Assembly: GCA_030729045.1 (NCBI GenBank) | Contig: JANQYF010000008.1 | Location: 1-64,000, forward strand | DNA length: 64,000 nucleotides | DNA from: Ilumatobacteraceae bacterium | GTDB lineage: Bacteria; Actinomycetota; Acidimicrobiia; Acidimicrobiales; Ilumatobacteraceae | Direction: 5' to 3' | Shown: piece by piece, positions 1-64,000 of the stretch | Numbering within the stretch: the stretch's first letter is position 1 | Layout of the letters: each line of letters begins with the position of its first letter | The notes under the pieces: model-generated | The model's input: only the letters and a program-made list of their open reading frames with translations | Told to the model about the DNA's origin: nothing | Databases searched by the model: none | Translations under genes and position numbers: made by a program

Positions 1-670
1 GAATCCACCAAGTGGCGTAGGTAGAAAACTTGAAGCCCTTTTCCCAGTCGTACTTTTCTGCGGCACGCATGAGGCCAATGTTGCCTTCTTGAATAAGGTC
101 AAGCAGTTGTAGTTCGCGGCCGTCGTATTTGCGGGCAATGGAAACCACCAAGCGCAAGTTTGCTGTGATGAGATGTTCGAAGGCTTCTTCGCCCTCGCGC
201 GTGATGTTGCGCAGTTCACGACGCTGAGTTGCAGACAATGTTCCCTCGGTAGATCGGGCCTTTGCTTCCTGCATTGTGCGAATAGCACGACCTAGTCTCT
301 TTTCGTCATCAGCGGACAACAGTGCAACCTGGCCTATTTCACCGAGATACATACGAACCGCATCACCAGCATCACCTGCCAACACGCGAGGCGTTGCAAC
401 CTTTGGTGGCACCAACTTCAGCGGGCGTGGTGTGGGGATTTCAATTTCACCTGAGATATCAGGTTCAATTCTGGCGATGGAGATTTTTGCTTCAAGTAAC
501 ACTGATTCGATATGACGAATCATTTCCGGATTCAGTTCCACGTTTCTAAAAACATGGGCGACAGTATTCGGGTCGACTGTGCCGTCGTCTGATCGCGAGG
601 CAAGCAATGTGGCCCACTCGGCGGCATCCACAGATGGATGCGGCAACACGATGGTGGGCCGGCGCGTCAT
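1..670 (-). CDS. rpoD: RNA polymerase primary sigma factor, N-terminal part (truncated by window edge)
   Basis: Reverse-strand translation begins [23 protein letters not shown] and reaches the sigma-70 region 2 signature [35 protein letters not shown] at the window edge; start overlaps the dnaG stop. Confidence 0.92.
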
Positions 671-2406
671 GTGGCTGCCTGAGCCACCTGGGCGAGCCAC
701 TGCAGCAATATCACCGCTGCAGTTTGTGCTTTGTCATGTTTATTCAGATCTTCGAGGGCGTTACGCACCATACGGTCATTCTGAATTTGCTCAATATCTG
801 ACCCAAGTCGACGACGCGATAATTCCCGTCGCACAGCAGCCGAAATAAGAGCACGAGATTCCACTAGCGCATCAGCATCAATGTCATATACGGCTGCTCG
901 TTCAATGATGTCGGCTGCATCTGGCGCCACAGATTGCAGCGCGACATGAACATCACCATCAGCTGCTGCAATGGCACGAAACGCGTCACGCGATGCATCA
1001 TCTGGAAAGAGTTCTTCAATCAGCCACGGGGCAATGGTGTCCCATTCATGAATCAGAAGAGACAAAGCAACAAACCCTGCACCCTCTGTTGCTTGTTGAA
1101 CCGGAGCTGCGATGACTACAGGTGCAGAGCCTCCCCTGTCAGCCACCTTCACCAAATCTGCAGCAGAAACTCCGGTGTGGCTTGCTACTTGACCTGCATA
1201 CAACCGGCGCACATTTGAATCCGGGTGCTCGTTGACCAATTCCATGGCTTTACCAGCTAGTCGAGCGCGTGATTCGGGCGAACGCAATGGGTTTGCATCA
1301 AACAATCTCTTTAATCGGAAACCAAGAAATGGCATGGCGTCATTAATGGCACGTGTCAAAGCGTCGGGGTCAGAGCTTGCCAGTTCACCAGGGTCTTTGC
1401 CTGCTGGGAACTGAGCTACCGAAACCGAGATGTCATATTTCTTTTCCCATGCGTAGAACTTGTCGGTGGCGCCTTGGCCCGCTGCATCAGCATCGAATGC
1501 CAACACCACATTGCGCGCATAACGCTTCATGAGCTTCACGTGATCTTCAGTGAGTGCCGTACCGCAGGTTGCAACCGCAGTAGCTAGACCACTGCGATGA
1601 AAACCAATGACATCTGTATAGCCCTCACACACGATGACGCGATCTTCTTTCACCACGTTTCCTTTTGCCCAGTTCATGCCATACAACGTGCGCGACTTTA
1701 TGTACACCGGAGTTTCAGTGGAGTTCTTGTACTTCGCAGGGTCTGTTGAACCAGGAAGAATGCGCCCGCCAAAGGCAACTGCTGCGCCATTTTCATCAAA
1801 GATGGGAAACATCACCCGTGCGCGGAAGGAGTCTTGCAATCGGCCAGCCTTGTTAACAAACCCAAGTCCAACTTCGGCCAACATGGCTGGCGTTGCACCA
1901 AGCGAGGTACTGAGAGCATCCCACTCATCGGGTGCCCAGCCAAGGCGAAAAGAGCGAGCAACGTCACCTGCCAAACCGCGATCACGCAAGTATTCGCGAG
2001 CTGCACGAGCATCAGGTGACTCAAGAAGACGTGTGTGATACCAATCAACCGCACGTTCCATTAAGGCTTGCAATTCCTTGCGATGTTTACGTTCACCATT
2101 TCCAGCGCCAGATGTGTAACGAAGTTCGATTCCGGCTTTGCTTGCAATACGTTCTACTGAACCAACGAAGTCAAGGTGTTCCATCTGTTGAACAAAGGTA
2201 AACACGTCGCCTTTGGCTCCGCAACCGAAGCACATGTATCTACCCGTCTCGTCATTGACACTGAAAGACGGCGAACGTTCTGAATGAAAAGGACACAGAC
2301 CGACTTGGCTACGGCCAGTGCGTCGTAGTTGAGAATATGGCGAAACCACATCTGACAAAGTGACAGAGGACCTGACCTTTTGAATGTCGTCCTCAGCAAT
2401 GCCCAT
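667..2406 (-). CDS. dnaG: DNA primase
   Basis: CHC2 zinc finger [30 protein letters not shown], Toprim motif [12 protein letters not shown]; adjacent to rpoD. Confidence 0.97.
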
Positions 2407-2435
2407 GGCACGACATTAGTGCCCCGTGAGAGGAC

Positions 2436-3416
2436 CTACGACTGCGTAGTTGACGTGGAACGAAGCGAGGCAACAATCGAGACTGCGAGGATCATGGCAA
2501 TCACTGACAATGACGCCGCGATGGGCATATGCCACCAATACGACAAAGTCATCTTGATACCGACAAACGCCAGGATGACTCCGAGACCAGTCTGCAGGTA
2601 CTGGAATCTGTCCCGCATGTCAGCAAGGAGGAAATACAGAGCCCGTAATCCCAGAATAGCGAAGGCATTGGATGCAAAAGCGATGTATTGCTCGTTAGTC
2701 ACAGCCAGGACTGCCGGCACAGAGTCAACAGCAAAAATGACATCAGTGATTTCCACCAATACAAGGACTGCAAGAAGTGGCGTGGCTAGACGCTTGCCAT
2801 TAACCCTCGTCCATAGTTTCTGACCATCAAGTTCGTCTGTTGAGGGAACAAAACGATGAAATATCTTCATTGCCTTGCTCTTGGCTGGGTCAAAACCTTC
2901 GTCGTGAGTCTGCAGCAATTTGATACCGGAATACAGAAGGAAAAGACCAAACAGAATCAGAGTGATTTTGAATGAGTTAATGATTGCAACGCCAGCAAAG
3001 ATGAACCCGACGCGCATGGCAAGGGCACCAAAGATGCCCCAGAAAAGAACTCGGTGTTGATACATCTTTGGCACCTGAAAGTGCGTAAAGAGAACAGCCC
3101 ATACAAACACATTGTCAACGCTGAGGCTCTTTTCGATGAGGTAGCCACCCATGTATTCGCCAGCGGCTGCTGAACCAAACTCCCACAACACGACGAGACC
3201 AAAGAGCAGACCAACGCTGATCCAGACTGCAGACTCAATTGCTGCTTCCTTCGTGTGAATCTCGTGAGCGTTTCTATGCACAACCAAAATGTCGATCAGC
3301 AACATTGCGCCGATGACTCCTAGAAGAACTGGCCAATGCCATCCTTCTATGGTGAGATCCACCTTTCCGCTGGAAGAACCAGTACTAGCAGCAACGACTG
3401 GACCAATGAAGAACAT
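2436..3416 (-). CDS. TerC/Alx family integral membrane protein
   Basis: Multi-TM protein with TerC family motifs (EKSLSVDNVFVWAV, VEITDVIFAVDSVPAVLAVT). Confidence 0.93.
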   Translation of the reverse strand: MFFIGPVVAASTGSSSGKVDLTIEGWHWPVLLGVIGAMLLIDILVVHRNAHEIHTKEAAIESAVWISVGLLFGLVVLWEFGSAAAGEYMGGYLIEKSLSVDNVFVWAVLFTHFQVPKMYQHRVLFWGIFGALAMRVGFIFAGVAIINSFKITLILFGLFLLYSGIKLLQTHDEGFDPAKSKAMKIFHRFVPSTDELDGQKLWTRVNGKRLATPLLAVLVLVEITDVIFAVDSVPAVLAVTNEQYIAFASNAFAILGLRALYFLLADMRDRFQYLQTGLGVILAFVGIKMTLSYWWHMPIAASLSVIAMILAVSIVASLRSTSTTQS

Positions 3417-3434
3417 TTACGACATTGTAGTTCG

Positions 3435-6119
3435 TTACTTCGTCTCTGACTTGATACCACCAATGACAGCCTGGGCTGCTGATAAGCGAGCGATCGGTAC
3501 CCGATAGGGCGAGCAACTGACGTAATTCAATCCAGCGCGAAAAAACATGCCGATTGACTCCGGGTCACCACCGTGTTCACCACAAACGCCTAGTTTCAGT
3601 CCACGCTTCACTTTGCGACCCCGTTCGGCAGCAAGGAACACCAATTCGCCGACTCCACTTTGGTCGATTGTTTCGAAAGGATTGCGCTTCAGAAGGCCGG
3701 CTTCCAAGTATGCAGGCATCATTCGGCTCTCGACATCATCACGACTAAACCCAAACGTCATTTGCGTGAGGTCATTTGTACCGAAGCTAAAGAAATCGGA
3801 TACTTCAGCTAGTTCCCCTGCCCGTAATGCTGCACGAGGAGTCTCAATCATGGTTCCGATAGAAACTTTTGGCCGCTTTATGGATTTCTCACCCTTTTTG
3901 GCCTTTGGAACTGGTCGTGAATTGATGTCAGCAAGAACGTCTTCAACCCAACTACGCGCGAGAGCCAATTCTTCGCGAGTGACGGTGAGCGGAATCATGA
4001 TTTCGACAATCGGTTCATAGCCCTTCGATGCCACATCATCAGCAGCCTCCATCAGCGCGCGCACTTGCATGGCATACAGACCAGGCTTCATAACACCGAG
4101 ACGAACTCCGCGAGTTCCCAACATTGGGTTCACTTCGCTCCATTCGTGTGCTGCGTGAAGGAGCGTTGTCTCTTCAGCATCAAGACCAGATGTGGCTTTC
4201 TTGATTTCTAATTCGCTGACGTGTGGCAAGAATTCATGAAGTGGTGGATCAAGCAGACGCACTGTGACTGGAAGCCCCGACATTTCCTTCAGTAGTGCGA
4301 CAAAATCTTTTCTCTGAACTTTCCGTAGTTCTTCAAAAGCTGCTGCTTCTTCTTCTGGAGAACTAGCAAGAATCATTCGGCGCACGACCGGCAACCTGTC
4401 AGGCGCTAAAAACATGTGCTCTGTACGACACAGGCCAATTCCCTGCGCGCCAAGCTCACGAGCTTTCTTTGCATCTTCGTTGGTATCCGCGTTTGCTCGA
4501 ACATCCATCTTGCCTTTGCGCACTTCGTCAGACCATTTCAGAATTGTGTCAAATTCCTTTGGTGGCTTTGAAGCCATCAACGCAAGCTGTCCGAGCATGA
4601 CTTCACCAGTAGTTCCATCAAGCGACAACCAGTCGCCTTCTTTTACTGTGACTCCATTGGCTGTGAATGAATTACCAGAAATCTTTACCGCATCAGCACC
4701 GACAATGGCCGGAGTGCCCCACCCGCGAGCGACAACCGCAGCATGACTGACTAGACCTCCACGCGAGGTGAGAATTCCTTTTGCAACCATCATGCCGTGA
4801 ACGTCTTCCGGACTAGTTTCCGCACGCACCAGAATCACGTCTTTGCCAGCCAAAGCAGCAGCTTCTGCATCATCGGCAGTGAAAAATACCTGACCGACGG
4901 CAGCCCCAGGAGACGCTGCAAGACCTTTGGCAATGCTCTTCGATTTAGTTGCAAACTGCGGGTGAAGGACTTGATCAAGATGATCAGCGGCAACACGCAT
5001 AATGGCTTCGGTTTTTGAAATCTTCCATGCCTTCTTGCCAGTGCCGGTTGGCTTTGTCATCTCGACTGCCATTCGCAATGCTGCAGCACCCGTTCGCTTT
5101 CCGACTCGTGTCTGAAGCATCCACAACTTGCCCTGTTCAATCGTGAACTCAGTGTCACACATATCTTTGTAATGACGCTCAAGTCGAGCAAAGATTTCCA
5201 ATAGTTCACTATGAATTATCGGGAACTTCTTCTTCAGTGCATTGAGGTCCTCAGTGTTGCGAATACCAGCAACAACGTCTTCGCCTTGTGCGTTGACCAG
5301 GAAGTCTCCATACGGCTTTGAATCACCAGTGGCAGCATTGCGAGTAAACCCAACGCCTGTTCCTGAGTTCTCGTCGCGGTTGCCAAACACCATGGCTTGC
5401 ACGTTGACTGCGGTACCCAGTTCATGGCTGATCTTTTCTCGAACTCGGTACGCAATTGCGCGCGGACCATTCCATGAGCGAAAGACGGCCTCTACTGCGC
5501 CACGGAGTTGCTTGGCAGGATCCTGCGGGAACGGCTTGCCTGTGGCTGTTGCAACTGCCTGCTTATAGACCTCGCAGAGTTCTCTCAATGCTGAAGCTGG
5601 AATATCAGCGTCGGTCTTTGCGTTGGCGACTTCTTTTGCCTTGTCGAGCGCGTGCTCAAAGACAGCACCATCAAGACCAAGAACAATTCGCCCGTACATA
5701 GAAATGAACCGGCGATATGAGTCATATGCAAATCGCTCGTTGTTCGTAGTTGTTGCCAGGGCAATCACGCTCTTGTCGTTCAAGCCAAGATTCAGAACCG
5801 TGTCCATCATCCCGGGCATTGAAAACTTTGCACCAGAACGAACCGACACCAATAGCGGGTCTTTTGAGTCGCCCAACTTGCGGCCCATCTTTTTCTCTAA
5901 AGCCGCAACATGCTTTGTCATTTCGTCGGTGAGACTCTTTGGCCACCCACCGTGCATGTAATCGCGACATGCATCGGTACTAATGGTGAAACCATGCGGA
6001 ACTGGCAAGTTCAACACGCTCATCATTTCAGCCAAATTGGCTCCCTTTCCACCGAGGAGATCTTTGTACTCCATTGGTGGGCGACGATGTTTGTGGTCGA
6101 AGGCAAAAACGTATGACAC
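3435..6119 (-). CDS. ppdK: Pyruvate, phosphate dikinase (GTG start)
   Basis: 894 aa; GGKGANLAEM, TSRGGLVSHAAVVARGWGTPAIVG phosphohistidine motif, GVCGEHGGDPESI C-terminal motif. Confidence 0.97.
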   Translation of the reverse strand: MSYVFAFDHKHRRPPMEYKDLLGGKGANLAEMMSVLNLPVPHGFTISTDACRDYMHGGWPKSLTDEMTKHVAALEKKMGRKLGDSKDPLLVSVRSGAKFSMPGMMDTVLNLGLNDKSVIALATTTNNERFAYDSYRRFISMYGRIVLGLDGAVFEHALDKAKEVANAKTDADIPASALRELCEVYKQAVATATGKPFPQDPAKQLRGAVEAVFRSWNGPRAIAYRVREKISHELGTAVNVQAMVFGNRDENSGTGVGFTRNAATGDSKPYGDFLVNAQGEDVVAGIRNTEDLNALKKKFPIIHSELLEIFARLERHYKDMCDTEFTIEQGKLWMLQTRVGKRTGAAALRMAVEMTKPTGTGKKAWKISKTEAIMRVAADHLDQVLHPQFATKSKSIAKGLAASPGAAVGQVFFTADDAEAAALAGKDVILVRAETSPEDVHGMMVAKGILTSRGGLVSHAAVVARGWGTPAIVGADAVKISGNSFTANGVTVKEGDWLSLDGTTGEVMLGQLALMASKPPKEFDTILKWSDEVRKGKMDVRANADTNEDAKKARELGAQGIGLCRTEHMFLAPDRLPVVRRMILASSPEEEAAAFEELRKVQRKDFVALLKEMSGLPVTVRLLDPPLHEFLPHVSELEIKKATSGLDAEETTLLHAAHEWSEVNPMLGTRGVRLGVMKPGLYAMQVRALMEAADDVASKGYEPIVEIMIPLTVTREELALARSWVEDVLADINSRPVPKAKKGEKSIKRPKVSIGTMIETPRAALRAGELAEVSDFFSFGTNDLTQMTFGFSRDDVESRMMPAYLEAGLLKRNPFETIDQSGVGELVFLAAERGRKVKRGLKLGVCGEHGGDPESIGMFFRAGLNYVSCSPYRVPIARLSAAQAVIGGIKSETK

Positions 6120-6172
6120 GCCGAAAGTCTAGGCGCCTACGGCTTTACCTCTATCTTCAATACACTTGCGAC

Positions 6173-7168
6173 ATGAGAAGCCCAGCAAGCCACGCCCCAC
6201 GCAATGTGTTCAACGTTTTGGGCTTCCCCACAACCCTGAAGCCTGGTTTTGGGATATTTCTGGCCTTTCTTGTTTTTATCTACCCATTCCCACTTGGACT
6301 ATGGATGGCGGCTGCGGTCGGGATCTTCACATTGATTCACGAACTAGGTCACGCACTAGCGGCTCGTATGTCTGGTTGTACAGCATCAATCTCGCTTGAC
6401 TTCATGGTGGCGTACGCAGCGTACGAACCACGTAAACCCCTGACGTGGGGACAAAAAGCCCGCATCGCAATTGCAGGACCGTCACTACAAATAACTTGTG
6501 CAGTCGCGGTGCTGTTACTGAACAGCACGAACCCATTCAGTAGGGCGGATATCACCATCAGCGATGCCACTATTGCTATTTGGTGGGCAGGTATCGCATT
6601 GGGAGTGCTCAACCTTGTTCCTCTCATGCCACTCGACGGTGGAGCGTTTGTCGCAAGCATTGTTGAACACTTCATGCCAGGCCGCGGTAACGACATTGTT
6701 TTGAAATCAAGCACTGCCTTGACAGCAGTGTTGTTCGGGCTCTGCATAGTCAGCGGCAACACTCAGTTTGCCCCTGTCCTCGTCTTTATGTTGTTTTTGC
6801 AGTATCAAACCATTGCATTACCTCAACGTCAGAAGAAGCTCTTGCTGAACCCCGCCCTTGCCCCTGAAGGCGACCCGGAGTTTGACGCGACGATTGCGGC
6901 CAGCATTCTTTCTGCAGGAGACGCCGCTAAAGCTTTGCGGTTCGCTACCGAGGCGTACCGCCTGTGCCCTGCTGAGAGCAATGCTTTTCAAGCCGCTCGC
7001 AGCGCAATGCAACTCGGAAATCATTCACTCGCTGCGCAATGGCTGCGCGTTTCCGAACAATCGCAATTCGATTCGGGACGCTTTCAGATTCTGTTCAATC
7101 ACGCACCTGAATTTTCACAACTACGTGGACGCAGCGATGTTTCAGACGAGTGGTTCACCGACCGTTGA
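6173..7168 (+). CDS. Site-2 protease family (M50) membrane metallopeptidase
   Basis: HELGHALAARMSGC (HExxH) and NLVPLMPLDGG motifs; ORF trimmed to the internal ATG at 6173. Confidence 0.85.
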   Translation: MRSPASHAPRNVFNVLGFPTTLKPGFGIFLAFLVFIYPFPLGLWMAAAVGIFTLIHELGHALAARMSGCTASISLDFMVAYAAYEPRKPLTWGQKARIAIAGPSLQITCAVAVLLLNSTNPFSRADITISDATIAIWWAGIALGVLNLVPLMPLDGGAFVASIVEHFMPGRGNDIVLKSSTALTAVLFGLCIVSGNTQFAPVLVFMLFLQYQTIALPQRQKKLLLNPALAPEGDPEFDATIAASILSAGDAAKALRFATEAYRLCPAESNAFQAARSAMQLGNHSLAAQWLRVSEQSQFDSGRFQILFNHAPEFSQLRGRSDVSDEWFTDR

Positions 7169-7912
7169 GGTTCGGGCGATGCGCGCAAGCGCAATTCGTG
7201 AACCAATTGATGTGACAGTGCCGACTGATTTGTCGTCTTCCATCACACGAGCACCAACTCCGAGACCCTCGCGAGGAAGAGCGCGCACAACTACAGGCGC
7301 CATTGTTCCGCGAGAATCCATTCGCTCAACAAGTTCTTGCCCCGGGTAACAACCTTTGGTGAAACTAACGGCGACAGAAAGAATTCCTGTTGTGCCGGGA
7401 ATGTCACCCACTAAGACGTCGACCCCGAGTTTTGGCCAACGAGCATCTGCGCGGGAGTAGTCAATACGCTCTGGCTCGGTGACTTCACCCAATGTTGGCA
7501 GCAGCGATACATCGCCAACCACGTCGATTTCATCTTCAGAACCCCAGTACGGAATGGCACGTCCAGGCCCGACGCCAACTTCGCGCATCGCATCTGTGCC
7601 GCGGAAAGCGCGTACTAGCCAATCACTGCGTCGCAACGTGACTTTCGCACGCAACACGAATCGCTGCAACCGCACGATTACTTCATCCGCAAATCCTGCA
7701 TCAAGATCAAGAGTGAACACGGTGTCTTCGTGGCGCACTACCCGCACAAGCGCCGACACGTGACCAGTTGGCTCAAGCAGCAAGCTGTGAATACTCGCAC
7801 CAACTGCTAACGATGCAATGTCATTAGCAAGCTGTGAATGCAAGAAAGTCTGCGCATCATCACCTTGCACGATGATGACGTCGCGGGCAACATCCGCCCA
7901 GTAAATACTCAT
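7142..7912 (-). CDS. ygfZ: Folate-binding YgfZ/GcvT-like protein
   Basis: KGCYPGQELVERMDSRG matches the KGCYxGQE signature. Confidence 0.9.
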   Translation of the reverse strand: MSIYWADVARDVIIVQGDDAQTFLHSQLANDIASLAVGASIHSLLLEPTGHVSALVRVVRHEDTVFTLDLDAGFADEVIVRLQRFVLRAKVTLRRSDWLVRAFRGTDAMREVGVGPGRAIPYWGSEDEIDVVGDVSLLPTLGEVTEPERIDYSRADARWPKLGVDVLVGDIPGTTGILSVAVSFTKGCYPGQELVERMDSRGTMAPVVVRALPREGLGVGARVMEDDKSVGTVTSIGSRIALARIARTSTVGEPLV

Positions 7913-9438
7913 GCTGTTGTTCCTGCTTCGCGGCGGCGTTGTGTCATTCGTTCAGCAGCAGGAATAGTGGCGAGAAGTGCTCGCGCTTTGTTCTCACATT
8001 CCAAATCTTCATCTGCAGGGTCACTATCAGCAACGATGCCGGCACCTGCCTGCAGACTTGCAAACTTTGGACCTACGAACATTGTGCGAATTGCAATTGC
8101 GGTGTCGAGATTTCCTGAAAAATCCACATACCCAACAACACCTGCATATGGTCCGCGCTTTACTGGCTCCAACTCATCGATGATTTCCATTGCACGCACT
8201 TTTGGCGCACCGCTTACGGTGCCAGCTGGCAACGTTGCCCGCAATACATCAATTGGTCCGAGACCAGGCTTTAAGTCGCCAGATACTTGTGATGTGAGGT
8301 GCATTACGTGGCTATATCGCTCAAGCGTCATGAGTTCGTCCATTTGTACTGAACCAAAAGTTGACACTCGACCAACATCGTTACGAGCAAGGTCAACCAG
8401 CATGATGTGCTCTGCGACTTCTTTCGGGTTTTCACGCAATTCGCCTGCAAGTCGCTTGTCGTGCTCGTCATCTACTCCGCGCTTACGTGTTCCGGCTATC
8501 GGACGAGACACCACTCGCCCATTCACCAATTGCACGAGAGGTTCTGGAGACCCACCAACAATTGTGAGATCAGGTTGACGCAAAAAGTACATATATGGGC
8601 TTGGATTCACTTGACGCAGAACTCGGTACACATCAAATGGGTCTGCAGTGAGGTCAATATCAAAACGCTGAGAAAGAACTACCTGGAAAATATCGCCGGC
8701 GCGAATGTATTCCTTTGCAACGTCAACCGCAGAGCGATACGCACCATTAGGCATAGATGAACGCGTTGTTGGCAGATTCTCGCCAGCAACTGGCGGCTCC
8801 ACTGCAACGTATGCAAGTGGACGAGCAAGATCAGCCACAGCTTCGTGCACCCGCACAACTGCAGCATCGTATGCCTCGCCGATTTGTGCATCGGTCAACC
8901 CTGCAACCGGAACACTTTCAAGCATGTAGACGCGTTGACGCCAATGGTCGAATGCGGCAAGTGAACCAATAATGCTGATGGAAGCGTCTGGCAAATCACG
9001 ATCATCTCGCGGAACATTTGGCAGATCTTCGATCTCGCGAACAACGTCATAACCGAGGTGGCCCATTAGTCCGCCCTGCAATGGTGGAAGATCAGGGAAC
9101 AGTGGAGCGCGATAGATGCGCAACAGTTCTTCCATTGCAGCCAACATGCCCTTATCTAATGGAACACTTGCGGGCACATCGCCAGTAACTGTTAGGACCC
9201 CATTGCGCAAGGTAAGAGTTCCGCGCGGGTTACGGCCCACAAAGGAATACCTGCTCCATCGTTCGCCATGTTCCACTGATTCGAGCAAGAAGCCATCTCC
9301 ATCGCCCACCAATTTGATGAAAGCAGCTACCGGAGTCTCGAGGTCGGCAAGAATCTGAGTCCACACGGGAACCACAGTGTGCAGTTTCGCTAGTTCAATG
9401 AATTCAACACGCGACGGCGTGACCGCGGTACCTGTCAT
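7909..9438 (-). CDS. trpE: Anthranilate synthase component I
   Basis: Chorismate-binding motifs PSPYMYFLRQPDLTIVGGSPEPLV, RPIAGTRKRG, GTVSGAPKVRAMEIIDELEP; start trimmed to the ATG overlapping the hisI stop. Confidence 0.96.
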   Translation of the reverse strand: MTGTAVTPSRVEFIELAKLHTVVPVWTQILADLETPVAAFIKLVGDGDGFLLESVEHGERWSRYSFVGRNPRGTLTLRNGVLTVTGDVPASVPLDKGMLAAMEELLRIYRAPLFPDLPPLQGGLMGHLGYDVVREIEDLPNVPRDDRDLPDASISIIGSLAAFDHWRQRVYMLESVPVAGLTDAQIGEAYDAAVVRVHEAVADLARPLAYVAVEPPVAGENLPTTRSSMPNGAYRSAVDVAKEYIRAGDIFQVVLSQRFDIDLTADPFDVYRVLRQVNPSPYMYFLRQPDLTIVGGSPEPLVQLVNGRVVSRPIAGTRKRGVDDEHDKRLAGELRENPKEVAEHIMLVDLARNDVGRVSTFGSVQMDELMTLERYSHVMHLTSQVSGDLKPGLGPIDVLRATLPAGTVSGAPKVRAMEIIDELEPVKRGPYAGVVGYVDFSGNLDTAIAIRTMFVGPKFASLQAGAGIVADSDPADEDLECENKARALLATIPAAERMTQRRREAGTTA

Positions 9439-9824
9439 TCGTCTTCGCCGAATGCTCGAAAGAAACATGAACGCTCGCCTGTATGGCAGGCTCCACGACC
9501 TTCTTGATCAACCTTGAACAAAAGTGTGTCGCCGTCGCAGTCGTAATAAGCCTCGCGCACAAACTGGCGATCGCCACTGGTGTCACCCTTGCGCCACAAC
9601 TCACTACGGCTACGGCTGTAGTAGACCATGCGTCCTTCAGCAAAAGTCATGCGCAGAGATTCTGCATTCATCCACGCCATCATCAAGATGTCACCCGTAT
9701 CAACACACTGTGCAATCGCGGGCACCAGACCATCTGCGTTGTAGACAACGCCAGACAACTGATCGGCAGTGGCAAGAATGACGCGCCCCCGTGAATTGTT
9801 TGAAGTCTGGTCGTTGTTGCTCAC
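9435..9824 (-). CDS. hisI: Phosphoribosyl-AMP cyclohydrolase
   Basis: MMAWMNAESLRMT, YYSRSRSELWRKGDTSG, RGACHTGERSCFFR signatures. Confidence 0.96.
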   Translation of the reverse strand: MSNNDQTSNNSRGRVILATADQLSGVVYNADGLVPAIAQCVDTGDILMMAWMNAESLRMTFAEGRMVYYSRSRSELWRKGDTSGDRQFVREAYYDCDGDTLLFKVDQEGRGACHTGERSCFFRAFGEDE

Positions 9825-9855
9825 CGTTAGTACGGTACCGTCTTGCCCCGTGGGA

Positions 9856-10479
9856 GTGGAAACTATTTACCTAGAAACCATTGACGGCGTCAATGTTGAA
9901 GCCGATTTGGTACGCACTGACGCTGATCATGTGCGAGCTGTCGTGATTATTGGCCACCCTCACCCCCTGTATGGCGGTGACCGTTTCAATCATGTGGTTC
10001 GAGCCATGCAGGAAGCGGCATTGGGTCTCAATTGTCATTCCATTGCCGTTGATTTTCGCGGGGTGAATAACTCAGGTGGTTTTCATGATGACGGTGATTC
10101 TGAACGACTTGACCTAGCTGCTGCATGTGAATTATCTGACCTCATTGCACCCGAAGTTCCCATCATCATGACTGGCTACTCATTCGGTTCGGTTGTTGGC
10201 CTGAATGTCAGTAACCCCTGGATTGCCGGATGGATTGCTGTTGCACCACCTGCACAGATGATGAAGTCCCTTCCATCTGCGGCAAATAATCCCCGACCAA
10301 AAATCATTATTGCGGCCGAGCATGATCAATTCACTTCACCAGACGAAATGGCGACTGCAGTGTCAACGTGGAGCAACACTCAAATCATTTTGGCCAACGG
10401 CGTTGATCATTCATTTGCGGTCAACGCCGCACGTCTCTGCAACACTGCTTTGTCTCAACTTTTAGAGACAATTTCCTAG
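9856..10479 (+). CDS. Alpha/beta hydrolase
   Basis: GHPHPLYGGD, MTGYSFGS nucleophile elbow; probable GTG start inside the longer ORF. Confidence 0.8.
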   Translation: METIYLETIDGVNVEADLVRTDADHVRAVVIIGHPHPLYGGDRFNHVVRAMQEAALGLNCHSIAVDFRGVNNSGGFHDDGDSERLDLAAACELSDLIAPEVPIIMTGYSFGSVVGLNVSNPWIAGWIAVAPPAQMMKSLPSAANNPRPKIIIAAEHDQFTSPDEMATAVSTWSNTQIILANGVDHSFAVNAARLCNTALSQLLETIS

Positions 10480-11253
10480 TTAGGAATTGCGAACGCGAAT
10501 ACCGCGCGATGCCATGTCGCGTTTTGCATCACCGATTGTGTGTTCACCAAAGTGGAATATTGATGCCGCTAGCACGCCTGTTGCGCCACCTTCGATGACG
10601 CCTTCCGATAAATGACCAAGCGTGCCGACACCGCCGCTAGCGATAACTGGGACACCAACCGCTTCCGACACCGCACGAGTCAGCCCAAGATCAAAACCGT
10701 CTCGCGTGCCATCACGATCCATAGACGTGAGCAGAATTTCACCTGCACCAAGCGATACGGCGGCAACTGCCCACTCAACGGCGTTTAATTCCGTAGCTGT
10801 GCGTCCGCCATGCAAGAAGACCATCCATTGATGAGACGCAGCGTCCCACTTGGCATCAATTGCACACACCACACATTGTGATCCGAATTCATCTGCGATA
10901 TCAGCAATCACTTGAGGTCGCTGCACTGCAGAAGTATTGACGCTGATTTTGTCGGCACCCGCACGCAACAATGCACGTGCATCAGACAATTCGCGAATAC
11001 CGCCACCAACTGTGAAAGGTATAAACACTTCCTCTGCAGTGCGAGAGACAACGTCAATCATGGTGTCGCGCCCATCAGATGATGCAGTGATATCCAAGAA
11101 CACCAATTCGTCTGCACCTTGAGCGTCATAGCGGGCAGCCAATTCCACAGGGTCTCCTGCATCGCGCAAATCAACGAAGTTGACCCCCTTGACAACGCGA
11201 CCATTGGTTACATCAAGACACGGGATAACGCGCGCAACTAGGTCTGGATTCAT
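10480..11253 (-). CDS. hisF: Imidazole glycerol phosphate synthase subunit HisF
   Basis: [42 protein letters not shown]. Confidence 0.98.
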
Positions 11254-11960
11254 GACAACGCCGCCAAGGCTTCCGACACAGAGAATTTTGACTCATACAA
11301 CGCTTTACCAACGATGACACCGTTCAAGCCAATGACGGCTGCTAATTCTGCAATATGAGACAGCGAGCCAACACCGCCACTAGCAATGACGGGAATTGGT
11401 GTCTGAGACACAGCGTGCGCTAGCCCTTCAACATCTGGTCCAGTCAACATGCCATCGCGAGCAATATCAGTAATTACAAACGCTGAAGCTGTAGGAAATT
11501 TCCCCAGCAAAGCATCTACTTGTACTCCAGAAGATTCAGTCCAACCATGAGTGGCTGCGACACCATTGCGGTGATCAAGCCCCACAGCAACAGAAACGAT
11601 GTCTGATACACGGCGCACGAGCGCAGGGTCAGCAACTGCAGCTGACCCCATAACAACTCGCGTGACTCCGGCAGCTGCAAGAGCCTCAGCGTCGGCTTCT
11701 GTGCGCACTCCTCCACCTACTTGCAGTGACGCGCGCCCTACGATGGCACTAGCAACTGATGAAATGACGGAACGATTTACAGGTTCTCCACTCCGCGCGG
11801 CGTCTAGGTCAACCATGTGCACCCACGTTGCTCCTTGATCGACGAACGAGAGAGCCATTGCGACAGGGTCAACGCCGTACACGGTGCTGTCGTCATATTC
11901 GCCCTGACGCAAGCGCACCACTTTGCCACCAAAAACATCAATCGCTGGGTACAGAATCAT
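11250..11960 (-). CDS. hisA: Phosphoribosylformimino-5-aminoimidazole carboxamide ribotide isomerase
   Basis: [51 protein letters not shown]. Confidence 0.97.
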
Positions 11961-12583
11961 GATGCTGTCACTGACTTAACGAAATTCTCAAGCAACCGCA
12001 AACCGGCAGTTGCGGATTTCTCTGGGTGAAACTGGGTTGCGAATACGTTGCCACGACGAAATGCAACATTGAGTGTTTCGCCATAATGAACCGTGGCTGC
12101 GACATCGTTGCTATTGGTCGGTACTCCGTGCAGCGAATGCACAAAATACATCCACGGATTTTCATCAAGACCTGAAAACAAAACATCATTCTTTGTGATG
12201 TTGAGTTGATTCCATTGCATCTGGGGTCGTGGCACATCAGTAGATAGCCATTGCACTGAACCCGGGATAATGCCAAGCCCAGTTGTGGTTTCATCTTCTT
12301 GACTTGAATCAAACAACATCTGCATACCAACACAAATGCCCATGAACGGAACCCCGCGCGCTACCGACTCATGAACAACGGATTCAAGACCTGCAGTACG
12401 CAATGCATTCATGCATGCGCCAAAAGCCCCAACACCCGGCAGGACAACGGCATCGGCCGAGGCTGCAATACGAGCATCGGCAGTGAGGACAGCATCGGCA
12501 CCCACACGTTCTAACGCTTTCTGCGCAGACCGCAAATTTCCGATTCCGTAATCAAGCACCGCAACACGCGGGCGTGATGTCAC
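11957..12583 (-). CDS. hisH: Imidazole glycerol phosphate synthase subunit HisH
   Basis: DYGIGNLRSAQKALERVGA, LPGVGAFGACM, GICVGMQMLF, QFHPEKS. Confidence 0.97.
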   Translation of the reverse strand: MTSRPRVAVLDYGIGNLRSAQKALERVGADAVLTADARIAASADAVVLPGVGAFGACMNALRTAGLESVVHESVARGVPFMGICVGMQMLFDSSQEDETTTGLGIIPGSVQWLSTDVPRPQMQWNQLNITKNDVLFSGLDENPWMYFVHSLHGVPTNSNDVAATVHYGETLNVAFRRGNVFATQFHPEKSATAGLRLLENFVKSVTAS

Positions 12584-13173
12584 GAAAGAACACCCTTCGT
12601 AGAGGGCACTCCCGCCGATTCAATACGAACGGCATCACGTAAACAGCGTGCGAGCCCTTTGAAGGTTGCTTCGATGATGTGATGCACGTTGCGACCTGCG
12701 CGCAAGTTGACATGCAATGTAATTGCAGCCGCACTGGCAAGCGACGACACTGCGTGTTCGGCAAGTGATGGATCAAAAGCTGGATTACCAAGTGGAAGAC
12801 ACTCGGGCAATTCAACATTCCACGCCACAAAGGCGCGCCCACTGAGATCTAGTGCAACTTCTACGAGTGCTTCATCAAGTGGGTACAACCCACTGGCAAA
12901 ACGCCTCACTCCGGCTTTGTCGCCAAGCGCTTCACGCAATGCTTCGCCAACACAGATTGCAACATCTTCCACCGTGTGATGTGTATCGATGTGTAGGTCG
13001 CCCTTGGCAGCAATGGTGAGGTCAAAACCACCGTGACGTGCCAACTGCTCGAGCATGTGGTCATAGAACGGGATACCGGTCGATATAGACGCGGTCCCTG
13101 ATCCGTCAAGGTTGATAGACACATCAATCGATGTCTCTTTAGTGCTGCGGGTGACCTGGGCTGTACGTGCCAT
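12580..13173 (-). CDS. hisB: Imidazoleglycerol-phosphate dehydratase
   Basis: FYDHMLEQLARHGGFDL, DTHHTVEDVAICVGEAL, NVHHIIEATFKG. Confidence 0.97.
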   Translation of the reverse strand: MARTAQVTRSTKETSIDVSINLDGSGTASISTGIPFYDHMLEQLARHGGFDLTIAAKGDLHIDTHHTVEDVAICVGEALREALGDKAGVRRFASGLYPLDEALVEVALDLSGRAFVAWNVELPECLPLGNPAFDPSLAEHAVSSLASAAAITLHVNLRAGRNVHHIIEATFKGLARCLRDAVRIESAGVPSTKGVLS

Positions 13174-13229
13174 GTCTCTATTCTCGCCGCTCGACACCCT
13201 TCTCAGACTGTCAATTACGTGATTTCTGC

Positions 13230-14297
13230 CTAATTGGCTGACAGAGCCCTTGATAATGCATCCAAGAAGGCCGAGTTTTCGTTTGGTGTACCCACAGTGA
13301 CCCGCAAACAGCCAGTCAACCTCGGTGTCGTGCTGAAATCGCGCACCAACACCCCTGAGTCAACCATTCGCTGCCACACGACAGCCGCGGCCGAAGACCG
13401 GGGCCTAAACAAGATGAAGTTTGACCCGCTTGGCCAGACATCGCATTCCATTTCACTAATGGCCGCAAAAATACGACTGCGTTCAGATTTGATGATGTCG
13501 ACTCGTTGTTCCATTTCTGAAACAAAATTCAGCGCAGCAATGGTTGCGGCTTGCTTGAACGAGTCGAGATGATACGGAAGGACAGCAATCTCTAAATCTG
13601 AGATCATCTGTTTCGGTGCCACCACATAACCAACTCGTAATGCGGCCATTGACAAGGTTTTAGAAAATGTTCGAGTAACTGCGAGAGGCCTGTCTTCAGT
13701 CACCATGTCGACAGCAGACCATTCGGAAAACTCTGCATAGGCCTCATCAACAACGACAACTCCTGTTGTGTGCGCAAGCATCGCTTCTAGGTTTTCACGT
13801 GGCTCAATGATTCCAGTCGGATTATTCGGATTACACAAGAACGACACCGACGGTTTATGACGAGTCAGAACACGCTCGATCTCTACTGCATCAAGCGTCA
13901 AGTCAGCGCGACGTTCTCCTTGCACAACTTCGGCACCCGTGACACGGGCAATCTGGGTATACATCTGATACGTAGGCTCAAACGTTGCAACACACCGGCC
14001 AGCACCGCCATACGCCAGCAGAATTGTCTGAAGAACTTCATTAGATCCATTTGCAACAAAAATGTTGGCTGGGTCGACATTGTGACGACGTGCAATAGTT
14101 TCGCGCAATTCAGTCACAGCTCTGTCGGGATAACGGTTCCACTGAACTGACCGTGCAATATCTGCAACCGCATCAAGCCATGCAGCAGGCGGAGGAAAGG
14201 GCGACTCATTGGTGTTCAACCGAACAGGCACATCAACTTGAGCAGAGTGATACCCAGTCATCGCCTGAATTTGTTCTCGTGGATTGAATGTGGTCAC
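13230..14297 (-). CDS. hisC: Histidinol-phosphate aminotransferase
   Basis: LNTNESPFPPP, NGSNEVLQ, CNPNNPTG, TFSKTLSMAALRVGY. Confidence 0.95.
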   Translation of the reverse strand: MTTFNPREQIQAMTGYHSAQVDVPVRLNTNESPFPPPAAWLDAVADIARSVQWNRYPDRAVTELRETIARRHNVDPANIFVANGSNEVLQTILLAYGGAGRCVATFEPTYQMYTQIARVTGAEVVQGERRADLTLDAVEIERVLTRHKPSVSFLCNPNNPTGIIEPRENLEAMLAHTTGVVVVDEAYAEFSEWSAVDMVTEDRPLAVTRTFSKTLSMAALRVGYVVAPKQMISDLEIAVLPYHLDSFKQAATIAALNFVSEMEQRVDIIKSERSRIFAAISEMECDVWPSGSNFILFRPRSSAAAVVWQRMVDSGVLVRDFSTTPRLTGCLRVTVGTPNENSAFLDALSRALSAN

Positions 14298-14326
14298 AAC
14301 GGCAACTTAGTCAACGAAGCCACGTA

Positions 14327-14518
14327 CTAGCGGGCTATTTTTTCAGCGCGAATCAATAAACGTTCTGCTGACAACAACGCCCGTTCTGCTTCGTACATTG
14401 CACTAACGAGATCTTCGTGGTTTGCACCGATGTTCTCGATAAGCCCGGCGACTCTCATCCGGTAACGGTTTACGGCATCTGCTGCTGCGCCTAGTTCGGC
14501 ACAAATGGTGGCTGTCAT
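14327..14518 (-). CDS. Small (63 aa) predicted helical protein of unknown function
   Basis: Only substantial ORF in the gap between nth and hisC; MTATICAELGAAADAVNRYRMRVAGLIENIGANHEDLVSAMYEAERALLSAERLLIRAEKIAR, heptad-like. Confidence 0.6.
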   Translation of the reverse strand: MTATICAELGAAADAVNRYRMRVAGLIENIGANHEDLVSAMYEAERALLSAERLLIRAEKIAR

Positions 14519-14542
14519 CGCACTGACGCTACTTGACTGGCG

Positions 14543-15205
14543 TCACTTCGCCTTTGACTTTGACGGCATCAGTGTGGCTGGACAGATATCTTCCAACTCA
14601 CAAATGCCACATTTCGGCTTCTTTGCGTCACACACACGACGTCCGTGCAAGATGAGACGCAAGCCAAATCGTCCCCACTCTGGCGGATCAATGAATCCGT
14701 TGAGGACTTTTTCCACCTTCACCGGATCTTCTTCAGTCGTAAGTCCGAGACGGCGTGATAGTCGACCAACGTGTGTATCGACGGCTAAACCTGGCAGGTC
14801 AAAGACAACGCTGCGCAATACATTTGCAGTTTTGCGACCAACACCGGGAAGAGTTACCAGGTCTTCCATCTCATGCGGGATGACGCCAGCAAATCGATCA
14901 ACAACGTTGCGTCCCATGCCGATGAGATTCTTTGCTTTGCTCTGGTAAAAACCTGTTGAGCGAATAATGGTCTCAAGTTCCGTTGGGTTCGCCTGCGCCA
15001 ACGCAAGTGGAGTTGGGTACTTGGCAAACAGCGCCGGAGTCACCATATTCACTCGTACATCAGTGCATTGCGCCGACAAGATGGTGGCTGCCAGCAGTTC
15101 ATAGGCGTTTGAATGGGTCAGTTCGCACTCGGCAGACGGATACAACACCTCGAGGCGAGTGGCTATTTCTTTTGCGCGACCAGCTGGCGTTCTCGGCTTT
15201 CCCAT
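14543..15205 (-). CDS. nth: Endonuclease III
   Basis: LSAQCTDVRVN, LPGVGRKTANVL, VDTHVGRLSRRLGL, CX6CX2CX5C cluster CDAKKPKCGICELEDIC. Confidence 0.96.
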   Translation of the reverse strand: MGKPRTPAGRAKEIATRLEVLYPSAECELTHSNAYELLAATILSAQCTDVRVNMVTPALFAKYPTPLALAQANPTELETIIRSTGFYQSKAKNLIGMGRNVVDRFAGVIPHEMEDLVTLPGVGRKTANVLRSVVFDLPGLAVDTHVGRLSRRLGLTTEEDPVKVEKVLNGFIDPPEWGRFGLRLILHGRRVCDAKKPKCGICELEDICPATLMPSKSKAK

Positions 15206-15228
15206 GGCCAAAAGGTACCCTGACAGCC

Positions 15229-16152
15229 GTGCGTTCACTCGAAATCAAGAGACAGATGGACCCGTCAAGCATTGACGAGGTCTCAGCACTGATTAACGAC
15301 ACATGGCGGGCAGATGGCGTTCGCCCATTGAACGACCATCTTTGGCTCGATTTACGTGAAGGTGGACGCAAGGGATTCGCCGGAGTCATTGTTCGCGACG
15401 CCGGTCACGACCACATTGTGGGGTACTGCCAGGTATCTCGTGGAAACGAGTCATGGTCACTTGACCTCATTGTTCACCCCCATCATCGTTACGACTCAAT
15501 GGAAATTGCGCCAGACCTCATTACTGCAGCACTCGACATTGTTGCGAGTGAAGGAGGCGGACATGTGCATTGGTGGGTTTTTGAGCCAAACAACATTCAC
15601 AGACAACTCGCCAGTAACGCAAGGCTCGCATCTGGTCGACACTTGGTACAGATGCGCAGGTCTCTTCCTCTGAGCGATGAACAACTCGCCCTCGCCGCCG
15701 ATTTCGTGACGACGCCATTTCGAACGGGTGTTGATGAAGACGCGTGGCTTGCTGTCAACAACGCTGCATTTGATGCACACCCCGAACAAGGCGGCTGGAC
15801 TCGCGACGTCGTTGCCGCCCGACAGGCCGAGAACTGGTACAACCCAGAGGGATTCTTAATGCATTGGGACAATTCATCTCTCGCCGCATTCTGCTGGACA
15901 AAAGTGCATAGAGACACCGACCCCCAGATGGGTGAAATTTATGTCATCGCTGTTGACCCTGCGCATGGCGGCAAGGGTCTTGGTCGGAGAATGACTATTG
16001 CAGGCCTTGCATACCTGGCCAAGCAAAACGTGCCTCTTGCAATGCTGTACGTCGACGCCGACAACGCCGCAGCAATGTCTGTATACACTTCGCTCGGATT
16101 CACCCTTCATCATCGCGAACTCGCCTTTGTCGGCGACGTGGCAGCAAAGTAA
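15229..16152 (+). CDS. mshD: Mycothiol synthase (two-GNAT-domain acetyltransferase)
   Basis: Second GNAT domain IYVIAVDPAHGGKGLGRRMTIAGLAYLAKQNVPLAMLYVDADNAAAMSVYTSLGF is typical of MshD; start (GTG 15229 or ATG 15256) uncertain. Confidence 0.88.
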   Translation: MRSLEIKRQMDPSSIDEVSALINDTWRADGVRPLNDHLWLDLREGGRKGFAGVIVRDAGHDHIVGYCQVSRGNESWSLDLIVHPHHRYDSMEIAPDLITAALDIVASEGGGHVHWWVFEPNNIHRQLASNARLASGRHLVQMRRSLPLSDEQLALAADFVTTPFRTGVDEDAWLAVNNAAFDAHPEQGGWTRDVVAARQAENWYNPEGFLMHWDNSSLAAFCWTKVHRDTDPQMGEIYVIAVDPAHGGKGLGRRMTIAGLAYLAKQNVPLAMLYVDADNAAAMSVYTSLGFTLHHRELAFVGDVAAK

Positions 16153-16155
16153 ACA

Positions 16156-17211
16156 ATGACAACTCTCTACGACCCCACTCGCGAAGAAATCGCAGTAATT
16201 CTTGAAGGCGAAGCGTCATACCGGCTCGACCAACTGTGGTCTGGCATGTACACACACTTTAAGAAGCCGTCTGATATTCAAACTCTGCCTGCAGCGTTGC
16301 GCGCCAAACTAGATGCACAGTTGCCAGAAGGACTCATCGAGATTCGTCGTGAGACTTCAGAAAATGGCGACACCGTGAAGTTCTTGTGGCATCTTCTTGA
16401 AGGCAACCACCCCATCGAAACTGTTCTTATGTATTACGACGAGCGTGCAACAGTGTGCGTTAGTACTCAAGCCGGTTGCGCAATGGCGTGCGGGTTTTGC
16501 GCAACAGGCCAAGCCGGATTCAACCGCCAACTGTCCCCTGGCGAAATCGTCGAGCAAGTTGTACGAAGCGCTCGCGAGGCAGCGACCAAAAATCGCCGCA
16601 TCGACAACATTGTCTTCATGGGAATGGGCGAACCCCTAGCCAACGAACCAAATGTTTGGGCTGCTGTTGAACGAATCCATGGCGACATCGGTATTTCAGC
16701 TCGCCATCTCACTATCTCAACTGTTGGCATTGTGCCAGGCATCAAGGCGCTAACTCAACGCCCTTTGCCAGTGAATCTTGCTGTGTCGCTGCATGCGGCA
16801 CGCGACCAACTGCGTACCGAACTAGTTCCGATCAATGAGCGCTATCCGCTCAAAATGTTGATGGAGACATGTCGCGAATACCTGTTCACAAAGGGTCGCC
16901 GCATCACATTTGAATGGGCACTTATTGACGCTGTTAACGACACAGATCGTGATGCGCGCGAATTAGCTGAATTGTGCTTACAACTCACTCCAGCAGCACA
17001 CGTCAACCTGATTCCGCTGAACCCCACACCAGGTTGGCCAACGGTTGGAAGTTCGCCAGGACGTGTTGCAGCTTTTCAGCGACTATTGCGTGACCTTGGC
17101 GTCAACGCAACAACGCGACAAAACCGCGGCACTGAAATTGCGGCCGCATGTGGACAGCTTGCTGCTGGCCAACCAGTGACCTTGAACGCATCTCGCGGTC
17201 AGAGCAAGTAA
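16156..17211 (+). CDS. rlmN: 23S rRNA (adenine2503-C2)-methyltransferase
   Basis: Radical SAM CX3CX2C CAMACGFCATGQAGFNR, MGMGEPLANE, NLIPLNPTPG. Confidence 0.97.
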   Translation: MTTLYDPTREEIAVILEGEASYRLDQLWSGMYTHFKKPSDIQTLPAALRAKLDAQLPEGLIEIRRETSENGDTVKFLWHLLEGNHPIETVLMYYDERATVCVSTQAGCAMACGFCATGQAGFNRQLSPGEIVEQVVRSAREAATKNRRIDNIVFMGMGEPLANEPNVWAAVERIHGDIGISARHLTISTVGIVPGIKALTQRPLPVNLAVSLHAARDQLRTELVPINERYPLKMLMETCREYLFTKGRRITFEWALIDAVNDTDRDARELAELCLQLTPAAHVNLIPLNPTPGWPTVGSSPGRVAAFQRLLRDLGVNATTRQNRGTEIAAACGQLAAGQPVTLNASRGQSK

Positions 17212-17540
17212 CGCGGATTCGCTACTCGCACTTTGTCTTCAACCACAGGGCGTAACCGATTCAGAACATCCACAAGATCTGAATCAAATTCCCCACTACG
17301 AATCGCCGCCGCTAATTCTGCGTCGTCACCCATTCCGAACGACGACAGAACTTCTTGGTGTCTGGCTTCTTGATCTGGACCAAGTTCAAGTTCACGACGA
17401 ACAATGTCAATCATGTTGATTGCTACTCGTGTGTGGAATTGCAAACGCCCATTTACACCGGGCAATAAGTCGCGCTCCATCCATTCATGAAGAGCTTCAA
17501 GAAGTTCTGTAGCAGTTGGACGGTCATGTGGGGCTGTCAT
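17199..17540 (-). CDS. DUF6285-like protein, coupled to a phosphotransferase
   Basis: HDRPTATELLEALHEWMERDLLPGVNGRLQFHTRVAINMIDIVRREL; 4-bp overlap with the APH-like gene. Confidence 0.75.
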   Translation of the reverse strand: MTAPHDRPTATELLEALHEWMERDLLPGVNGRLQFHTRVAINMIDIVRRELELGPDQEARHQEVLSSFGMGDDAELAAAIRSGEFDSDLVDVLNRLRPVVEDKVRVANPRYLL

Positions 17541-18490
17541 TGCGTTCTTTCGGCGAGTAGTTCAATCAGGTCATATTCGTTTTCACACACACGGCGACCA
17601 ATGGCAGCCAATTCGTGACTGCGGGCAATGCCCATCAGATGCGTTGCCGCTTGAGAGATACAGATGATCCCCCACTTCAACGTGCCGAGTATTTCCCACC
17701 AACGCACGACTTCAGGGTTTGGCCGCACTCCGGTAACAGATGCATATGCATCAAACAACTCGTCATATGCACCAAGGCCTGCTGCAGGAAATGCCCCTCC
17801 GAACCGCCACGCACGTACACACAACCACCCAAGGTCTTCCATCGGATCTCCGATGTGAGCAAGTTCCCAGTCGAGAATCGCCCCTAAACCGGTTTCATTC
17901 ACCATGATGTTGCCGAGTCGATAATCCCCGTGAACTAAACATGCCGAAGTTGACTCGGGCTTATTTAGTTCTAACCAGCGAAACGTCGCTTCAAAGACCG
18001 GATGAGGCTCTCCAAGGTCTCGAAGAACTGTCTGGTATCTATTCATCTGATCATCGGCCACAAGACCTGGGATTGAAGCGGCATCAATCTGATGTAGATG
18101 CGCAGCCGCTACACCCAATTGTGTAGTCAGGACTTTTCTCGCTGTAGCAAATGTGTCATCTCTGAGAATCTTGCGAGCGATTGTTTCGCCTTCAACTGCA
18201 CGCACGATCATGAAAGGAGAATTCAGTTCAGTTCTGTCTGCGCCGTCCACCACCAACTCAGCAACTGGAACGCCGGCGCGATGTGCCGCAGACAAAACCT
18301 TTGGCTCAACTTGAAAGCCACCAACTGTGCCTGCGCGCACCCGTTGCAGTACGTACCCCTCGCCATCGGCTGTGAAACGCCACGTCTCGCGCGAGGCCCC
18401 GCCCGACAACCGTTGAAGATTTGTGATGCTGGCAGCGTTCAAGACGCGAGCCAACCCGTGCTCAAGTTCCTCGTGCGCAGAGACGACCAT
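17537..18490 (-). CDS. Phosphotransferase family protein (APH/choline kinase fold, ACAD10-like)
   Basis: LVHGDYRLGNIMVNETGLGAILDWELAHIGDPMEDLGWLCVRAWRFG; ORF trimmed to the ATG at 18490. Confidence 0.88.
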   Translation of the reverse strand: MVVSAHEELEHGLARVLNAASITNLQRLSGGASRETWRFTADGEGYVLQRVRAGTVGGFQVEPKVLSAAHRAGVPVAELVVDGADRTELNSPFMIVRAVEGETIARKILRDDTFATARKVLTTQLGVAAAHLHQIDAASIPGLVADDQMNRYQTVLRDLGEPHPVFEATFRWLELNKPESTSACLVHGDYRLGNIMVNETGLGAILDWELAHIGDPMEDLGWLCVRAWRFGGAFPAAGLGAYDELFDAYASVTGVRPNPEVVRWWEILGTLKWGIICISQAATHLMGIARSHELAAIGRRVCENEYDLIELLAERTQ

Positions 18491-18518
18491 GTCTCTACTC
18501 TGCCATGCCCGATACCGT

Positions 18519-19328
18519 GTGTTCGTGCCCAACGAGTCCAATGTTTCGCCGGTTCTACAAACGAGCAAAGTCAGCATCGTCAGGGAAGGTCGCCACATCC
18601 TTGATTCGGTATCTATTGCCGTGTCGCCTACCGACAGGTGGGTAATTCTTGGGCCTAATGGCTGCGGTAAAACCACACTGCTTCGTGTTCTGTCGTTGTA
18701 TCTCCATCCATCGTCCGGAAACATCTTCGTACAGGGCCGTGCGTTGGGAACATTCGACATTCGCCCGGTTCGACCTCGTATTGCATACATGTCAGCCTCG
18801 CTTGCGTCGGAGATTCGACCAGTCCTCACTGCCACTCAAGTCGTCATGTCTGCAAAGAACGGCGCACTAGAGACCTGGTGGCATTCATACTCCGAACAAG
18901 ACACCCAACGTGCTGTGGAGTGTCTCGACCGACTCGGTGTTGCATGGTGCGCAGATCGAGAACTCGGTGCTTTGTCATCTGGCGAGCAGCAGCGCGTTCT
19001 TCTTGCGCGCGCATTGATGACAGACCCGATCGCCCTATTGCTCGACGAGCCCACTGCTCGACTTGACCTTGGTGGGCGTGAAAATCTCATCAGACTGCTT
19101 CAGACCTTTGCAACAGATAATCCGCAACTGCCCTCTGTAGTAGTAACTCATCATGTTGACGAGATTCCCATCAGCACCACGCACTGTGCGCTGATGAGAG
19201 ACGGAAAAATCATTTCATCTGGCCCGTTACACGAAACATTGACTTCAGATTCTTTGTCTGAATGCTTTGGAACCTCACTGCTGCTCGAACAACGAGCAAA
19301 TGGCCGGTTAACTGCTTACGCGCCCTGA
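18519..19328 (+). CDS. ABC transporter ATP-binding protein
   Basis: Walker A GPNGCGKTT, signature LSSGEQQRVLLARALM, Walker B LLLDEPTA; start approximate. Confidence 0.88.
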   Translation: MFVPNESNVSPVLQTSKVSIVREGRHILDSVSIAVSPTDRWVILGPNGCGKTTLLRVLSLYLHPSSGNIFVQGRALGTFDIRPVRPRIAYMSASLASEIRPVLTATQVVMSAKNGALETWWHSYSEQDTQRAVECLDRLGVAWCADRELGALSSGEQQRVLLARALMTDPIALLLDEPTARLDLGGRENLIRLLQTFATDNPQLPSVVVTHHVDEIPISTTHCALMRDGKIISSGPLHETLTSDSLSECFGTSLLLEQRANGRLTAYAP

Positions 19329-19741
19329 ACGACGCGAACTAATCCGGTCTTTCCTGCATCAACTTGAGCGGCAAGAACCCTGTCGAGAATGCCGGCGGTC
19401 CACAAATTCCCGCCATATGAAAGGTCAACCGTTACAACACAGCCAGCTTCAGCAGCCTGCAGTGCAACGGACATTTTCCACGGTGAATGTCGCCGTCCAT
19501 CAATCTCATCACGCTCAAAAACAATCTGTTGTGGCGTGTTCACGGTTCGTTTCATACGCAATCGCTTTGACCGAGCAAACACTCCAACCTTTGCGCGAAG
19601 TTCAACATTCCACACTCCGTCACCTGCGGGCTCGACGTCATGCACCATTGGCATCCACTCGACGTAACGAGCAAGGTCTGCAACGTGCGGGTGCACTACG
19701 GCTGGCTCGACAGACACGATGACATCAGACGAATACTGCAT
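19316..19741 (-). CDS. SRPBCC/polyketide cyclase-like protein
   Basis: VSVEPAVVHPHVADLARYVEWMPMVHDVEPAGDGVWNV pattern of SRPBCC proteins. Confidence 0.7.
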   Translation of the reverse strand: MQYSSDVIVSVEPAVVHPHVADLARYVEWMPMVHDVEPAGDGVWNVELRAKVGVFARSKRLRMKRTVNTPQQIVFERDEIDGRRHSPWKMSVALQAAEAGCVVTVDLSYGGNLWTAGILDRVLAAQVDAGKTGLVRVVQGA

Positions 19742-19746
19742 AAGAT

Positions 19747-20190
19747 TTATTCTTCATCTTTGGCCTGTTGACCAAATGCTCGGCCCAACAATCGACCGAA
19801 TGTCGGTTGTTCATCATCTGGTTGAACAGATTTCGCCAGTCTCGGCGACCATGGAATTGCCTGGGTTTCGTCAGGGTCTGGATTTCCTTCGAAGAGTGAA
19901 GGGCGCTCGCGTTCTGTTTTCTTCGGAGAAACACGTTTTGTACGCGTAACCGGAGGTGGTTGCGGATCATCGTTTACTCGAAACAATTTAGGAACAGCAT
20001 CACGCCGATCATCAATAGTCCAGCCTCGCGGCACACTGAGCGCATTTGCATGACGGCGACACAGACGACCCGCCAATTCACGTTCCGGAACAGCACGGTT
20101 ATCTACCCACACCAAAAGTTGTGCTTTGTCTATGCCATATGAGACTTCAGCGAGACCCGCACATCCAGGTCTTTCACATAACTTTCGCAC
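19747..20190 (-). CDS. DUF3499-like actinobacterial protein
   Basis: CERPGCAGLAEVSYGIDKAQLLVWV...AGRLCRRHANALSVPRGWTIDDRR resembles the actinobacterial DUF3499 pattern. Confidence 0.7.
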   Translation of the reverse strand: MRKLCERPGCAGLAEVSYGIDKAQLLVWVDNRAVPERELAGRLCRRHANALSVPRGWTIDDRRDAVPKLFRVNDDPQPPPVTRTKRVSPKKTERERPSLFEGNPDPDETQAIPWSPRLAKSVQPDDEQPTFGRLLGRAFGQQAKDEE

Positions 20191-20263
20191 TAGCCCAACG
20201 ATAGTTCCTAATGTCCTGCAGCTTGACCATTGCCTAGGGAACCATCAGTACGGTTTTCTGTAG

Positions 20264-20875
20264 TTATCCAGGAACGCCGGGCAATTGAACACCTGGCACT
20301 GGCCGAGCGGGCAAGACACAAACAACGCCCATGCCTTGACGATCGTTGAACTGACCCATGTCCAGAGGACATGTACGGTCAATTGCAATCAACTGCTCCA
20401 CAACTGCATCGTGGGGCTGTGCGCAATCGACCTCCACTGCGGAAAGCGAAGAATCGATGTTGACACATGACCCAGAGGACAACAATTGATCAACAGGACG
20501 AGGGACACTTGGTGTTGTCATTGCATGCGCGACCAACACCAAGGCTGCACCAATGGCACAAGCAATGATCATTCCCCGCCACGGGAATTTAGCGGGCGAA
20601 TACGTAATGAAGGTCTCGGCATTCCTGGTGCCGCTACTGACAGATGTATAACTCGTGGTCAGAACGGAGGAGTCATAGGCACGACGCAATTGAGGACTCG
20701 ACAAAGTTTTCCACGCCAAGTTGATCTCAGTTATTTGCTGTGATTTATCAGTTGAGTTCACATTGACATCAGGGTGAACAGCGCGCATTCGTACCCGATA
20801 CGCGCGACGAATTTCGTCGGTACTTGCTTCTGCAGACACACCGAGAACTTGGTAGTGCGTTCGTTTAGTACCCAT
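20264..20875 (-). CDS. Membrane-anchored J-domain protein with C-terminal septum-formation-like domain
   Basis: J domain HYQVLGVSAEASTDEIRRAYRVRMRAVHPDVN; one TM (MIIACAIGAALVLVAHAM); then GSCVNIDSSLSAVEVDCAQPHDAVV. Confidence 0.8.
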   Translation of the reverse strand: MGTKRTHYQVLGVSAEASTDEIRRAYRVRMRAVHPDVNVNSTDKSQQITEINLAWKTLSSPQLRRAYDSSVLTTSYTSVSSGTRNAETFITYSPAKFPWRGMIIACAIGAALVLVAHAMTTPSVPRPVDQLLSSGSCVNIDSSLSAVEVDCAQPHDAVVEQLIAIDRTCPLDMGQFNDRQGMGVVCVLPARPVPGVQLPGVPG

Positions 20876-21788
20876 GACGAACATCAACGAGACCAATCAG
20901 GGCCTCATCGTTTATGAAACGTTTGACGTTCTCTGTTATGCGAGCAGACAATAACGGCACAGCCATCTCCGGAGTATTTCCCACATGTGGCGTAATGATG
21001 CAATTAGGAAGAGTCCATAACGGATGATTCTCTGGCAGAGGTTCAGGATCTGTTACGTCGAGAGCTGCTCCCCCGATGATGTTGTTCTGTAACGCCCACA
21101 CCAAGTCATCTGTGACGATATGCCCGCCACGCGCAACATTGATTATCCACGCGTGTGGTTCCATTACTTCAAGTTCGGATTTGCCAATCAAACCGATCGT
21201 CTCTCGCGTCAGGGAAAGGGCTAAGAAGACAATGTCAGCTCCTGCCAGTGCATCAACAAGATTCTCTTGCCCAACAACCGTGTCAGCACCATCGATATGT
21301 TCCACGGTTCTGCGTACAACAGTGATGTCACAATTAAATGGCGCCAGCAACCGAATGAGAGATTCAGTGATTCCTCCCCCGCCAACGATGGTGACTGAGG
21401 CGCCCAACAAGTTGCGACCAGCAGGTCCAGTCCATTGCGTGGCTCGTGAATAACCCGATATGTGCCTCATGCCAGCAAGAGCCAACGCCAGAGCATGTTC
21501 TGCTACTGGCTCTGCATAGACACCTTTACCGCATGTCCAAATGCGATTGTCGTCGAGAATCGGAACAAAGTTTTCGATTCCTGCAAAGGGAACTTGTACC
21601 CATTCAAGATGAGCATTCGCGTCGAGAACTTCACGTAAGCCAGATGCATTTCGAGCCGCTGTCCACACAATTGCTGAGGCATCGGCTGGTTCGACAATGT
21701 GACCACCGCCAGCAATTACTGCGTGTCGCACCCACTCCGGAGAGTTGGCCGGCTGAACGGCTATTGCGCGACTACTCGGAGGTTCCAT
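20865..21788 (-). CDS. D-isomer-specific 2-hydroxyacid dehydrogenase
   Basis: GASVTIVGGGGITESLIRLLAPF nucleotide-binding region; INVARGGHIVTDDLVWAL; ALDVTDPEPLPENHPLWTLPNCIITPHVG. Confidence 0.92.
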   Translation of the reverse strand: MEPPSSRAIAVQPANSPEWVRHAVIAGGGHIVEPADASAIVWTAARNASGLREVLDANAHLEWVQVPFAGIENFVPILDDNRIWTCGKGVYAEPVAEHALALALAGMRHISGYSRATQWTGPAGRNLLGASVTIVGGGGITESLIRLLAPFNCDITVVRRTVEHIDGADTVVGQENLVDALAGADIVFLALSLTRETIGLIGKSELEVMEPHAWIINVARGGHIVTDDLVWALQNNIIGGAALDVTDPEPLPENHPLWTLPNCIITPHVGNTPEMAVPLLSARITENVKRFINDEALIGLVDVRHGY

Positions 21789-21805
21789 ACACGAATAACG
21801 CTACG

Positions 21806-23836
21806 TCAACTACCAACAATGGTGGCAGCGATCTCACTTGAAGAACTGCCAGACCTGCGAAGAACAACTGTGACGAACCACAGCGCGCCAAGAGTGACGC
21901 AGAACAGAATTACTGCCCCTACTCCCCAGAACGGCTTGACGGTGCTACGAGTTGCGCCCAGCAGAGCCACGGGGAATGTTGTGGAACCAGCCTCACTAAT
22001 CAATGTTGAGATAACAGCGTTATCAAGACACAAGGTGAATGACAAGAGACCACCAGCAATGAGAGCCGAAGAAATAAGCGGCAGGGTGATTTGTCTGAAT
22101 GCACGAGCAGGAGTCGCTCCAAGATCAGCTGCAGCTTCTTCTAGTGATTCGTCGAGACCAGCTAGTCGAGCACGAACAATCAGCGTCACAACTGCACTGG
22201 CATACAGAGACTGACCGACCCACAGTTTGTTCATGCCCCCATTAAAGGGTCCCCAACCGTTCTTAAATGGATATCCGATGATGGGGAAATCTGCAACGCG
22301 CGGGAACCAAGTGGCAAGCGCAATTGCATCCATGATTTCAGGAGTCACAAGAATAAGAAACACCGTGGCCATAAACACTTTGGTCCACACGCCAGGTCGG
22401 CGAGCAAGTGCGATGCCTGCAAAGCCACCAAGAATTACAGCCAAAATAGTTGCACCGAATGCTGCGATAAATGAGTTGCGAATAGCGTCACCAATGCTGG
22501 CAAAGCCAAAAACAGTTTCATACCAGTCTGTAGAAATTCCATTGATCAAAAATGCCAGAACGAAGGCGGCTGGCCCCGACCAATTAAGCAATCGGCGAGA
22601 GATTTTTGTGGCGCGCATCAGTACGTTACGAACGACGACAGACACAACGAACAAAGCTGCAAAACGAATCAATACCGCCCACGCAACTGCACCATCAAAT
22701 AGTTCAGCCCACCACTTCACGCCTGGTGTACCGGACCATATGGTGAAAGAACTTCCACCGTTGAATGAGTGAAGTACGACAAGCACGATGGGTATAAACA
22801 AAAAGATCAAGACAAGGACAGTCCAGACAGTCAATGCAATTGGCAACACGTCAAAATTGAATAGCACTCCCTTCCCTTCGCGTGTACGAGCTACAGAACG
22901 TTCATGAAGTGAATGTTTGATTCGTGTTGAAATAGGAGTCGGATGTTGCAGAACCCAAGTGATGGCCCAAACAATTGCCGCACCAACAATCATTGACAAC
23001 AGAACTGCACCAATCATGAGAATTGCCATTGCAGATCCGAGTGGCCAGTTTTGAGCACCACTGAATTGAGACGCAATCATTGAGCCAATCATGTTTCCTT
23101 TTGCTCCACCAAGAACCGTGGCCGTGACGTAATCGCCACACATTGGAATGAACGTCAGTAAAACACCAGCAATGATTCCGGGACCAGCCAACGGCAACGT
23201 AACGCCGAAGAAAGTAGCCACACGACCAGCGCCCAAGTCTTTACTTGCTTCTCGCATACGAACATCAATTCGATCAAGAGCAACAAACAACGGCAAGATC
23301 ATGAAACCGAGATAGTTGTAAATGATCGCAACTTGCACCGCTAAAGGTGTTTCAAGAATTTGAATTCCTTGCGTACCAATCCAGCCCATGTCAACCAGCC
23401 ACTTCGAAAAGAATCCATTCGGAGCAAGCGGGATACGCCATGCGACGGTGCGAATTAGGAAACTAGTGAAACTGGGAACAACCACCAATGCCAAGATGAT
23501 TGCTTTCCATTTCTCCGGCACCTTAAATGCAGCAAAGTAAGCGACAGGCAAACCAATTATCAGACACCCAATTGTTGCGATGGTTGATATTCGCAACGTT
23601 GACCTAAAAACCTTGAAGAAGGTTTCATCGAAAACATTGGAATAGTTGGCACCAGACAAATTGCCGTAATCAACGGGAATTAACTTTGACCCGTCTTTTG
23701 CAGCAAAGCTATAAACAACAATGAAGGCTATGGGTACAGCAAAAAACAGCAGGTACCAGATGATCGACGGTAAGGCGAGTGCGAACTTTGGGGCCCGCAG
23801 CCGTTTGCGATAAGTAGTTGCGACCGGTGCGGTCAC
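21806..23836 (-). CDS. Polyamine-type ABC transporter permease, fused PotB-PotC
   Basis: 676 aa, two binding-protein-dependent permease modules with EAA motifs (REASKDLGAGRVATFFGVTLPL and EEAAADLGATPARAFRQITLPL). Confidence 0.92.
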   Translation of the reverse strand: MTAPVATTYRKRLRAPKFALALPSIIWYLLFFAVPIAFIVVYSFAAKDGSKLIPVDYGNLSGANYSNVFDETFFKVFRSTLRISTIATIGCLIIGLPVAYFAAFKVPEKWKAIILALVVVPSFTSFLIRTVAWRIPLAPNGFFSKWLVDMGWIGTQGIQILETPLAVQVAIIYNYLGFMILPLFVALDRIDVRMREASKDLGAGRVATFFGVTLPLAGPGIIAGVLLTFIPMCGDYVTATVLGGAKGNMIGSMIASQFSGAQNWPLGSAMAILMIGAVLLSMIVGAAIVWAITWVLQHPTPISTRIKHSLHERSVARTREGKGVLFNFDVLPIALTVWTVLVLIFLFIPIVLVVLHSFNGGSSFTIWSGTPGVKWWAELFDGAVAWAVLIRFAALFVVSVVVRNVLMRATKISRRLLNWSGPAAFVLAFLINGISTDWYETVFGFASIGDAIRNSFIAAFGATILAVILGGFAGIALARRPGVWTKVFMATVFLILVTPEIMDAIALATWFPRVADFPIIGYPFKNGWGPFNGGMNKLWVGQSLYASAVVTLIVRARLAGLDESLEEAAADLGATPARAFRQITLPLISSALIAGGLLSFTLCLDNAVISTLISEAGSTTFPVALLGATRSTVKPFWGVGAVILFCVTLGALWFVTVVLRRSGSSSSEIAATIVGS

Positions 23837-23841
23837 CCCTA

Positions 23842-25077
23842 TCAGGCTCCAGCCTTGGCTTTAGCTTTGTTCAAGATGTCTACCAAGCGGTCGATTGAAG
23901 AGTTCAAGACTTGCGTGCGCATGGTCTCTACTTCTTCAGGCTTGAAGAAAATCATGTCGCCCTTCACAAGATCTGGAGCCAATTCACTAATGAGTTGTTC
24001 CATTTCCTTCATGCCGGTGTGATAACCGTGATACTCGAGATCCTGAATGGAGTTCTCAGGAATCAGAATCCAGTTGATCCACGCATGTGCAGCTTCTGTG
24101 TTTGGAGAACCGGCTGCGATGCAGAAAGTGTCCATGAATAGCTCGGTGTCGGGGGCTCCGAGAACCCAGCGCCAATTTTCTGGAGTGCCACCAGCGTCTT
24201 TGATGCGGAAGTAGGCCTGACGCGCATCGCCATTCCAAGCCATAGCCAAGGTGTACGCACCTTCTGCAAGTTTTGTACTTGGGTAGCTGTCGAATGCCTT
24301 CACGTGCTGAGCAAATTCATCTACGAGGAACTTTTCTGCAGCATCAAGTGACGCCTTATCTTCAGTGTTCCAGTCGATTCCATTTGCCCAGAAATACGGA
24401 CCTGCGTAGTTCGGTGCAGCATCGATTACTGCGCACTGTCCACTTGCTTCACCCATGCACGCATCAAGGAAGTCTTGCCACGTGTTGAGTTCCTTTTTGA
24501 TCTTGGTGGTGTCGTAGAAGAAACCAGTTGTACCCCAGTTCTTGCACACTGAATACTCGTTGTCTTTGTCCCACGCTTGTCCGAGGAATACAGGATCAAC
24601 GTTCACCATGTTCGGAAGAAGCGACTTGTCGAACTTCTGAATGAGTCCCTTCTGCACCATCTGCACGATGTACGGGCCGGTCGGAACAACAATGTCGAAG
24701 CCGCTGCTTGAGCCGCCACCTGCTGCCAACTTGGTGATGAGGTCTTCGTTGCTACCGAAGTAGTCAACCTTCATCTTTACGCCAAGACTTGATTCGGCAA
24801 GCGCTCCAACCAATTCTGGGTCGTCGTAGTCTCCCCATGTGTACATGGCAAGAGTTCCGGATGACTTGTTGATGACACGGCTCCAGTCGCCTGTTGCTTG
24901 TCCTGCTCCATCAACTGCTGCTGCAGCAGTGGTGTCGGGTGAATCAGAATCTGATCCGCCACATGCCATCAACACAACTGCCATACCAGCAGTTGCGGTT
25001 CCCGCTTTGATAAACGCGCGACGATTTAACTTCTCGCGAAAGCTATCTGGGGCAAGAATTCGTAGTTCCTGTGTCAT
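23842..25077 (-). CDS. Spermidine/putrescine-type ABC transporter substrate-binding lipoprotein
   Basis: Tat-like RRAFIKAGTATAGMAVVLMACGG lipobox leader; PotD-like body; next to permease and ATPase genes. Confidence 0.92.
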   Translation of the reverse strand: MTQELRILAPDSFREKLNRRAFIKAGTATAGMAVVLMACGGSDSDSPDTTAAAAVDGAGQATGDWSRVINKSSGTLAMYTWGDYDDPELVGALAESSLGVKMKVDYFGSNEDLITKLAAGGGSSSGFDIVVPTGPYIVQMVQKGLIQKFDKSLLPNMVNVDPVFLGQAWDKDNEYSVCKNWGTTGFFYDTTKIKKELNTWQDFLDACMGEASGQCAVIDAAPNYAGPYFWANGIDWNTEDKASLDAAEKFLVDEFAQHVKAFDSYPSTKLAEGAYTLAMAWNGDARQAYFRIKDAGGTPENWRWVLGAPDTELFMDTFCIAAGSPNTEAAHAWINWILIPENSIQDLEYHGYHTGMKEMEQLISELAPDLVKGDMIFFKPEEVETMRTQVLNSSIDRLVDILNKAKAKAGA

Positions 25078-25157
25078 GTGATTTCTCCTTGTTGTTTAGT
25101 GGTTAGAGATTCGTTACAAGGGACAACCTAGTCCGTAGACAGGCGTTCCCTAGCGGT

Positions 25158-26330
25158 CTAGTGGTTGTTCGGCTCTGCCATTACTACCCCGGCTTGGCGG
25201 GCCGAGAACAGATACACCTCTTCAGGCGCCCACGAGCACCAGACAGAGTCGCCCAAAGCGGGGCGGTTGGTGCTGGTACGCGGTGACATGACAATGAGGT
25301 CGCGGTCTCCTGCGGTAACTACATATTGCAGCACGTCACCAAAATGAGAAATTCCAGACACCGTGGCTTGAACCACGTTGTGGGCCTGTTGCGGGCGTTC
25401 CGACGTGAGCACCATGCACTCTGGGCGAACTGCCGACAATGTGTCTTCACCGTTCGGAACATCTTCCTCGGGGCGCGACGCAATAAAGACTGTGCCGTCA
25501 TCGGCAATGGCACCATCTTCGGTGGCAACGCCGGTCCAGAAATTATTTCGGCCAATGAACCCGGCAACGAAAGCTGACGACGGGTGCTCGTAGACCGTCT
25601 CAGGGTCACCCAGTTGCTCAATGTGGCCGTCGAGCATGATTGCGATTCGGTCTGACATAGACATTGCTTCTTCTTGGTCGTGAGTCACGAATACAAATGT
25701 GATTCCGAGACGACTCTGAAGGAGCTTTAGCTCGATCTGCATCTCTTCACGCAGTTTGCGATCAAGAGCACCAAGCGGCTCGTCGAGAAGCAGAACACTA
25801 GGGCGATTCACCAGTGCGCGAGCAACCGCGACACGCTGTTGCTGACCACCAGACATTTGGCGCGGATGACGTTCGGCAAGTTTCGACATCTGAACCATGT
25901 CAAGAGCTTCTGCGACACGAACAGCAACTTCACTCTTAGGTGTACCTGACTGCTTGAGGCCGTACGCCACATTTTCGGCAACAGTCATATGTGGAAACAA
26001 TGCGTAGTGCTGGAAGACAGTGTTTACTTCACGCTTGTATGGCGGAATGTGTTGCACTTCTAATCCGTTGATGCGGATATGACCAGAGTTTGGCTGCTCG
26101 AAGCCTGCGAGCATGCGAAGGGTTGTGGTTTTGCCACAACCACTAGGACCTAATAGCGACAAAAATTCGCCGGGATGAACTGAAAGGTTCATGGAGTCAA
26201 CTGCCACCATGTCGCCGTATTTCTTCGTCACATTGACGAGTTCAACTGACCCGCGCTTATCTGCCACTGGACCACCACCTTTGCTGTCGCTCAAATCATA
26301 GGCATCTTCCGGCAGTGTTGAAGGAATCAC
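25158..26330 (-). CDS. potA: Spermidine/putrescine ABC transporter ATP-binding protein
   Basis: LLGPSGCGKTTTLRMLAGFEQPNSG, MSGGQQQRVAVARALVNRPSVLLLDEPLGALD, TOBE-like C-terminus. Confidence 0.93.
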   Translation of the reverse strand: MIPSTLPEDAYDLSDSKGGGPVADKRGSVELVNVTKKYGDMVAVDSMNLSVHPGEFLSLLGPSGCGKTTTLRMLAGFEQPNSGHIRINGLEVQHIPPYKREVNTVFQHYALFPHMTVAENVAYGLKQSGTPKSEVAVRVAEALDMVQMSKLAERHPRQMSGGQQQRVAVARALVNRPSVLLLDEPLGALDRKLREEMQIELKLLQSRLGITFVFVTHDQEEAMSMSDRIAIMLDGHIEQLGDPETVYEHPSSAFVAGFIGRNNFWTGVATEDGAIADDGTVFIASRPEEDVPNGEDTLSAVRPECMVLTSERPQQAHNVVQATVSGISHFGDVLQYVVTAGDRDLIVMSPRTSTNRPALGDSVWCSWAPEEVYLFSARQAGVVMAEPNNH

Positions 26331-26354
26331 GCGATTGACATCTAGTGTTCATCT

Positions 26355-27737
26355 GTGGACCCCTCCGACTTCGAAGAAATTGAGCACCTCGCTCAGCGCC
26401 ACCTCTGGGGCCACTTCACTCGCCTCGCAGGTGTTCAACGAGACGGATTGCCCATTATTGACAGAGGCGAAGGCGCCTATGTCTACGACGCACACGGTCG
26501 CAAGTACCTCGATGGGCTCAGCGGCCTCTTCACTGTCAACATCGGACATGGTCGTAAAGAACTTGCTGAAGCTGCTCGTGCTCAGACCGAGAAACTGGCA
26601 TATTTCCCCATCTGGAACTACGCAACGGAACCGGCAGCGCGACTGGCAGGCAAACTTGCTGATCTCGCGCCAGGCAATCTCAATCGGGTCTTCTTTACTA
26701 CTAGCGGTGGTGAAGCAGTCGAAGCAGCATGGAAACTGGCTATTCAATACTTTGCAGCCATCGGTCAACCACAGCGACGCAAAGTCATTAGTCGTGATTA
26801 CTCCTACCACGGCACATCATTTGGCGCTCTGTCAATCACTGGCATTCCCGCCATACGTGAACCATTCGAACCGCTTCTTCCGAATGCTCTCAAGATTCGT
26901 AATACGAACCACTATCGATGCGGTACATGTTCGCAACTTGATGCGTGCACACTCGACTGTGCTGACGATTTAGAACGTCGAATACTTGAAGAAGGCCCTG
27001 ACACCATCGCAATGGTGATTATGGAACCAGTACAGAACACTGGTGGCGCATTGGTACCGCCAGACGGTTACTGGAAACGCGTACGCGAGACGTGCAGCAA
27101 ATATGGAATTCTGCTTGTGTCAGATGAAGTGATTTGTGCATTCGGACGACTCGGCCACATGTTTGGTTCAGACAGATTTGGTTATCAACCAGACATGATC
27201 ACGTTTGCCAAGGGCGCCACAAGTGGGTACTCCCCTCTTGGCGGAGTTTTAGTCAGCGACAGCATCGCTGCGCCGTTCCTTGAAGAAGGCGACAGAGTCT
27301 TCTTAGACGGACATACATTCGGTGGCCACCCCGTTAGTTGTGCTGTGGCACTCGCCAACATCGAAATTCTCGAGCGCGAAGATATCTGCGGCAACGTTTT
27401 GCGAAACGAACCATTATTCGACGATGTGATGGCGTCTCTTAGCGAATTACCAATTGTTGGCGACGTGCGTGGCTGTGGCTACTTCCGTGTTGCGGAATTG
27501 GTGCGTGACTCAGAAACCGGCGAGACATTCACCGACGAGGAAAGCGAATGGCTTTTGCGCAAAGTCGTGTCACCCATGATCTATGACGCCGGGCTGATTT
27601 GTCGCGCAGACGACCGCGCAGACCCGGTGATAGTGCTGTCACCAACACTTATATGTGGCGAACAGGAACTTGAGTTCATTCGGTCAACGCTGACCACAGT
27701 GTTCACTGAAGCCTGGCGTCAATACCAAAATCGGTAA
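26355..27737 (+). CDS. Class III aminotransferase (polyamine:pyruvate aminotransferase-like)
   Basis: YLDGLSGLFTVNIGHGRKEL, VSDEVICAFGRLGHMFG, TFAKGATSGYSPLGGVLVSD, FLDGHTFGGHPVSCAVAL; divergent from pot genes. Confidence 0.92.
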   Translation: MDPSDFEEIEHLAQRHLWGHFTRLAGVQRDGLPIIDRGEGAYVYDAHGRKYLDGLSGLFTVNIGHGRKELAEAARAQTEKLAYFPIWNYATEPAARLAGKLADLAPGNLNRVFFTTSGGEAVEAAWKLAIQYFAAIGQPQRRKVISRDYSYHGTSFGALSITGIPAIREPFEPLLPNALKIRNTNHYRCGTCSQLDACTLDCADDLERRILEEGPDTIAMVIMEPVQNTGGALVPPDGYWKRVRETCSKYGILLVSDEVICAFGRLGHMFGSDRFGYQPDMITFAKGATSGYSPLGGVLVSDSIAAPFLEEGDRVFLDGHTFGGHPVSCAVALANIEILEREDICGNVLRNEPLFDDVMASLSELPIVGDVRGCGYFRVAELVRDSETGETFTDEESEWLLRKVVSPMIYDAGLICRADDRADPVIVLSPTLICGEQELEFIRSTLTTVFTEAWRQYQNR

Positions 27738-27743
27738 AACGAT

Positions 27744-29171
27744 TTAGCTCTCTAGGTTTGCCATTACGTGCTTGATGCGCGTGTAGTCATCTAGTGCGTA
27801 CGCTGACAAGTCTTTTCCGTATCCGGACTTCTTGTATCCACCGTGAGGCATTTCTGCAACAACTGGAATATGAGTGTTAATCCACACACAACCGAAATCA
27901 AGATGCTTTGCCATACGCATTGCACGACCAAAATCGCGAGTCCATACCGATGATGCAAGACCGTACTCAACTCCATTTGCCCAACGCAACGCTTCGTCTT
28001 CATCTGAGAACCGCTGGACTGTAATAACTGGTCCAAAGATTTCATTCTGAATCATCTCGTCGTCCTGCTTAAGGTCTGCAATCACGGTGGGCGTAAAGAA
28101 GTACCCGTCGTTACCTTGACGCTCTCCGCCCGTAACAACACGCGCATGCTTCGGAGTGCGATCAACAAAGCCCGCAACACGAGCAAGTTGACTCTGATTA
28201 TTCAATGGACCAAAAGCGGCTTCAAGATCTTTCGGGCCACCTGTACGAGTGGCAGATGCTTGTTCTGCAAGTGCGGCTACGAACTCTGCATAGATTTTCG
28301 GTCCACACACCACTCGTGTTGCAGCAGTGCAGTCTTGTCCAGCGTTGAAGTACCCAGCCGCCGCAATACCGGCTGCCGCAGCCTCAATATCTGCATCATC
28401 AAACACAATGACAGGCGCCTTGCCCCCAAGTTCAAGATGCACTCGCTTCAGACTTTTCGCAGCCGCTTCGGCCACTTCAATTCCTGCCCGAACAGACCCA
28501 GTCACAGACACCATGGAAGGAATGTCATGAGTGACCATTGCCCGACCCGTGTCACGGTCACCGCAAATGACGTTAAGAACGCCAGCTGGTAAAAACTCTG
28601 CTGCTATCTCTGCAAGAAGTGTGGTTGATGCAGGAGTTGTGTCTGACGGCTTCAGCACGACTGCGTTACCAGCAGCAATTGCAGGAGCGAATTTCCAAAC
28701 TGCCATCATCATCGGATAATTCCACGGAGCAACCTGGGCACACACGCCAACCGGTTCACGACGAATCATCGATGTCATGTTTGCCATGTACTCAGCTGTT
28801 GCTTTTCCTTCTAACATTCGCGCAGCACCGGCAAAGAAGCGAATCTGATCAACCATGGGAGGAATTTCTTCGCTCATAGTGAGTGCAATCGGCTTACCGG
28901 TGTTCTGTACTTCGGCTGCAACAATTTCATCAGCACGCGCTTCGATGGCATCAGCAATGCGATATAACGCCAACGAACGTTCCGACGGAGTTGTTTGACC
29001 CCATGACTTGAATGCCTGTGCAGCCGCCTTCATTGCACGGTCAACATCAGCTGCGCCACTTAGGGCTGCCTCACCATATTGTTGCCCAGTTGACGGATCA
29101 ATGATGGCGGTTGTTTGGCCGTCACTCGCGTCTACATACTCACCATTAATAAAGTTCTTGAAACTCTTCAT
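27744..29171 (-). CDS. Aldehyde dehydrogenase (gamma-aminobutyraldehyde dehydrogenase-like)
   Basis: [60 protein letters not shown]. Confidence 0.92.
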
Positions 29172-29240
29172 GCACTAAGGATTCCACATATCGGACCATG
29201 GCGTCCACACTCACCCCTATTCGTGGGATATACCTAAGGC

Positions 29241-30368
29241 ATGGCGATGATTACATCTATTGGAGTCCCTCGAGAAGTAAAGACCGCAGAGGGCCGCGTA
29301 GCAATGACCCCAGACGGCGTCAGAGAATGTGAGCGATACGGCATTGCGGTATGCGTAGAGACTGGCGCCGGAGACGGAGCCTCTATTTCAGATTCTGACT
29401 TCGTTGCCGCGGGAGCCACAATTGTTCCTACTGCCGCTGACGCATGGGCCCAGCCAATGGTGGTAAAGGTTAAAGAACCAAAGGAAGAAGAGTTCAGTTT
29501 CCTGCGTCGCGACCTCACGCTGTTTACCTATTTGCATTTAGCTGCATACCCAAAAGTCGCTAACGCACTCATCGCAGCTGGCACCACATCATTTGCGTAT
29601 GAGACCGTGCAAATGCCAGATGGCTCGTTGCCACTACTTGCACCGATGAGCGAAGTAGCTGGCCGCTTAGCCCCACAAATGGGCGCACACTTCTTGGAAT
29701 CACACAATGGTGGTCGCGGAGTGCTCATGGGTGGAGCACCAGGTGTTCGCCCTGCCAAAGTTGTTGTGCTTGGCGCAGGCAATGTGGGCTGGAATGCTGC
29801 GTGGATTGCGGCAGGCATGGAAGCCGAAGTAATTCTGATTGACAAGAACATTGATCGCTTGCGCTACGTCGACCAGATTCATCGAGGCAGAATTTCGACT
29901 CTCGCGTCTAATCGCGGTTCAATTGAACGCAGCATTCTGGATGCAGACCTTGTAATCGGCGCAGTATTAGTAGCCGGTGGTCGAGCCCCCGTTGTTGTCA
30001 GCGAAGACATGGTTCGGTCAATGAAACGAGGCGCAGTAATTGTTGACGTGGCAGTTGACCAGGGCGGATGCATCGAGACCACGCGAGAGACCACACACAC
30101 GGACCCGGTGTATGTACAACATGGTGTTGTGCACTATGCCGTAGGCAATATGCCAGGCGCCGTTTCACACACCAGCACATATGCACTTACCAACGTGACC
30201 TTGCCGTACCAGTTAGAAGTGGCCCGAAACGGTGCCCGAAGTGCAGTGGAGAAAAACCCAGCTCTTGCGCACGGACTCAACACTCACCACGGCCACCTCA
30301 CCTATGAGGCTGTGGCAACAGCTCTGTCGCTTCCTTTCGTTACGCCGCGAGACGCTGTCAGCGAATAG
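29241..30368 (+). CDS. ald: Alanine dehydrogenase
   Basis: GVPREVKTAEGRVAMTPDGV, VVLGAGNVGWNAAWIAAGMEAEV, VDVAVDQGGCIETTRETTH. Confidence 0.93.
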   Translation: MAMITSIGVPREVKTAEGRVAMTPDGVRECERYGIAVCVETGAGDGASISDSDFVAAGATIVPTAADAWAQPMVVKVKEPKEEEFSFLRRDLTLFTYLHLAAYPKVANALIAAGTTSFAYETVQMPDGSLPLLAPMSEVAGRLAPQMGAHFLESHNGGRGVLMGGAPGVRPAKVVVLGAGNVGWNAAWIAAGMEAEVILIDKNIDRLRYVDQIHRGRISTLASNRGSIERSILDADLVIGAVLVAGGRAPVVVSEDMVRSMKRGAVIVDVAVDQGGCIETTRETTHTDPVYVQHGVVHYAVGNMPGAVSHTSTYALTNVTLPYQLEVARNGARSAVEKNPALAHGLNTHHGHLTYEAVATALSLPFVTPRDAVSE

Positions 30369-30377
30369 GTTGTAGCG

Positions 30378-31598
30378 ATGGCATCGCTTGCAACTGACAT
30401 ACAAATTCCTAAAGTTCCACTCATTGTTGACCAGCAACGATCAGATCGCCATGCATTATTGCGAGGGATAGCAAAAGAAAGCTGGCTTGCTCGCACTGAC
30501 ATTGGGTACTCGGTGCTTACCTACGAATCAGTCATGGGAATCCTGCGCGACAAGCGGTGGCACTCAGCTACTGGCATGGTAGCTCAACTGCAAGGCATCA
30601 CCGACGAAGCTTTTCTTGGCCGTCGCCGAGTTTCAATCTTGAATGCTGAAGGCGAAGTTCATGTTCGCTTGCGTCGACTAGTTGCGCCTGCCTTCTCACC
30701 TCGCAGCGCTGACCGTCTTCGCCCATTCATGCGCGAGACAGTGAATTCACTCCTTGACCCATTTGCTGCGTCTGGCAAAGCCGAAGTGGTTGGCGACATT
30801 TGCGAGCCTTACCCCATTCCCATCATTTGCGAGCTGCTCGGTGCACCAAAAGAAGATTGGAAACTCTTTAGTCGACTTGCTAGCGAGATCTTGTTGATCT
30901 TCAGCGACAACCTTGCACAGAACATGCCAGTTTTCCTCAATGCACAGCAAGAACTTGAGAAATACACAGAAGGACTCATCGAAAAACGCAGAAGCGTGCC
31001 AGCAGATGACCTCATCACCGATCTCATCGCAGCAGAAGAAGCAGGCGACAAACTGAATACTGAAGAACTAACAATGATGGTGGACGCCGTCATCGTTGGC
31101 GGTACAGACACCACTCGTAATCAACTTGGTCTCGCACTTGCGCTGTTTGCTGAGTACCCAGAACAGTGGGCACTTCTCGGTAAAGACCCTTCGCTTGCAC
31201 AACGCGCAGTAGAAGAGGTGTTGCGTTTCTCTGGAGCCGTCGGCGGAACTATTCGGTTTGCATCGGAAGACATTGAATACAACGGCGTGCTTTTCCCGAA
31301 GGGAACTTTCATGAGTACCTCAATGAGTACCGGAAACTACGACGCTTCAGTGTTTCCTACACCGGAGACTTTTGACATCACTCGTGAACCAGTTGGGCAA
31401 CCACACTTGTCGCTTGGCGCAGGCATTCACTATTGCCTCGGAGCTTCACTTGCTCGCGCTGAACTGCAAGAGGCATTCACAGTTCTGTCACAACGAATGC
31501 TGAACTTAGAACTTGATGGCCCCGTTGTGTACAAACCATCGGGTATTGGCATTTTTGGGCCAGCATCACTGCCCGTTAAATTCACTCCGTCGCGCTAG
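30378..31598 (+). CDS. Cytochrome P450
   Basis: I-helix GGTDTTRNQ, ExxR EEVLR, heme loop LGAGIHYCLGASLARAEL. Confidence 0.95.
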   Translation: MASLATDIQIPKVPLIVDQQRSDRHALLRGIAKESWLARTDIGYSVLTYESVMGILRDKRWHSATGMVAQLQGITDEAFLGRRRVSILNAEGEVHVRLRRLVAPAFSPRSADRLRPFMRETVNSLLDPFAASGKAEVVGDICEPYPIPIICELLGAPKEDWKLFSRLASEILLIFSDNLAQNMPVFLNAQQELEKYTEGLIEKRRSVPADDLITDLIAAEEAGDKLNTEELTMMVDAVIVGGTDTTRNQLGLALALFAEYPEQWALLGKDPSLAQRAVEEVLRFSGAVGGTIRFASEDIEYNGVLFPKGTFMSTSMSTGNYDASVFPTPETFDITREPVGQPHLSLGAGIHYCLGASLARAELQEAFTVLSQRMLNLELDGPVVYKPSGIGIFGPASLPVKFTPSR

Positions 31599-31810
31599 TC
31601 GCAGCAACTATCACGCCAGCCGCACGTGCGGCACTTGAAGTGCGCATGTTCCGGCGTGAGATCACCCGTGCATAACGGACACTCAGCAAATGTGCCGTAC
31701 CTTGTGCGACAACTATCAGCACTTGTCGTAGTGGACGCAACTGTGGCGGGTGAATCAATGTGCACCCTGTCATTATTGTCACAAACGCACCCGCAAGCGT
31801 GGACCAACAC
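31595..31810 (-). CDS. Small zinc-ribbon protein
   Basis: CPLCTGDLTPEHAHFKCRTCGWRDSCCD: paired CxxC knuckles at the C-terminus; stop codon shares CTAG with the P450 stop; true start may be internal. Confidence 0.6.
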   Translation of the reverse strand: MLVHACGCVCDNNDRVHIDSPATVASTTTSADSCRTRYGTFAECPLCTGDLTPEHAHFKCRTCGWRDSCCD

Positions 31811-31851
31811 GCCAAAAGCCTGCCGTGAGAAGTAGCGTCGAACCGACCCCT

Positions 31852-33123
31852 ATGACAGACCCTCAGTACCAAACATCGAAGAAGCGTGCACCTGCAAGGC
31901 CGGGTACAGCTCGAGCCGCATTTGGGTACAGAGACTTCCGCATCATGTGGTACTCGAACTTTCTTTCGAACATGGGGACATGGATGCAGAACGTGGTCCT
32001 TCCCGCATACATCTACCAACGCACTCAGAGAGCTTCAGCCGTCGGCATTTTTGTGTTTGCCCAGTTGGGTCCTCTTCTCTTGCTTTCCATACCCGCCGGT
32101 GTTCTGGCCGACCGATTTAATCGCCGCAAGTGGCTGGTATTCGCGCAATCAATTCAAATGTTCGGCTCAGTCATGTTGGGAATTCTCACCATTTCTCATG
32201 CGCCGATTCTGACTCTGTTTCTCGCGCAGCTAACCGTAGGCATAGGAAACGCTTGTAATGCGCCAGCGTTTTCTGCTGTTCTTCCCAGCCTTGTGCGACC
32301 AGAAGATTTGGGCGGCTCCATCAGTTTGAATTCTGCATCAATTAACGGATCACGTGTCTCGGGACCGATATTGGTTGCTCTCATGATGAGCTGGGGTGTT
32401 ACAGCTGGTCAGGTGTTTATCTTTAACGCCGCCACGTATTTGTTTGTCACCTGGGCTGTGCTGCACATCACACTTCCTCCTCACACTCCACAAAAGGAAC
32501 AGGGACTGAAATCATTCACCGCTGGTTTCCGTGTTGCACGTGACCGGCCGTCGATTGGTCGCATGTTGTTATCAATGAGTTCCTTTTCTATGTTCTGCCT
32601 TCCGTTCGTTGGACTATTTCCGGCAGTCGCTGACCTTACGTTTGGTATCCAACCCAAAACCGTGATGTACAAATGGCTTTATGCCACATGGGGTTTTGGC
32701 GCGCTTCTTGGCGCGCTTGCAATTGGCACCGTTCTCGCTCCATTCGACAAACGCAAGGTCTCACGTGCAGGATTCTTGGCATTTGCAGTTTCAATGACCA
32801 TGTTTGCAACCATTCGCGGAACGACTCTTGCGTTCGTTACAGCTTTTTTCCTGGGAATCGCGTACTTCGGCACAACAACGTCGCTCATGACCGTATTTCA
32901 AAGTCGCCTTGAGACAAACATTCGGGCTCGCGTGATGGCGTTGTGGTTTATGGCCTTTGGCGGAACAATTCCACTCGGCAATGCCTTGTTCGGACCAGTA
33001 ATGGATGCGATTGGCTCCCGACCTGTTTTATATATGGGTGCGTTGTGGGCTTTGTTCTTATCGTGGTGGTGCAATATCGAAAAGATTGACCAACGCGCTG
33101 AGACTCAGGCAGTCAATTCCTGA
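31852..33123 (+). CDS. MFS transporter
   Basis: About 12 TM segments; FGYRDFRIMWYSNFLSNMGTWMQNVVLPAYIY, PAGVLADRFNRR; start trimmed to ATG 31852. Confidence 0.9.
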   Translation: MTDPQYQTSKKRAPARPGTARAAFGYRDFRIMWYSNFLSNMGTWMQNVVLPAYIYQRTQRASAVGIFVFAQLGPLLLLSIPAGVLADRFNRRKWLVFAQSIQMFGSVMLGILTISHAPILTLFLAQLTVGIGNACNAPAFSAVLPSLVRPEDLGGSISLNSASINGSRVSGPILVALMMSWGVTAGQVFIFNAATYLFVTWAVLHITLPPHTPQKEQGLKSFTAGFRVARDRPSIGRMLLSMSSFSMFCLPFVGLFPAVADLTFGIQPKTVMYKWLYATWGFGALLGALAIGTVLAPFDKRKVSRAGFLAFAVSMTMFATIRGTTLAFVTAFFLGIAYFGTTTSLMTVFQSRLETNIRARVMALWFMAFGGTIPLGNALFGPVMDAIGSRPVLYMGALWALFLSWWCNIEKIDQRAETQAVNS

Positions 33124-34424
33124 ACAACTCGTTCAGTTGCTGCAACGCGGGAACCCTTCACAAGTACGACGGAGCTTGAATCAAGCTCACCCAAAATGTT
33201 TGCAATGTCGGCTACCGACAACGCGGCTGTTCCGTATAAGTCAGTCTCAACAGCAAGTAACTCAATTCCTAATTGTCGACACAATGTTGCAATCTCTTGA
33301 TGAGCCACATCTGAATGAAGCACTTCAGCCATAACACCCAACACCGCAAATCTTTTCTTGGCTGAAGTCTCTGCCACTGTTCGTAATGCTGCTGCTACCG
33401 ACATTGGGTTTGCGTTATATGAATCATCAAGAATTCTCAATCCGTGTCGACCAATGACCCATTGCATGCGTTGGCTTGCACTTTGTGCATTCGACAACGC
33501 CTCAACACAATGTGTGATTTCGATTCCACACGTAATACCAACAGCGACTGCTGACGCAGCATTTGACGCCATGTGAATTCCAGGAAGCGGCACAACCCCA
33601 ACAGCGCTCTCCTCGCCCGAAGTGAAGCGCACGGTGCAACACCCACGATCATCGGTAGAGACAATCTCCCACTTGACCGATGCTGTTTCAGAAGACCCGA
33701 ACGTCATAACGCGCGCAGCAATGGCATGCACAGTTTTCATCGCATTCACAGAGTCTGAATTAACAATCGCAACTCCCGATGAAGGCAGGCTCTGCACTAA
33801 CTCGGCTTTGGCGCGAACCACGCCCTCGATTCCACCAACTCGCTCGCTGTGTGCGTCGCCAACTTCAGTAATCACACCAATCTGCGGATGGCCTACGTCG
33901 CACAATCTGGCAATTTCCCCAAGACCGCGCATTCCCATTTCTAGAACTAATGCTTCACACGAATCAGGTGCATTGATAATCGTTACAGGAACGCCGATGT
34001 CATTGTTCAATGACTTCTCTGGCGCATGCGCATTGGTGTACTTCGAACGCAAGACAGCCAGAACCAAATCTTTCGTGCTTGTCTTTCCTACCGAACCTGT
34101 AATTCCAATCGCACGACCCTTAAGAGAACCGGAAAGACGATCGCGACAATGACGACCAAGTGAAGTTAACGCTGCATCACAATCGTCGACTTCAACACAG
34201 GTCAATGCACTGATTGACCTCCCTCTTTGCACAATGGCAAATGGCGCGCCGGCAGTGGCAGCTGCCTGCAGAAAATCATGACCATCTGCGTCGCCCCCTA
34301 AAGCCACAAACGCTTGTCCGAGGCGAAGAGTTCGAGAATCAAAAGCAATGCCTGATGCCTCGCAATCAAGCCCTACAAGCGTTCCATGAGCGACTAATGC
34401 CACTTCTGAGGCGGTGATGAGCAT
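33105..34424 (-). CDS. murF: UDP-N-acetylmuramoyl-tripeptide--D-alanyl-D-alanine ligase
   Basis: GITGSVGKTSTKDLV, EKSLNNDIGVPVTIIN, LDDSYNANPMSVAAAL. Confidence 0.97.
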   Translation of the reverse strand: MLITASEVALVAHGTLVGLDCEASGIAFDSRTLRLGQAFVALGGDADGHDFLQAAATAGAPFAIVQRGRSISALTCVEVDDCDAALTSLGRHCRDRLSGSLKGRAIGITGSVGKTSTKDLVLAVLRSKYTNAHAPEKSLNNDIGVPVTIINAPDSCEALVLEMGMRGLGEIARLCDVGHPQIGVITEVGDAHSERVGGIEGVVRAKAELVQSLPSSGVAIVNSDSVNAMKTVHAIAARVMTFGSSETASVKWEIVSTDDRGCCTVRFTSGEESAVGVVPLPGIHMASNAASAVAVGITCGIEITHCVEALSNAQSASQRMQWVIGRHGLRILDDSYNANPMSVAAALRTVAETSAKKRFAVLGVMAEVLHSDVAHQEIATLCRQLGIELLAVETDLYGTAALSVADIANILGELDSSSVVLVKGSRVAATERVVQELTA

Positions 34425-34457
34425 GGAACGACCCTAGTGGCGAGTACCGTCTTACCG

Positions 34458-35537
34458 ATGGACACCACCGACCGGCGCACCACCCTTGTGGTTATTTTTG
34501 GTGGGCAATCAGCTGAACATGACGTGAGTTGTGTGACCGCTGCTCATGTATTACGCGCAGCCAACTCCAACACCTATCGCACCGTGCCCATTGGTATTGC
34601 ACGCAACGGTAAATGGCACCTACCTGAAATGGCCGAACTGCCTGCCGGTGGAATTGACCCCGCATCTGTGCCGACACATCTGGTTGCTGCGGGATCAGAG
34701 ACCACTTCAACAGTTCTTTCACTATTGGCTGAATCCGGCCCCATTGTTGTGATGCCATTACTTCATGGCCCTCTTGGTGAAGACGGAACAATTCAAGGCC
34801 TTCTTGAAATTCTTGATCTTCCCTATGTAGGCAGTGCAGTTTTAGCGAGCGCAGTTGCAATGGACAAAGGCGTATCTAAGTCAATCTTTGCTCAGGCCGG
34901 AATTCCGCAAGCACGACATGTCACTTTGCGCGAAGACAAAGTCACGCCGGACTCACTCAACGACGTTGTTCTTTATCTTGGCTTTCCAATGTTTGTGAAA
35001 CCAGCCAATATGGGCTCATCCGTTGGTGTTTCAAAAGCCCGTGACCTGCATGAACTCCGCTCGGCAGCACAACTGGCTGCGTCATACGACCAATGGATCA
35101 TCTGTGAGGAAGCGATAGCCGGAAGAGAAATTGAAGTTGCTGTTATTGGCAACCGCACTCCGCGCGCATCAGTTGCTGGCGAAATAACTCCCGGTAATGA
35201 CTTTTACGACTACGAAGACAAATACGTCACCGATGCTGCAACTCTGAACATTCCTGCACGTCTCACATCTGAACAATCAGACACCATTCGGGCACTAGCA
35301 ATCTCTGCATACGAAGCACTGCACTGCGAAGGCATGGCACGCGTTGACTTCTTCTTCGAAGAAAATGGGCGTGGCTTTCTGTGTAATGAAATAAACACAA
35401 TTCCGGGCTTCACACCAATTTCGATGTACCCGAAATTATGGGCTGCATCTGGCCTGGAGTATCCAGACCTCATTGATGAACTAATTGTTCATGCGTTAGA
35501 GCGTCACGCACGACGCAAGCGCAATACAGCGCATTAA
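34458..35537 (+). CDS. ddl: D-alanine--D-alanine ligase
   Basis: VIFGGQSAEHDVSCVTA, LHGPLGEDGTIQGLLEILDLPYVGSAVLASAVAMDK, GFLCNEINTIPGFTPISMYPKLW. Confidence 0.97.
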   Translation: MDTTDRRTTLVVIFGGQSAEHDVSCVTAAHVLRAANSNTYRTVPIGIARNGKWHLPEMAELPAGGIDPASVPTHLVAAGSETTSTVLSLLAESGPIVVMPLLHGPLGEDGTIQGLLEILDLPYVGSAVLASAVAMDKGVSKSIFAQAGIPQARHVTLREDKVTPDSLNDVVLYLGFPMFVKPANMGSSVGVSKARDLHELRSAAQLAASYDQWIICEEAIAGREIEVAVIGNRTPRASVAGEITPGNDFYDYEDKYVTDAATLNIPARLTSEQSDTIRALAISAYEALHCEGMARVDFFFEENGRGFLCNEINTIPGFTPISMYPKLWAASGLEYPDLIDELIVHALERHARRKRNTAH

Positions 35538-36181
35538 CTGCCAGCGGCAGGAATATTGATTACTTGTCCTGGGATGAAAGTAACTTGACTCATGTCCGGC
35601 CAATTATTTGCGCTCAATAACGCAGCGAGTGACACGCAGAAATCTTTTCTGAGTTGCCAGAAGTTGTCACCCTTCGCAATGGTGTATGTACCGGCAGGTC
35701 GAGTTCCACATCCAGGTCCAACAGGTGCTGCTGGCGCATTAGTAACTCCGGGTGTTGCCGGGTTAGCAGGTGTTGCATTGGGATCAACAGGCGCCACCAC
35801 AGCTTGTGGCGGAATTCTCAATGTCTGGCCAGGGTACGGAAACTGCGCTGGACTAACCATCGCGTTGTACGCCAACAAGGTTGTGAGCGAAATACCGAAC
35901 TTATTTGCAACAGCAATCGGAGAGTCTCCTGCAACAATTGTGTACACCGTTTCTGCGCCGACGGCATTTGACGGCAATGTGGTGGTTGGGCCAGGCAAAG
36001 TGCTAACAACCGGAGGAATCGTTGCAAAGTTAGTGGGCGTTACATTGACCACCGTTGTGGCAACCCCCAATGTGTCTCCCCCGCATGAAGCGACACCGAA
36101 TCCTGTCACCACGACAAACGCCAGCGCCACCGACGCGGACTTTGATCTCGGATTGAGGCGGTTTCTTAACACAAACAACAA
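35534..36181 (-). CDS. Secreted protein with two LysM domains
   Basis: YTIVAGDSPIAVANKFGISLTTLLAYN and YTIAKGDNFWQLRKDFCVSLAALLSANNW repeats; N-terminal TM/signal. Confidence 0.9.
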   Translation of the reverse strand: MLFVLRNRLNPRSKSASVALAFVVVTGFGVASCGGDTLGVATTVVNVTPTNFATIPPVVSTLPGPTTTLPSNAVGAETVYTIVAGDSPIAVANKFGISLTTLLAYNAMVSPAQFPYPGQTLRIPPQAVVAPVDPNATPANPATPGVTNAPAAPVGPGCGTRPAGTYTIAKGDNFWQLRKDFCVSLAALLSANNWPDMSQVTFIPGQVINIPAAGS

Positions 36182-36230
36182 CAGTAGAGCCTGTGAGGGT
36201 CTAAAAGGTGACGCTTCGCCACCGCCATTG

Positions 36231-37682
36231 TCACATCAAGGGACGAGCGGCGGGAAGAATCGGTGACGGTAGCGATGTTTCACCCATGAGGTATGAATCA
36301 ACGCCAGCTGCACACGCACGTCCTTCAGCAATTGCCCACACGATGAGGCTTTGCCCACGACCCATGTCGCCTGCCACAAAGACGCCCGGAACGTTTGTCT
36401 GATATTCGTTATCGCGAGCGATGTTGCCGCGCTCATCAAGATTGACGCCTAACTGGTCGAGCCACGAGCCCTTGTCAGGACCAACAAATCCCATCGCAAG
36501 GAACACGAGGTCTGCCGGAATCTCAGAATCGGTTCCTTCCTTCTTCAAGAACCGACCGTCAACCATTTCAACTTCATGAATAAGGAGCGCACGTACGTTT
36601 CCATTTCCATCATCAACGAACCGTTCGGTATTCACGCTGAAAATACGCTCGCCACCTTCTTCATGGGCCGACGAAGTGCGGTACACCATGTTGTATTGCG
36701 GCCATGGGTTACCTGCAGAGCGAGTCTCTGGAGGACGAGGCATGATCTCAAGTTGAATCACTTGCTTTGCACCTTGACGCAAGGCTGTTCCTAAACAGTC
36801 AGCACCGGTATCGCCGCCACCAATAATGACAACATTCTTTCCCTTTGCATCGATGTCATACGTTAATGCATCACCCTCTTGTACTTTGTTTGCGATGGGG
36901 AGATATTCCATTGCCTGATGCACGCCATGAAGTTCACGACCAGGAATCGGAAGGTCGCGCCATGATGTTGCGCCACATGCAAGAACAATCGCGTCGTGCG
37001 AAGCACGCAGGATTTCCATATCAACAGAGCCACCAACATCTGCATTGGTGCGGAATTCGGTTCCTTCTTCGCGCATCTGCTCGAGACGACGATCAAGGTG
37101 GCTTTTTTCCATCTTGAACTCGGGAATTCCGTAGCGCAATAAGCCACCAATACGGTCGGCGCGCTCAAGAACAACGACAGAGTGTCCGGCACGAGTCAAC
37201 TGTTGAGCAGTAGCAAGACCTGCAGGACCACTACCGATAACGGCGATGCGCTTTCCTGTCTGCAACGAAGGAATTTGTGGTGTCACCCATCCTTCAGCCC
37301 ATGCACGATCAATAATCGATACTTCAACTTGTTTGATGTTCACGGGGTCTTGGTTAATTCCGAGCACACATGCAGATTCACACGGAGCCGGACAGAGACG
37401 TCCTGTGAATTCAGGAAAGTTATTTGTTGCATGAAGTCGTTCGATGGCATCTTGCCAATGCTCGCGATACACCAAGTCGTTCCAGTCAGGAATCAGGTTG
37501 CCAAGTGGGCAGCCGTTGTTGCAGAACGGAATACCGCAGTCCATGCAACGACCAGCTTGGCTCTTGAGAATTTCGCTATCGAATGGTTCGTACACCTCTT
37601 TCCAGTCCTTCAAACGAAGTTCGACTGGTCGACGTGTTGGCCCACTGCGACCCCACTTTAGAAATCCTGTTGTCTCACCCAC
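36231..37682 (-). CDS. gltD: Glutamate synthase small subunit
   Basis: [64 protein letters not shown]. Confidence 0.97.
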
Positions 37683-40600
37683 GGGCAGCCTCCATCACTC
37701 GATCGGACGTTTCTTGTTCTGAAAGTCCATCAGCTTTAGCCGATGCCATAACAGAGAGAACTAATTTGTAGTCACGTGGCATTACCTTGCGGAAATGTGT
37801 GACTTCAGTGGCAAAGTCGTTCAAGACTCGCTGTGCAACTGCTGAACCTGTGAATTCGAAGTGGCGCGCAATTGTTGTACGCAACCATTCGGCATCAATG
37901 CCTTCAACAGTCTCGAGTTCAACCATTTCGTAGTTCACTTTTCCGGAAAACTCATTCTTCGGGTCATAGACATATGCAATACCGCCAGACATTCCGGCTG
38001 CGAAGTTACGACCAGTTGCACCGAGCACAACAACGTTGCCGCCTGTCATGTATTCACAACCATGATCGCCAACACCCTCAACAACTGCAGTTGCACCAGA
38101 GTTACGAACGCAGAAGCGCTCGCCCACCATGCCGCGAATAAAGATTTCGCCTCCAGTTGCGCCGTAACCAATCACGTTGCCAGCAATCACATTGTCTTCT
38201 GCCACGAATGGTGAATCACGATGCGGGTGCAACACAATGCGGCCACCAGAAAGGCCCTTACCTAAATAGTCATTGCTGTCGCCTTCGAGACGCATATCAA
38301 TGCCTGATGGTACGAATGCGCCAAAGCTTTGGCCAGCAGAACCAGTGAAGTTGATAGTGATAGTGCCATCTGGCAAACCCTCGCCTCCCCACTTCTTTGT
38401 GATTTCATAGCCGAGCATTGTTCCGACCGTGCGGTTGACGTTACGAATAGGCAATGAAATAGACACCGGTGTTGCATCTGCCAGTGCAGCTTTTGACAAC
38501 GCAATCAATTGATTATCAAGAGCATCTGCCAAACCGTGATCTTGTGCAACAGACATGTACGGAGTTGACGAATATGGATTCTGCGGAACCACAAGCATCG
38601 GTGAAATATCCAAGCCCTGTGCCTTCCAATGATTCACGGCCTTCTCAGCATCAATCAGTTCAACGTGTCCTACTGCTTCTTTCAAAGTGCGGAAACCAAG
38701 TTCAGCCAAATACTCGCGAACTTCTTCTGCAATGTATTCAAAGAAGTTAATGACAAACTCGGGCTGGCCATTAAACCGCTTGCGCAATTCAGGGTTCTGC
38801 GTTGCGATTCCTACAGGACAAGTATCTAAGTGGCACGCACGCATCATGATGCACCCGCTCACCACTAGTGGAGCAGTAGCGAAACCGAACTCTTCTGCGC
38901 CGAGCAGTGTTGCAATGATGACGTCTCGACCAGTTTTCATTTGTCCGTCTGCCTGCACCACAATGCGGTCGCGCAAGCCGTTCAACATCAATGTCTGTTG
39001 TGCTTCAGCAAGTCCAAGTTCCCATGGGGCGCCTGCATGCTTCAATGAAGTCAATGGTGATGCACCAGTTCCGCCGTCGTGACTAGAGATCAGCACAACA
39101 TCTGCTTTTGCTTTACTGACGCCAGCAGCAACTGTGCCGATTCCCACTTCGGCAACCAACTTCACATGAACGCGTGCCAATGGGTTTGCGTTCTTCAAGT
39201 CATGAATGAGTTGCTTCAAGTCTTCAATGGAATAAATGTCATGGTGAGGAGGCGGACTGATAAGTCCGACACCAGGAGTTGAGTGGCGTGTCTTTGCGAC
39301 CGCCGGGTTCACCTTGTAGCCAGGCAACTGCCCACCTTCACCGGGCTTTGCACCTTGAGCCATTTTGATCTGCAAGTCATCGGCGTTCACCAAGTACTCG
39401 CTAGTCACACCGAAGCGACCAGAGGCCACTTGCTTAATTGACGAACGCTTTGAGTCACCATTGGCCATCGGAACGAAACGCTCTGGGTCTTCTCCACCTT
39501 CACCGGTGTTGCTCTTGGCACCCAAGCGGTTCATTGCAATTGCAAGGTTCTCGTGCGCCTCGGCAGAGATAGAGCCATAGCTCATTGCTCCTGTAGAGAA
39601 ACGCTTCACAATTTCTGACACTGGTTCTACTTCATCGATAGAGATTGACGGACGATCACCAGTGCGCAAGTGAAACAATCCGCGCAATGTTGCAAGACGT
39701 TCCGACTGGTCATCAACGTCACGTGAGTATTGCTTGAATACGTCGTAACGACCTGCACGTGTGGCGTGCTGCAAGCGGTACACAGTCTCTGGGTTAAAGA
39801 GGTGGTACTCGCCTTCGCGACGCCACTGGTATTCGCCACCTAGTTCAATACGACGGTGCGAGCGAAGGTCAGGACGTGTTGGGTGCGCCAATGCATGACG
39901 TGTTGCAACCTCAGCGGCGATCTCATCAAGACCAATGCCGCCCAAACGCGACACGGTGCCAGTAAAGAATTCGTTAACCAATTCAGTTGACAAACCAATT
40001 GCTTCGAATATCTGTGCGCCCGTGTACGAGGCAACGGTTGATACGCCCATCTTCGACATAACTTTCAAGACGCCCTTGCCAGATGCCTTGATGTAATTCT
40101 TTATGGCCTTCGACGGATCCATTGACCCGAGCAAATACATGTCGTTCGAAATAATGTTCTCAACGGTCTCAAATGCAAGGTACGGGTTAATTGCACCAGC
40201 ACCAAAGCCAACCAGCAATGCCATGTGGTGCACTTCTCGTGCGTCGCCACATTCAACGACCAAGCCCACTTGGGTACGACGCTTCTCGCGAATGAGGTGG
40301 TGATGCACTGCGCTCGTGAGCAGCAACGACGGAATTGGTGCAAATACCTCATCTGAGTTGCGGTCTGACAACACAATGATGCGTGCACCATTAATAATTG
40401 CTTCAGTTACTTCTGCACGAACATCATCAAGAGCTGACCGCAAGCCAGCCCCACCATCGGCAACGCGGTACAAACCACTAATCACTACTGCGGCAAGATG
40501 CGGATGGGTGTTGTCATCATTGATGTGGATGATTCTTGCCAAATCATCGTTGTCAATAATTGGGAACGGCAACACCAATTGGCGGCAACTCTCTGGCCCT

Positions 40601-42234
40601 GGGACCAACAGGTTTGCTTCTGGCCCAACGCTTGTGCCAATAGCTGTAACTACTTCTTCTCGAATTGCGTCAAGCGGCGGGTTCGTGACTTGCGCGAATA
40701 ACTGCTGGAAGTAATCAAACAATAAGCGGGAACGATCTGACAAAACAGCAATCGGAGTATCTGTTCCCATGGAACCAAGGGGTTCCGTTCCGGTACGTGC
40801 TGTAGGACCAAGAATGACCTTGAGTTCTTCTTCTGTGTATCCAAACATCTGTTGACGGCGCATCACGCTGTCATTGCTGTGAACCACATGCTCACGAGCT
40901 GGCAACGATGAAAGTTCGGTGAGGCCTTCTGTCAACCACTGCTCGTACGGGTGCTGTGCAGCTAAATCAGCCTTGATCTCTTCGTCGTCAACAATGCGAC
41001 CCAGTGACGTGTCAACAAGGAACATCTTTCCTGGTTGCAAACGGCCCTTGCGAATAACTCGCGATGGTTCGATATCAAGAACGCCAGCTTCAGATGCAAG
41101 AACAACGAGGTCGTCATTCGTGACCCAATAACGCCCCGGACGCAAACCGTTGCGGTCAAGGACTGCACCAATCAATGTGCCGTCCGTGAACGCCACGTCT
41201 GCTGGACCATCCCATGGCTCCATCAATGAGGAGTGGAAGCGATAAAAGGCACGCCGTGCTGGGTCCATGCTGGTGTTGTTTTCCCAAGCCTCTGGAATCA
41301 TCATCAACAATGCATGTGGCAATGAGCGGCCTGACAGGTGCAACAGTTCAAGCACTTCGTCGAAACTTGCAGAGTCGCTCATGTTTGGCGAGCAAATTGG
41401 AAATGCACGCTCAAGACCAGGAATCATGTCGCTATCAAGCAGTGCTTCACGCGTTGCCATCCAGTTGCGGTTGCCTTGCACTGTGTTGATTTCGCCGTTG
41501 TGGGCGATGTACCTGTACGGGTGCGCAAGTGGCCACGATGGGAACGTGTTTGTAGAGAAACGACTGTGCACCATCGCGAGGCATGATTCCATGCGCTCAT
41601 CCCACAAGTCAGGAAAGAAATCTCCAAGTTGAGGTGTCGTGAACATGCCCTTGTACACCAACGTGCGCGATGACAGTGATGAAAAGTACGTACGTATGTC
41701 GTCCACGAGAGTTGATTCAATGCGCTTGCGAGGAACGAAGATCTTGCGATCAAGGTCAATACCTTGTGCGCCAGCCGGATCATCAACAAAGAACTGGCGA
41801 ATGATTGGCATCATTGCGCGTGATGATGCACCAAGGCAATCAGGATTAATCGGAACTTCACGCCAACCCAATGGACGCAGGCCTTCTTCGGTCATGATTT
41901 TTTCAACTGTGGCAACAGCGGTTGCTGCACGTGTTGGGTCAGCTGGCAAAAACACCAGGCCTGCTGCATAGGCGCCAGCAACTGGAAGTGAGAAATCAAC
42001 TACTGCGCGCAAAAACACATCGGGAACTTGAATCAGGATTCCTGCACCGTCACCAGTTTCTGCTTCTGCACCTGTTGCTCCGCGGTGCTCCATGTTGCAC
42101 AAAGCAGTGATACCAAGCGTCACAATCTCGCGACTGCGCACACCCTTGATGTTTGCCACAAAAGAAACACCACATGCGTCGTGTTCGAAGCGTGGGTCAT
42201 ACAAGCCGTGGGCAAGCGGGAGGTCTGGGTTCAT
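37675..42234 (-). CDS. gltB: Glutamate synthase large subunit
   Basis: N-terminal nucleophile [16 protein letters not shown]-binding and GXGXG domains; start trimmed to [22 protein letters not shown]. Confidence 0.98.
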
Positions 42235-42363
42235 AAGCGTTATGTCCTTACAGGAACCGTGCAAGCACGGCGGAGAATCTAAATGTGTTCTCCCGGGACA
42301 ACGCTGGCCCGAGCAGAGTCAAGACTACCGAACCCGACAGCCCCTCACCAAGGGATTATTGAC

Positions 42364-43182
42364 TTACTTGGCGTCAATAAAGGCAGGAGCACGCTTTTCG
42401 AAGTCGCTCATGACTGATTCACGCTGGTTATGGCCACCAACAAGGCTGCCAATAATGCGGCGCTCGGCTGCGAATTGGGCGGCTGCGAAATCCAAGGTCA
42501 TGCGGTTCAGCAATTCCTTAGCTCCGCGCACTGCGTCTGGGCTGCGCTTACAGATCTCTGCTGCATAGGCAAAGGCATCTTCACGAGGAGTATCTGACAA
42601 ACGAGTGACAACACCAATCTCATGTGCTTCACGACCATCGAATATGCGGGCAGACATCACAATGTCTTTCATGATGTCTGGACGCACGAGACCCTGAAGA
42701 AGCACTGTGCCTGCCATGTCTGGCACTAAGCCCCAATATGTTTCGCGCACACTGAACTTTGTATCTGGATGGGCGAAGCGAATGTCTGCACCAAGTGCAA
42801 TTTGGCAACCGCCACCAAGAGCGTGTCCGTGCACTGCAGCGATGACAGGCACTGGCACTTCTTGCCATACCCATGCTGATTGCTGACCAAGGTGAGTGAT
42901 GCGGCCCTCTTGCATGTCGCCAGCCGATGGCTGCTTCTCTGCTGAGTCGCGCTCTCCGCCGCCAGCCATTGCGCCCATTGAGGAAAGGTCAAGGCCTGCA
43001 CAAAATGAGGCACCCTCTCCGGACAAGACAACAACACGAATCTTCTTGTTGGTCTTTAGTGACTCACCCGCATCAACGATGGCCTGAAACTGCTCGCCGT
43101 CAAGGGCGTTGCGCTTATCAGCACGGTTGAACCGGACATCGGCAATGCCGTCGGATATGGAGATTGTGACTCTGTCGCTCAT
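42364..43182 (-). CDS. Enoyl-CoA hydratase/isomerase (crotonase family)
   Basis: VVVLSGEGASFCAGLDLSSMG, AVHGHALGGGCQIALGADIRFAHPDTKFSVRE. Confidence 0.92.
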   Translation of the reverse strand: MSDRVTISISDGIADVRFNRADKRNALDGEQFQAIVDAGESLKTNKKIRVVVLSGEGASFCAGLDLSSMGAMAGGGERDSAEKQPSAGDMQEGRITHLGQQSAWVWQEVPVPVIAAVHGHALGGGCQIALGADIRFAHPDTKFSVRETYWGLVPDMAGTVLLQGLVRPDIMKDIVMSARIFDGREAHEIGVVTRLSDTPREDAFAYAAEICKRSPDAVRGAKELLNRMTLDFAAAQFAAERRIIGSLVGGHNQRESVMSDFEKRAPAFIDAK

Positions 43183-43244
43183 GACCTCAGTTTGTCATAC
43201 CTTGGCTGGTCATTTGTTATTCGGGGCGTGGCAGACTGCCTCCT

Positions 43245-43892
43245 ATGCATTTAAACCTTTCAGCCGATGAAGTCCTCAAAACAACCCGCAGCGTGCGTAA
43301 GCGCCTCGACTTCGACAAGCCAGTAGAACGCGCCATTGTTGAAGAGTGCCTCGAGATTGCTCTCCAGGCTCCAACCGGTTCAAACAGTCAGGGTTGGCAT
43401 TGGATCATCGTTGAAGATGCCGCAAAGAAAAAAGCACTCGCTGACATCTACCGCAAGAACTGGGAACTGTACGCAAACATGCCAGGTCGCGAATTTGCTG
43501 CTGGTGACTCACGCGGAGAGCGCATGGGTCTTGTGCGTGACTCAGCCGGATTCCTCGCTGACAATTTTGAAAAAGCCCCGATGCTCATGATTCCTTGCAT
43601 TGATGGTCGCCTTGACAACCTGCCTGCATTCGCTGCTGCCAGTACGTGGGGCTCACTTCTTCCTGCAGTGTGGAGCTTCATGCTTGCATTGCGCGAACGT
43701 GCAATGGGTTCAGCATGGACCACGATTCACCTCATGAACGGCGGCGAAAAAGAAGCAGCAGATCTTCTCGGAATTCCGTTCGACAAGGTCACACAGGGCG
43801 GCCTCTTTCCTATTGCCTACACAATCGGAACTGAATTCAAGCCAGCAAAGCGTGAGCCACTTAGCAAGGTTCTTCACTGGGACAAGTGGTAA
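43245..43892 (+). CDS. Nitroreductase family protein
   Basis: TTRSVRKRLDFDKPVERAIVEECLEIALQAPTGSNSQGWHWIIVED. Confidence 0.92.
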   Translation: MHLNLSADEVLKTTRSVRKRLDFDKPVERAIVEECLEIALQAPTGSNSQGWHWIIVEDAAKKKALADIYRKNWELYANMPGREFAAGDSRGERMGLVRDSAGFLADNFEKAPMLMIPCIDGRLDNLPAFAAASTWGSLLPAVWSFMLALRERAMGSAWTTIHLMNGGEKEAADLLGIPFDKVTQGGLFPIAYTIGTEFKPAKREPLSKVLHWDKW

Positions 43893-43896
43893 CACC

Positions 43897-44598
43897 ATGG
43901 GCACGTTGGTCACCTTTGCGCTGACCGATGGCGTCGCTGTCATCACTATGGATGACGGCAAAGCAAATGCAATGTCACTTGCATTGCAGCAAGAGATTCA
44001 TGCAGCCCTCGACCAAGCCGAAGCTGCTGGTGTTCCGGTCGTCCTAACAGGACGTGCAGGAATACTTTCAGCAGGTTTTGATTTAAAGACTCTTGCTGCG
44101 GGCGGACAAGGCGCCATCGACATGCTGAACGGTGGACTGGAATTGGCTATTCGCCTTCTCGGGTTTCCCACTCCAGTGGTCATTGCCTGCGGTGGACACG
44201 CAATAGCGATGGGTGTTTTCATTCTTCTTAGTTCCGATTATCGCATCGGCATCAAGGGAAATTACCGATACACAGCAAACGAAGTGGCGATCGGCATGAC
44301 AATGCCGTATTCCACAATCGAAATTCTTCGTCAACGTGTCACACCTGCTGCTCTTACTCGTTCAGTTCTATTGGCCGAAGTGTTCACTCCGGATAATGCA
44401 GTGGAGACCGGTTTCCTTGACCTTGTTGTTGATGAAGCAGATCTGATGCCGACTGCAATTGCTTTTGCAAAGTCAACCGCTGCACTAAATGCCGGAGCCC
44501 ATGCCGCAAGCAAGAAACGACTTCGTGCAGGTGTCCTTGATGCAATTCGTCAAGGCCTTGAGAAAGATTCTCAAGGCTGGGCGAAACAGTTCGCCTAA
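43897..44598 (+). CDS. Enoyl-CoA hydratase/isomerase (crotonase family)
   Basis: VITMDDGKANAMSLALQQEI, SAGFDLKTLAAGG; crotonase fold; start trimmed to ATG 43897. Confidence 0.88.
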   Translation: MGTLVTFALTDGVAVITMDDGKANAMSLALQQEIHAALDQAEAAGVPVVLTGRAGILSAGFDLKTLAAGGQGAIDMLNGGLELAIRLLGFPTPVVIACGGHAIAMGVFILLSSDYRIGIKGNYRYTANEVAIGMTMPYSTIEILRQRVTPAALTRSVLLAEVFTPDNAVETGFLDLVVDEADLMPTAIAFAKSTAALNAGAHAASKKRLRAGVLDAIRQGLEKDSQGWAKQFA

Positions 44599-45326
44599 TC
44601 GACGAGGCGTATTCCGCTTGGAGCAATTGATTGCTCTACAAACGGCAAATCAACAACAAATTCTGTGCGATGTGCAGGAAACACATGCCGCGACACAAGC
44701 ACAGTTTTGCCTTCGACGCTTTGCGTGGTGCGTTGACAACGCAACACTGGCGAACCAACCGGAACCTTAAGCAAAGTGGCTTCATCTTGCGTTGCAGCAT
44801 CTGCGCCAATTGTTTGCGTAGCTCCGGCAAACGGAATATCGAGTAGTTCGTAGAACGGCGAACGTTCTACATCGGCACGAGACAGGTGTTGACCAAGTTC
44901 TGCAGCGCACCACACTGTGACAATTGCAAATGGTTCACCGTCGGCAAGGTTGATGCGACGAACGCGCAACACCTGAGGTGTGCCCAAAGCTTTCGCGACA
45001 TCTGCTGGTGCTTTTTCAAAAGCGAATTCCAGCACCTGTCGTTGCGGCGTCATGCCAGACGCCCGCATCTGATCTTCGATGGTTGCCAAGCGCGCAAGAG
45101 GTTGACGGACTGTTTCGCCCGCCACGAACCAGCCGAAACCTTGGCGGGCATCAACTAGCCCACTGTCGCGCAACACTTCTAATGCTTTTCGAATGGTGAC
45201 ACGACTGACCGAAAACTCTGCAGACATGTCTGATTCGCTCGGCAGCAAACGACCCGCGGCATATGCGCCAGACATCACTCGACCCTTGAGTTCTTCAGCG
45301 ATTTGGTGATAGCGAATGGTGCGCAC
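44595..45326 (-). CDS. GntR family transcriptional regulator with UTRA domain (HutC-like)
   Basis: wHTH YHQIAEELKGRVMSGAYAAGRLLPSESDMSAEFSVSRVTIRKALEVLRDSGLVDARQGFGWFV plus UTRA C-terminus; GTG 45326 or ATG 45347 start. Confidence 0.9.
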   Translation of the reverse strand: MRTIRYHQIAEELKGRVMSGAYAAGRLLPSESDMSAEFSVSRVTIRKALEVLRDSGLVDARQGFGWFVAGETVRQPLARLATIEDQMRASGMTPQRQVLEFAFEKAPADVAKALGTPQVLRVRRINLADGEPFAIVTVWCAAELGQHLSRADVERSPFYELLDIPFAGATQTIGADAATQDEATLLKVPVGSPVLRCQRTTQSVEGKTVLVSRHVFPAHRTEFVVDLPFVEQSIAPSGIRLVD

Positions 45327-45347
45327 TTGTATTATAGTTGTATACAT
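45324..45347. promoter_or_regulatory. Candidate GntR operator between the regulator and the aconitase gene
   Basis: CACTTGTATTATAGTTGTATACAT: two TTGTA boxes 11 bp apart, palindromic TGTATACA, and a minus-strand TATAAT; 19/24 identity to 55325-55348. Confidence 0.55.
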
Positions 45348-45394
45348 CAAGACAAAACGCAAGTACATATTTCTTGCCCTGTGAAAGGCCCACT

Positions 45395-47662
45395 ATGACT
45401 GTTTCAGCCGGCACTCCTATTTCTCTCGTGAACGCGGTGTACGCAACGCTTCCCGCCAATGCTGCTTTAGGTCGCGAACGCCTTGGTCGACCACTCACGT
45501 TGGCCGAAAAGATTCTGATCAACCACCTCGTTGACCCAAAGACACAAGAAATGGAACGCGGTCGCAGTTACGCAGACTTCAACCCAGACCGTGTTGCTAT
45601 GCAAGACGCAACTGCACAGATGGCGTTGTTGCAATTCATGACTGCAGGCTTGCCACAAACACTTGTGCCATCAACAGTGCATTGCGATCACCTCATTCTT
45701 GCAAAGACAGGCGCGAAGCTCGACCTTCGTGACGCAAACGACGTGAACCGCGAGGTCTATGACTTCCTACGTTCAGTGAGTGCAAAGTACGGAGTTGGTT
45801 TCTGGGGTCCAGGCAGCGGAATCATTCACCAGGTTGTTCTTGAGCATTACGCATTCCCAGGCGGAATGATGATTGGTACAGACAGCCACACACCAAACGC
45901 TGGTGGACTCGGAATGGTTGCCATTGGTGTTGGTGGCGCAGACGCAGTGGACGTGATGACCGGCTTCCCGTTCAATGTTCGCTGGCCAAAAGTTATTGGC
46001 ATCAAACTCACCGGAACATTGTCTGGTTGGTCAAGTCCTAAAGACGTGATCTTGGAAGTTGCTCGACTACTCACCGTTGAAGGCGGAACCGGCGCCATCG
46101 TTGAATACTTCGGTGAAGGTGCAGACAGCATTTCTGCAACAGGAAAAGCAACAATCTGCAACATGGGTGCCGAAATTGGAGCTACATGTTCAGTATTCGG
46201 ATACGACGCAAACATGTCGGCCTATTTGTCAGCTACAGGCCGTGCAGATATTGCAGCAGCTGCAGACAAAGTTGCGTCTGACCTGCGTCCTGATGCTGGA
46301 GCGCAATACGACCAAGTGGTTGAGATCAACCTTGATGCACTAACACCGCTGATCAACGGCCCACACTCCCCTGACCGTGCGCACAAAATTGGCGCAAACG
46401 GCGTTGGCAAAGCTGCCCGTGAAAACGATTGGCCACTTGAGGTTTCAGCAACACTTATTGGTTCATGCACAAACTCTTCATATGAAGACATCACTCGTGC
46501 AGCCTCTATTGCTCGTCAAGCTTCTGCAAAGGGACTCAAGGCAAAAGTTGAACTACTTATTTCACCGGGAAGTGAACAAATTCGCGCAACTATTGAACGT
46601 GATGGACTTCTTGCAGATCTTGAAGCAGTAGGTGCAACAGTTCTGGCCAATGCCTGTGGACCATGCATCGGCCAATGGGAACGAGCAGCTGACAAAACAG
46701 CAAAACCAAACAGCATTGTGAACTCATTCAACCGCAACTTCCCAAAGCGTGCTGACGGCTCTGCAAACACGTTGTCGTTTGTAACAAGCCCCGACACTGT
46801 TATGGCAATTGCATTGTCTGGTCGTCTTGACTTTGACCCTAGCGTTGACACCATCACTGCTCCAGATGGTTCAGAAGTGAAGCTTGATGCACCTCGTGGC
46901 GACATTCTTCCTGCAAATGGTTACAACGAAGGCGAAGACACCTTCACTGCTCCACCTGCAGATGGAAGTGGCGTCACCGTTGCTGTCAGCCCAACTAGTG
47001 ATCGCTTGCAACTGCTTCAGCCTTTCACTGCATGGAACGGAAAGGACTACATCGGTCTTCCAGTTCTGATGAAGGCTCAAGGCAAGTGCACCACCGACCA
47101 CATTTCAGCAGCTGGCAAGTGGCTGACATACCGCGGCCACCTTGAGAACATCTCTGGCAACTTGTTCATCGGTGCTGTCAACGCATTTGGTGGTGCTGTG
47201 GGCGAAGGTCTTGATGTCATCGACGGCTCGCGCCGTAGCTACCCAGACATTGCAAAGCACTACGGAGAATCCGGTGTGCAGTGGTGCGCAATTGGTGATC
47301 AAAACTACGGAGAGGGATCATCACGTGAACACGCTGCAATGGAACCTCGCTTCCGTGGTGGCGTTGTGATCTTTGCTCGTTCATTTGCTCGAATTCACGA
47401 GACCAACTTGAAGAAGCAAGGTCTTGTGCCTCTCACATTCGCTGACCCGAAGACATATGACCTCATCGAAGAAACTGATCGCATCAATGTGCATAACTTG
47501 CCACCGGTGCCAGATCAGCCAGTGAAGTGCTCAATCACAAAAGCCGATGGCACCACAGTTGAGTTCGAAGCAAAGCACACATTTAGCCCAGAGCAAGTGG
47601 AATGGTTCAAGGCAGGTTCAGCATTGAATATCGTTCGCGCAAAAGTTGCAGCTCAGAAATAA
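45395..47662 (+). CDS. acn: Aconitate hydratase, mitochondrial-type
   Basis: RPDRVAMQDATAQMALLQFMTAG-type sequence, GTDSHTPNAGGLGMVAIGVGGADAVDVM, IGSCTNSSYED, GEGSSREHAAMEPRFRGG. Confidence 0.96.
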   Translation: MTVSAGTPISLVNAVYATLPANAALGRERLGRPLTLAEKILINHLVDPKTQEMERGRSYADFNPDRVAMQDATAQMALLQFMTAGLPQTLVPSTVHCDHLILAKTGAKLDLRDANDVNREVYDFLRSVSAKYGVGFWGPGSGIIHQVVLEHYAFPGGMMIGTDSHTPNAGGLGMVAIGVGGADAVDVMTGFPFNVRWPKVIGIKLTGTLSGWSSPKDVILEVARLLTVEGGTGAIVEYFGEGADSISATGKATICNMGAEIGATCSVFGYDANMSAYLSATGRADIAAAADKVASDLRPDAGAQYDQVVEINLDALTPLINGPHSPDRAHKIGANGVGKAARENDWPLEVSATLIGSCTNSSYEDITRAASIARQASAKGLKAKVELLISPGSEQIRATIERDGLLADLEAVGATVLANACGPCIGQWERAADKTAKPNSIVNSFNRNFPKRADGSANTLSFVTSPDTVMAIALSGRLDFDPSVDTITAPDGSEVKLDAPRGDILPANGYNEGEDTFTAPPADGSGVTVAVSPTSDRLQLLQPFTAWNGKDYIGLPVLMKAQGKCTTDHISAAGKWLTYRGHLENISGNLFIGAVNAFGGAVGEGLDVIDGSRRSYPDIAKHYGESGVQWCAIGDQNYGEGSSREHAAMEPRFRGGVVIFARSFARIHETNLKKQGLVPLTFADPKTYDLIEETDRINVHNLPPVPDQPVKCSITKADGTTVEFEAKHTFSPEQVEWFKAGSALNIVRAKVAAQK

Positions 47663-49087
47663 TTAGTCGGTTCCCGGACGTCGTTCATCTTCGGCGTTCG
47701 GGTCACCTGCATAATTCGACGGGTACGAACGACGTAGTTCGTCTTCTGTCGGCTCGTAATACTCGCGTCCTTCTGGTGGAAGTAACGCGCTAATTGCAGT
47801 CATGATTGCAGCTGTATCTGCGTCGGGATCTGTGTACCCCAGATGCACCGGCGTGCCTACCACGATGATTACTTCTGGTGGCGAAGTGACATTCGTAATA
47901 TTCGGCAGTTTGGCATTTCGTGGCCACACTTTTTCAGTTCCCCAAATTCCAATCGGAATAACTGGCGCACGTGTTGCGGCTGCCAGTTTGGCTGCACCCC
48001 ACCTGCCCTTCAGAATCGGATCAAAAAATGCGCGACCGCGAGGAATGGTGCCTTGTGGCATCAACGCAACTAAGTCTCCAGCGTTGATTAATTCAGTAGC
48101 AGCAAGTAACGGTTCGTCGCTGCCAGTACCGCGTTCTACACGGATACCACCAAGCGCAGATGCGATTGGCCCAATGACTGGGGCATCAAACACTTCTTTC
48201 TTACCGAGGAAACGCACTGCCCGACCGGTCTTTGCAACAGCAAGCGATACAGCAGCAATATCGAAATAACTGCGGTGGTTTCCACACAGAATCGCTGCAC
48301 TGTCTTTCGGGATGTTTTCTGTACCCGTAATTGTGAATCGTGCGTATGGAAACACTTCCGGGCGCGCGAACTTCATAAGAAGCTGTTGAGCTTCCAAGCC
48401 AATAACTGGCACCTTTGCAACGCCATGCGGAACATCAAGGTGCATTACCGGCCAACGGCGTGCAGCAGCCATGAGACGAAGGCGCCAATCAGGGTTCACA
48501 CAATGCGGAAACCCCACAGAGGCCAGCAACGGCTCATCAAACACACTGTCGCTATACGCGTACGAACCTGACAGATCAACATCATTCTCTTGAGACCACG
48601 CGCGTACTGCATCGCGCTTACCGCGTGACCACACATAGGTGCCGTCAAGTTCTCCGGTGTACACACCTTCACTGTCAACACCATACGTAGTTGCAATCAC
48701 TGCGTCGAACCCCATGAGATCTGCGAACGGTTCAATGAGGTCACGTGGCGTAGTAGTTGCAAGTACAACACTTCGGCCTTCAGCACGATGTGAGTCAATA
48801 ACTTTTTGTGCATACGGTTGCACCATTGCCACTAAGTCAGGTGCAGCAATTCGCGCAGCTTCTCGCACTTCATCACGACTATGTCCACGCATTGCAAGAA
48901 CTGCTTGACGCCCGAGAACCATCGAGGGCAAGTTCTCACCAAACGTTTCAAAAATTGAATACATCAATGACTCGCCTGGAATTGTGCGAGTCACAATTCC
49001 TGTTTCACGAAGAACCCTGCTGACTACATGCGCAGAAGCACCAGACAAAATCGTTCTGTCGAGATCAAAGAAAGCTGCATGTGCCAC
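47663..49087 (-). CDS. Fused HAD-IB hydrolase / 1-acyl-glycerol-3-phosphate acyltransferase
   Basis: N-term FFDLDRTILSGASAHVVSRVL and SYAYSDSVFDEPLL; C-term PlsC motifs CGNHRSYFDIAAVSLA and LMPQGTIPRGR. Confidence 0.93.
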   Translation of the reverse strand: MAHAAFFDLDRTILSGASAHVVSRVLRETGIVTRTIPGESLMYSIFETFGENLPSMVLGRQAVLAMRGHSRDEVREAARIAAPDLVAMVQPYAQKVIDSHRAEGRSVVLATTTPRDLIEPFADLMGFDAVIATTYGVDSEGVYTGELDGTYVWSRGKRDAVRAWSQENDVDLSGSYAYSDSVFDEPLLASVGFPHCVNPDWRLRLMAAARRWPVMHLDVPHGVAKVPVIGLEAQQLLMKFARPEVFPYARFTITGTENIPKDSAAILCGNHRSYFDIAAVSLAVAKTGRAVRFLGKKEVFDAPVIGPIASALGGIRVERGTGSDEPLLAATELINAGDLVALMPQGTIPRGRAFFDPILKGRWGAAKLAAATRAPVIPIGIWGTEKVWPRNAKLPNITNVTSPPEVIIVVGTPVHLGYTDPDADTAAIMTAISALLPPEGREYYEPTEDELRRSYPSNYAGDPNAEDERRPGTD

Positions 49088-49140
49088 GAGCGAAGGTTAT
49101 GCCAACAAAACACGAGCCCGTTCCGCCATGACCCCAGAAA

Positions 49141-49254
49141 TGGGAAAGACCCCGCATAAGCGGGGCCTCTCAACCGAAACCCAATGATCGGGGGGGATCA
49201 TCTTGGTGGGTTCTTTCGGCCGGACGATGGGGGGCATGTCCGGCGCGATCTGTT
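49141..49254 (-). ncRNA. 6C: 6C-type actinobacterial small RNA (two C-loop hairpins plus terminator)
   Basis: Minus strand: GCCGGAC.ATG-CCCCCC-.CAT.GTCCGGC-like hairpin (49219-49244), TGATC-CCCCCC-GATCA hairpin (49185-49200), then CCCCGC-TTAT-GCGGGG + TCTTT (about 49143-49165); candidate promoter TTGAAT-N18-ATAATT upstream. Confidence 0.85.
49143..49167 (-). terminator. Rho-independent terminator of the 6C RNA
   Basis: GGCCCCGCTTATGCGGGGTCTTTCCC on the minus strand: 6-bp GC stem, 4-nt loop, short T run. Confidence 0.75.
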
Positions 49255-49300
49255 AGTGAAATTATGCACGAGTTGGCACCATCATTCAAGTTGAACGAGG

Positions 49301-49315
49301 CGATAGTTGCTATCG
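49301..49315. promoter_or_regulatory. Perfect 6-3-6 inverted repeat upstream of lysR, candidate LTTR operator
   Basis: CGATAG-TTG-CTATCG, 45 bp before the lysR start codon. Confidence 0.5.
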
Positions 49316-49360
49316 TTTTAAGAGATAGGTTCTCGGTGAGCCAGAAACGAGGTCTTCCCT

Positions 49361-50314
49361 ATGGAAATCAAGCAGTTACAGAGTTTGGTGGCCATCGCCG
49401 ACCATGGCACATTTTCGGCCGCGGCCAAAGCCCTCGACACCGTCCAGTCCAATGTGTCAGCCCACATAGGTCGCCTTGAGAAGGAACTGGGCACTTCCCT
49501 CATTGATCGCTCTTCTGGAGTACTGACAGACGAAGGCGACATCGTGGCGGTTAGGGCTCGGCGCATCTTGCATGAAATGGAAGACATCGATGCCGACATT
49601 CATTCACTCGGATCTTCTACTACCGGTGAATGTCGCATCGGAAGTATCGGCACCACTGCCCGGTGGCTGATGCCATCTCTCTTGGCATCACTGCAACGTC
49701 ATCATCCGGGCGTGCACACCACAGTCGTTGAAGGCGTAACAAGTTCGCTCATATCGCGACTGACAAGTGGCGAGATTGATGCAGCAATAGTGCATCTACC
49801 CATTACGGATTCAAGTCTTGATGTAAAAGAATTGTTCGTAGAAGAGTTGTTTCTTATTGCACCAAAATCTCATGTACTAGCAACGCACAAGACGATCAGT
49901 TTGGAAGAGTTGTCATTGCATCCCATTCTTCTTGCGCCTCGCGGCACAGCACAACGCCGCATTATTGATAGAGCTGCTGCAAACCTGGGAGTCGCACTGC
50001 AATCGCAAGCAGAAATTGACGGCGTTCGTCTGATGGCTTCGCTGGTATTTGAAGGTTTCGGTGCTGCAATTGTTCCGGCAAGTGCTGTACCTGGATGGCT
50101 TGAAGGAAACTTTGTGCGCATTCCTGTTCCTGAATTACCCCAGCGCGTTGTCGGCTGGGTACAGCGCCCTCGTCCACGGCCAAACAGAGCAACCCTCGCT
50201 GTTCGTGACAGAGCGTTTGACATGGTGAACCGTCACGGGCCGAAACAGCCAGGCATCTCGATTGAAATCGGTGCAAAACCCACCAAGGGAAGCCTCGGCC
50301 CGCTCACTGTCTAG
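49361..50314 (+). CDS. LysR family transcriptional regulator
   Basis: MEIKQLQSLVAIADHGTFSAAAKALDTVQSNVSAHIGRLEKELGTSLIDRSSG. Confidence 0.95.
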   Translation: MEIKQLQSLVAIADHGTFSAAAKALDTVQSNVSAHIGRLEKELGTSLIDRSSGVLTDEGDIVAVRARRILHEMEDIDADIHSLGSSTTGECRIGSIGTTARWLMPSLLASLQRHHPGVHTTVVEGVTSSLISRLTSGEIDAAIVHLPITDSSLDVKELFVEELFLIAPKSHVLATHKTISLEELSLHPILLAPRGTAQRRIIDRAAANLGVALQSQAEIDGVRLMASLVFEGFGAAIVPASAVPGWLEGNFVRIPVPELPQRVVGWVQRPRPRPNRATLAVRDRAFDMVNRHGPKQPGISIEIGAKPTKGSLGPLTV

Positions 50315-50324
50315 TCTGTATGAA

Positions 50325-51698
50325 GTGAGTACGAGCCAGCCCAACACACAGAACGTGGTGGTGGAACTACAACACAAAGTTCCCGGAGCCGCGCAAGCCA
50401 ATGTCGTGGCGTTGTCTACAGGCAGACACGTTGTGTGGCTGACAGTCGACGGATCACTCCATCGCGGCGCACTCAGTGCCGCAGCCTCGTATGTCATTGC
50501 TACAGCTGCAGACACTGCGCGTACAAAAGGAATTCCACTTGTCGTACAGATGGAATCATCTGGCGCAGACATTCTTGAAGGCATTGCAGCGCTGCACGGT
50601 TGGGGCACAGCAGCAAAAGCTCTCGCTGATTGTTCTGGTGTCGTTCCCACAATCAGCATTGTCACGGGGCCTGCTGTTTCTGGCCCCGCACTACTTCTTG
50701 GTTTATCCGACTTTGTCGTTATGACAGAAGATGCATACGCGTTTGTAAGCGGCCCCACGATGGTTGTTGAGTTCACGGGCATTGATGTCAGCACAGATGA
50801 ACTTGGTGGCGCAGGAACTCACGCACGACACAGTGGCGTCAGTTCCGTTGTTGTTGCCGACCTAGAAGCAGCAACATTGTGGCTTGAAGAGTTGCTCGAA
50901 TATCTCCCCACTGGTGTTGATCAACTCGCGCCCGTTCAGCCGACTTCCGACCCTGATGACAGATTGACTCCAGAAGCAGGCGACCTAATTCCCACAACGT
51001 CAACAGGCAGTTACGACGTTCGTCATGTCATTGAATCAATTGCTGATGATGGCGTTTACTTTGAAATGAAACCGTGGTGGGCCAGCAACGTTGTCACGGC
51101 ATTTGCACACATGGCTGGCTACCCCATTGGCATCGTTGCGAACCAACCAATCTCTCTTGCTGGCACTCTCGATATTCCGGCTTCGCAAAAGGCCGCTCGA
51201 TTTGTCGCGTTCTGTGATGCATTCAACATTCCCGTACTCACGTTGGTCGATACCCCTGGCTTTTATCCGGGCAAGGATCTTGAGTGGCGCGGCATGATTC
51301 GCCATGGCGCACAGTTGGTGTTTGCATACGCTCGGGCCACCGTGCCCCGCATTTGTGTTGTACTGCGCAAGTCCTACGGCGGTGCCTACATCGTGATGGA
51401 CTCAAAAGAAATGGGCAACGACTTGAGTCTTGCGTGGCCATGCGCCGAATTAGCAGTCATGGGTGCTGGCCAGGCTGCGGCAATTCTGCAGCGGCGAGCC
51501 ACACCCGAAGAACGGGCCGAGTTCGAAGCCGACTATTCAGCCCGATTATTGAACCCGTACATCGCCGCCGAGCGTGGTTATATCGACGCCGTTATTGACC
51601 CTGCAGACACTCGCCGAGAGATTTGTGCAGCGCTTCACATGCTTCGTGACAAACGCGAACGTTTAGTTTCTCGCAAACACGACAACACTCCGTTGTAG
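50325..51698 (+). CDS. Acyl-CoA/acetyl-CoA carboxylase carboxyltransferase subunit
   Basis: Carboxyltransferase C-half VLTLVDTPGFYPGKDLEWRGMIRHGAQLVFAYARATVPRICVVLRKSYGGAYIVMDSKEMG. Confidence 0.9.
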   Translation: MSTSQPNTQNVVVELQHKVPGAAQANVVALSTGRHVVWLTVDGSLHRGALSAAASYVIATAADTARTKGIPLVVQMESSGADILEGIAALHGWGTAAKALADCSGVVPTISIVTGPAVSGPALLLGLSDFVVMTEDAYAFVSGPTMVVEFTGIDVSTDELGGAGTHARHSGVSSVVVADLEAATLWLEELLEYLPTGVDQLAPVQPTSDPDDRLTPEAGDLIPTTSTGSYDVRHVIESIADDGVYFEMKPWWASNVVTAFAHMAGYPIGIVANQPISLAGTLDIPASQKAARFVAFCDAFNIPVLTLVDTPGFYPGKDLEWRGMIRHGAQLVFAYARATVPRICVVLRKSYGGAYIVMDSKEMGNDLSLAWPCAELAVMGAGQAAAILQRRATPEERAEFEADYSARLLNPYIAAERGYIDAVIDPADTRREICAALHMLRDKRERLVSRKHDNTPL

Positions 51699-51803
51699 TT
51701 GTCTGTTCACCCGTTTGAGTGGGTTTCAGCCTGCCCGTTCGCCTAACCTGTCTTCGGGGGAGAAAGCCCTCGCACGCAAAAATTACAGTCGAGGAGATCC
51801 CAC

Positions 51804-53072
51804 ATGACTGACACAATCACCATCACAGATGACAGAACCGGAAAAACAGTAACCGTTCCCATCACAGGCGGAGTCTTTAGTTCAGCCGCATTGCGCGAAC
51901 TAGACCCAAGCCTTTTCATGTACGACCCTGCATATCTCTCCACCGCATCTTGTGCCTCCTCCATTACTTACCTCGACGGCGATGCCGGCATTCTTCGCTA
52001 TCGCGGAATCCCTATCGAGCAGCTTGCTGAAAACTCAACATTTCTTGAAGTCGCCTACCTGCTAATCAAGGGCGAACTGCCAACCACGCAAGAGCTTGAA
52101 AAATGGGAACTTGATGTCACACATCACACCATGATTCACGAAAACATGCGTAAGCGCTTTGTTGATGGATTCCATTACGACGCTCACCCAATGGGAATGT
52201 TCATTTCTGCAATTGCGGCACTCGGAACTTTCTATGACGACGCAAAAGACATCTTTGATAAGGACTCACTCGAAAAGCAAGTAGTGCGTCTTGTTGCAAA
52301 GGTTCCGACTATCGCAGCGATGTGTTACCGCTTTAGCCAGGGACTCCCCTTTGTTTCACCAAACAATGCATTGTCATACGGCGAAAACTTCCTCAACATG
52401 ATGTTCAAGATTGGCGATGACTACAAGGTCAACCCAGTCCTTGCCCATGCAATGGATGTTCTGTTTATTCTCCATGCTGACCACGAACAGAACTGCGGCA
52501 CCACTGCAATGCGTGTTGTTAGCTCCGCCAACTCAGACCCATACACAGCTACTGCAGCAGCAGCTGCTGCTCTGTACGGCCCACTTCATGGTGGCGCTAA
52601 CGAAGCGGTTGTTCGCATGCTCACCGAGATTGGCGACATCAAGAATGTTCCTGCATTCGTCGAAAGCGTTAAGGCCGGCGAAGGCAAATTGATGGGCTTT
52701 GGTCATCGCGTCTATAAGAACTTTGACCCTCGTGCCACCATCATCAAGAAGGCTGCATACGACGTCTTTGAAGTGACAGGAAAGAACCCTCTCCTTGAAA
52801 TCGCACTTGAGCTTGAAAAAGTTGCATTGAACGATGAGTACTTCATCAAGCGCAAGCTGTACCCGAACGTTGACTTCTACTCAGGGCTCATTTACCAAGC
52901 ACTCGGTTTCCCAGTAGACATGTTCACCGTGTTGTTCGCCATCCCCCGCACGGTTGGCTGGCTTACTCACATGCAAGAACTGTTGAACGACAAAGAACAA
53001 AAGATCAGCCGTCCTCGCCAGTGGTACACCGGCCACGACGAACGCCCGTACGTTCCTGTCGCGAAGCGTTAA
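51804..53072 (+). CDS. gltA: Citrate synthase
   Basis: SITYLDGDAGILRYRGIPIEQLAENSTFLEVAYLL, HADHEQNCGTTAMRVVSS, GPLHGGANEAV, GFGHRVYKNFDPRA. Confidence 0.98.
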   Translation: MTDTITITDDRTGKTVTVPITGGVFSSAALRELDPSLFMYDPAYLSTASCASSITYLDGDAGILRYRGIPIEQLAENSTFLEVAYLLIKGELPTTQELEKWELDVTHHTMIHENMRKRFVDGFHYDAHPMGMFISAIAALGTFYDDAKDIFDKDSLEKQVVRLVAKVPTIAAMCYRFSQGLPFVSPNNALSYGENFLNMMFKIGDDYKVNPVLAHAMDVLFILHADHEQNCGTTAMRVVSSANSDPYTATAAAAAALYGPLHGGANEAVVRMLTEIGDIKNVPAFVESVKAGEGKLMGFGHRVYKNFDPRATIIKKAAYDVFEVTGKNPLLEIALELEKVALNDEYFIKRKLYPNVDFYSGLIYQALGFPVDMFTVLFAIPRTVGWLTHMQELLNDKEQKISRPRQWYTGHDERPYVPVAKR

Positions 53073-53080
53073 AGAATCCG

Positions 53081-54061
53081 TCAGGCGACGGTAATTACGA
53101 TTTTGCCAACATTGCCATTGGTGGCCATGTATTCATGCGCCGAAGCTATATCTGCAAACGCATACACGGAGTCAATCACTGGCTTTAACTGACCAGTTGA
53201 AAACAACGGCAACATCTCGGAAGCGAATCGCTGACTAATAGCGATCTTTTCCTCAAGTGGCCGAGCCCGTAGCACAGTACCTGTGATTGATGCTCGCTTG
53301 CCGAGTAGTAAACCAACGTTGAACGGCACTGGCTTGCCAGCCATAACGCCAACTTGGATGATGTGGCCCTTTACGGCAAGTGATGCAACATTGCGTTCTA
53401 CATAATCGCCACCGATGACATCAAGAATGACATCGACTCCAGCACCACCAGTTGCAGTTGCTACCTCAGCAACAAAGTCTTGTGTTCCGTAATCAACAAC
53501 GACATCCGCTCCCAGCGCACGACACGCTTCTACTTTTCCACCGGAACATGTAACAACAATGCGTGCACCAATGGCCTTACAGATTTGAATTGCAGCAGTG
53601 CCTACGCCAGAAGCACCAGCATGCACCATTGCCCAGCGACCAGAAGTGAGACCACCCTGCACAACAAGTGCGTCCCATGCAGTGATAAACACCTCGGGAA
53701 TTCCTGCAGCGTCGTGCAACGACATACCTGATGGCACAGCCATTGCTTGGCGTTCATGAATAGCAAGCTGCTCTGCGTATGCGCCACCGCTTGCGATTCC
53801 CATTACGCGATCACCAATTGACCACGCGGTTACTTTGTCACCAATTGCAGCAACTGTTCCCGCAAATTCAAGACCAGGAATCTCTGGTCCACTAGGAAAT
53901 GGGTTCGGGTAAAAGCCCATACGTTGCAATAAGTCAGCTCGATTTAGCGCTGTTGCAGCAACAGTGACCAAAATGTCTTGTTCACCAATGATTGGTGATG
54001 CAACATCTTCAAATTGGAGAACGTCTGGCCCTCCGTGTGAACGAAGGACTACAGCACGCAT
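53081..54061 (-). CDS. NAD(P)H quinone oxidoreductase (PIG3/zinc-less MDR family)
   Basis: NRADLLQRMGFYPNPFPSGPEIPGLEFAGTV, HAGASGVGTAAIQICKAIGARIVVTCSG. Confidence 0.93.
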   Translation of the reverse strand: MRAVVLRSHGGPDVLQFEDVASPIIGEQDILVTVAATALNRADLLQRMGFYPNPFPSGPEIPGLEFAGTVAAIGDKVTAWSIGDRVMGIASGGAYAEQLAIHERQAMAVPSGMSLHDAAGIPEVFITAWDALVVQGGLTSGRWAMVHAGASGVGTAAIQICKAIGARIVVTCSGGKVEACRALGADVVVDYGTQDFVAEVATATGGAGVDVILDVIGGDYVERNVASLAVKGHIIQVGVMAGKPVPFNVGLLLGKRASITGTVLRARPLEEKIAISQRFASEMLPLFSTGQLKPVIDSVYAFADIASAHEYMATNGNVGKIVITVA

Positions 54062-54066
54062 GGTGA

Positions 54067-55284
54067 TTAGGCCATCTTTGCTTGAAGGCGACGATCAAGT
54101 GCTTCAAGGAAGTCTTCAGTTGTCAACCATGGAGCATCCTTTGAAATCAGGATTGAAAGATCCTTTGTCATTTCGCCAGCTTCAATTGTTTCAACGCAGA
54201 CACGCTCGAGAAGTTCAGCAAATTCAAGAAGCTTCGGGTTGTTGTCTAGCTTGCCGCGGTGCTTCAGGCCGCCAGTCCATGCATAGATCGATGCAACAGG
54301 GTTCGTTGAAGTCTTGTTGCCCTTCTGGTGTTCGCGATAATGACGAGTCACTGTTCCGTGTGCAGCTTCTGCCTCGACAGTGCGGCCATCCGGTGTCATC
54401 AATACTGATGTCATCAGACCAAGTGATCCGAAACCTTGAGCAACGGTGTCTGACTGCACGTCACCGTCATAGTTCTTACATGCCCAGAGGTATCCGCCTT
54501 CCCACTTCATCGCGCATGCAACCATGTCGTCAATGAGGCGGTGCTCGTAGGTAAGACCTGCTTTGTCGAAATCAGCTTTGAACTCATTAACAAAGACTTC
54601 TTCAAACAAATCTTTGAACTGACCGTCGTAGGCCTTCAAGATGGTGTTCTTGGTGCTCATGTACACGGGGTAATTGCGTGACAAGCCGTAACGAAGCGAC
54701 GCGCGAGCAAAGTCACGAATGCTGTCGTTGAAGTTGTACATACCCATGGTGACGCCGCCGTCTTTGCCAAACTTTGCAACTTCAAACTGCATTGGTTCAC
54801 TGCCGTCTTCTGGCGTGTAGGTCATTGTGACCGTGCCAGCGCCTGGAACTTTGAAGTCTGTTGCCTTGTACTGGTCACCATGCGCGTGACGACCAATAAC
54901 GATTGGCTTGGTCCAGCCGGGAACCAGGCGTGGAATGTTTGAACAAATGATTGGCTCACGGAATACAACGCCGCCGAGAATGTTACGAATGGTGCCGTTT
55001 GGCGACTTCCACATTTTCTTTAGGCCGAATTCTTCAACACGTTGTTCGTCTGGGGTGATGGTGGCACACTTCACGCCGACTCCATGCTTCAAGATTGCGT
55101 TGGCTGAATCGATAGTGACCTGGTCATCTGTTGCATCGCGGTGTTCCATACCAAGGTCGTAGTACTCAAGATTGATATCGAGGTACGGCACAATAAGACG
55201 GTCCTTAATGAACTGCCAGATGATGCGAGTCATTTCATCGCCATCGAGTTCGACGACCGTATTTTCAACCTTGATCTTTGCCAC
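54067..55284 (-). CDS. icd: NADP-dependent isocitrate dehydrogenase (homodimeric, eukaryote-like)
   Basis: [63 protein letters not shown]. Confidence 0.97.
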
Positions 55285-55324
55285 GGGAACACCTCATTCT
55301 TTGTGTCGGCAGTGTGCCGAATCT

Positions 55325-55348
55325 CACTTGTATCAGACTTGTACACAA
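55325..55348. promoter_or_regulatory. Second copy of the GntR/aconitase operator-like element, between icd and the acyl-CoA dehydrogenase
   Basis: CACTTGTATCAGACTTGTACACAA; 19/24 identical to 45324-45347 with the same 11-bp spacing of TTGTA boxes. Confidence 0.5.
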
Positions 55349-55387
55349 TAGCGTTTCACGCGGGGCTGCGCCCTACCATCTTCTCTA

Positions 55388-56488
55388 ATGGATTTTGAGT
55401 GGAGCCCTGAACACATTGCCCTTCGCGAGAAGGCAGCTGCCGTCGCGGCTGATGGCGTAGCCCGATACGGGCGCGATACCGCTTCGTGGATGAACGGGTA
55501 TTCGAAAGAGTTCTCACGCGAACTCTCCTCTCACGGCTGGATCGGCCTCATCTGGCCAACAGAGTTCGGTGGCGGAGGACGTCCCCCTATCGAGCGTCTG
55601 ATCGTTGGTGAAGAGATGATCAAAGCGGGCGCTCCAATTGCAGCCAGTTGGTTTGGTGACCGTCAAATGGGTCCAGCGCTCATTCAATACGGAACTCCTG
55701 AACAACAAAAAGAATTCTTGCCTGGCATCTTGGCCGGCGAAACAACGTGGTGCATCGGCATGAGCGAACCGAATGCCGGAAGCGATCTTGCGTCGTTGAA
55801 AACTTTCGCCGAAGACGATGGCGATGAATGGGTCATCAATGGCCAAAAGATTTGGACCAGCTTCGGCGCCGATGCTGATTATTGCTACCTCATTTGCCGC
55901 ACCAGCAGCGACGGACCACCACATGCAGGCATTAGCGAAATCATTGTGCCGATGAATACTCCAGGTATTGAAGTGCGCCCCATTACAGACATGACCACTA
56001 ACCGTCATTTCTGTGAAGTGTTTTATACCGATGTTCGCGTACCAAAGGGAAACCTTGTTGGAAAGCAAGGCGCTGCGTTTTCGCAGACCATGCGTCAACT
56101 TGAACACGAACGCGGCGGCATCGACAGACTCGTCTCGAACTACTTCCTCTTTCAAGAAGCATGCGCAATGGTTGACAAAACCAATCGCACTGTTCGCCAA
56201 GAAATCGCTTCACTTGAAATTGGCTACCGCATCGGCCGTATTTTGGTCATTCGCGAAACTCTGCGCCAAGCACCTGCCGGGTTCTCTGCTGCAACTAAGT
56301 GCTTCTGCACCGAACACCAACAGCGTGTTGATGAATTCGTGTCGCGTGCAATGGGTGCCAACGCAATGATTTGGGACGATGCAGCAAAAGGGCTTGCATA
56401 CAGCCCCGGGTACACAATCATGGGTGGTACTTCGAATGTGATGCGCAACATTTTGGGAGAGCGCTTTCTCGGCTTGCCTAAGATGTAG
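55388..56488 (+). CDS. Acyl-CoA dehydrogenase
   Basis: WCIGMSEPNAGSDLASLKTFAEDDGDEWVINGQKIWTSFG, GGTSNVMRNILGERFLGLPK. Confidence 0.95.
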   Translation: MDFEWSPEHIALREKAAAVAADGVARYGRDTASWMNGYSKEFSRELSSHGWIGLIWPTEFGGGGRPPIERLIVGEEMIKAGAPIAASWFGDRQMGPALIQYGTPEQQKEFLPGILAGETTWCIGMSEPNAGSDLASLKTFAEDDGDEWVINGQKIWTSFGADADYCYLICRTSSDGPPHAGISEIIVPMNTPGIEVRPITDMTTNRHFCEVFYTDVRVPKGNLVGKQGAAFSQTMRQLEHERGGIDRLVSNYFLFQEACAMVDKTNRTVRQEIASLEIGYRIGRILVIRETLRQAPAGFSAATKCFCTEHQQRVDEFVSRAMGANAMIWDDAAKGLAYSPGYTIMGGTSNVMRNILGERFLGLPKM

Positions 56489-56490
56489 TC

Positions 56491-57819
56491 ATGGCTGACC
56501 TTCTCGCTCTTAGTACCCGCATTGTTGACTCCGGTAAAGCTGACGAACCCGTCAACAGAACTAGTGGTGAACTTTCTGAAATCGCCGAAGGGCTCGCCAT
56601 GGTTGAATCCTTCAGCCATGTGGTCACTTGGAATTCTGGCGATGGTCTTGTGTGCTTCGACACCAGCCATGTAAACACTGGCCAACAAGTAGTTGATTCC
56701 ATTCGTTCATGGTCATCGGACCCATTCAATGCTTTGGTGTACACGCATGGCCATGTTGATCACGTTGGTGGAAGCGTCGCCTTCGGAGCAAATGCTGCAG
56801 CACTTGGACATCAAGCACCGCGCGTAATTGGTCATAAAAATGTACAGCAGCGCTTTGATCGCTACAGATACACCAATGACTGGAACGTTGCTATCAATGC
56901 GCGCCAGTTTGGTGGCATCCGTGGTGATGTCAACAGCATCATGAATGATTTACGACCTGCAGACGGCGCACCACGGCTCAGTGACTTCATTCCGCGCAAT
57001 ACTCTTGACACCACCGACGTTGTTGACAAGTTTGCCTCCATGAAATTCGGTGACACCGAAGTTGAGTTTCACCATGGTCGCGGCGAAACAGACGATCACT
57101 TATGGTCATGGTTCCCCGAGAAGAAATGGATTGCATCGGGCGACTTCGTCATCTGGAATTTCCCAAATGCCGGTAATCCGCAAAAGGTTCAGCGTTGGCC
57201 AATTGAATGGGCCGCTGCATTGCGCGACATGATCGCCAAAGGTCCTGAACTACTTCTGCCAGCTCACGGCTTACCCATTGCTGGCAAAGAGCGAATTGCA
57301 CGAGTACTTGATGAAATTGCAACTGCATTAGAGAACCTGGTTCGTGACGTTGTCACCATGATGAATGCTGGCGAAACACTAAACACCATCATCCACACAG
57401 TGCGCGTACCCGAAGCCACTCTTGGCAAGCCGTATCTTCGTCCGCTCTATGACGAACCAGAGTTTGTAGTCAGAAACATCTGGCGTTTGTTCGGAGGCTG
57501 GTGGGATGGTGCTCCGTCACGACTCAAGCCATCACCTGATGAAATTCTCGCCGTAGAACTTGCATCACTGTCTGGTGGTGCTGATGTTCTCATGCGCCGC
57601 GCTGCTGAACTTGCAGCATCTGGAGACCTTCGTCTTGCGTGTCATCTTGCCGACTTTGCAGGCTGGGCAGCACCAGACGAACCAGAGATTCACCAAATGC
57701 GTGCTGAAATCTACGAAACACGTCGCAAGAGTGAAACATCATTGATGTCAAAAGGAATCTTTAAGGGCGCAATGCGCGAATCCGAGAAAATCGTTAAGGC
57801 CGCTCTTGGCGAAAAGTGA
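56491..57819 (+). CDS. MBL-fold hydrolase with alkylsulfatase-like dimerisation region
   Basis: THGHVDHVGG metallo-beta-lactamase motif; FGGWWDGAPSRLKPSP typical of alkyl sulfatase family. Confidence 0.88.
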   Translation: MADLLALSTRIVDSGKADEPVNRTSGELSEIAEGLAMVESFSHVVTWNSGDGLVCFDTSHVNTGQQVVDSIRSWSSDPFNALVYTHGHVDHVGGSVAFGANAAALGHQAPRVIGHKNVQQRFDRYRYTNDWNVAINARQFGGIRGDVNSIMNDLRPADGAPRLSDFIPRNTLDTTDVVDKFASMKFGDTEVEFHHGRGETDDHLWSWFPEKKWIASGDFVIWNFPNAGNPQKVQRWPIEWAAALRDMIAKGPELLLPAHGLPIAGKERIARVLDEIATALENLVRDVVTMMNAGETLNTIIHTVRVPEATLGKPYLRPLYDEPEFVVRNIWRLFGGWWDGAPSRLKPSPDEILAVELASLSGGADVLMRRAAELAASGDLRLACHLADFAGWAAPDEPEIHQMRAEIYETRRKSETSLMSKGIFKGAMRESEKIVKAALGEK

Positions 57820-58656
57820 TTACGACACCGTAATCATGATTAACGCAACACCCGCAAGCACTAGTCCGATGGCTTGTGGGCGGTGAATCTTTTCTTTGTC
57901 TAACCCAACGGCCAACAACAACGTGCTTGCCGGATAGAACGAGTTAATAGTTGCAACAATCGACATTAAACCATGACGTACCGCCAACAAATAAAGAGCA
58001 TTTGCGGCCGTATCAAGAATTCCTGAACCTGCAACAAACCTCAATTGTGGGAGAGCAGCTGATGGCTTGTTCTTTGTGAAGTACATCACCACGAACATGA
58101 AGGGCACCGACGTAACGCGCATTGCGAGAACCGGCCACAGTCCCGAGTTGTCACTTGTATGACCCAGAATCACAAAGAGCGAGCCGAACACACTTCCGGC
58201 ACCAAATGCCATGACAAAAATTTTGCGGGGAGCTCTTCGATGATTGAGCCCGAGAATGTCGCTGATTAATGCAATTGCAATGAGCGCTACGGGAATGCCG
58301 CACAACGACAAAACACTCGGACGTTCACCGAGCGCCAGCCCAACGATGACGGGTACCGCTGTTGCAGTTACAGCAGACACCGGAGCAACGATGGCCATGA
58401 ATCCGCTTCCCATTGCTTTGTAAAAGGCAAGAAGACCGCTTGCACCAGCAATGCCACCGATACCGCCCCAGAACCAATCTGTGGCTGGTGGCGTAGGCAC
58501 ACCCGATGCAAGAACAATGACGACAAGAACAAGAAGTCCACAGCCTTGACCAATTGCTGTGACAACAATTGGGGAGACAGTGCGACTGGCTCGACCTCCT
58601 GAATAATCAGCAACGCCATATACGGCAGCAGCACAGAGTGCCAGCAAGATTTCCAT
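57820..58656 (-). CDS. EamA/DMT superfamily transporter
   Basis: About 10 TM segments in two EamA repeats; ends SFYPASTLLLAVGLDKEKIHRPQAIGLVLAGVALI. Confidence 0.9.
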   Translation of the reverse strand: MEILLALCAAAVYGVADYSGGRASRTVSPIVVTAIGQGCGLLVLVVIVLASGVPTPPATDWFWGGIGGIAGASGLLAFYKAMGSGFMAIVAPVSAVTATAVPVIVGLALGERPSVLSLCGIPVALIAIALISDILGLNHRRAPRKIFVMAFGAGSVFGSLFVILGHTSDNSGLWPVLAMRVTSVPFMFVVMYFTKNKPSAALPQLRFVAGSGILDTAANALYLLAVRHGLMSIVATINSFYPASTLLLAVGLDKEKIHRPQAIGLVLAGVALIMITVS

Positions 58657-58713
58657 TACAAGCGACTCAATTCGTTAATACGCAGTACGAATGAAATGGA
58701 TAAATACATCTAG

Positions 58714-58786
58714 TGGGCGCGACGGGGCTCGAACCCGGGACCCCCACCATGTCATGGTGGTGCTCTACCAACTGAGCTACACGCCC
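58714..58786 (-). tRNA. tRNA-Val (anticodon GAC)
   Basis: GGGCGTGTAGCTCAGTTGGTAGAGCACCACCATGACATGGTGGGGGTCCCGGGTTCGAGCCCCGTCGCGCCCA folds as a cloverleaf; anticodon loop ATGACAT; CCA not encoded. Confidence 0.95.
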
Positions 58787-58807
58787 TCAAAAGGTATGAC
58801 CACTTTA

Positions 58808-59869
58808 TCAGGGGGTCAGGCGCAGACTCACTTCGTTTCCCAATAAACGGCCCTGACGTGTGAGGACAATGCGCTCTCCCACCACTTCCACCAAGCCCTC
58901 TAAGGCTTCAACATCAAGTGTTCCCAGCGGAACCCCGTCACGTGTTCGCAGTGACAATTCCAAGGCTTCTCTGGCCCGAGTTGGTGCATCCAAGACTTCG
59001 TCGGACGCTTCAACGGTTTCATTTTTAGCGACGCAATCGATGTACCTATCAGGGGTGCGAACATTCCACCAGCGCCTGCCATCTAGATGCGAATGCGCAG
59101 CACAACCAAACCCTGTGTAGTTACCTTGCGACCAGTACACCTGGTTATGACGACACTCGTGGCCCGCGAGCGCCCAATTGCTGATTTCGTAGTTCATCAG
59201 ACCTGCTGCTGAAAACAAATCATCGGCAAGAACGTATTTGTCGGCTTGATCATCGTCATCAGGATGACGACTCGGGTCTTCCGCTAACGGCGTACCGGCT
59301 TCTACAGTCAACCCGTACGCAGAAATGTGAGTTGGCTGCAATGCAATGGTTTGTTCAACTGTGGTGCGCCAGTCGTCAACAGATTCCCCGTGGACTCCGT
59401 AAATCAGATCCAAGTTGATGGATGTGATTCCACCTTCACGAGCAGCAGCGATTGCTTTGACAACATTTGCAGGGTCATGCGTGCGATTAAGTGATTGCAA
59501 AACGTGATCAACCATTGACTGCACACCCATACTGATGCGATTAACCCCAGCAGCCGCGTAAATCTTGATCATTTCAACAGTTACATCATCGGGATTACAT
59601 TCGATTGTGATCTCTGCGTTCGAGGTAACCGGAATTGCTGAAACTATCGATGCAAGAAGTTCAGGAGCAAGACGCGTGGGAGTTCCTCCGCCGAAAAATA
59701 CAGTGTCCGCAACTGGCATTCCCTTTTTTACAGTTCGTTCAATATCAGCAATGACTGCGTCAACATAGGCAACCATGAGATGGTCACGATCAGTCCATGT
59801 TGCAAATGCGCAGTAATCACAGCGGTGACGACAGAACGGGATGTGAACGTAGACCCCGAACTCAGACAT
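58808..59869 (-). CDS. hemW: Heme chaperone / coproporphyrinogen III oxidase-like radical SAM protein
   Basis: VYVHIPFCRHRCDYCAFATW (CX3CX2C), FFGGGTPTRL, NRISMGVQSMVDHVLQSLNRTH. Confidence 0.93.
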   Translation of the reverse strand: MSEFGVYVHIPFCRHRCDYCAFATWTDRDHLMVAYVDAVIADIERTVKKGMPVADTVFFGGGTPTRLAPELLASIVSAIPVTSNAEITIECNPDDVTVEMIKIYAAAGVNRISMGVQSMVDHVLQSLNRTHDPANVVKAIAAAREGGITSINLDLIYGVHGESVDDWRTTVEQTIALQPTHISAYGLTVEAGTPLAEDPSRHPDDDDQADKYVLADDLFSAAGLMNYEISNWALAGHECRHNQVYWSQGNYTGFGCAAHSHLDGRRWWNVRTPDRYIDCVAKNETVEASDEVLDAPTRAREALELSLRTRDGVPLGTLDVEALEGLVEVVGERIVLTRQGRLLGNEVSLRLTP

Positions 59870-59878
59870 GATGCGTTC

Positions 59879-60403
59879 CTATGCGGCCGGTGGCACGAAC
59901 AAGAGACCAAGTTCAGAGAGCTTGTCTCCTACTTGGTCTACTGGCACATCAAGCATCACGGCGATTGCGCGGGTGTCATGGGCGCGAACGGTAATGACTT
60001 TGCCGTTGAAATCTTGGCGCTGCACTTGAATCATGCGCAGGAAGCGTTCGAGCATTTCAAACTGTGTTCCACCCATCGTTGAAAGACGGGCAACGTCGAT
60101 ACGCAATTTGCGCGGGGCACCGTCATTCGCCCCACCATCATCAATGCGTTGTGTATCGCGGGGCAATAGCTGGTCAATAGTGATGCCATAGAAGCGAGCA
60201 AGGCGCTCAAGGCGCGGAACCGAGATCGCCCGCTCTCCGCGTTCGTATGCCCCAAGCACCGAGGCCTTGAATTCGCTGTCGCTTTTGTCTTCAACATCAG
60301 ACAACGACCATTGTTTCTGTTGCCGTATACGGCGTAGACGCTCCCCGACTAGTCGGGTAAAGGGAGAATCTTCTAGGAGTTCGTCATCGGTATAAGAAGC
60401 CAT
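59879..60403 (-). CDS. bldD: BldD-like XRE family transcriptional regulator
   Basis: HTH ...SVLGAYERGERAISVPRLERLARFYGITIDQLLPR and C-terminal RQDFNGKVITVRAHD matching BldD. Confidence 0.9.
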   Translation of the reverse strand: MASYTDDELLEDSPFTRLVGERLRRIRQQKQWSLSDVEDKSDSEFKASVLGAYERGERAISVPRLERLARFYGITIDQLLPRDTQRIDDGGANDGAPRKLRIDVARLSTMGGTQFEMLERFLRMIQVQRQDFNGKVITVRAHDTRAIAVMLDVPVDQVGDKLSELGLLFVPPAA

Positions 60404-60405
60404 AT

Positions 60406-60422
60406 CACCACCCAGTGTGGTG
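60406..60422. promoter_or_regulatory. Inverted repeat overlapping the bldD ribosome-binding region, BldD-box-like
   Basis: CACCAC-CCAGT-GTGGTG; core ACCCAGTGT fits ACnC(A/T)GnGT; ends 3 bp before the bldD start codon. Confidence 0.6.
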
Positions 60423-60458
60423 CATACAACGCCGCAAGTGTGCGACCATCGCTACTTT

Positions 60459-61574
60459 CTAGGAAAAAGCGGATTTGATACGGGAAAAAATGCCCTTGTC
60501 GGCTGATGCCACTTCGTCGCCTGAAATCTCGGCCAGGCGCCTGTACAAGGACTCTTGTTCGTCGTTGAGTTGCGACGGAACAACAACAGAAACCCGGACG
60601 CGAAGATGACCCCGACCGCGGCCATTCAAATGAGTGACACCACGACCTTTTGCCACGAACTCATGACCATGTTGAGTACCAGCAGGGACAACAAGGTCAA
60701 GATCACCATCGAGTGCTTCCAACACTTGGTGCACTCCGAGTGCTGCTTGCGACACTGTCAACGGAAGATCACAAATCAGGTCATCATCTTCACGTGCGAA
60801 GCGAGGGTGCTGTGCAACAGCGACGTGCACATACAAATCACCATTGTCTCCACCACGAGGACCAGCAGCTCCACGACCAGTAAGGCGCATTGTTTGACCT
60901 GAATTGATTCCACCTGGAACGTCGACTGTGTATGACTCACGCGACGACGTACGGCCTTCGCCTGAACACTTTGAACACGGTGTAACTATGACTGTGCCCA
61001 TGCCTCCACAACGTCCGCAGGCGCCTGTGGTGACCATTTGACCAAGCATGCTTTGACGGACACGACGCACTTGGCCTGCTCCGCCACATTCGGTACACGT
61101 GACAGGCTGAGTGCCTGAACCGGCACCGGAACCAGAGCAATCCGTGCATGCAATTGCAGTGTTGACATCAACGGTGACTTGCGTACCGAACATGACACCC
61201 ATGAGATCTACGCGTGCAGTCACCTCGAGGTCTTGTCCACGCGGAGGTCCTGCTTGCTGACGACCGCCACCACCACCGAAGAAGGCTTCAAAGATGTCGC
61301 CAAAACCGCCGCCTCCACCGAATGGGTCTGAACCTCCACCTGATCCGGCACCAGAAATGCCTGCATCGCCGAATCGGTCGTACCGACTACGTGTTTCCGG
61401 GTCTGACAACACTTCATATGCGTGACTGACTTGTTTGAACAAGTCTTCTGCTTCAGGGTCATCTGGGTTTGCGTCTGGGTGTAGCTCACGCGCGCGCTTG
61501 CGATATGCGCGTTTGATTTCATCAGCACCTGCAGTGCGATCTACTTCTAGCAGCTGGTAAAAATCGGCGCTCAT
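60459..61574 (-). CDS. dnaJ: Chaperone protein DnaJ
   Basis: J domain with HPD, Gly-rich region, four CxxCxGxG-type zinc repeats. Confidence 0.98.
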   Translation of the reverse strand: MSADFYQLLEVDRTAGADEIKRAYRKRARELHPDANPDDPEAEDLFKQVSHAYEVLSDPETRSRYDRFGDAGISGAGSGGGSDPFGGGGGFGDIFEAFFGGGGGRQQAGPPRGQDLEVTARVDLMGVMFGTQVTVDVNTAIACTDCSGSGAGSGTQPVTCTECGGAGQVRRVRQSMLGQMVTTGACGRCGGMGTVIVTPCSKCSGEGRTSSRESYTVDVPGGINSGQTMRLTGRGAAGPRGGDNGDLYVHVAVAQHPRFAREDDDLICDLPLTVSQAALGVHQVLEALDGDLDLVVPAGTQHGHEFVAKGRGVTHLNGRGRGHLRVRVSVVVPSQLNDEQESLYRRLAEISGDEVASADKGIFSRIKSAFS

Positions 61575-62572
61575 AGCGTTCCTTCTGCAATATGACGGCC
61601 CAACTGGGCGCTCACTACTTCGACTGTTGTCAGTGCTTGCGGGTAATTCATGCGGGTAGGACCAAGAACTCCTACGGTACCGATGACTTCGCCGTCAGCA
61701 AACACTGGCGACACCACGACAGAACATGACACAAGTGGTTCGACACCATGCTCGGCACCAATTGCAACTGACAGTCCCCTATCAAGCATGTCTTGCAACA
61801 ACGTGACCACTACAAACTGTTGCTCAATGGTGGACAACACATCACGCACAACGTCTACCGCATCAAAAGCATTAGCCATTGATGATGCGCCACCTACAAA
61901 CACTGGCGCCTCATTACGGTGCCGTGATAGTGCGTTGATAGTGGCGAAACAAACAGCATCAACATGGGCATCGTTTGTTGATGACACCGTGGTGACGTCT
62001 CCTAGCGAATGACCAACAAGGGTTCGCGACAAATGAGATACAGCATCTGAAATCTGTTGGTCTGTGATGTCTTCTGACATTTGAATCATGTCGTTTTCCA
62101 CATTGTGATTCGACAACACCACGACCACAGTTGCGGTACGTGAAGTAACGCGACTTATATGAACTGCTCGCACAATGGTTGTATCTGCTTCGGGCCCCAC
62201 GATGACTGCTGTTTGGTGGGTGATATCTGCCAAAAGCGTGGTGGTGTGGCGCAACAAATCTTCCAGCCGACCATGCGTGGCCTTAAAGAAGTCCCCTACC
62301 TGTGTGGCATCTTCAGAAGCCAACACGCCGGCTGTTGAAATGGAGTCGACAAAATGCCTATAGCCCTTATCTGTGGGAATTCGCCCAGCAGATGTGTGCG
62401 GTTGCGCCAAGTAGCCCTCTTGTTCAAGCACAACCATTTCGTTTCGTACTGTTGCCGACGAAACCATCACAGAGGACTTCTGTGCAATATGTGTTGAGCC
62501 AACTGGCTGACCAGTTGCTACATATTCCTGGACAACGGCCCGAAGGATGGCGGTTTTGCGTTCGTCGAGCAT
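61571..62572 (-). CDS. hrcA: Heat-inducible transcription repressor HrcA
   Basis: ERKTAILRAVVQEYVATGQPVGSTHIAQKSSVMVSSATVRNEMVVLEQEGYLAQPHTSAGRIPTDKGYRHFVD. Confidence 0.97.
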   Translation of the reverse strand: MLDERKTAILRAVVQEYVATGQPVGSTHIAQKSSVMVSSATVRNEMVVLEQEGYLAQPHTSAGRIPTDKGYRHFVDSISTAGVLASEDATQVGDFFKATHGRLEDLLRHTTTLLADITHQTAVIVGPEADTTIVRAVHISRVTSRTATVVVVLSNHNVENDMIQMSEDITDQQISDAVSHLSRTLVGHSLGDVTTVSSTNDAHVDAVCFATINALSRHRNEAPVFVGGASSMANAFDAVDVVRDVLSTIEQQFVVVTLLQDMLDRGLSVAIGAEHGVEPLVSCSVVVSPVFADGEVIGTVGVLGPTRMNYPQALTTVEVVSAQLGRHIAEGTL

Positions 62573-62584
62573 GCTTCTACAAAT

Positions 62585-63925
62585 TTACTTTCCGCTGACC
62601 GATTTGTAACGCGCTAAAGCTTCTATTCGCTCTGCAGAGTGATCAACCATGGGTTCTGGATACCCAGATGGCGCCAAGAGACCCAGCGTTGAAGGTTCAT
62701 GAATAGACGCGTTATCGAGTTCTGCTAACTCAGGAATCCAGCGTCGAAGGTACGTACCAGTTGGGTCGAACTTTGCACTCTGCGACGTGGGGTTAAACAC
62801 CCGAAAGAACGGTGCGGCATCAGTACCTGTTCCGGCAGTCCATTGCCACCCATGATTGTTTGATGCAATATCGCCGTCAACAAGATGCTGCATAAAGAAC
62901 CGTGCACCCCATTGCCATGGCAGATGGAGGTCTTTCACCAAGAAGCTCGCCACAATCATTCGCACTCGGTTATGCATCATTCCGGTTGACAACATCTGAC
63001 GAATGCCAGCATCAACAATGGGATACCCCGTTTGTGCTGCACAGAATTTTTCAAACCGTGCGTGAGCAGCAGCATCAGTGTCTCGTGGCAACACATTCAT
63101 CTTTTCTTGAAGGTTTTCCCACATCGTGCGCGGCTGATGGAACAAAACATCGGCATAGAACTCACGCCATGCAAGTTCACGACGATAGTGATCAGCACCC
63201 GATGTTCCGTCCAACCGAGCAATCAATTGGCGTGGATGAACGACACCAAAGCGAAGATACGGCGACAACAATGACGTGCCGTCAACACCTGGGTTGTTGC
63301 GATCATCGTGATACGCCTCAAGTCGAGGAGACCATTCTTCCCACCTGCGCCATGCCGCTTCTTCTCCAGCTTTTGGCAAATTCAACGAGGACGAATCAAT
63401 GTCGGGATACCCCTGACCATGACTCACTGCATCGGCATACGAAACAGGAGTTTTGACTGCACTATTGAAATCAACTAACGACCAACGACGGTAGAACGGC
63501 GTGAACACTTTCAATGGCGTCCCGTCGTCCTTCAAAACCGTGCCTGGGTTTACGCAATATGGAGAATCTGATTCCACCAAAGCAGCATCAATCTGTTTCA
63601 GGGCTTCACGAACACGTTGATCGCGCGCTTGACCATACGGAGCAAAGTCTGATGCCACGTGAACACTGCGGGCGCCAACTTCTTTGGCCATTTGTGGAAC
63701 TTCTACAGCTGGGTCTCCGTAGCGAAGAACCAATTTTCCGCCGGTCGCAGCATCAAGTGCGCGAAGGGACTCGAACATAAACGCGCGCCTGGCTAATCCT
63801 GCTTTTTCGAACCGAGGATCAACAATAAACATCGGCACTACGTCGCCATCTTTCGCGGCTGCCTGCAGTGCTTTGTTATCGGTTACCCGCATATCGCGAC
63901 GTATCCACCAAATAGACGTGTTCAT
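62585..63925 (-). CDS. phr: Deoxyribodipyrimidine photolyase
   Basis: WWIRRDMRVTDNKAL; YLRFGVVHPRQLI; MHNRVRMIVASFLVKDLHLPWQWGARFFMQHLVDGDIASNNHGWQWTAGTGTDAAPFFRVFNP. Confidence 0.97.
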   Translation of the reverse strand: MNTSIWWIRRDMRVTDNKALQAAAKDGDVVPMFIVDPRFEKAGLARRAFMFESLRALDAATGGKLVLRYGDPAVEVPQMAKEVGARSVHVASDFAPYGQARDQRVREALKQIDAALVESDSPYCVNPGTVLKDDGTPLKVFTPFYRRWSLVDFNSAVKTPVSYADAVSHGQGYPDIDSSSLNLPKAGEEAAWRRWEEWSPRLEAYHDDRNNPGVDGTSLLSPYLRFGVVHPRQLIARLDGTSGADHYRRELAWREFYADVLFHQPRTMWENLQEKMNVLPRDTDAAAHARFEKFCAAQTGYPIVDAGIRQMLSTGMMHNRVRMIVASFLVKDLHLPWQWGARFFMQHLVDGDIASNNHGWQWTAGTGTDAAPFFRVFNPTSQSAKFDPTGTYLRRWIPELAELDNASIHEPSTLGLLAPSGYPEPMVDHSAERIEALARYKSVSGK

Positions 63926-64000
63926 CGGTCCTTCCACAACATTGGGACAAACAATAAGGTCAAAATTCCGCCATACGCAATCGACCACTCAATTCCGATG

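Follow-up and report, generated by a model that had tools for sequence, protein, structure and literature searches.

A 6C-like small RNA gene with repeated C-loops and a linked lysR in Ilumatobacteraceae and their order

The window, a 64,000 nt stretch of a contig from an uncultured member of the Ilumatobacteraceae (GenBank JANQYF010000008.1), contains a small RNA gene that is 6C-like and not 6C; it represents a real RNA family, absent from Rfam and with a linked regulator. From its sequence, the gene is almost certainly autonomous, comprising a C6 hairpin, a C7 hairpin, a terminator and a promoter of its own (Table 1), and we infer that the RNA is actually transcribed. Control by the divergently encoded LysR is likely. 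The gene order is HAD-PlsC, RNA, lysR, and the location between these two protein genes, which the first-pass annotation had claimed, is borne out by gene coordinates. Both C-runs are on the minus strand where that annotation had put them (49234–49229 and 49196–49190), and the two C-loop hairpins with a GC-rich terminator hairpin after them, as it described, are upheld by folding and by covariation. It was also right that the element was unannotated: the RNA is not covered by Rfam, and family-wide scans gave no 6C match. The lysR link and the operator are the part that it missed.

Table 1. Coordinates of the RNA gene, its presumed control elements and its neighbours in the window
Feature	Position	Strand	Basis or remark
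Small RNA gene, ~115 nt	49137..49254	-	ends predicted from the positions of promoter and terminator
Hairpin 1, C6 loop at 49229-49234	49216..49248	-	fold
Hairpin 2, C7 loop at 49190-49196	49177..49213	-	fold
Hairpin 3, terminator-type, GC-rich, GGUUGAGAGGCCCCGC-UUAU-GCGGGGUCUUUCC	49142..49175	-	fold
-10 element CATAAT of the RNA promoter	49261..49266	-	conserved CATAMT
-35 element TTGAAT, 17-bp spacer to -10	49284..49289	-	promoter pattern
Perfect 15-mer dyad CGATAGCAACTATCG, presumed LysR operator	49301..49315		25 bp before -35
lysR, presumed regulator of the RNA	49361..50314	+	Pfam LysR_substrate and HTH_1
HAD-IB/PlsC fusion gene, 3′ of the RNA; separate unit, dispensable neighbour	47663..49087	-	no close match in some genomes that retain the RNA

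The RNA region folds at −55.8 kcal/mol (z = −6.1), with none of 200 shuffles as good, and CCCAUUUC is directly 3′ of hairpin 3 on the RNA strand. Relatives were gathered via the HAD-PlsC protein, and most of the resulting 80 loci have the same element just 5′ of that gene. Covariation was assessed on 45 non-redundant copies in a plain sequence alignment with the three-hairpin structure. Changes on both sides of a pair, i.e. compensatory ones, are found in 32 of the 41 pairs and 223 cells. The corresponding means for shuffled controls are 21.3 pairs and 75 cells, with 0 of 500 shuffles as good, and slid controls do not exceed 17 pairs and 81 cells. The proportion of cells paired is 86% over the three hairpins (slid controls, at most 57%) and 99.1% for hairpin 3, but the percentage paired is biased upward as the consensus structure came from the same 45 sequences as the test. 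The size of the both-side changes is harder to explain by that circularity.

The C-runs in the loops are constant across the relatives, and the stems around them are variable. The longest run is of 5–7 Cs in the loop of hairpin 1 in 44 of the 45 relatives, and the same holds for hairpin 2 (44/45). The loop of the terminator, hairpin 3, has C5 or C6 in 32 of the 45, making it the last C-loop hairpin there; in the window it is UUAU, and the window's clade is one that lost the third C-run. Hairpin 2 is shortened, or without its C-run, in two loci of genus g3 (L142 and L143), and the number of C-loops therefore varies.

A covariance model made from the family relatives of the window RNA, R2, matches 49135–49259 with 101.4 bits (E 6e-22), the window RNA being one of the model's own members. 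The model detects the RNA, nearly always single-copy, in 132 of the 151 Ilumatobacteraceae genomes, which cover 26 of the 27 genera; it finds none in any of the 12 genomes of genus g253. Outside the family R2 matches are weak and mostly terminator-like, distant members of the order being hardly detected by R2 itself. Matches beyond the order were rejected as homologues since they are terminator look-alikes. The order was also read through the orthologous lysR, which is present in 90 of its 118 genomes, at 29 lysR loci, 26 of them from outside Ilumatobacteraceae. Divergent to lysR, at least one hairpin with a loop of five or more Cs is present at 28 of the 29, at least two at 22 and at least three at 8; two or more such hairpins occur at 1 of 29 control regions beyond lysR and at none of 29 antisense controls. 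The dyad is present at 24 of the 29. The layout of lysR, dyad, promoter and C-loop RNA is therefore old in the order Acidimicrobiales. In a MAFFT alignment across families the stems are too poorly aligned for an order-wide covariance model. Separately, records titled 'MAG: Bifidobacterium breve' (L002, L003, L023 and L063) carry the locus or its HAD-PlsC gene. The HAD-PlsC identity to the window protein is 98–99% for the first three and 61% for L063, and the records therefore look like mislabelled Acidimicrobiia.

The lysR orthologue is divergent to the RNA at 62 of 64 family loci, and a dyad of the GATA-N5-TATC type is present at 60 of the 64. At every one of these loci where both elements, dyad and promoter pattern, can be recognised, the TTGA of the −35 element follows the start of the dyad by exactly 25 bp. 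At that element AACTGTTGGACAGAT is conserved at the fixed distance order-wide, the T at +25 being invariant. No second full-length copy of CGATAGCAACTATCG was found in 970 kb of the window's own genome. Two family loci (L021 and L024) retain the RNA without lysR and without the dyad, and constitute a natural experiment for regulation in the absence of LysR. In genus g253, which is without the RNA, lysR was also absent from the four genomes tested. An adjacent lysR is also present in genomes G389, G361, G146, G404 and G070, and in three of these (G146, G070 and G361) the order carboxyltransferase-lysR-RNA-aconitase is intact with no close HAD-PlsC. The gene thus disposed looks like the switch of the RNA across the order, though LysR action on the dyad, and its direction, are presumed from sequence. 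The textbook spacing for LysR binding is T-N11-A. The dyad is not an exact fit to it, which sets the arrangement apart from the classical layout for LysR-type regulators; in common with that layout are the divergent promoter region and a dyad that is 5′ of the target's −35 and near the start of the regulator gene. The classical target is an enzyme operon, whereas the divergent target here is a small RNA.

The relationship to the HAD-PlsC gene is looser. On the minus strand TAACCT is present at 49099–49094, 6 bp before the GTG of HAD-PlsC, and no Shine Dalgarno sequence precedes that GTG (49087–49100); the box resembles a leaderless promoter. Relatives have similar boxes at the same place, suggesting leaderless HAD-PlsC transcripts. 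The first-pass annotation had taken the HAD neighbour as a pointer to 6C, and part of that argument stands: of 22 real 6C loci, 17 have beside them a HAD-IB gene homologous to the HAD domain in the window, and for the most part this gene is the best match to that domain in its genome. The reciprocal comparison failed: in 16 of the 17 cases the 6C-flanking HAD is closer to another HAD of the window's own genome, on contig C34, than to HAD-PlsC, and in a HAD tree the two groups stay apart. No C-loop RNA was found beside the HAD on contig C34. The 6C-flanking HADs are divergent to 6C and HAD-PlsC is in tandem with the window RNA, which does not have the placement beside an orthologous divergent HAD-IB gene seen in Rv3660-B11-Rv3661. 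Since HAD-PlsC is a paralogue in another orientation, and is missing from some RNA-bearing genomes, HAD synteny was rejected as proof of 6C kinship.

The name 6C itself had been given by the first-pass annotation on what it called the defining architecture. Two consecutive hairpins with about six or more Cs in their loops are indeed present, but B11 has three stem-loops, the second and third C-rich and the third serving as both terminator and pairing seed, so that it terminates at the second of its C-loop hairpins, unlike the window RNA (PMC12395582). The Rfam 6C model (RF01066; gathering cut-off, 47 bits) has no match in the RNA region, whether at that cut-off or with E relaxed to 5, none in the window's own genome and none in 11 related loci, and an Rfam scan of the sister families gave no 6C above threshold. 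This outcome of a check that the annotation had itself proposed tells against the name and not against the RNA. Some similarity, all of it sub-threshold, does exist in both directions. The best-scoring member of the order at this locus is L386, where the 6C model matches exactly this RNA with 34.1 bits (an E of 1.1 across 4227 families, or about 3e-4 if counted for 6C alone). Reciprocally, of 15 loci searched with R2, 10 show a match to the real 6C gene that is correctly placed, on the right strand and as long as the gene, with 15.8–32.1 bits (the best, L090, 32.1 bits at E 2.5e-5); in genome-wide R2 searches 6C genes are not ranked first. Deep kinship with 6C is therefore possible, and the cross-scores may be explicable either by common ancestry or by common design. 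At another locus of the order, L211 in genome G575, which also has lysR, a 6C match of 46.2 bits falls just under the cut-off of 47. The locus is unrelated, and the match was rejected as an instance of this RNA; it is a possible second C-loop RNA.

What, then, is the RNA? That it is a mere terminator, or chance hairpins in GC-rich DNA, can practically be dismissed: the R2 matches that are only terminator look-alikes lie outside the order, and the reading is refuted by covariation in all three hairpins, by the conserved promoter and by the presence of the RNA throughout most of the family. To serve HAD-PlsC as its 5′ leader or as an attenuator, the RNA would have to be on the same strand and shortly 5′ of that gene, as it is at most loci. 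However, a strong terminator intervenes, a separate −10-like box is right at the GTG, and the RNA and lysR persist in genomes without HAD-PlsC, which together render a leader function very improbable. The alternative with most in its favour, a true 6C orthologue that is much diverged and invisible to an Rfam model trained on other classes, is a real possibility that falls short of being probable. Like 6C of Mycobacterium, Corynebacterium and Streptomyces, the window RNA is an Actinomycetota RNA of about 100 nt whose hairpins have loops of 5–9 Cs, and the common plan extends to the intrinsic terminator hairpin, which has a C-loop of its own in most relatives of the window RNA; that R2, made from these RNAs alone, recognises 6C genes, and that the 6C model scores at L386, also speak for orthology. 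Against it, the window and its family have no Rfam 6C match, and C-runs in GC-rich hairpins could yield such cross-scores by convergence. The neighbours differ too: none of the 22 real 6C loci has a LysR gene beside it, and 6C is without the divergent lysR and operator found here, while the HADs are paralogous and oppositely placed. The number of C-loop hairpins is two in 6C/B11 and three in most species here, and the window's clade lacks the C-loop of the terminator. A bolder proposal, which we hold only tentatively, is that a LysR and the single C-loop RNA under its control form a hitherto undescribed order-wide module, of an origin independent of 6C and convergent with it in using repeated C-loops to silence G-rich ribosome sites, and are a main post-transcriptional regulator of Acidimicrobiales.

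The function that we favour, with moderate confidence, is that of a stand-alone, LysR-controlled C-loop RNA that acts in trans to block G-rich ribosome-binding sites. LysR, with a co-inducer, would bind the dyad (49301–49315) and set transcription from the promoter at 49289–49261. The RNA of about 115 nt would fold into three stable hairpins whose loops carry C-runs, which in the window is the case for two of them. Hairpin 3 would be its intrinsic terminator, and translation would be blocked by base pairing of the single-stranded C-runs with G-runs in or close to ribosome-binding sites, as in mycobacterial B11/6C. The C-rich loops of B11 pair with G-tracts near ribosome-binding sites (PMC10470900; PMC12395582), and base pairing of B11/6C to ribosome sites was shown by deletion and reporter work (PMC10470900). 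The window RNA probably works like its mycobacterial counterpart. The C-rich-loop riboregulators of Gram-positive bacteria, named as a class in PMC12395582, have in common with the RNAs described here a C-rich terminator loop, the presumed seed for pairing with G-rich ribosome sites; the difference is that here there are two or three such C-loops.

Pairing of the C-loops with G-runs at ribosome-binding sites is, by analogy, somewhat favoured over the chance that it does not occur. In the window's own genome 16 of 907 genes have G5 at −20 to −3, including genes for acyl-CoA ligases, short-chain dehydrogenases, a molybdopterin dehydrogenase and an amidohydrolase. Over these 907 genes the enrichment of G5 in the Shine Dalgarno zone is not significant (16 against a dinucleotide-shuffle mean of 10.6 and maximum of 17). 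The best candidate target is an acyl-CoA ligase (L263:8836–8870). Its G5 persists in a genus without the RNA, and so could simply reflect a ribosome site rich in G. Among 16 close orthologues of this gene nine have G5 just before the start. Pairing is accordingly put forward as a proposal, because G5 is within local composition and because this one candidate's G5 persists where there is no RNA. The main functional rival to pairing is that the C-loops serve not as an antisense seed but as a decoy, attracting Rho, a cold-shock protein or some other protein with an affinity for C-rich single strands. Several equal C-loops on variable stems are as expected of a repeated protein site, and the lack of enrichment of G5 ribosome sites fits as well; yet for B11, the best-studied RNA with an architecture of this kind, mutation of the C-loop and its compensation show base pairing (PMC12395582), and we consider a decoy unlikely.

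At one further locus, L066:6235–6303 on the minus strand, there is an above-threshold Rfam match (42.8 bits) to ASdes, the tuberculosis antisense RNA of a desaturase gene, which may merely reflect desaturase coding sequence. In a limited literature search, which is not proof of absence, no small RNA of the order was found described. The relatives of the window organism have been recovered from metagenomes of lakes and seas, and most of what is known of them is their genomes. A small RNA that is nearly always single-copy and comes with its own regulator and operator would provide Acidimicrobiales with a riboregulatory circuit open to testing. The 6C/B11 principle of repeated C-loops on a rigid RNA would widen to a lineage in which the standard model is blind, and the window RNA lets one ask if the C-loop design has a single origin or two. 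The linkage to LysR hints that a metabolite signal acts ahead of a C-loop RNA.
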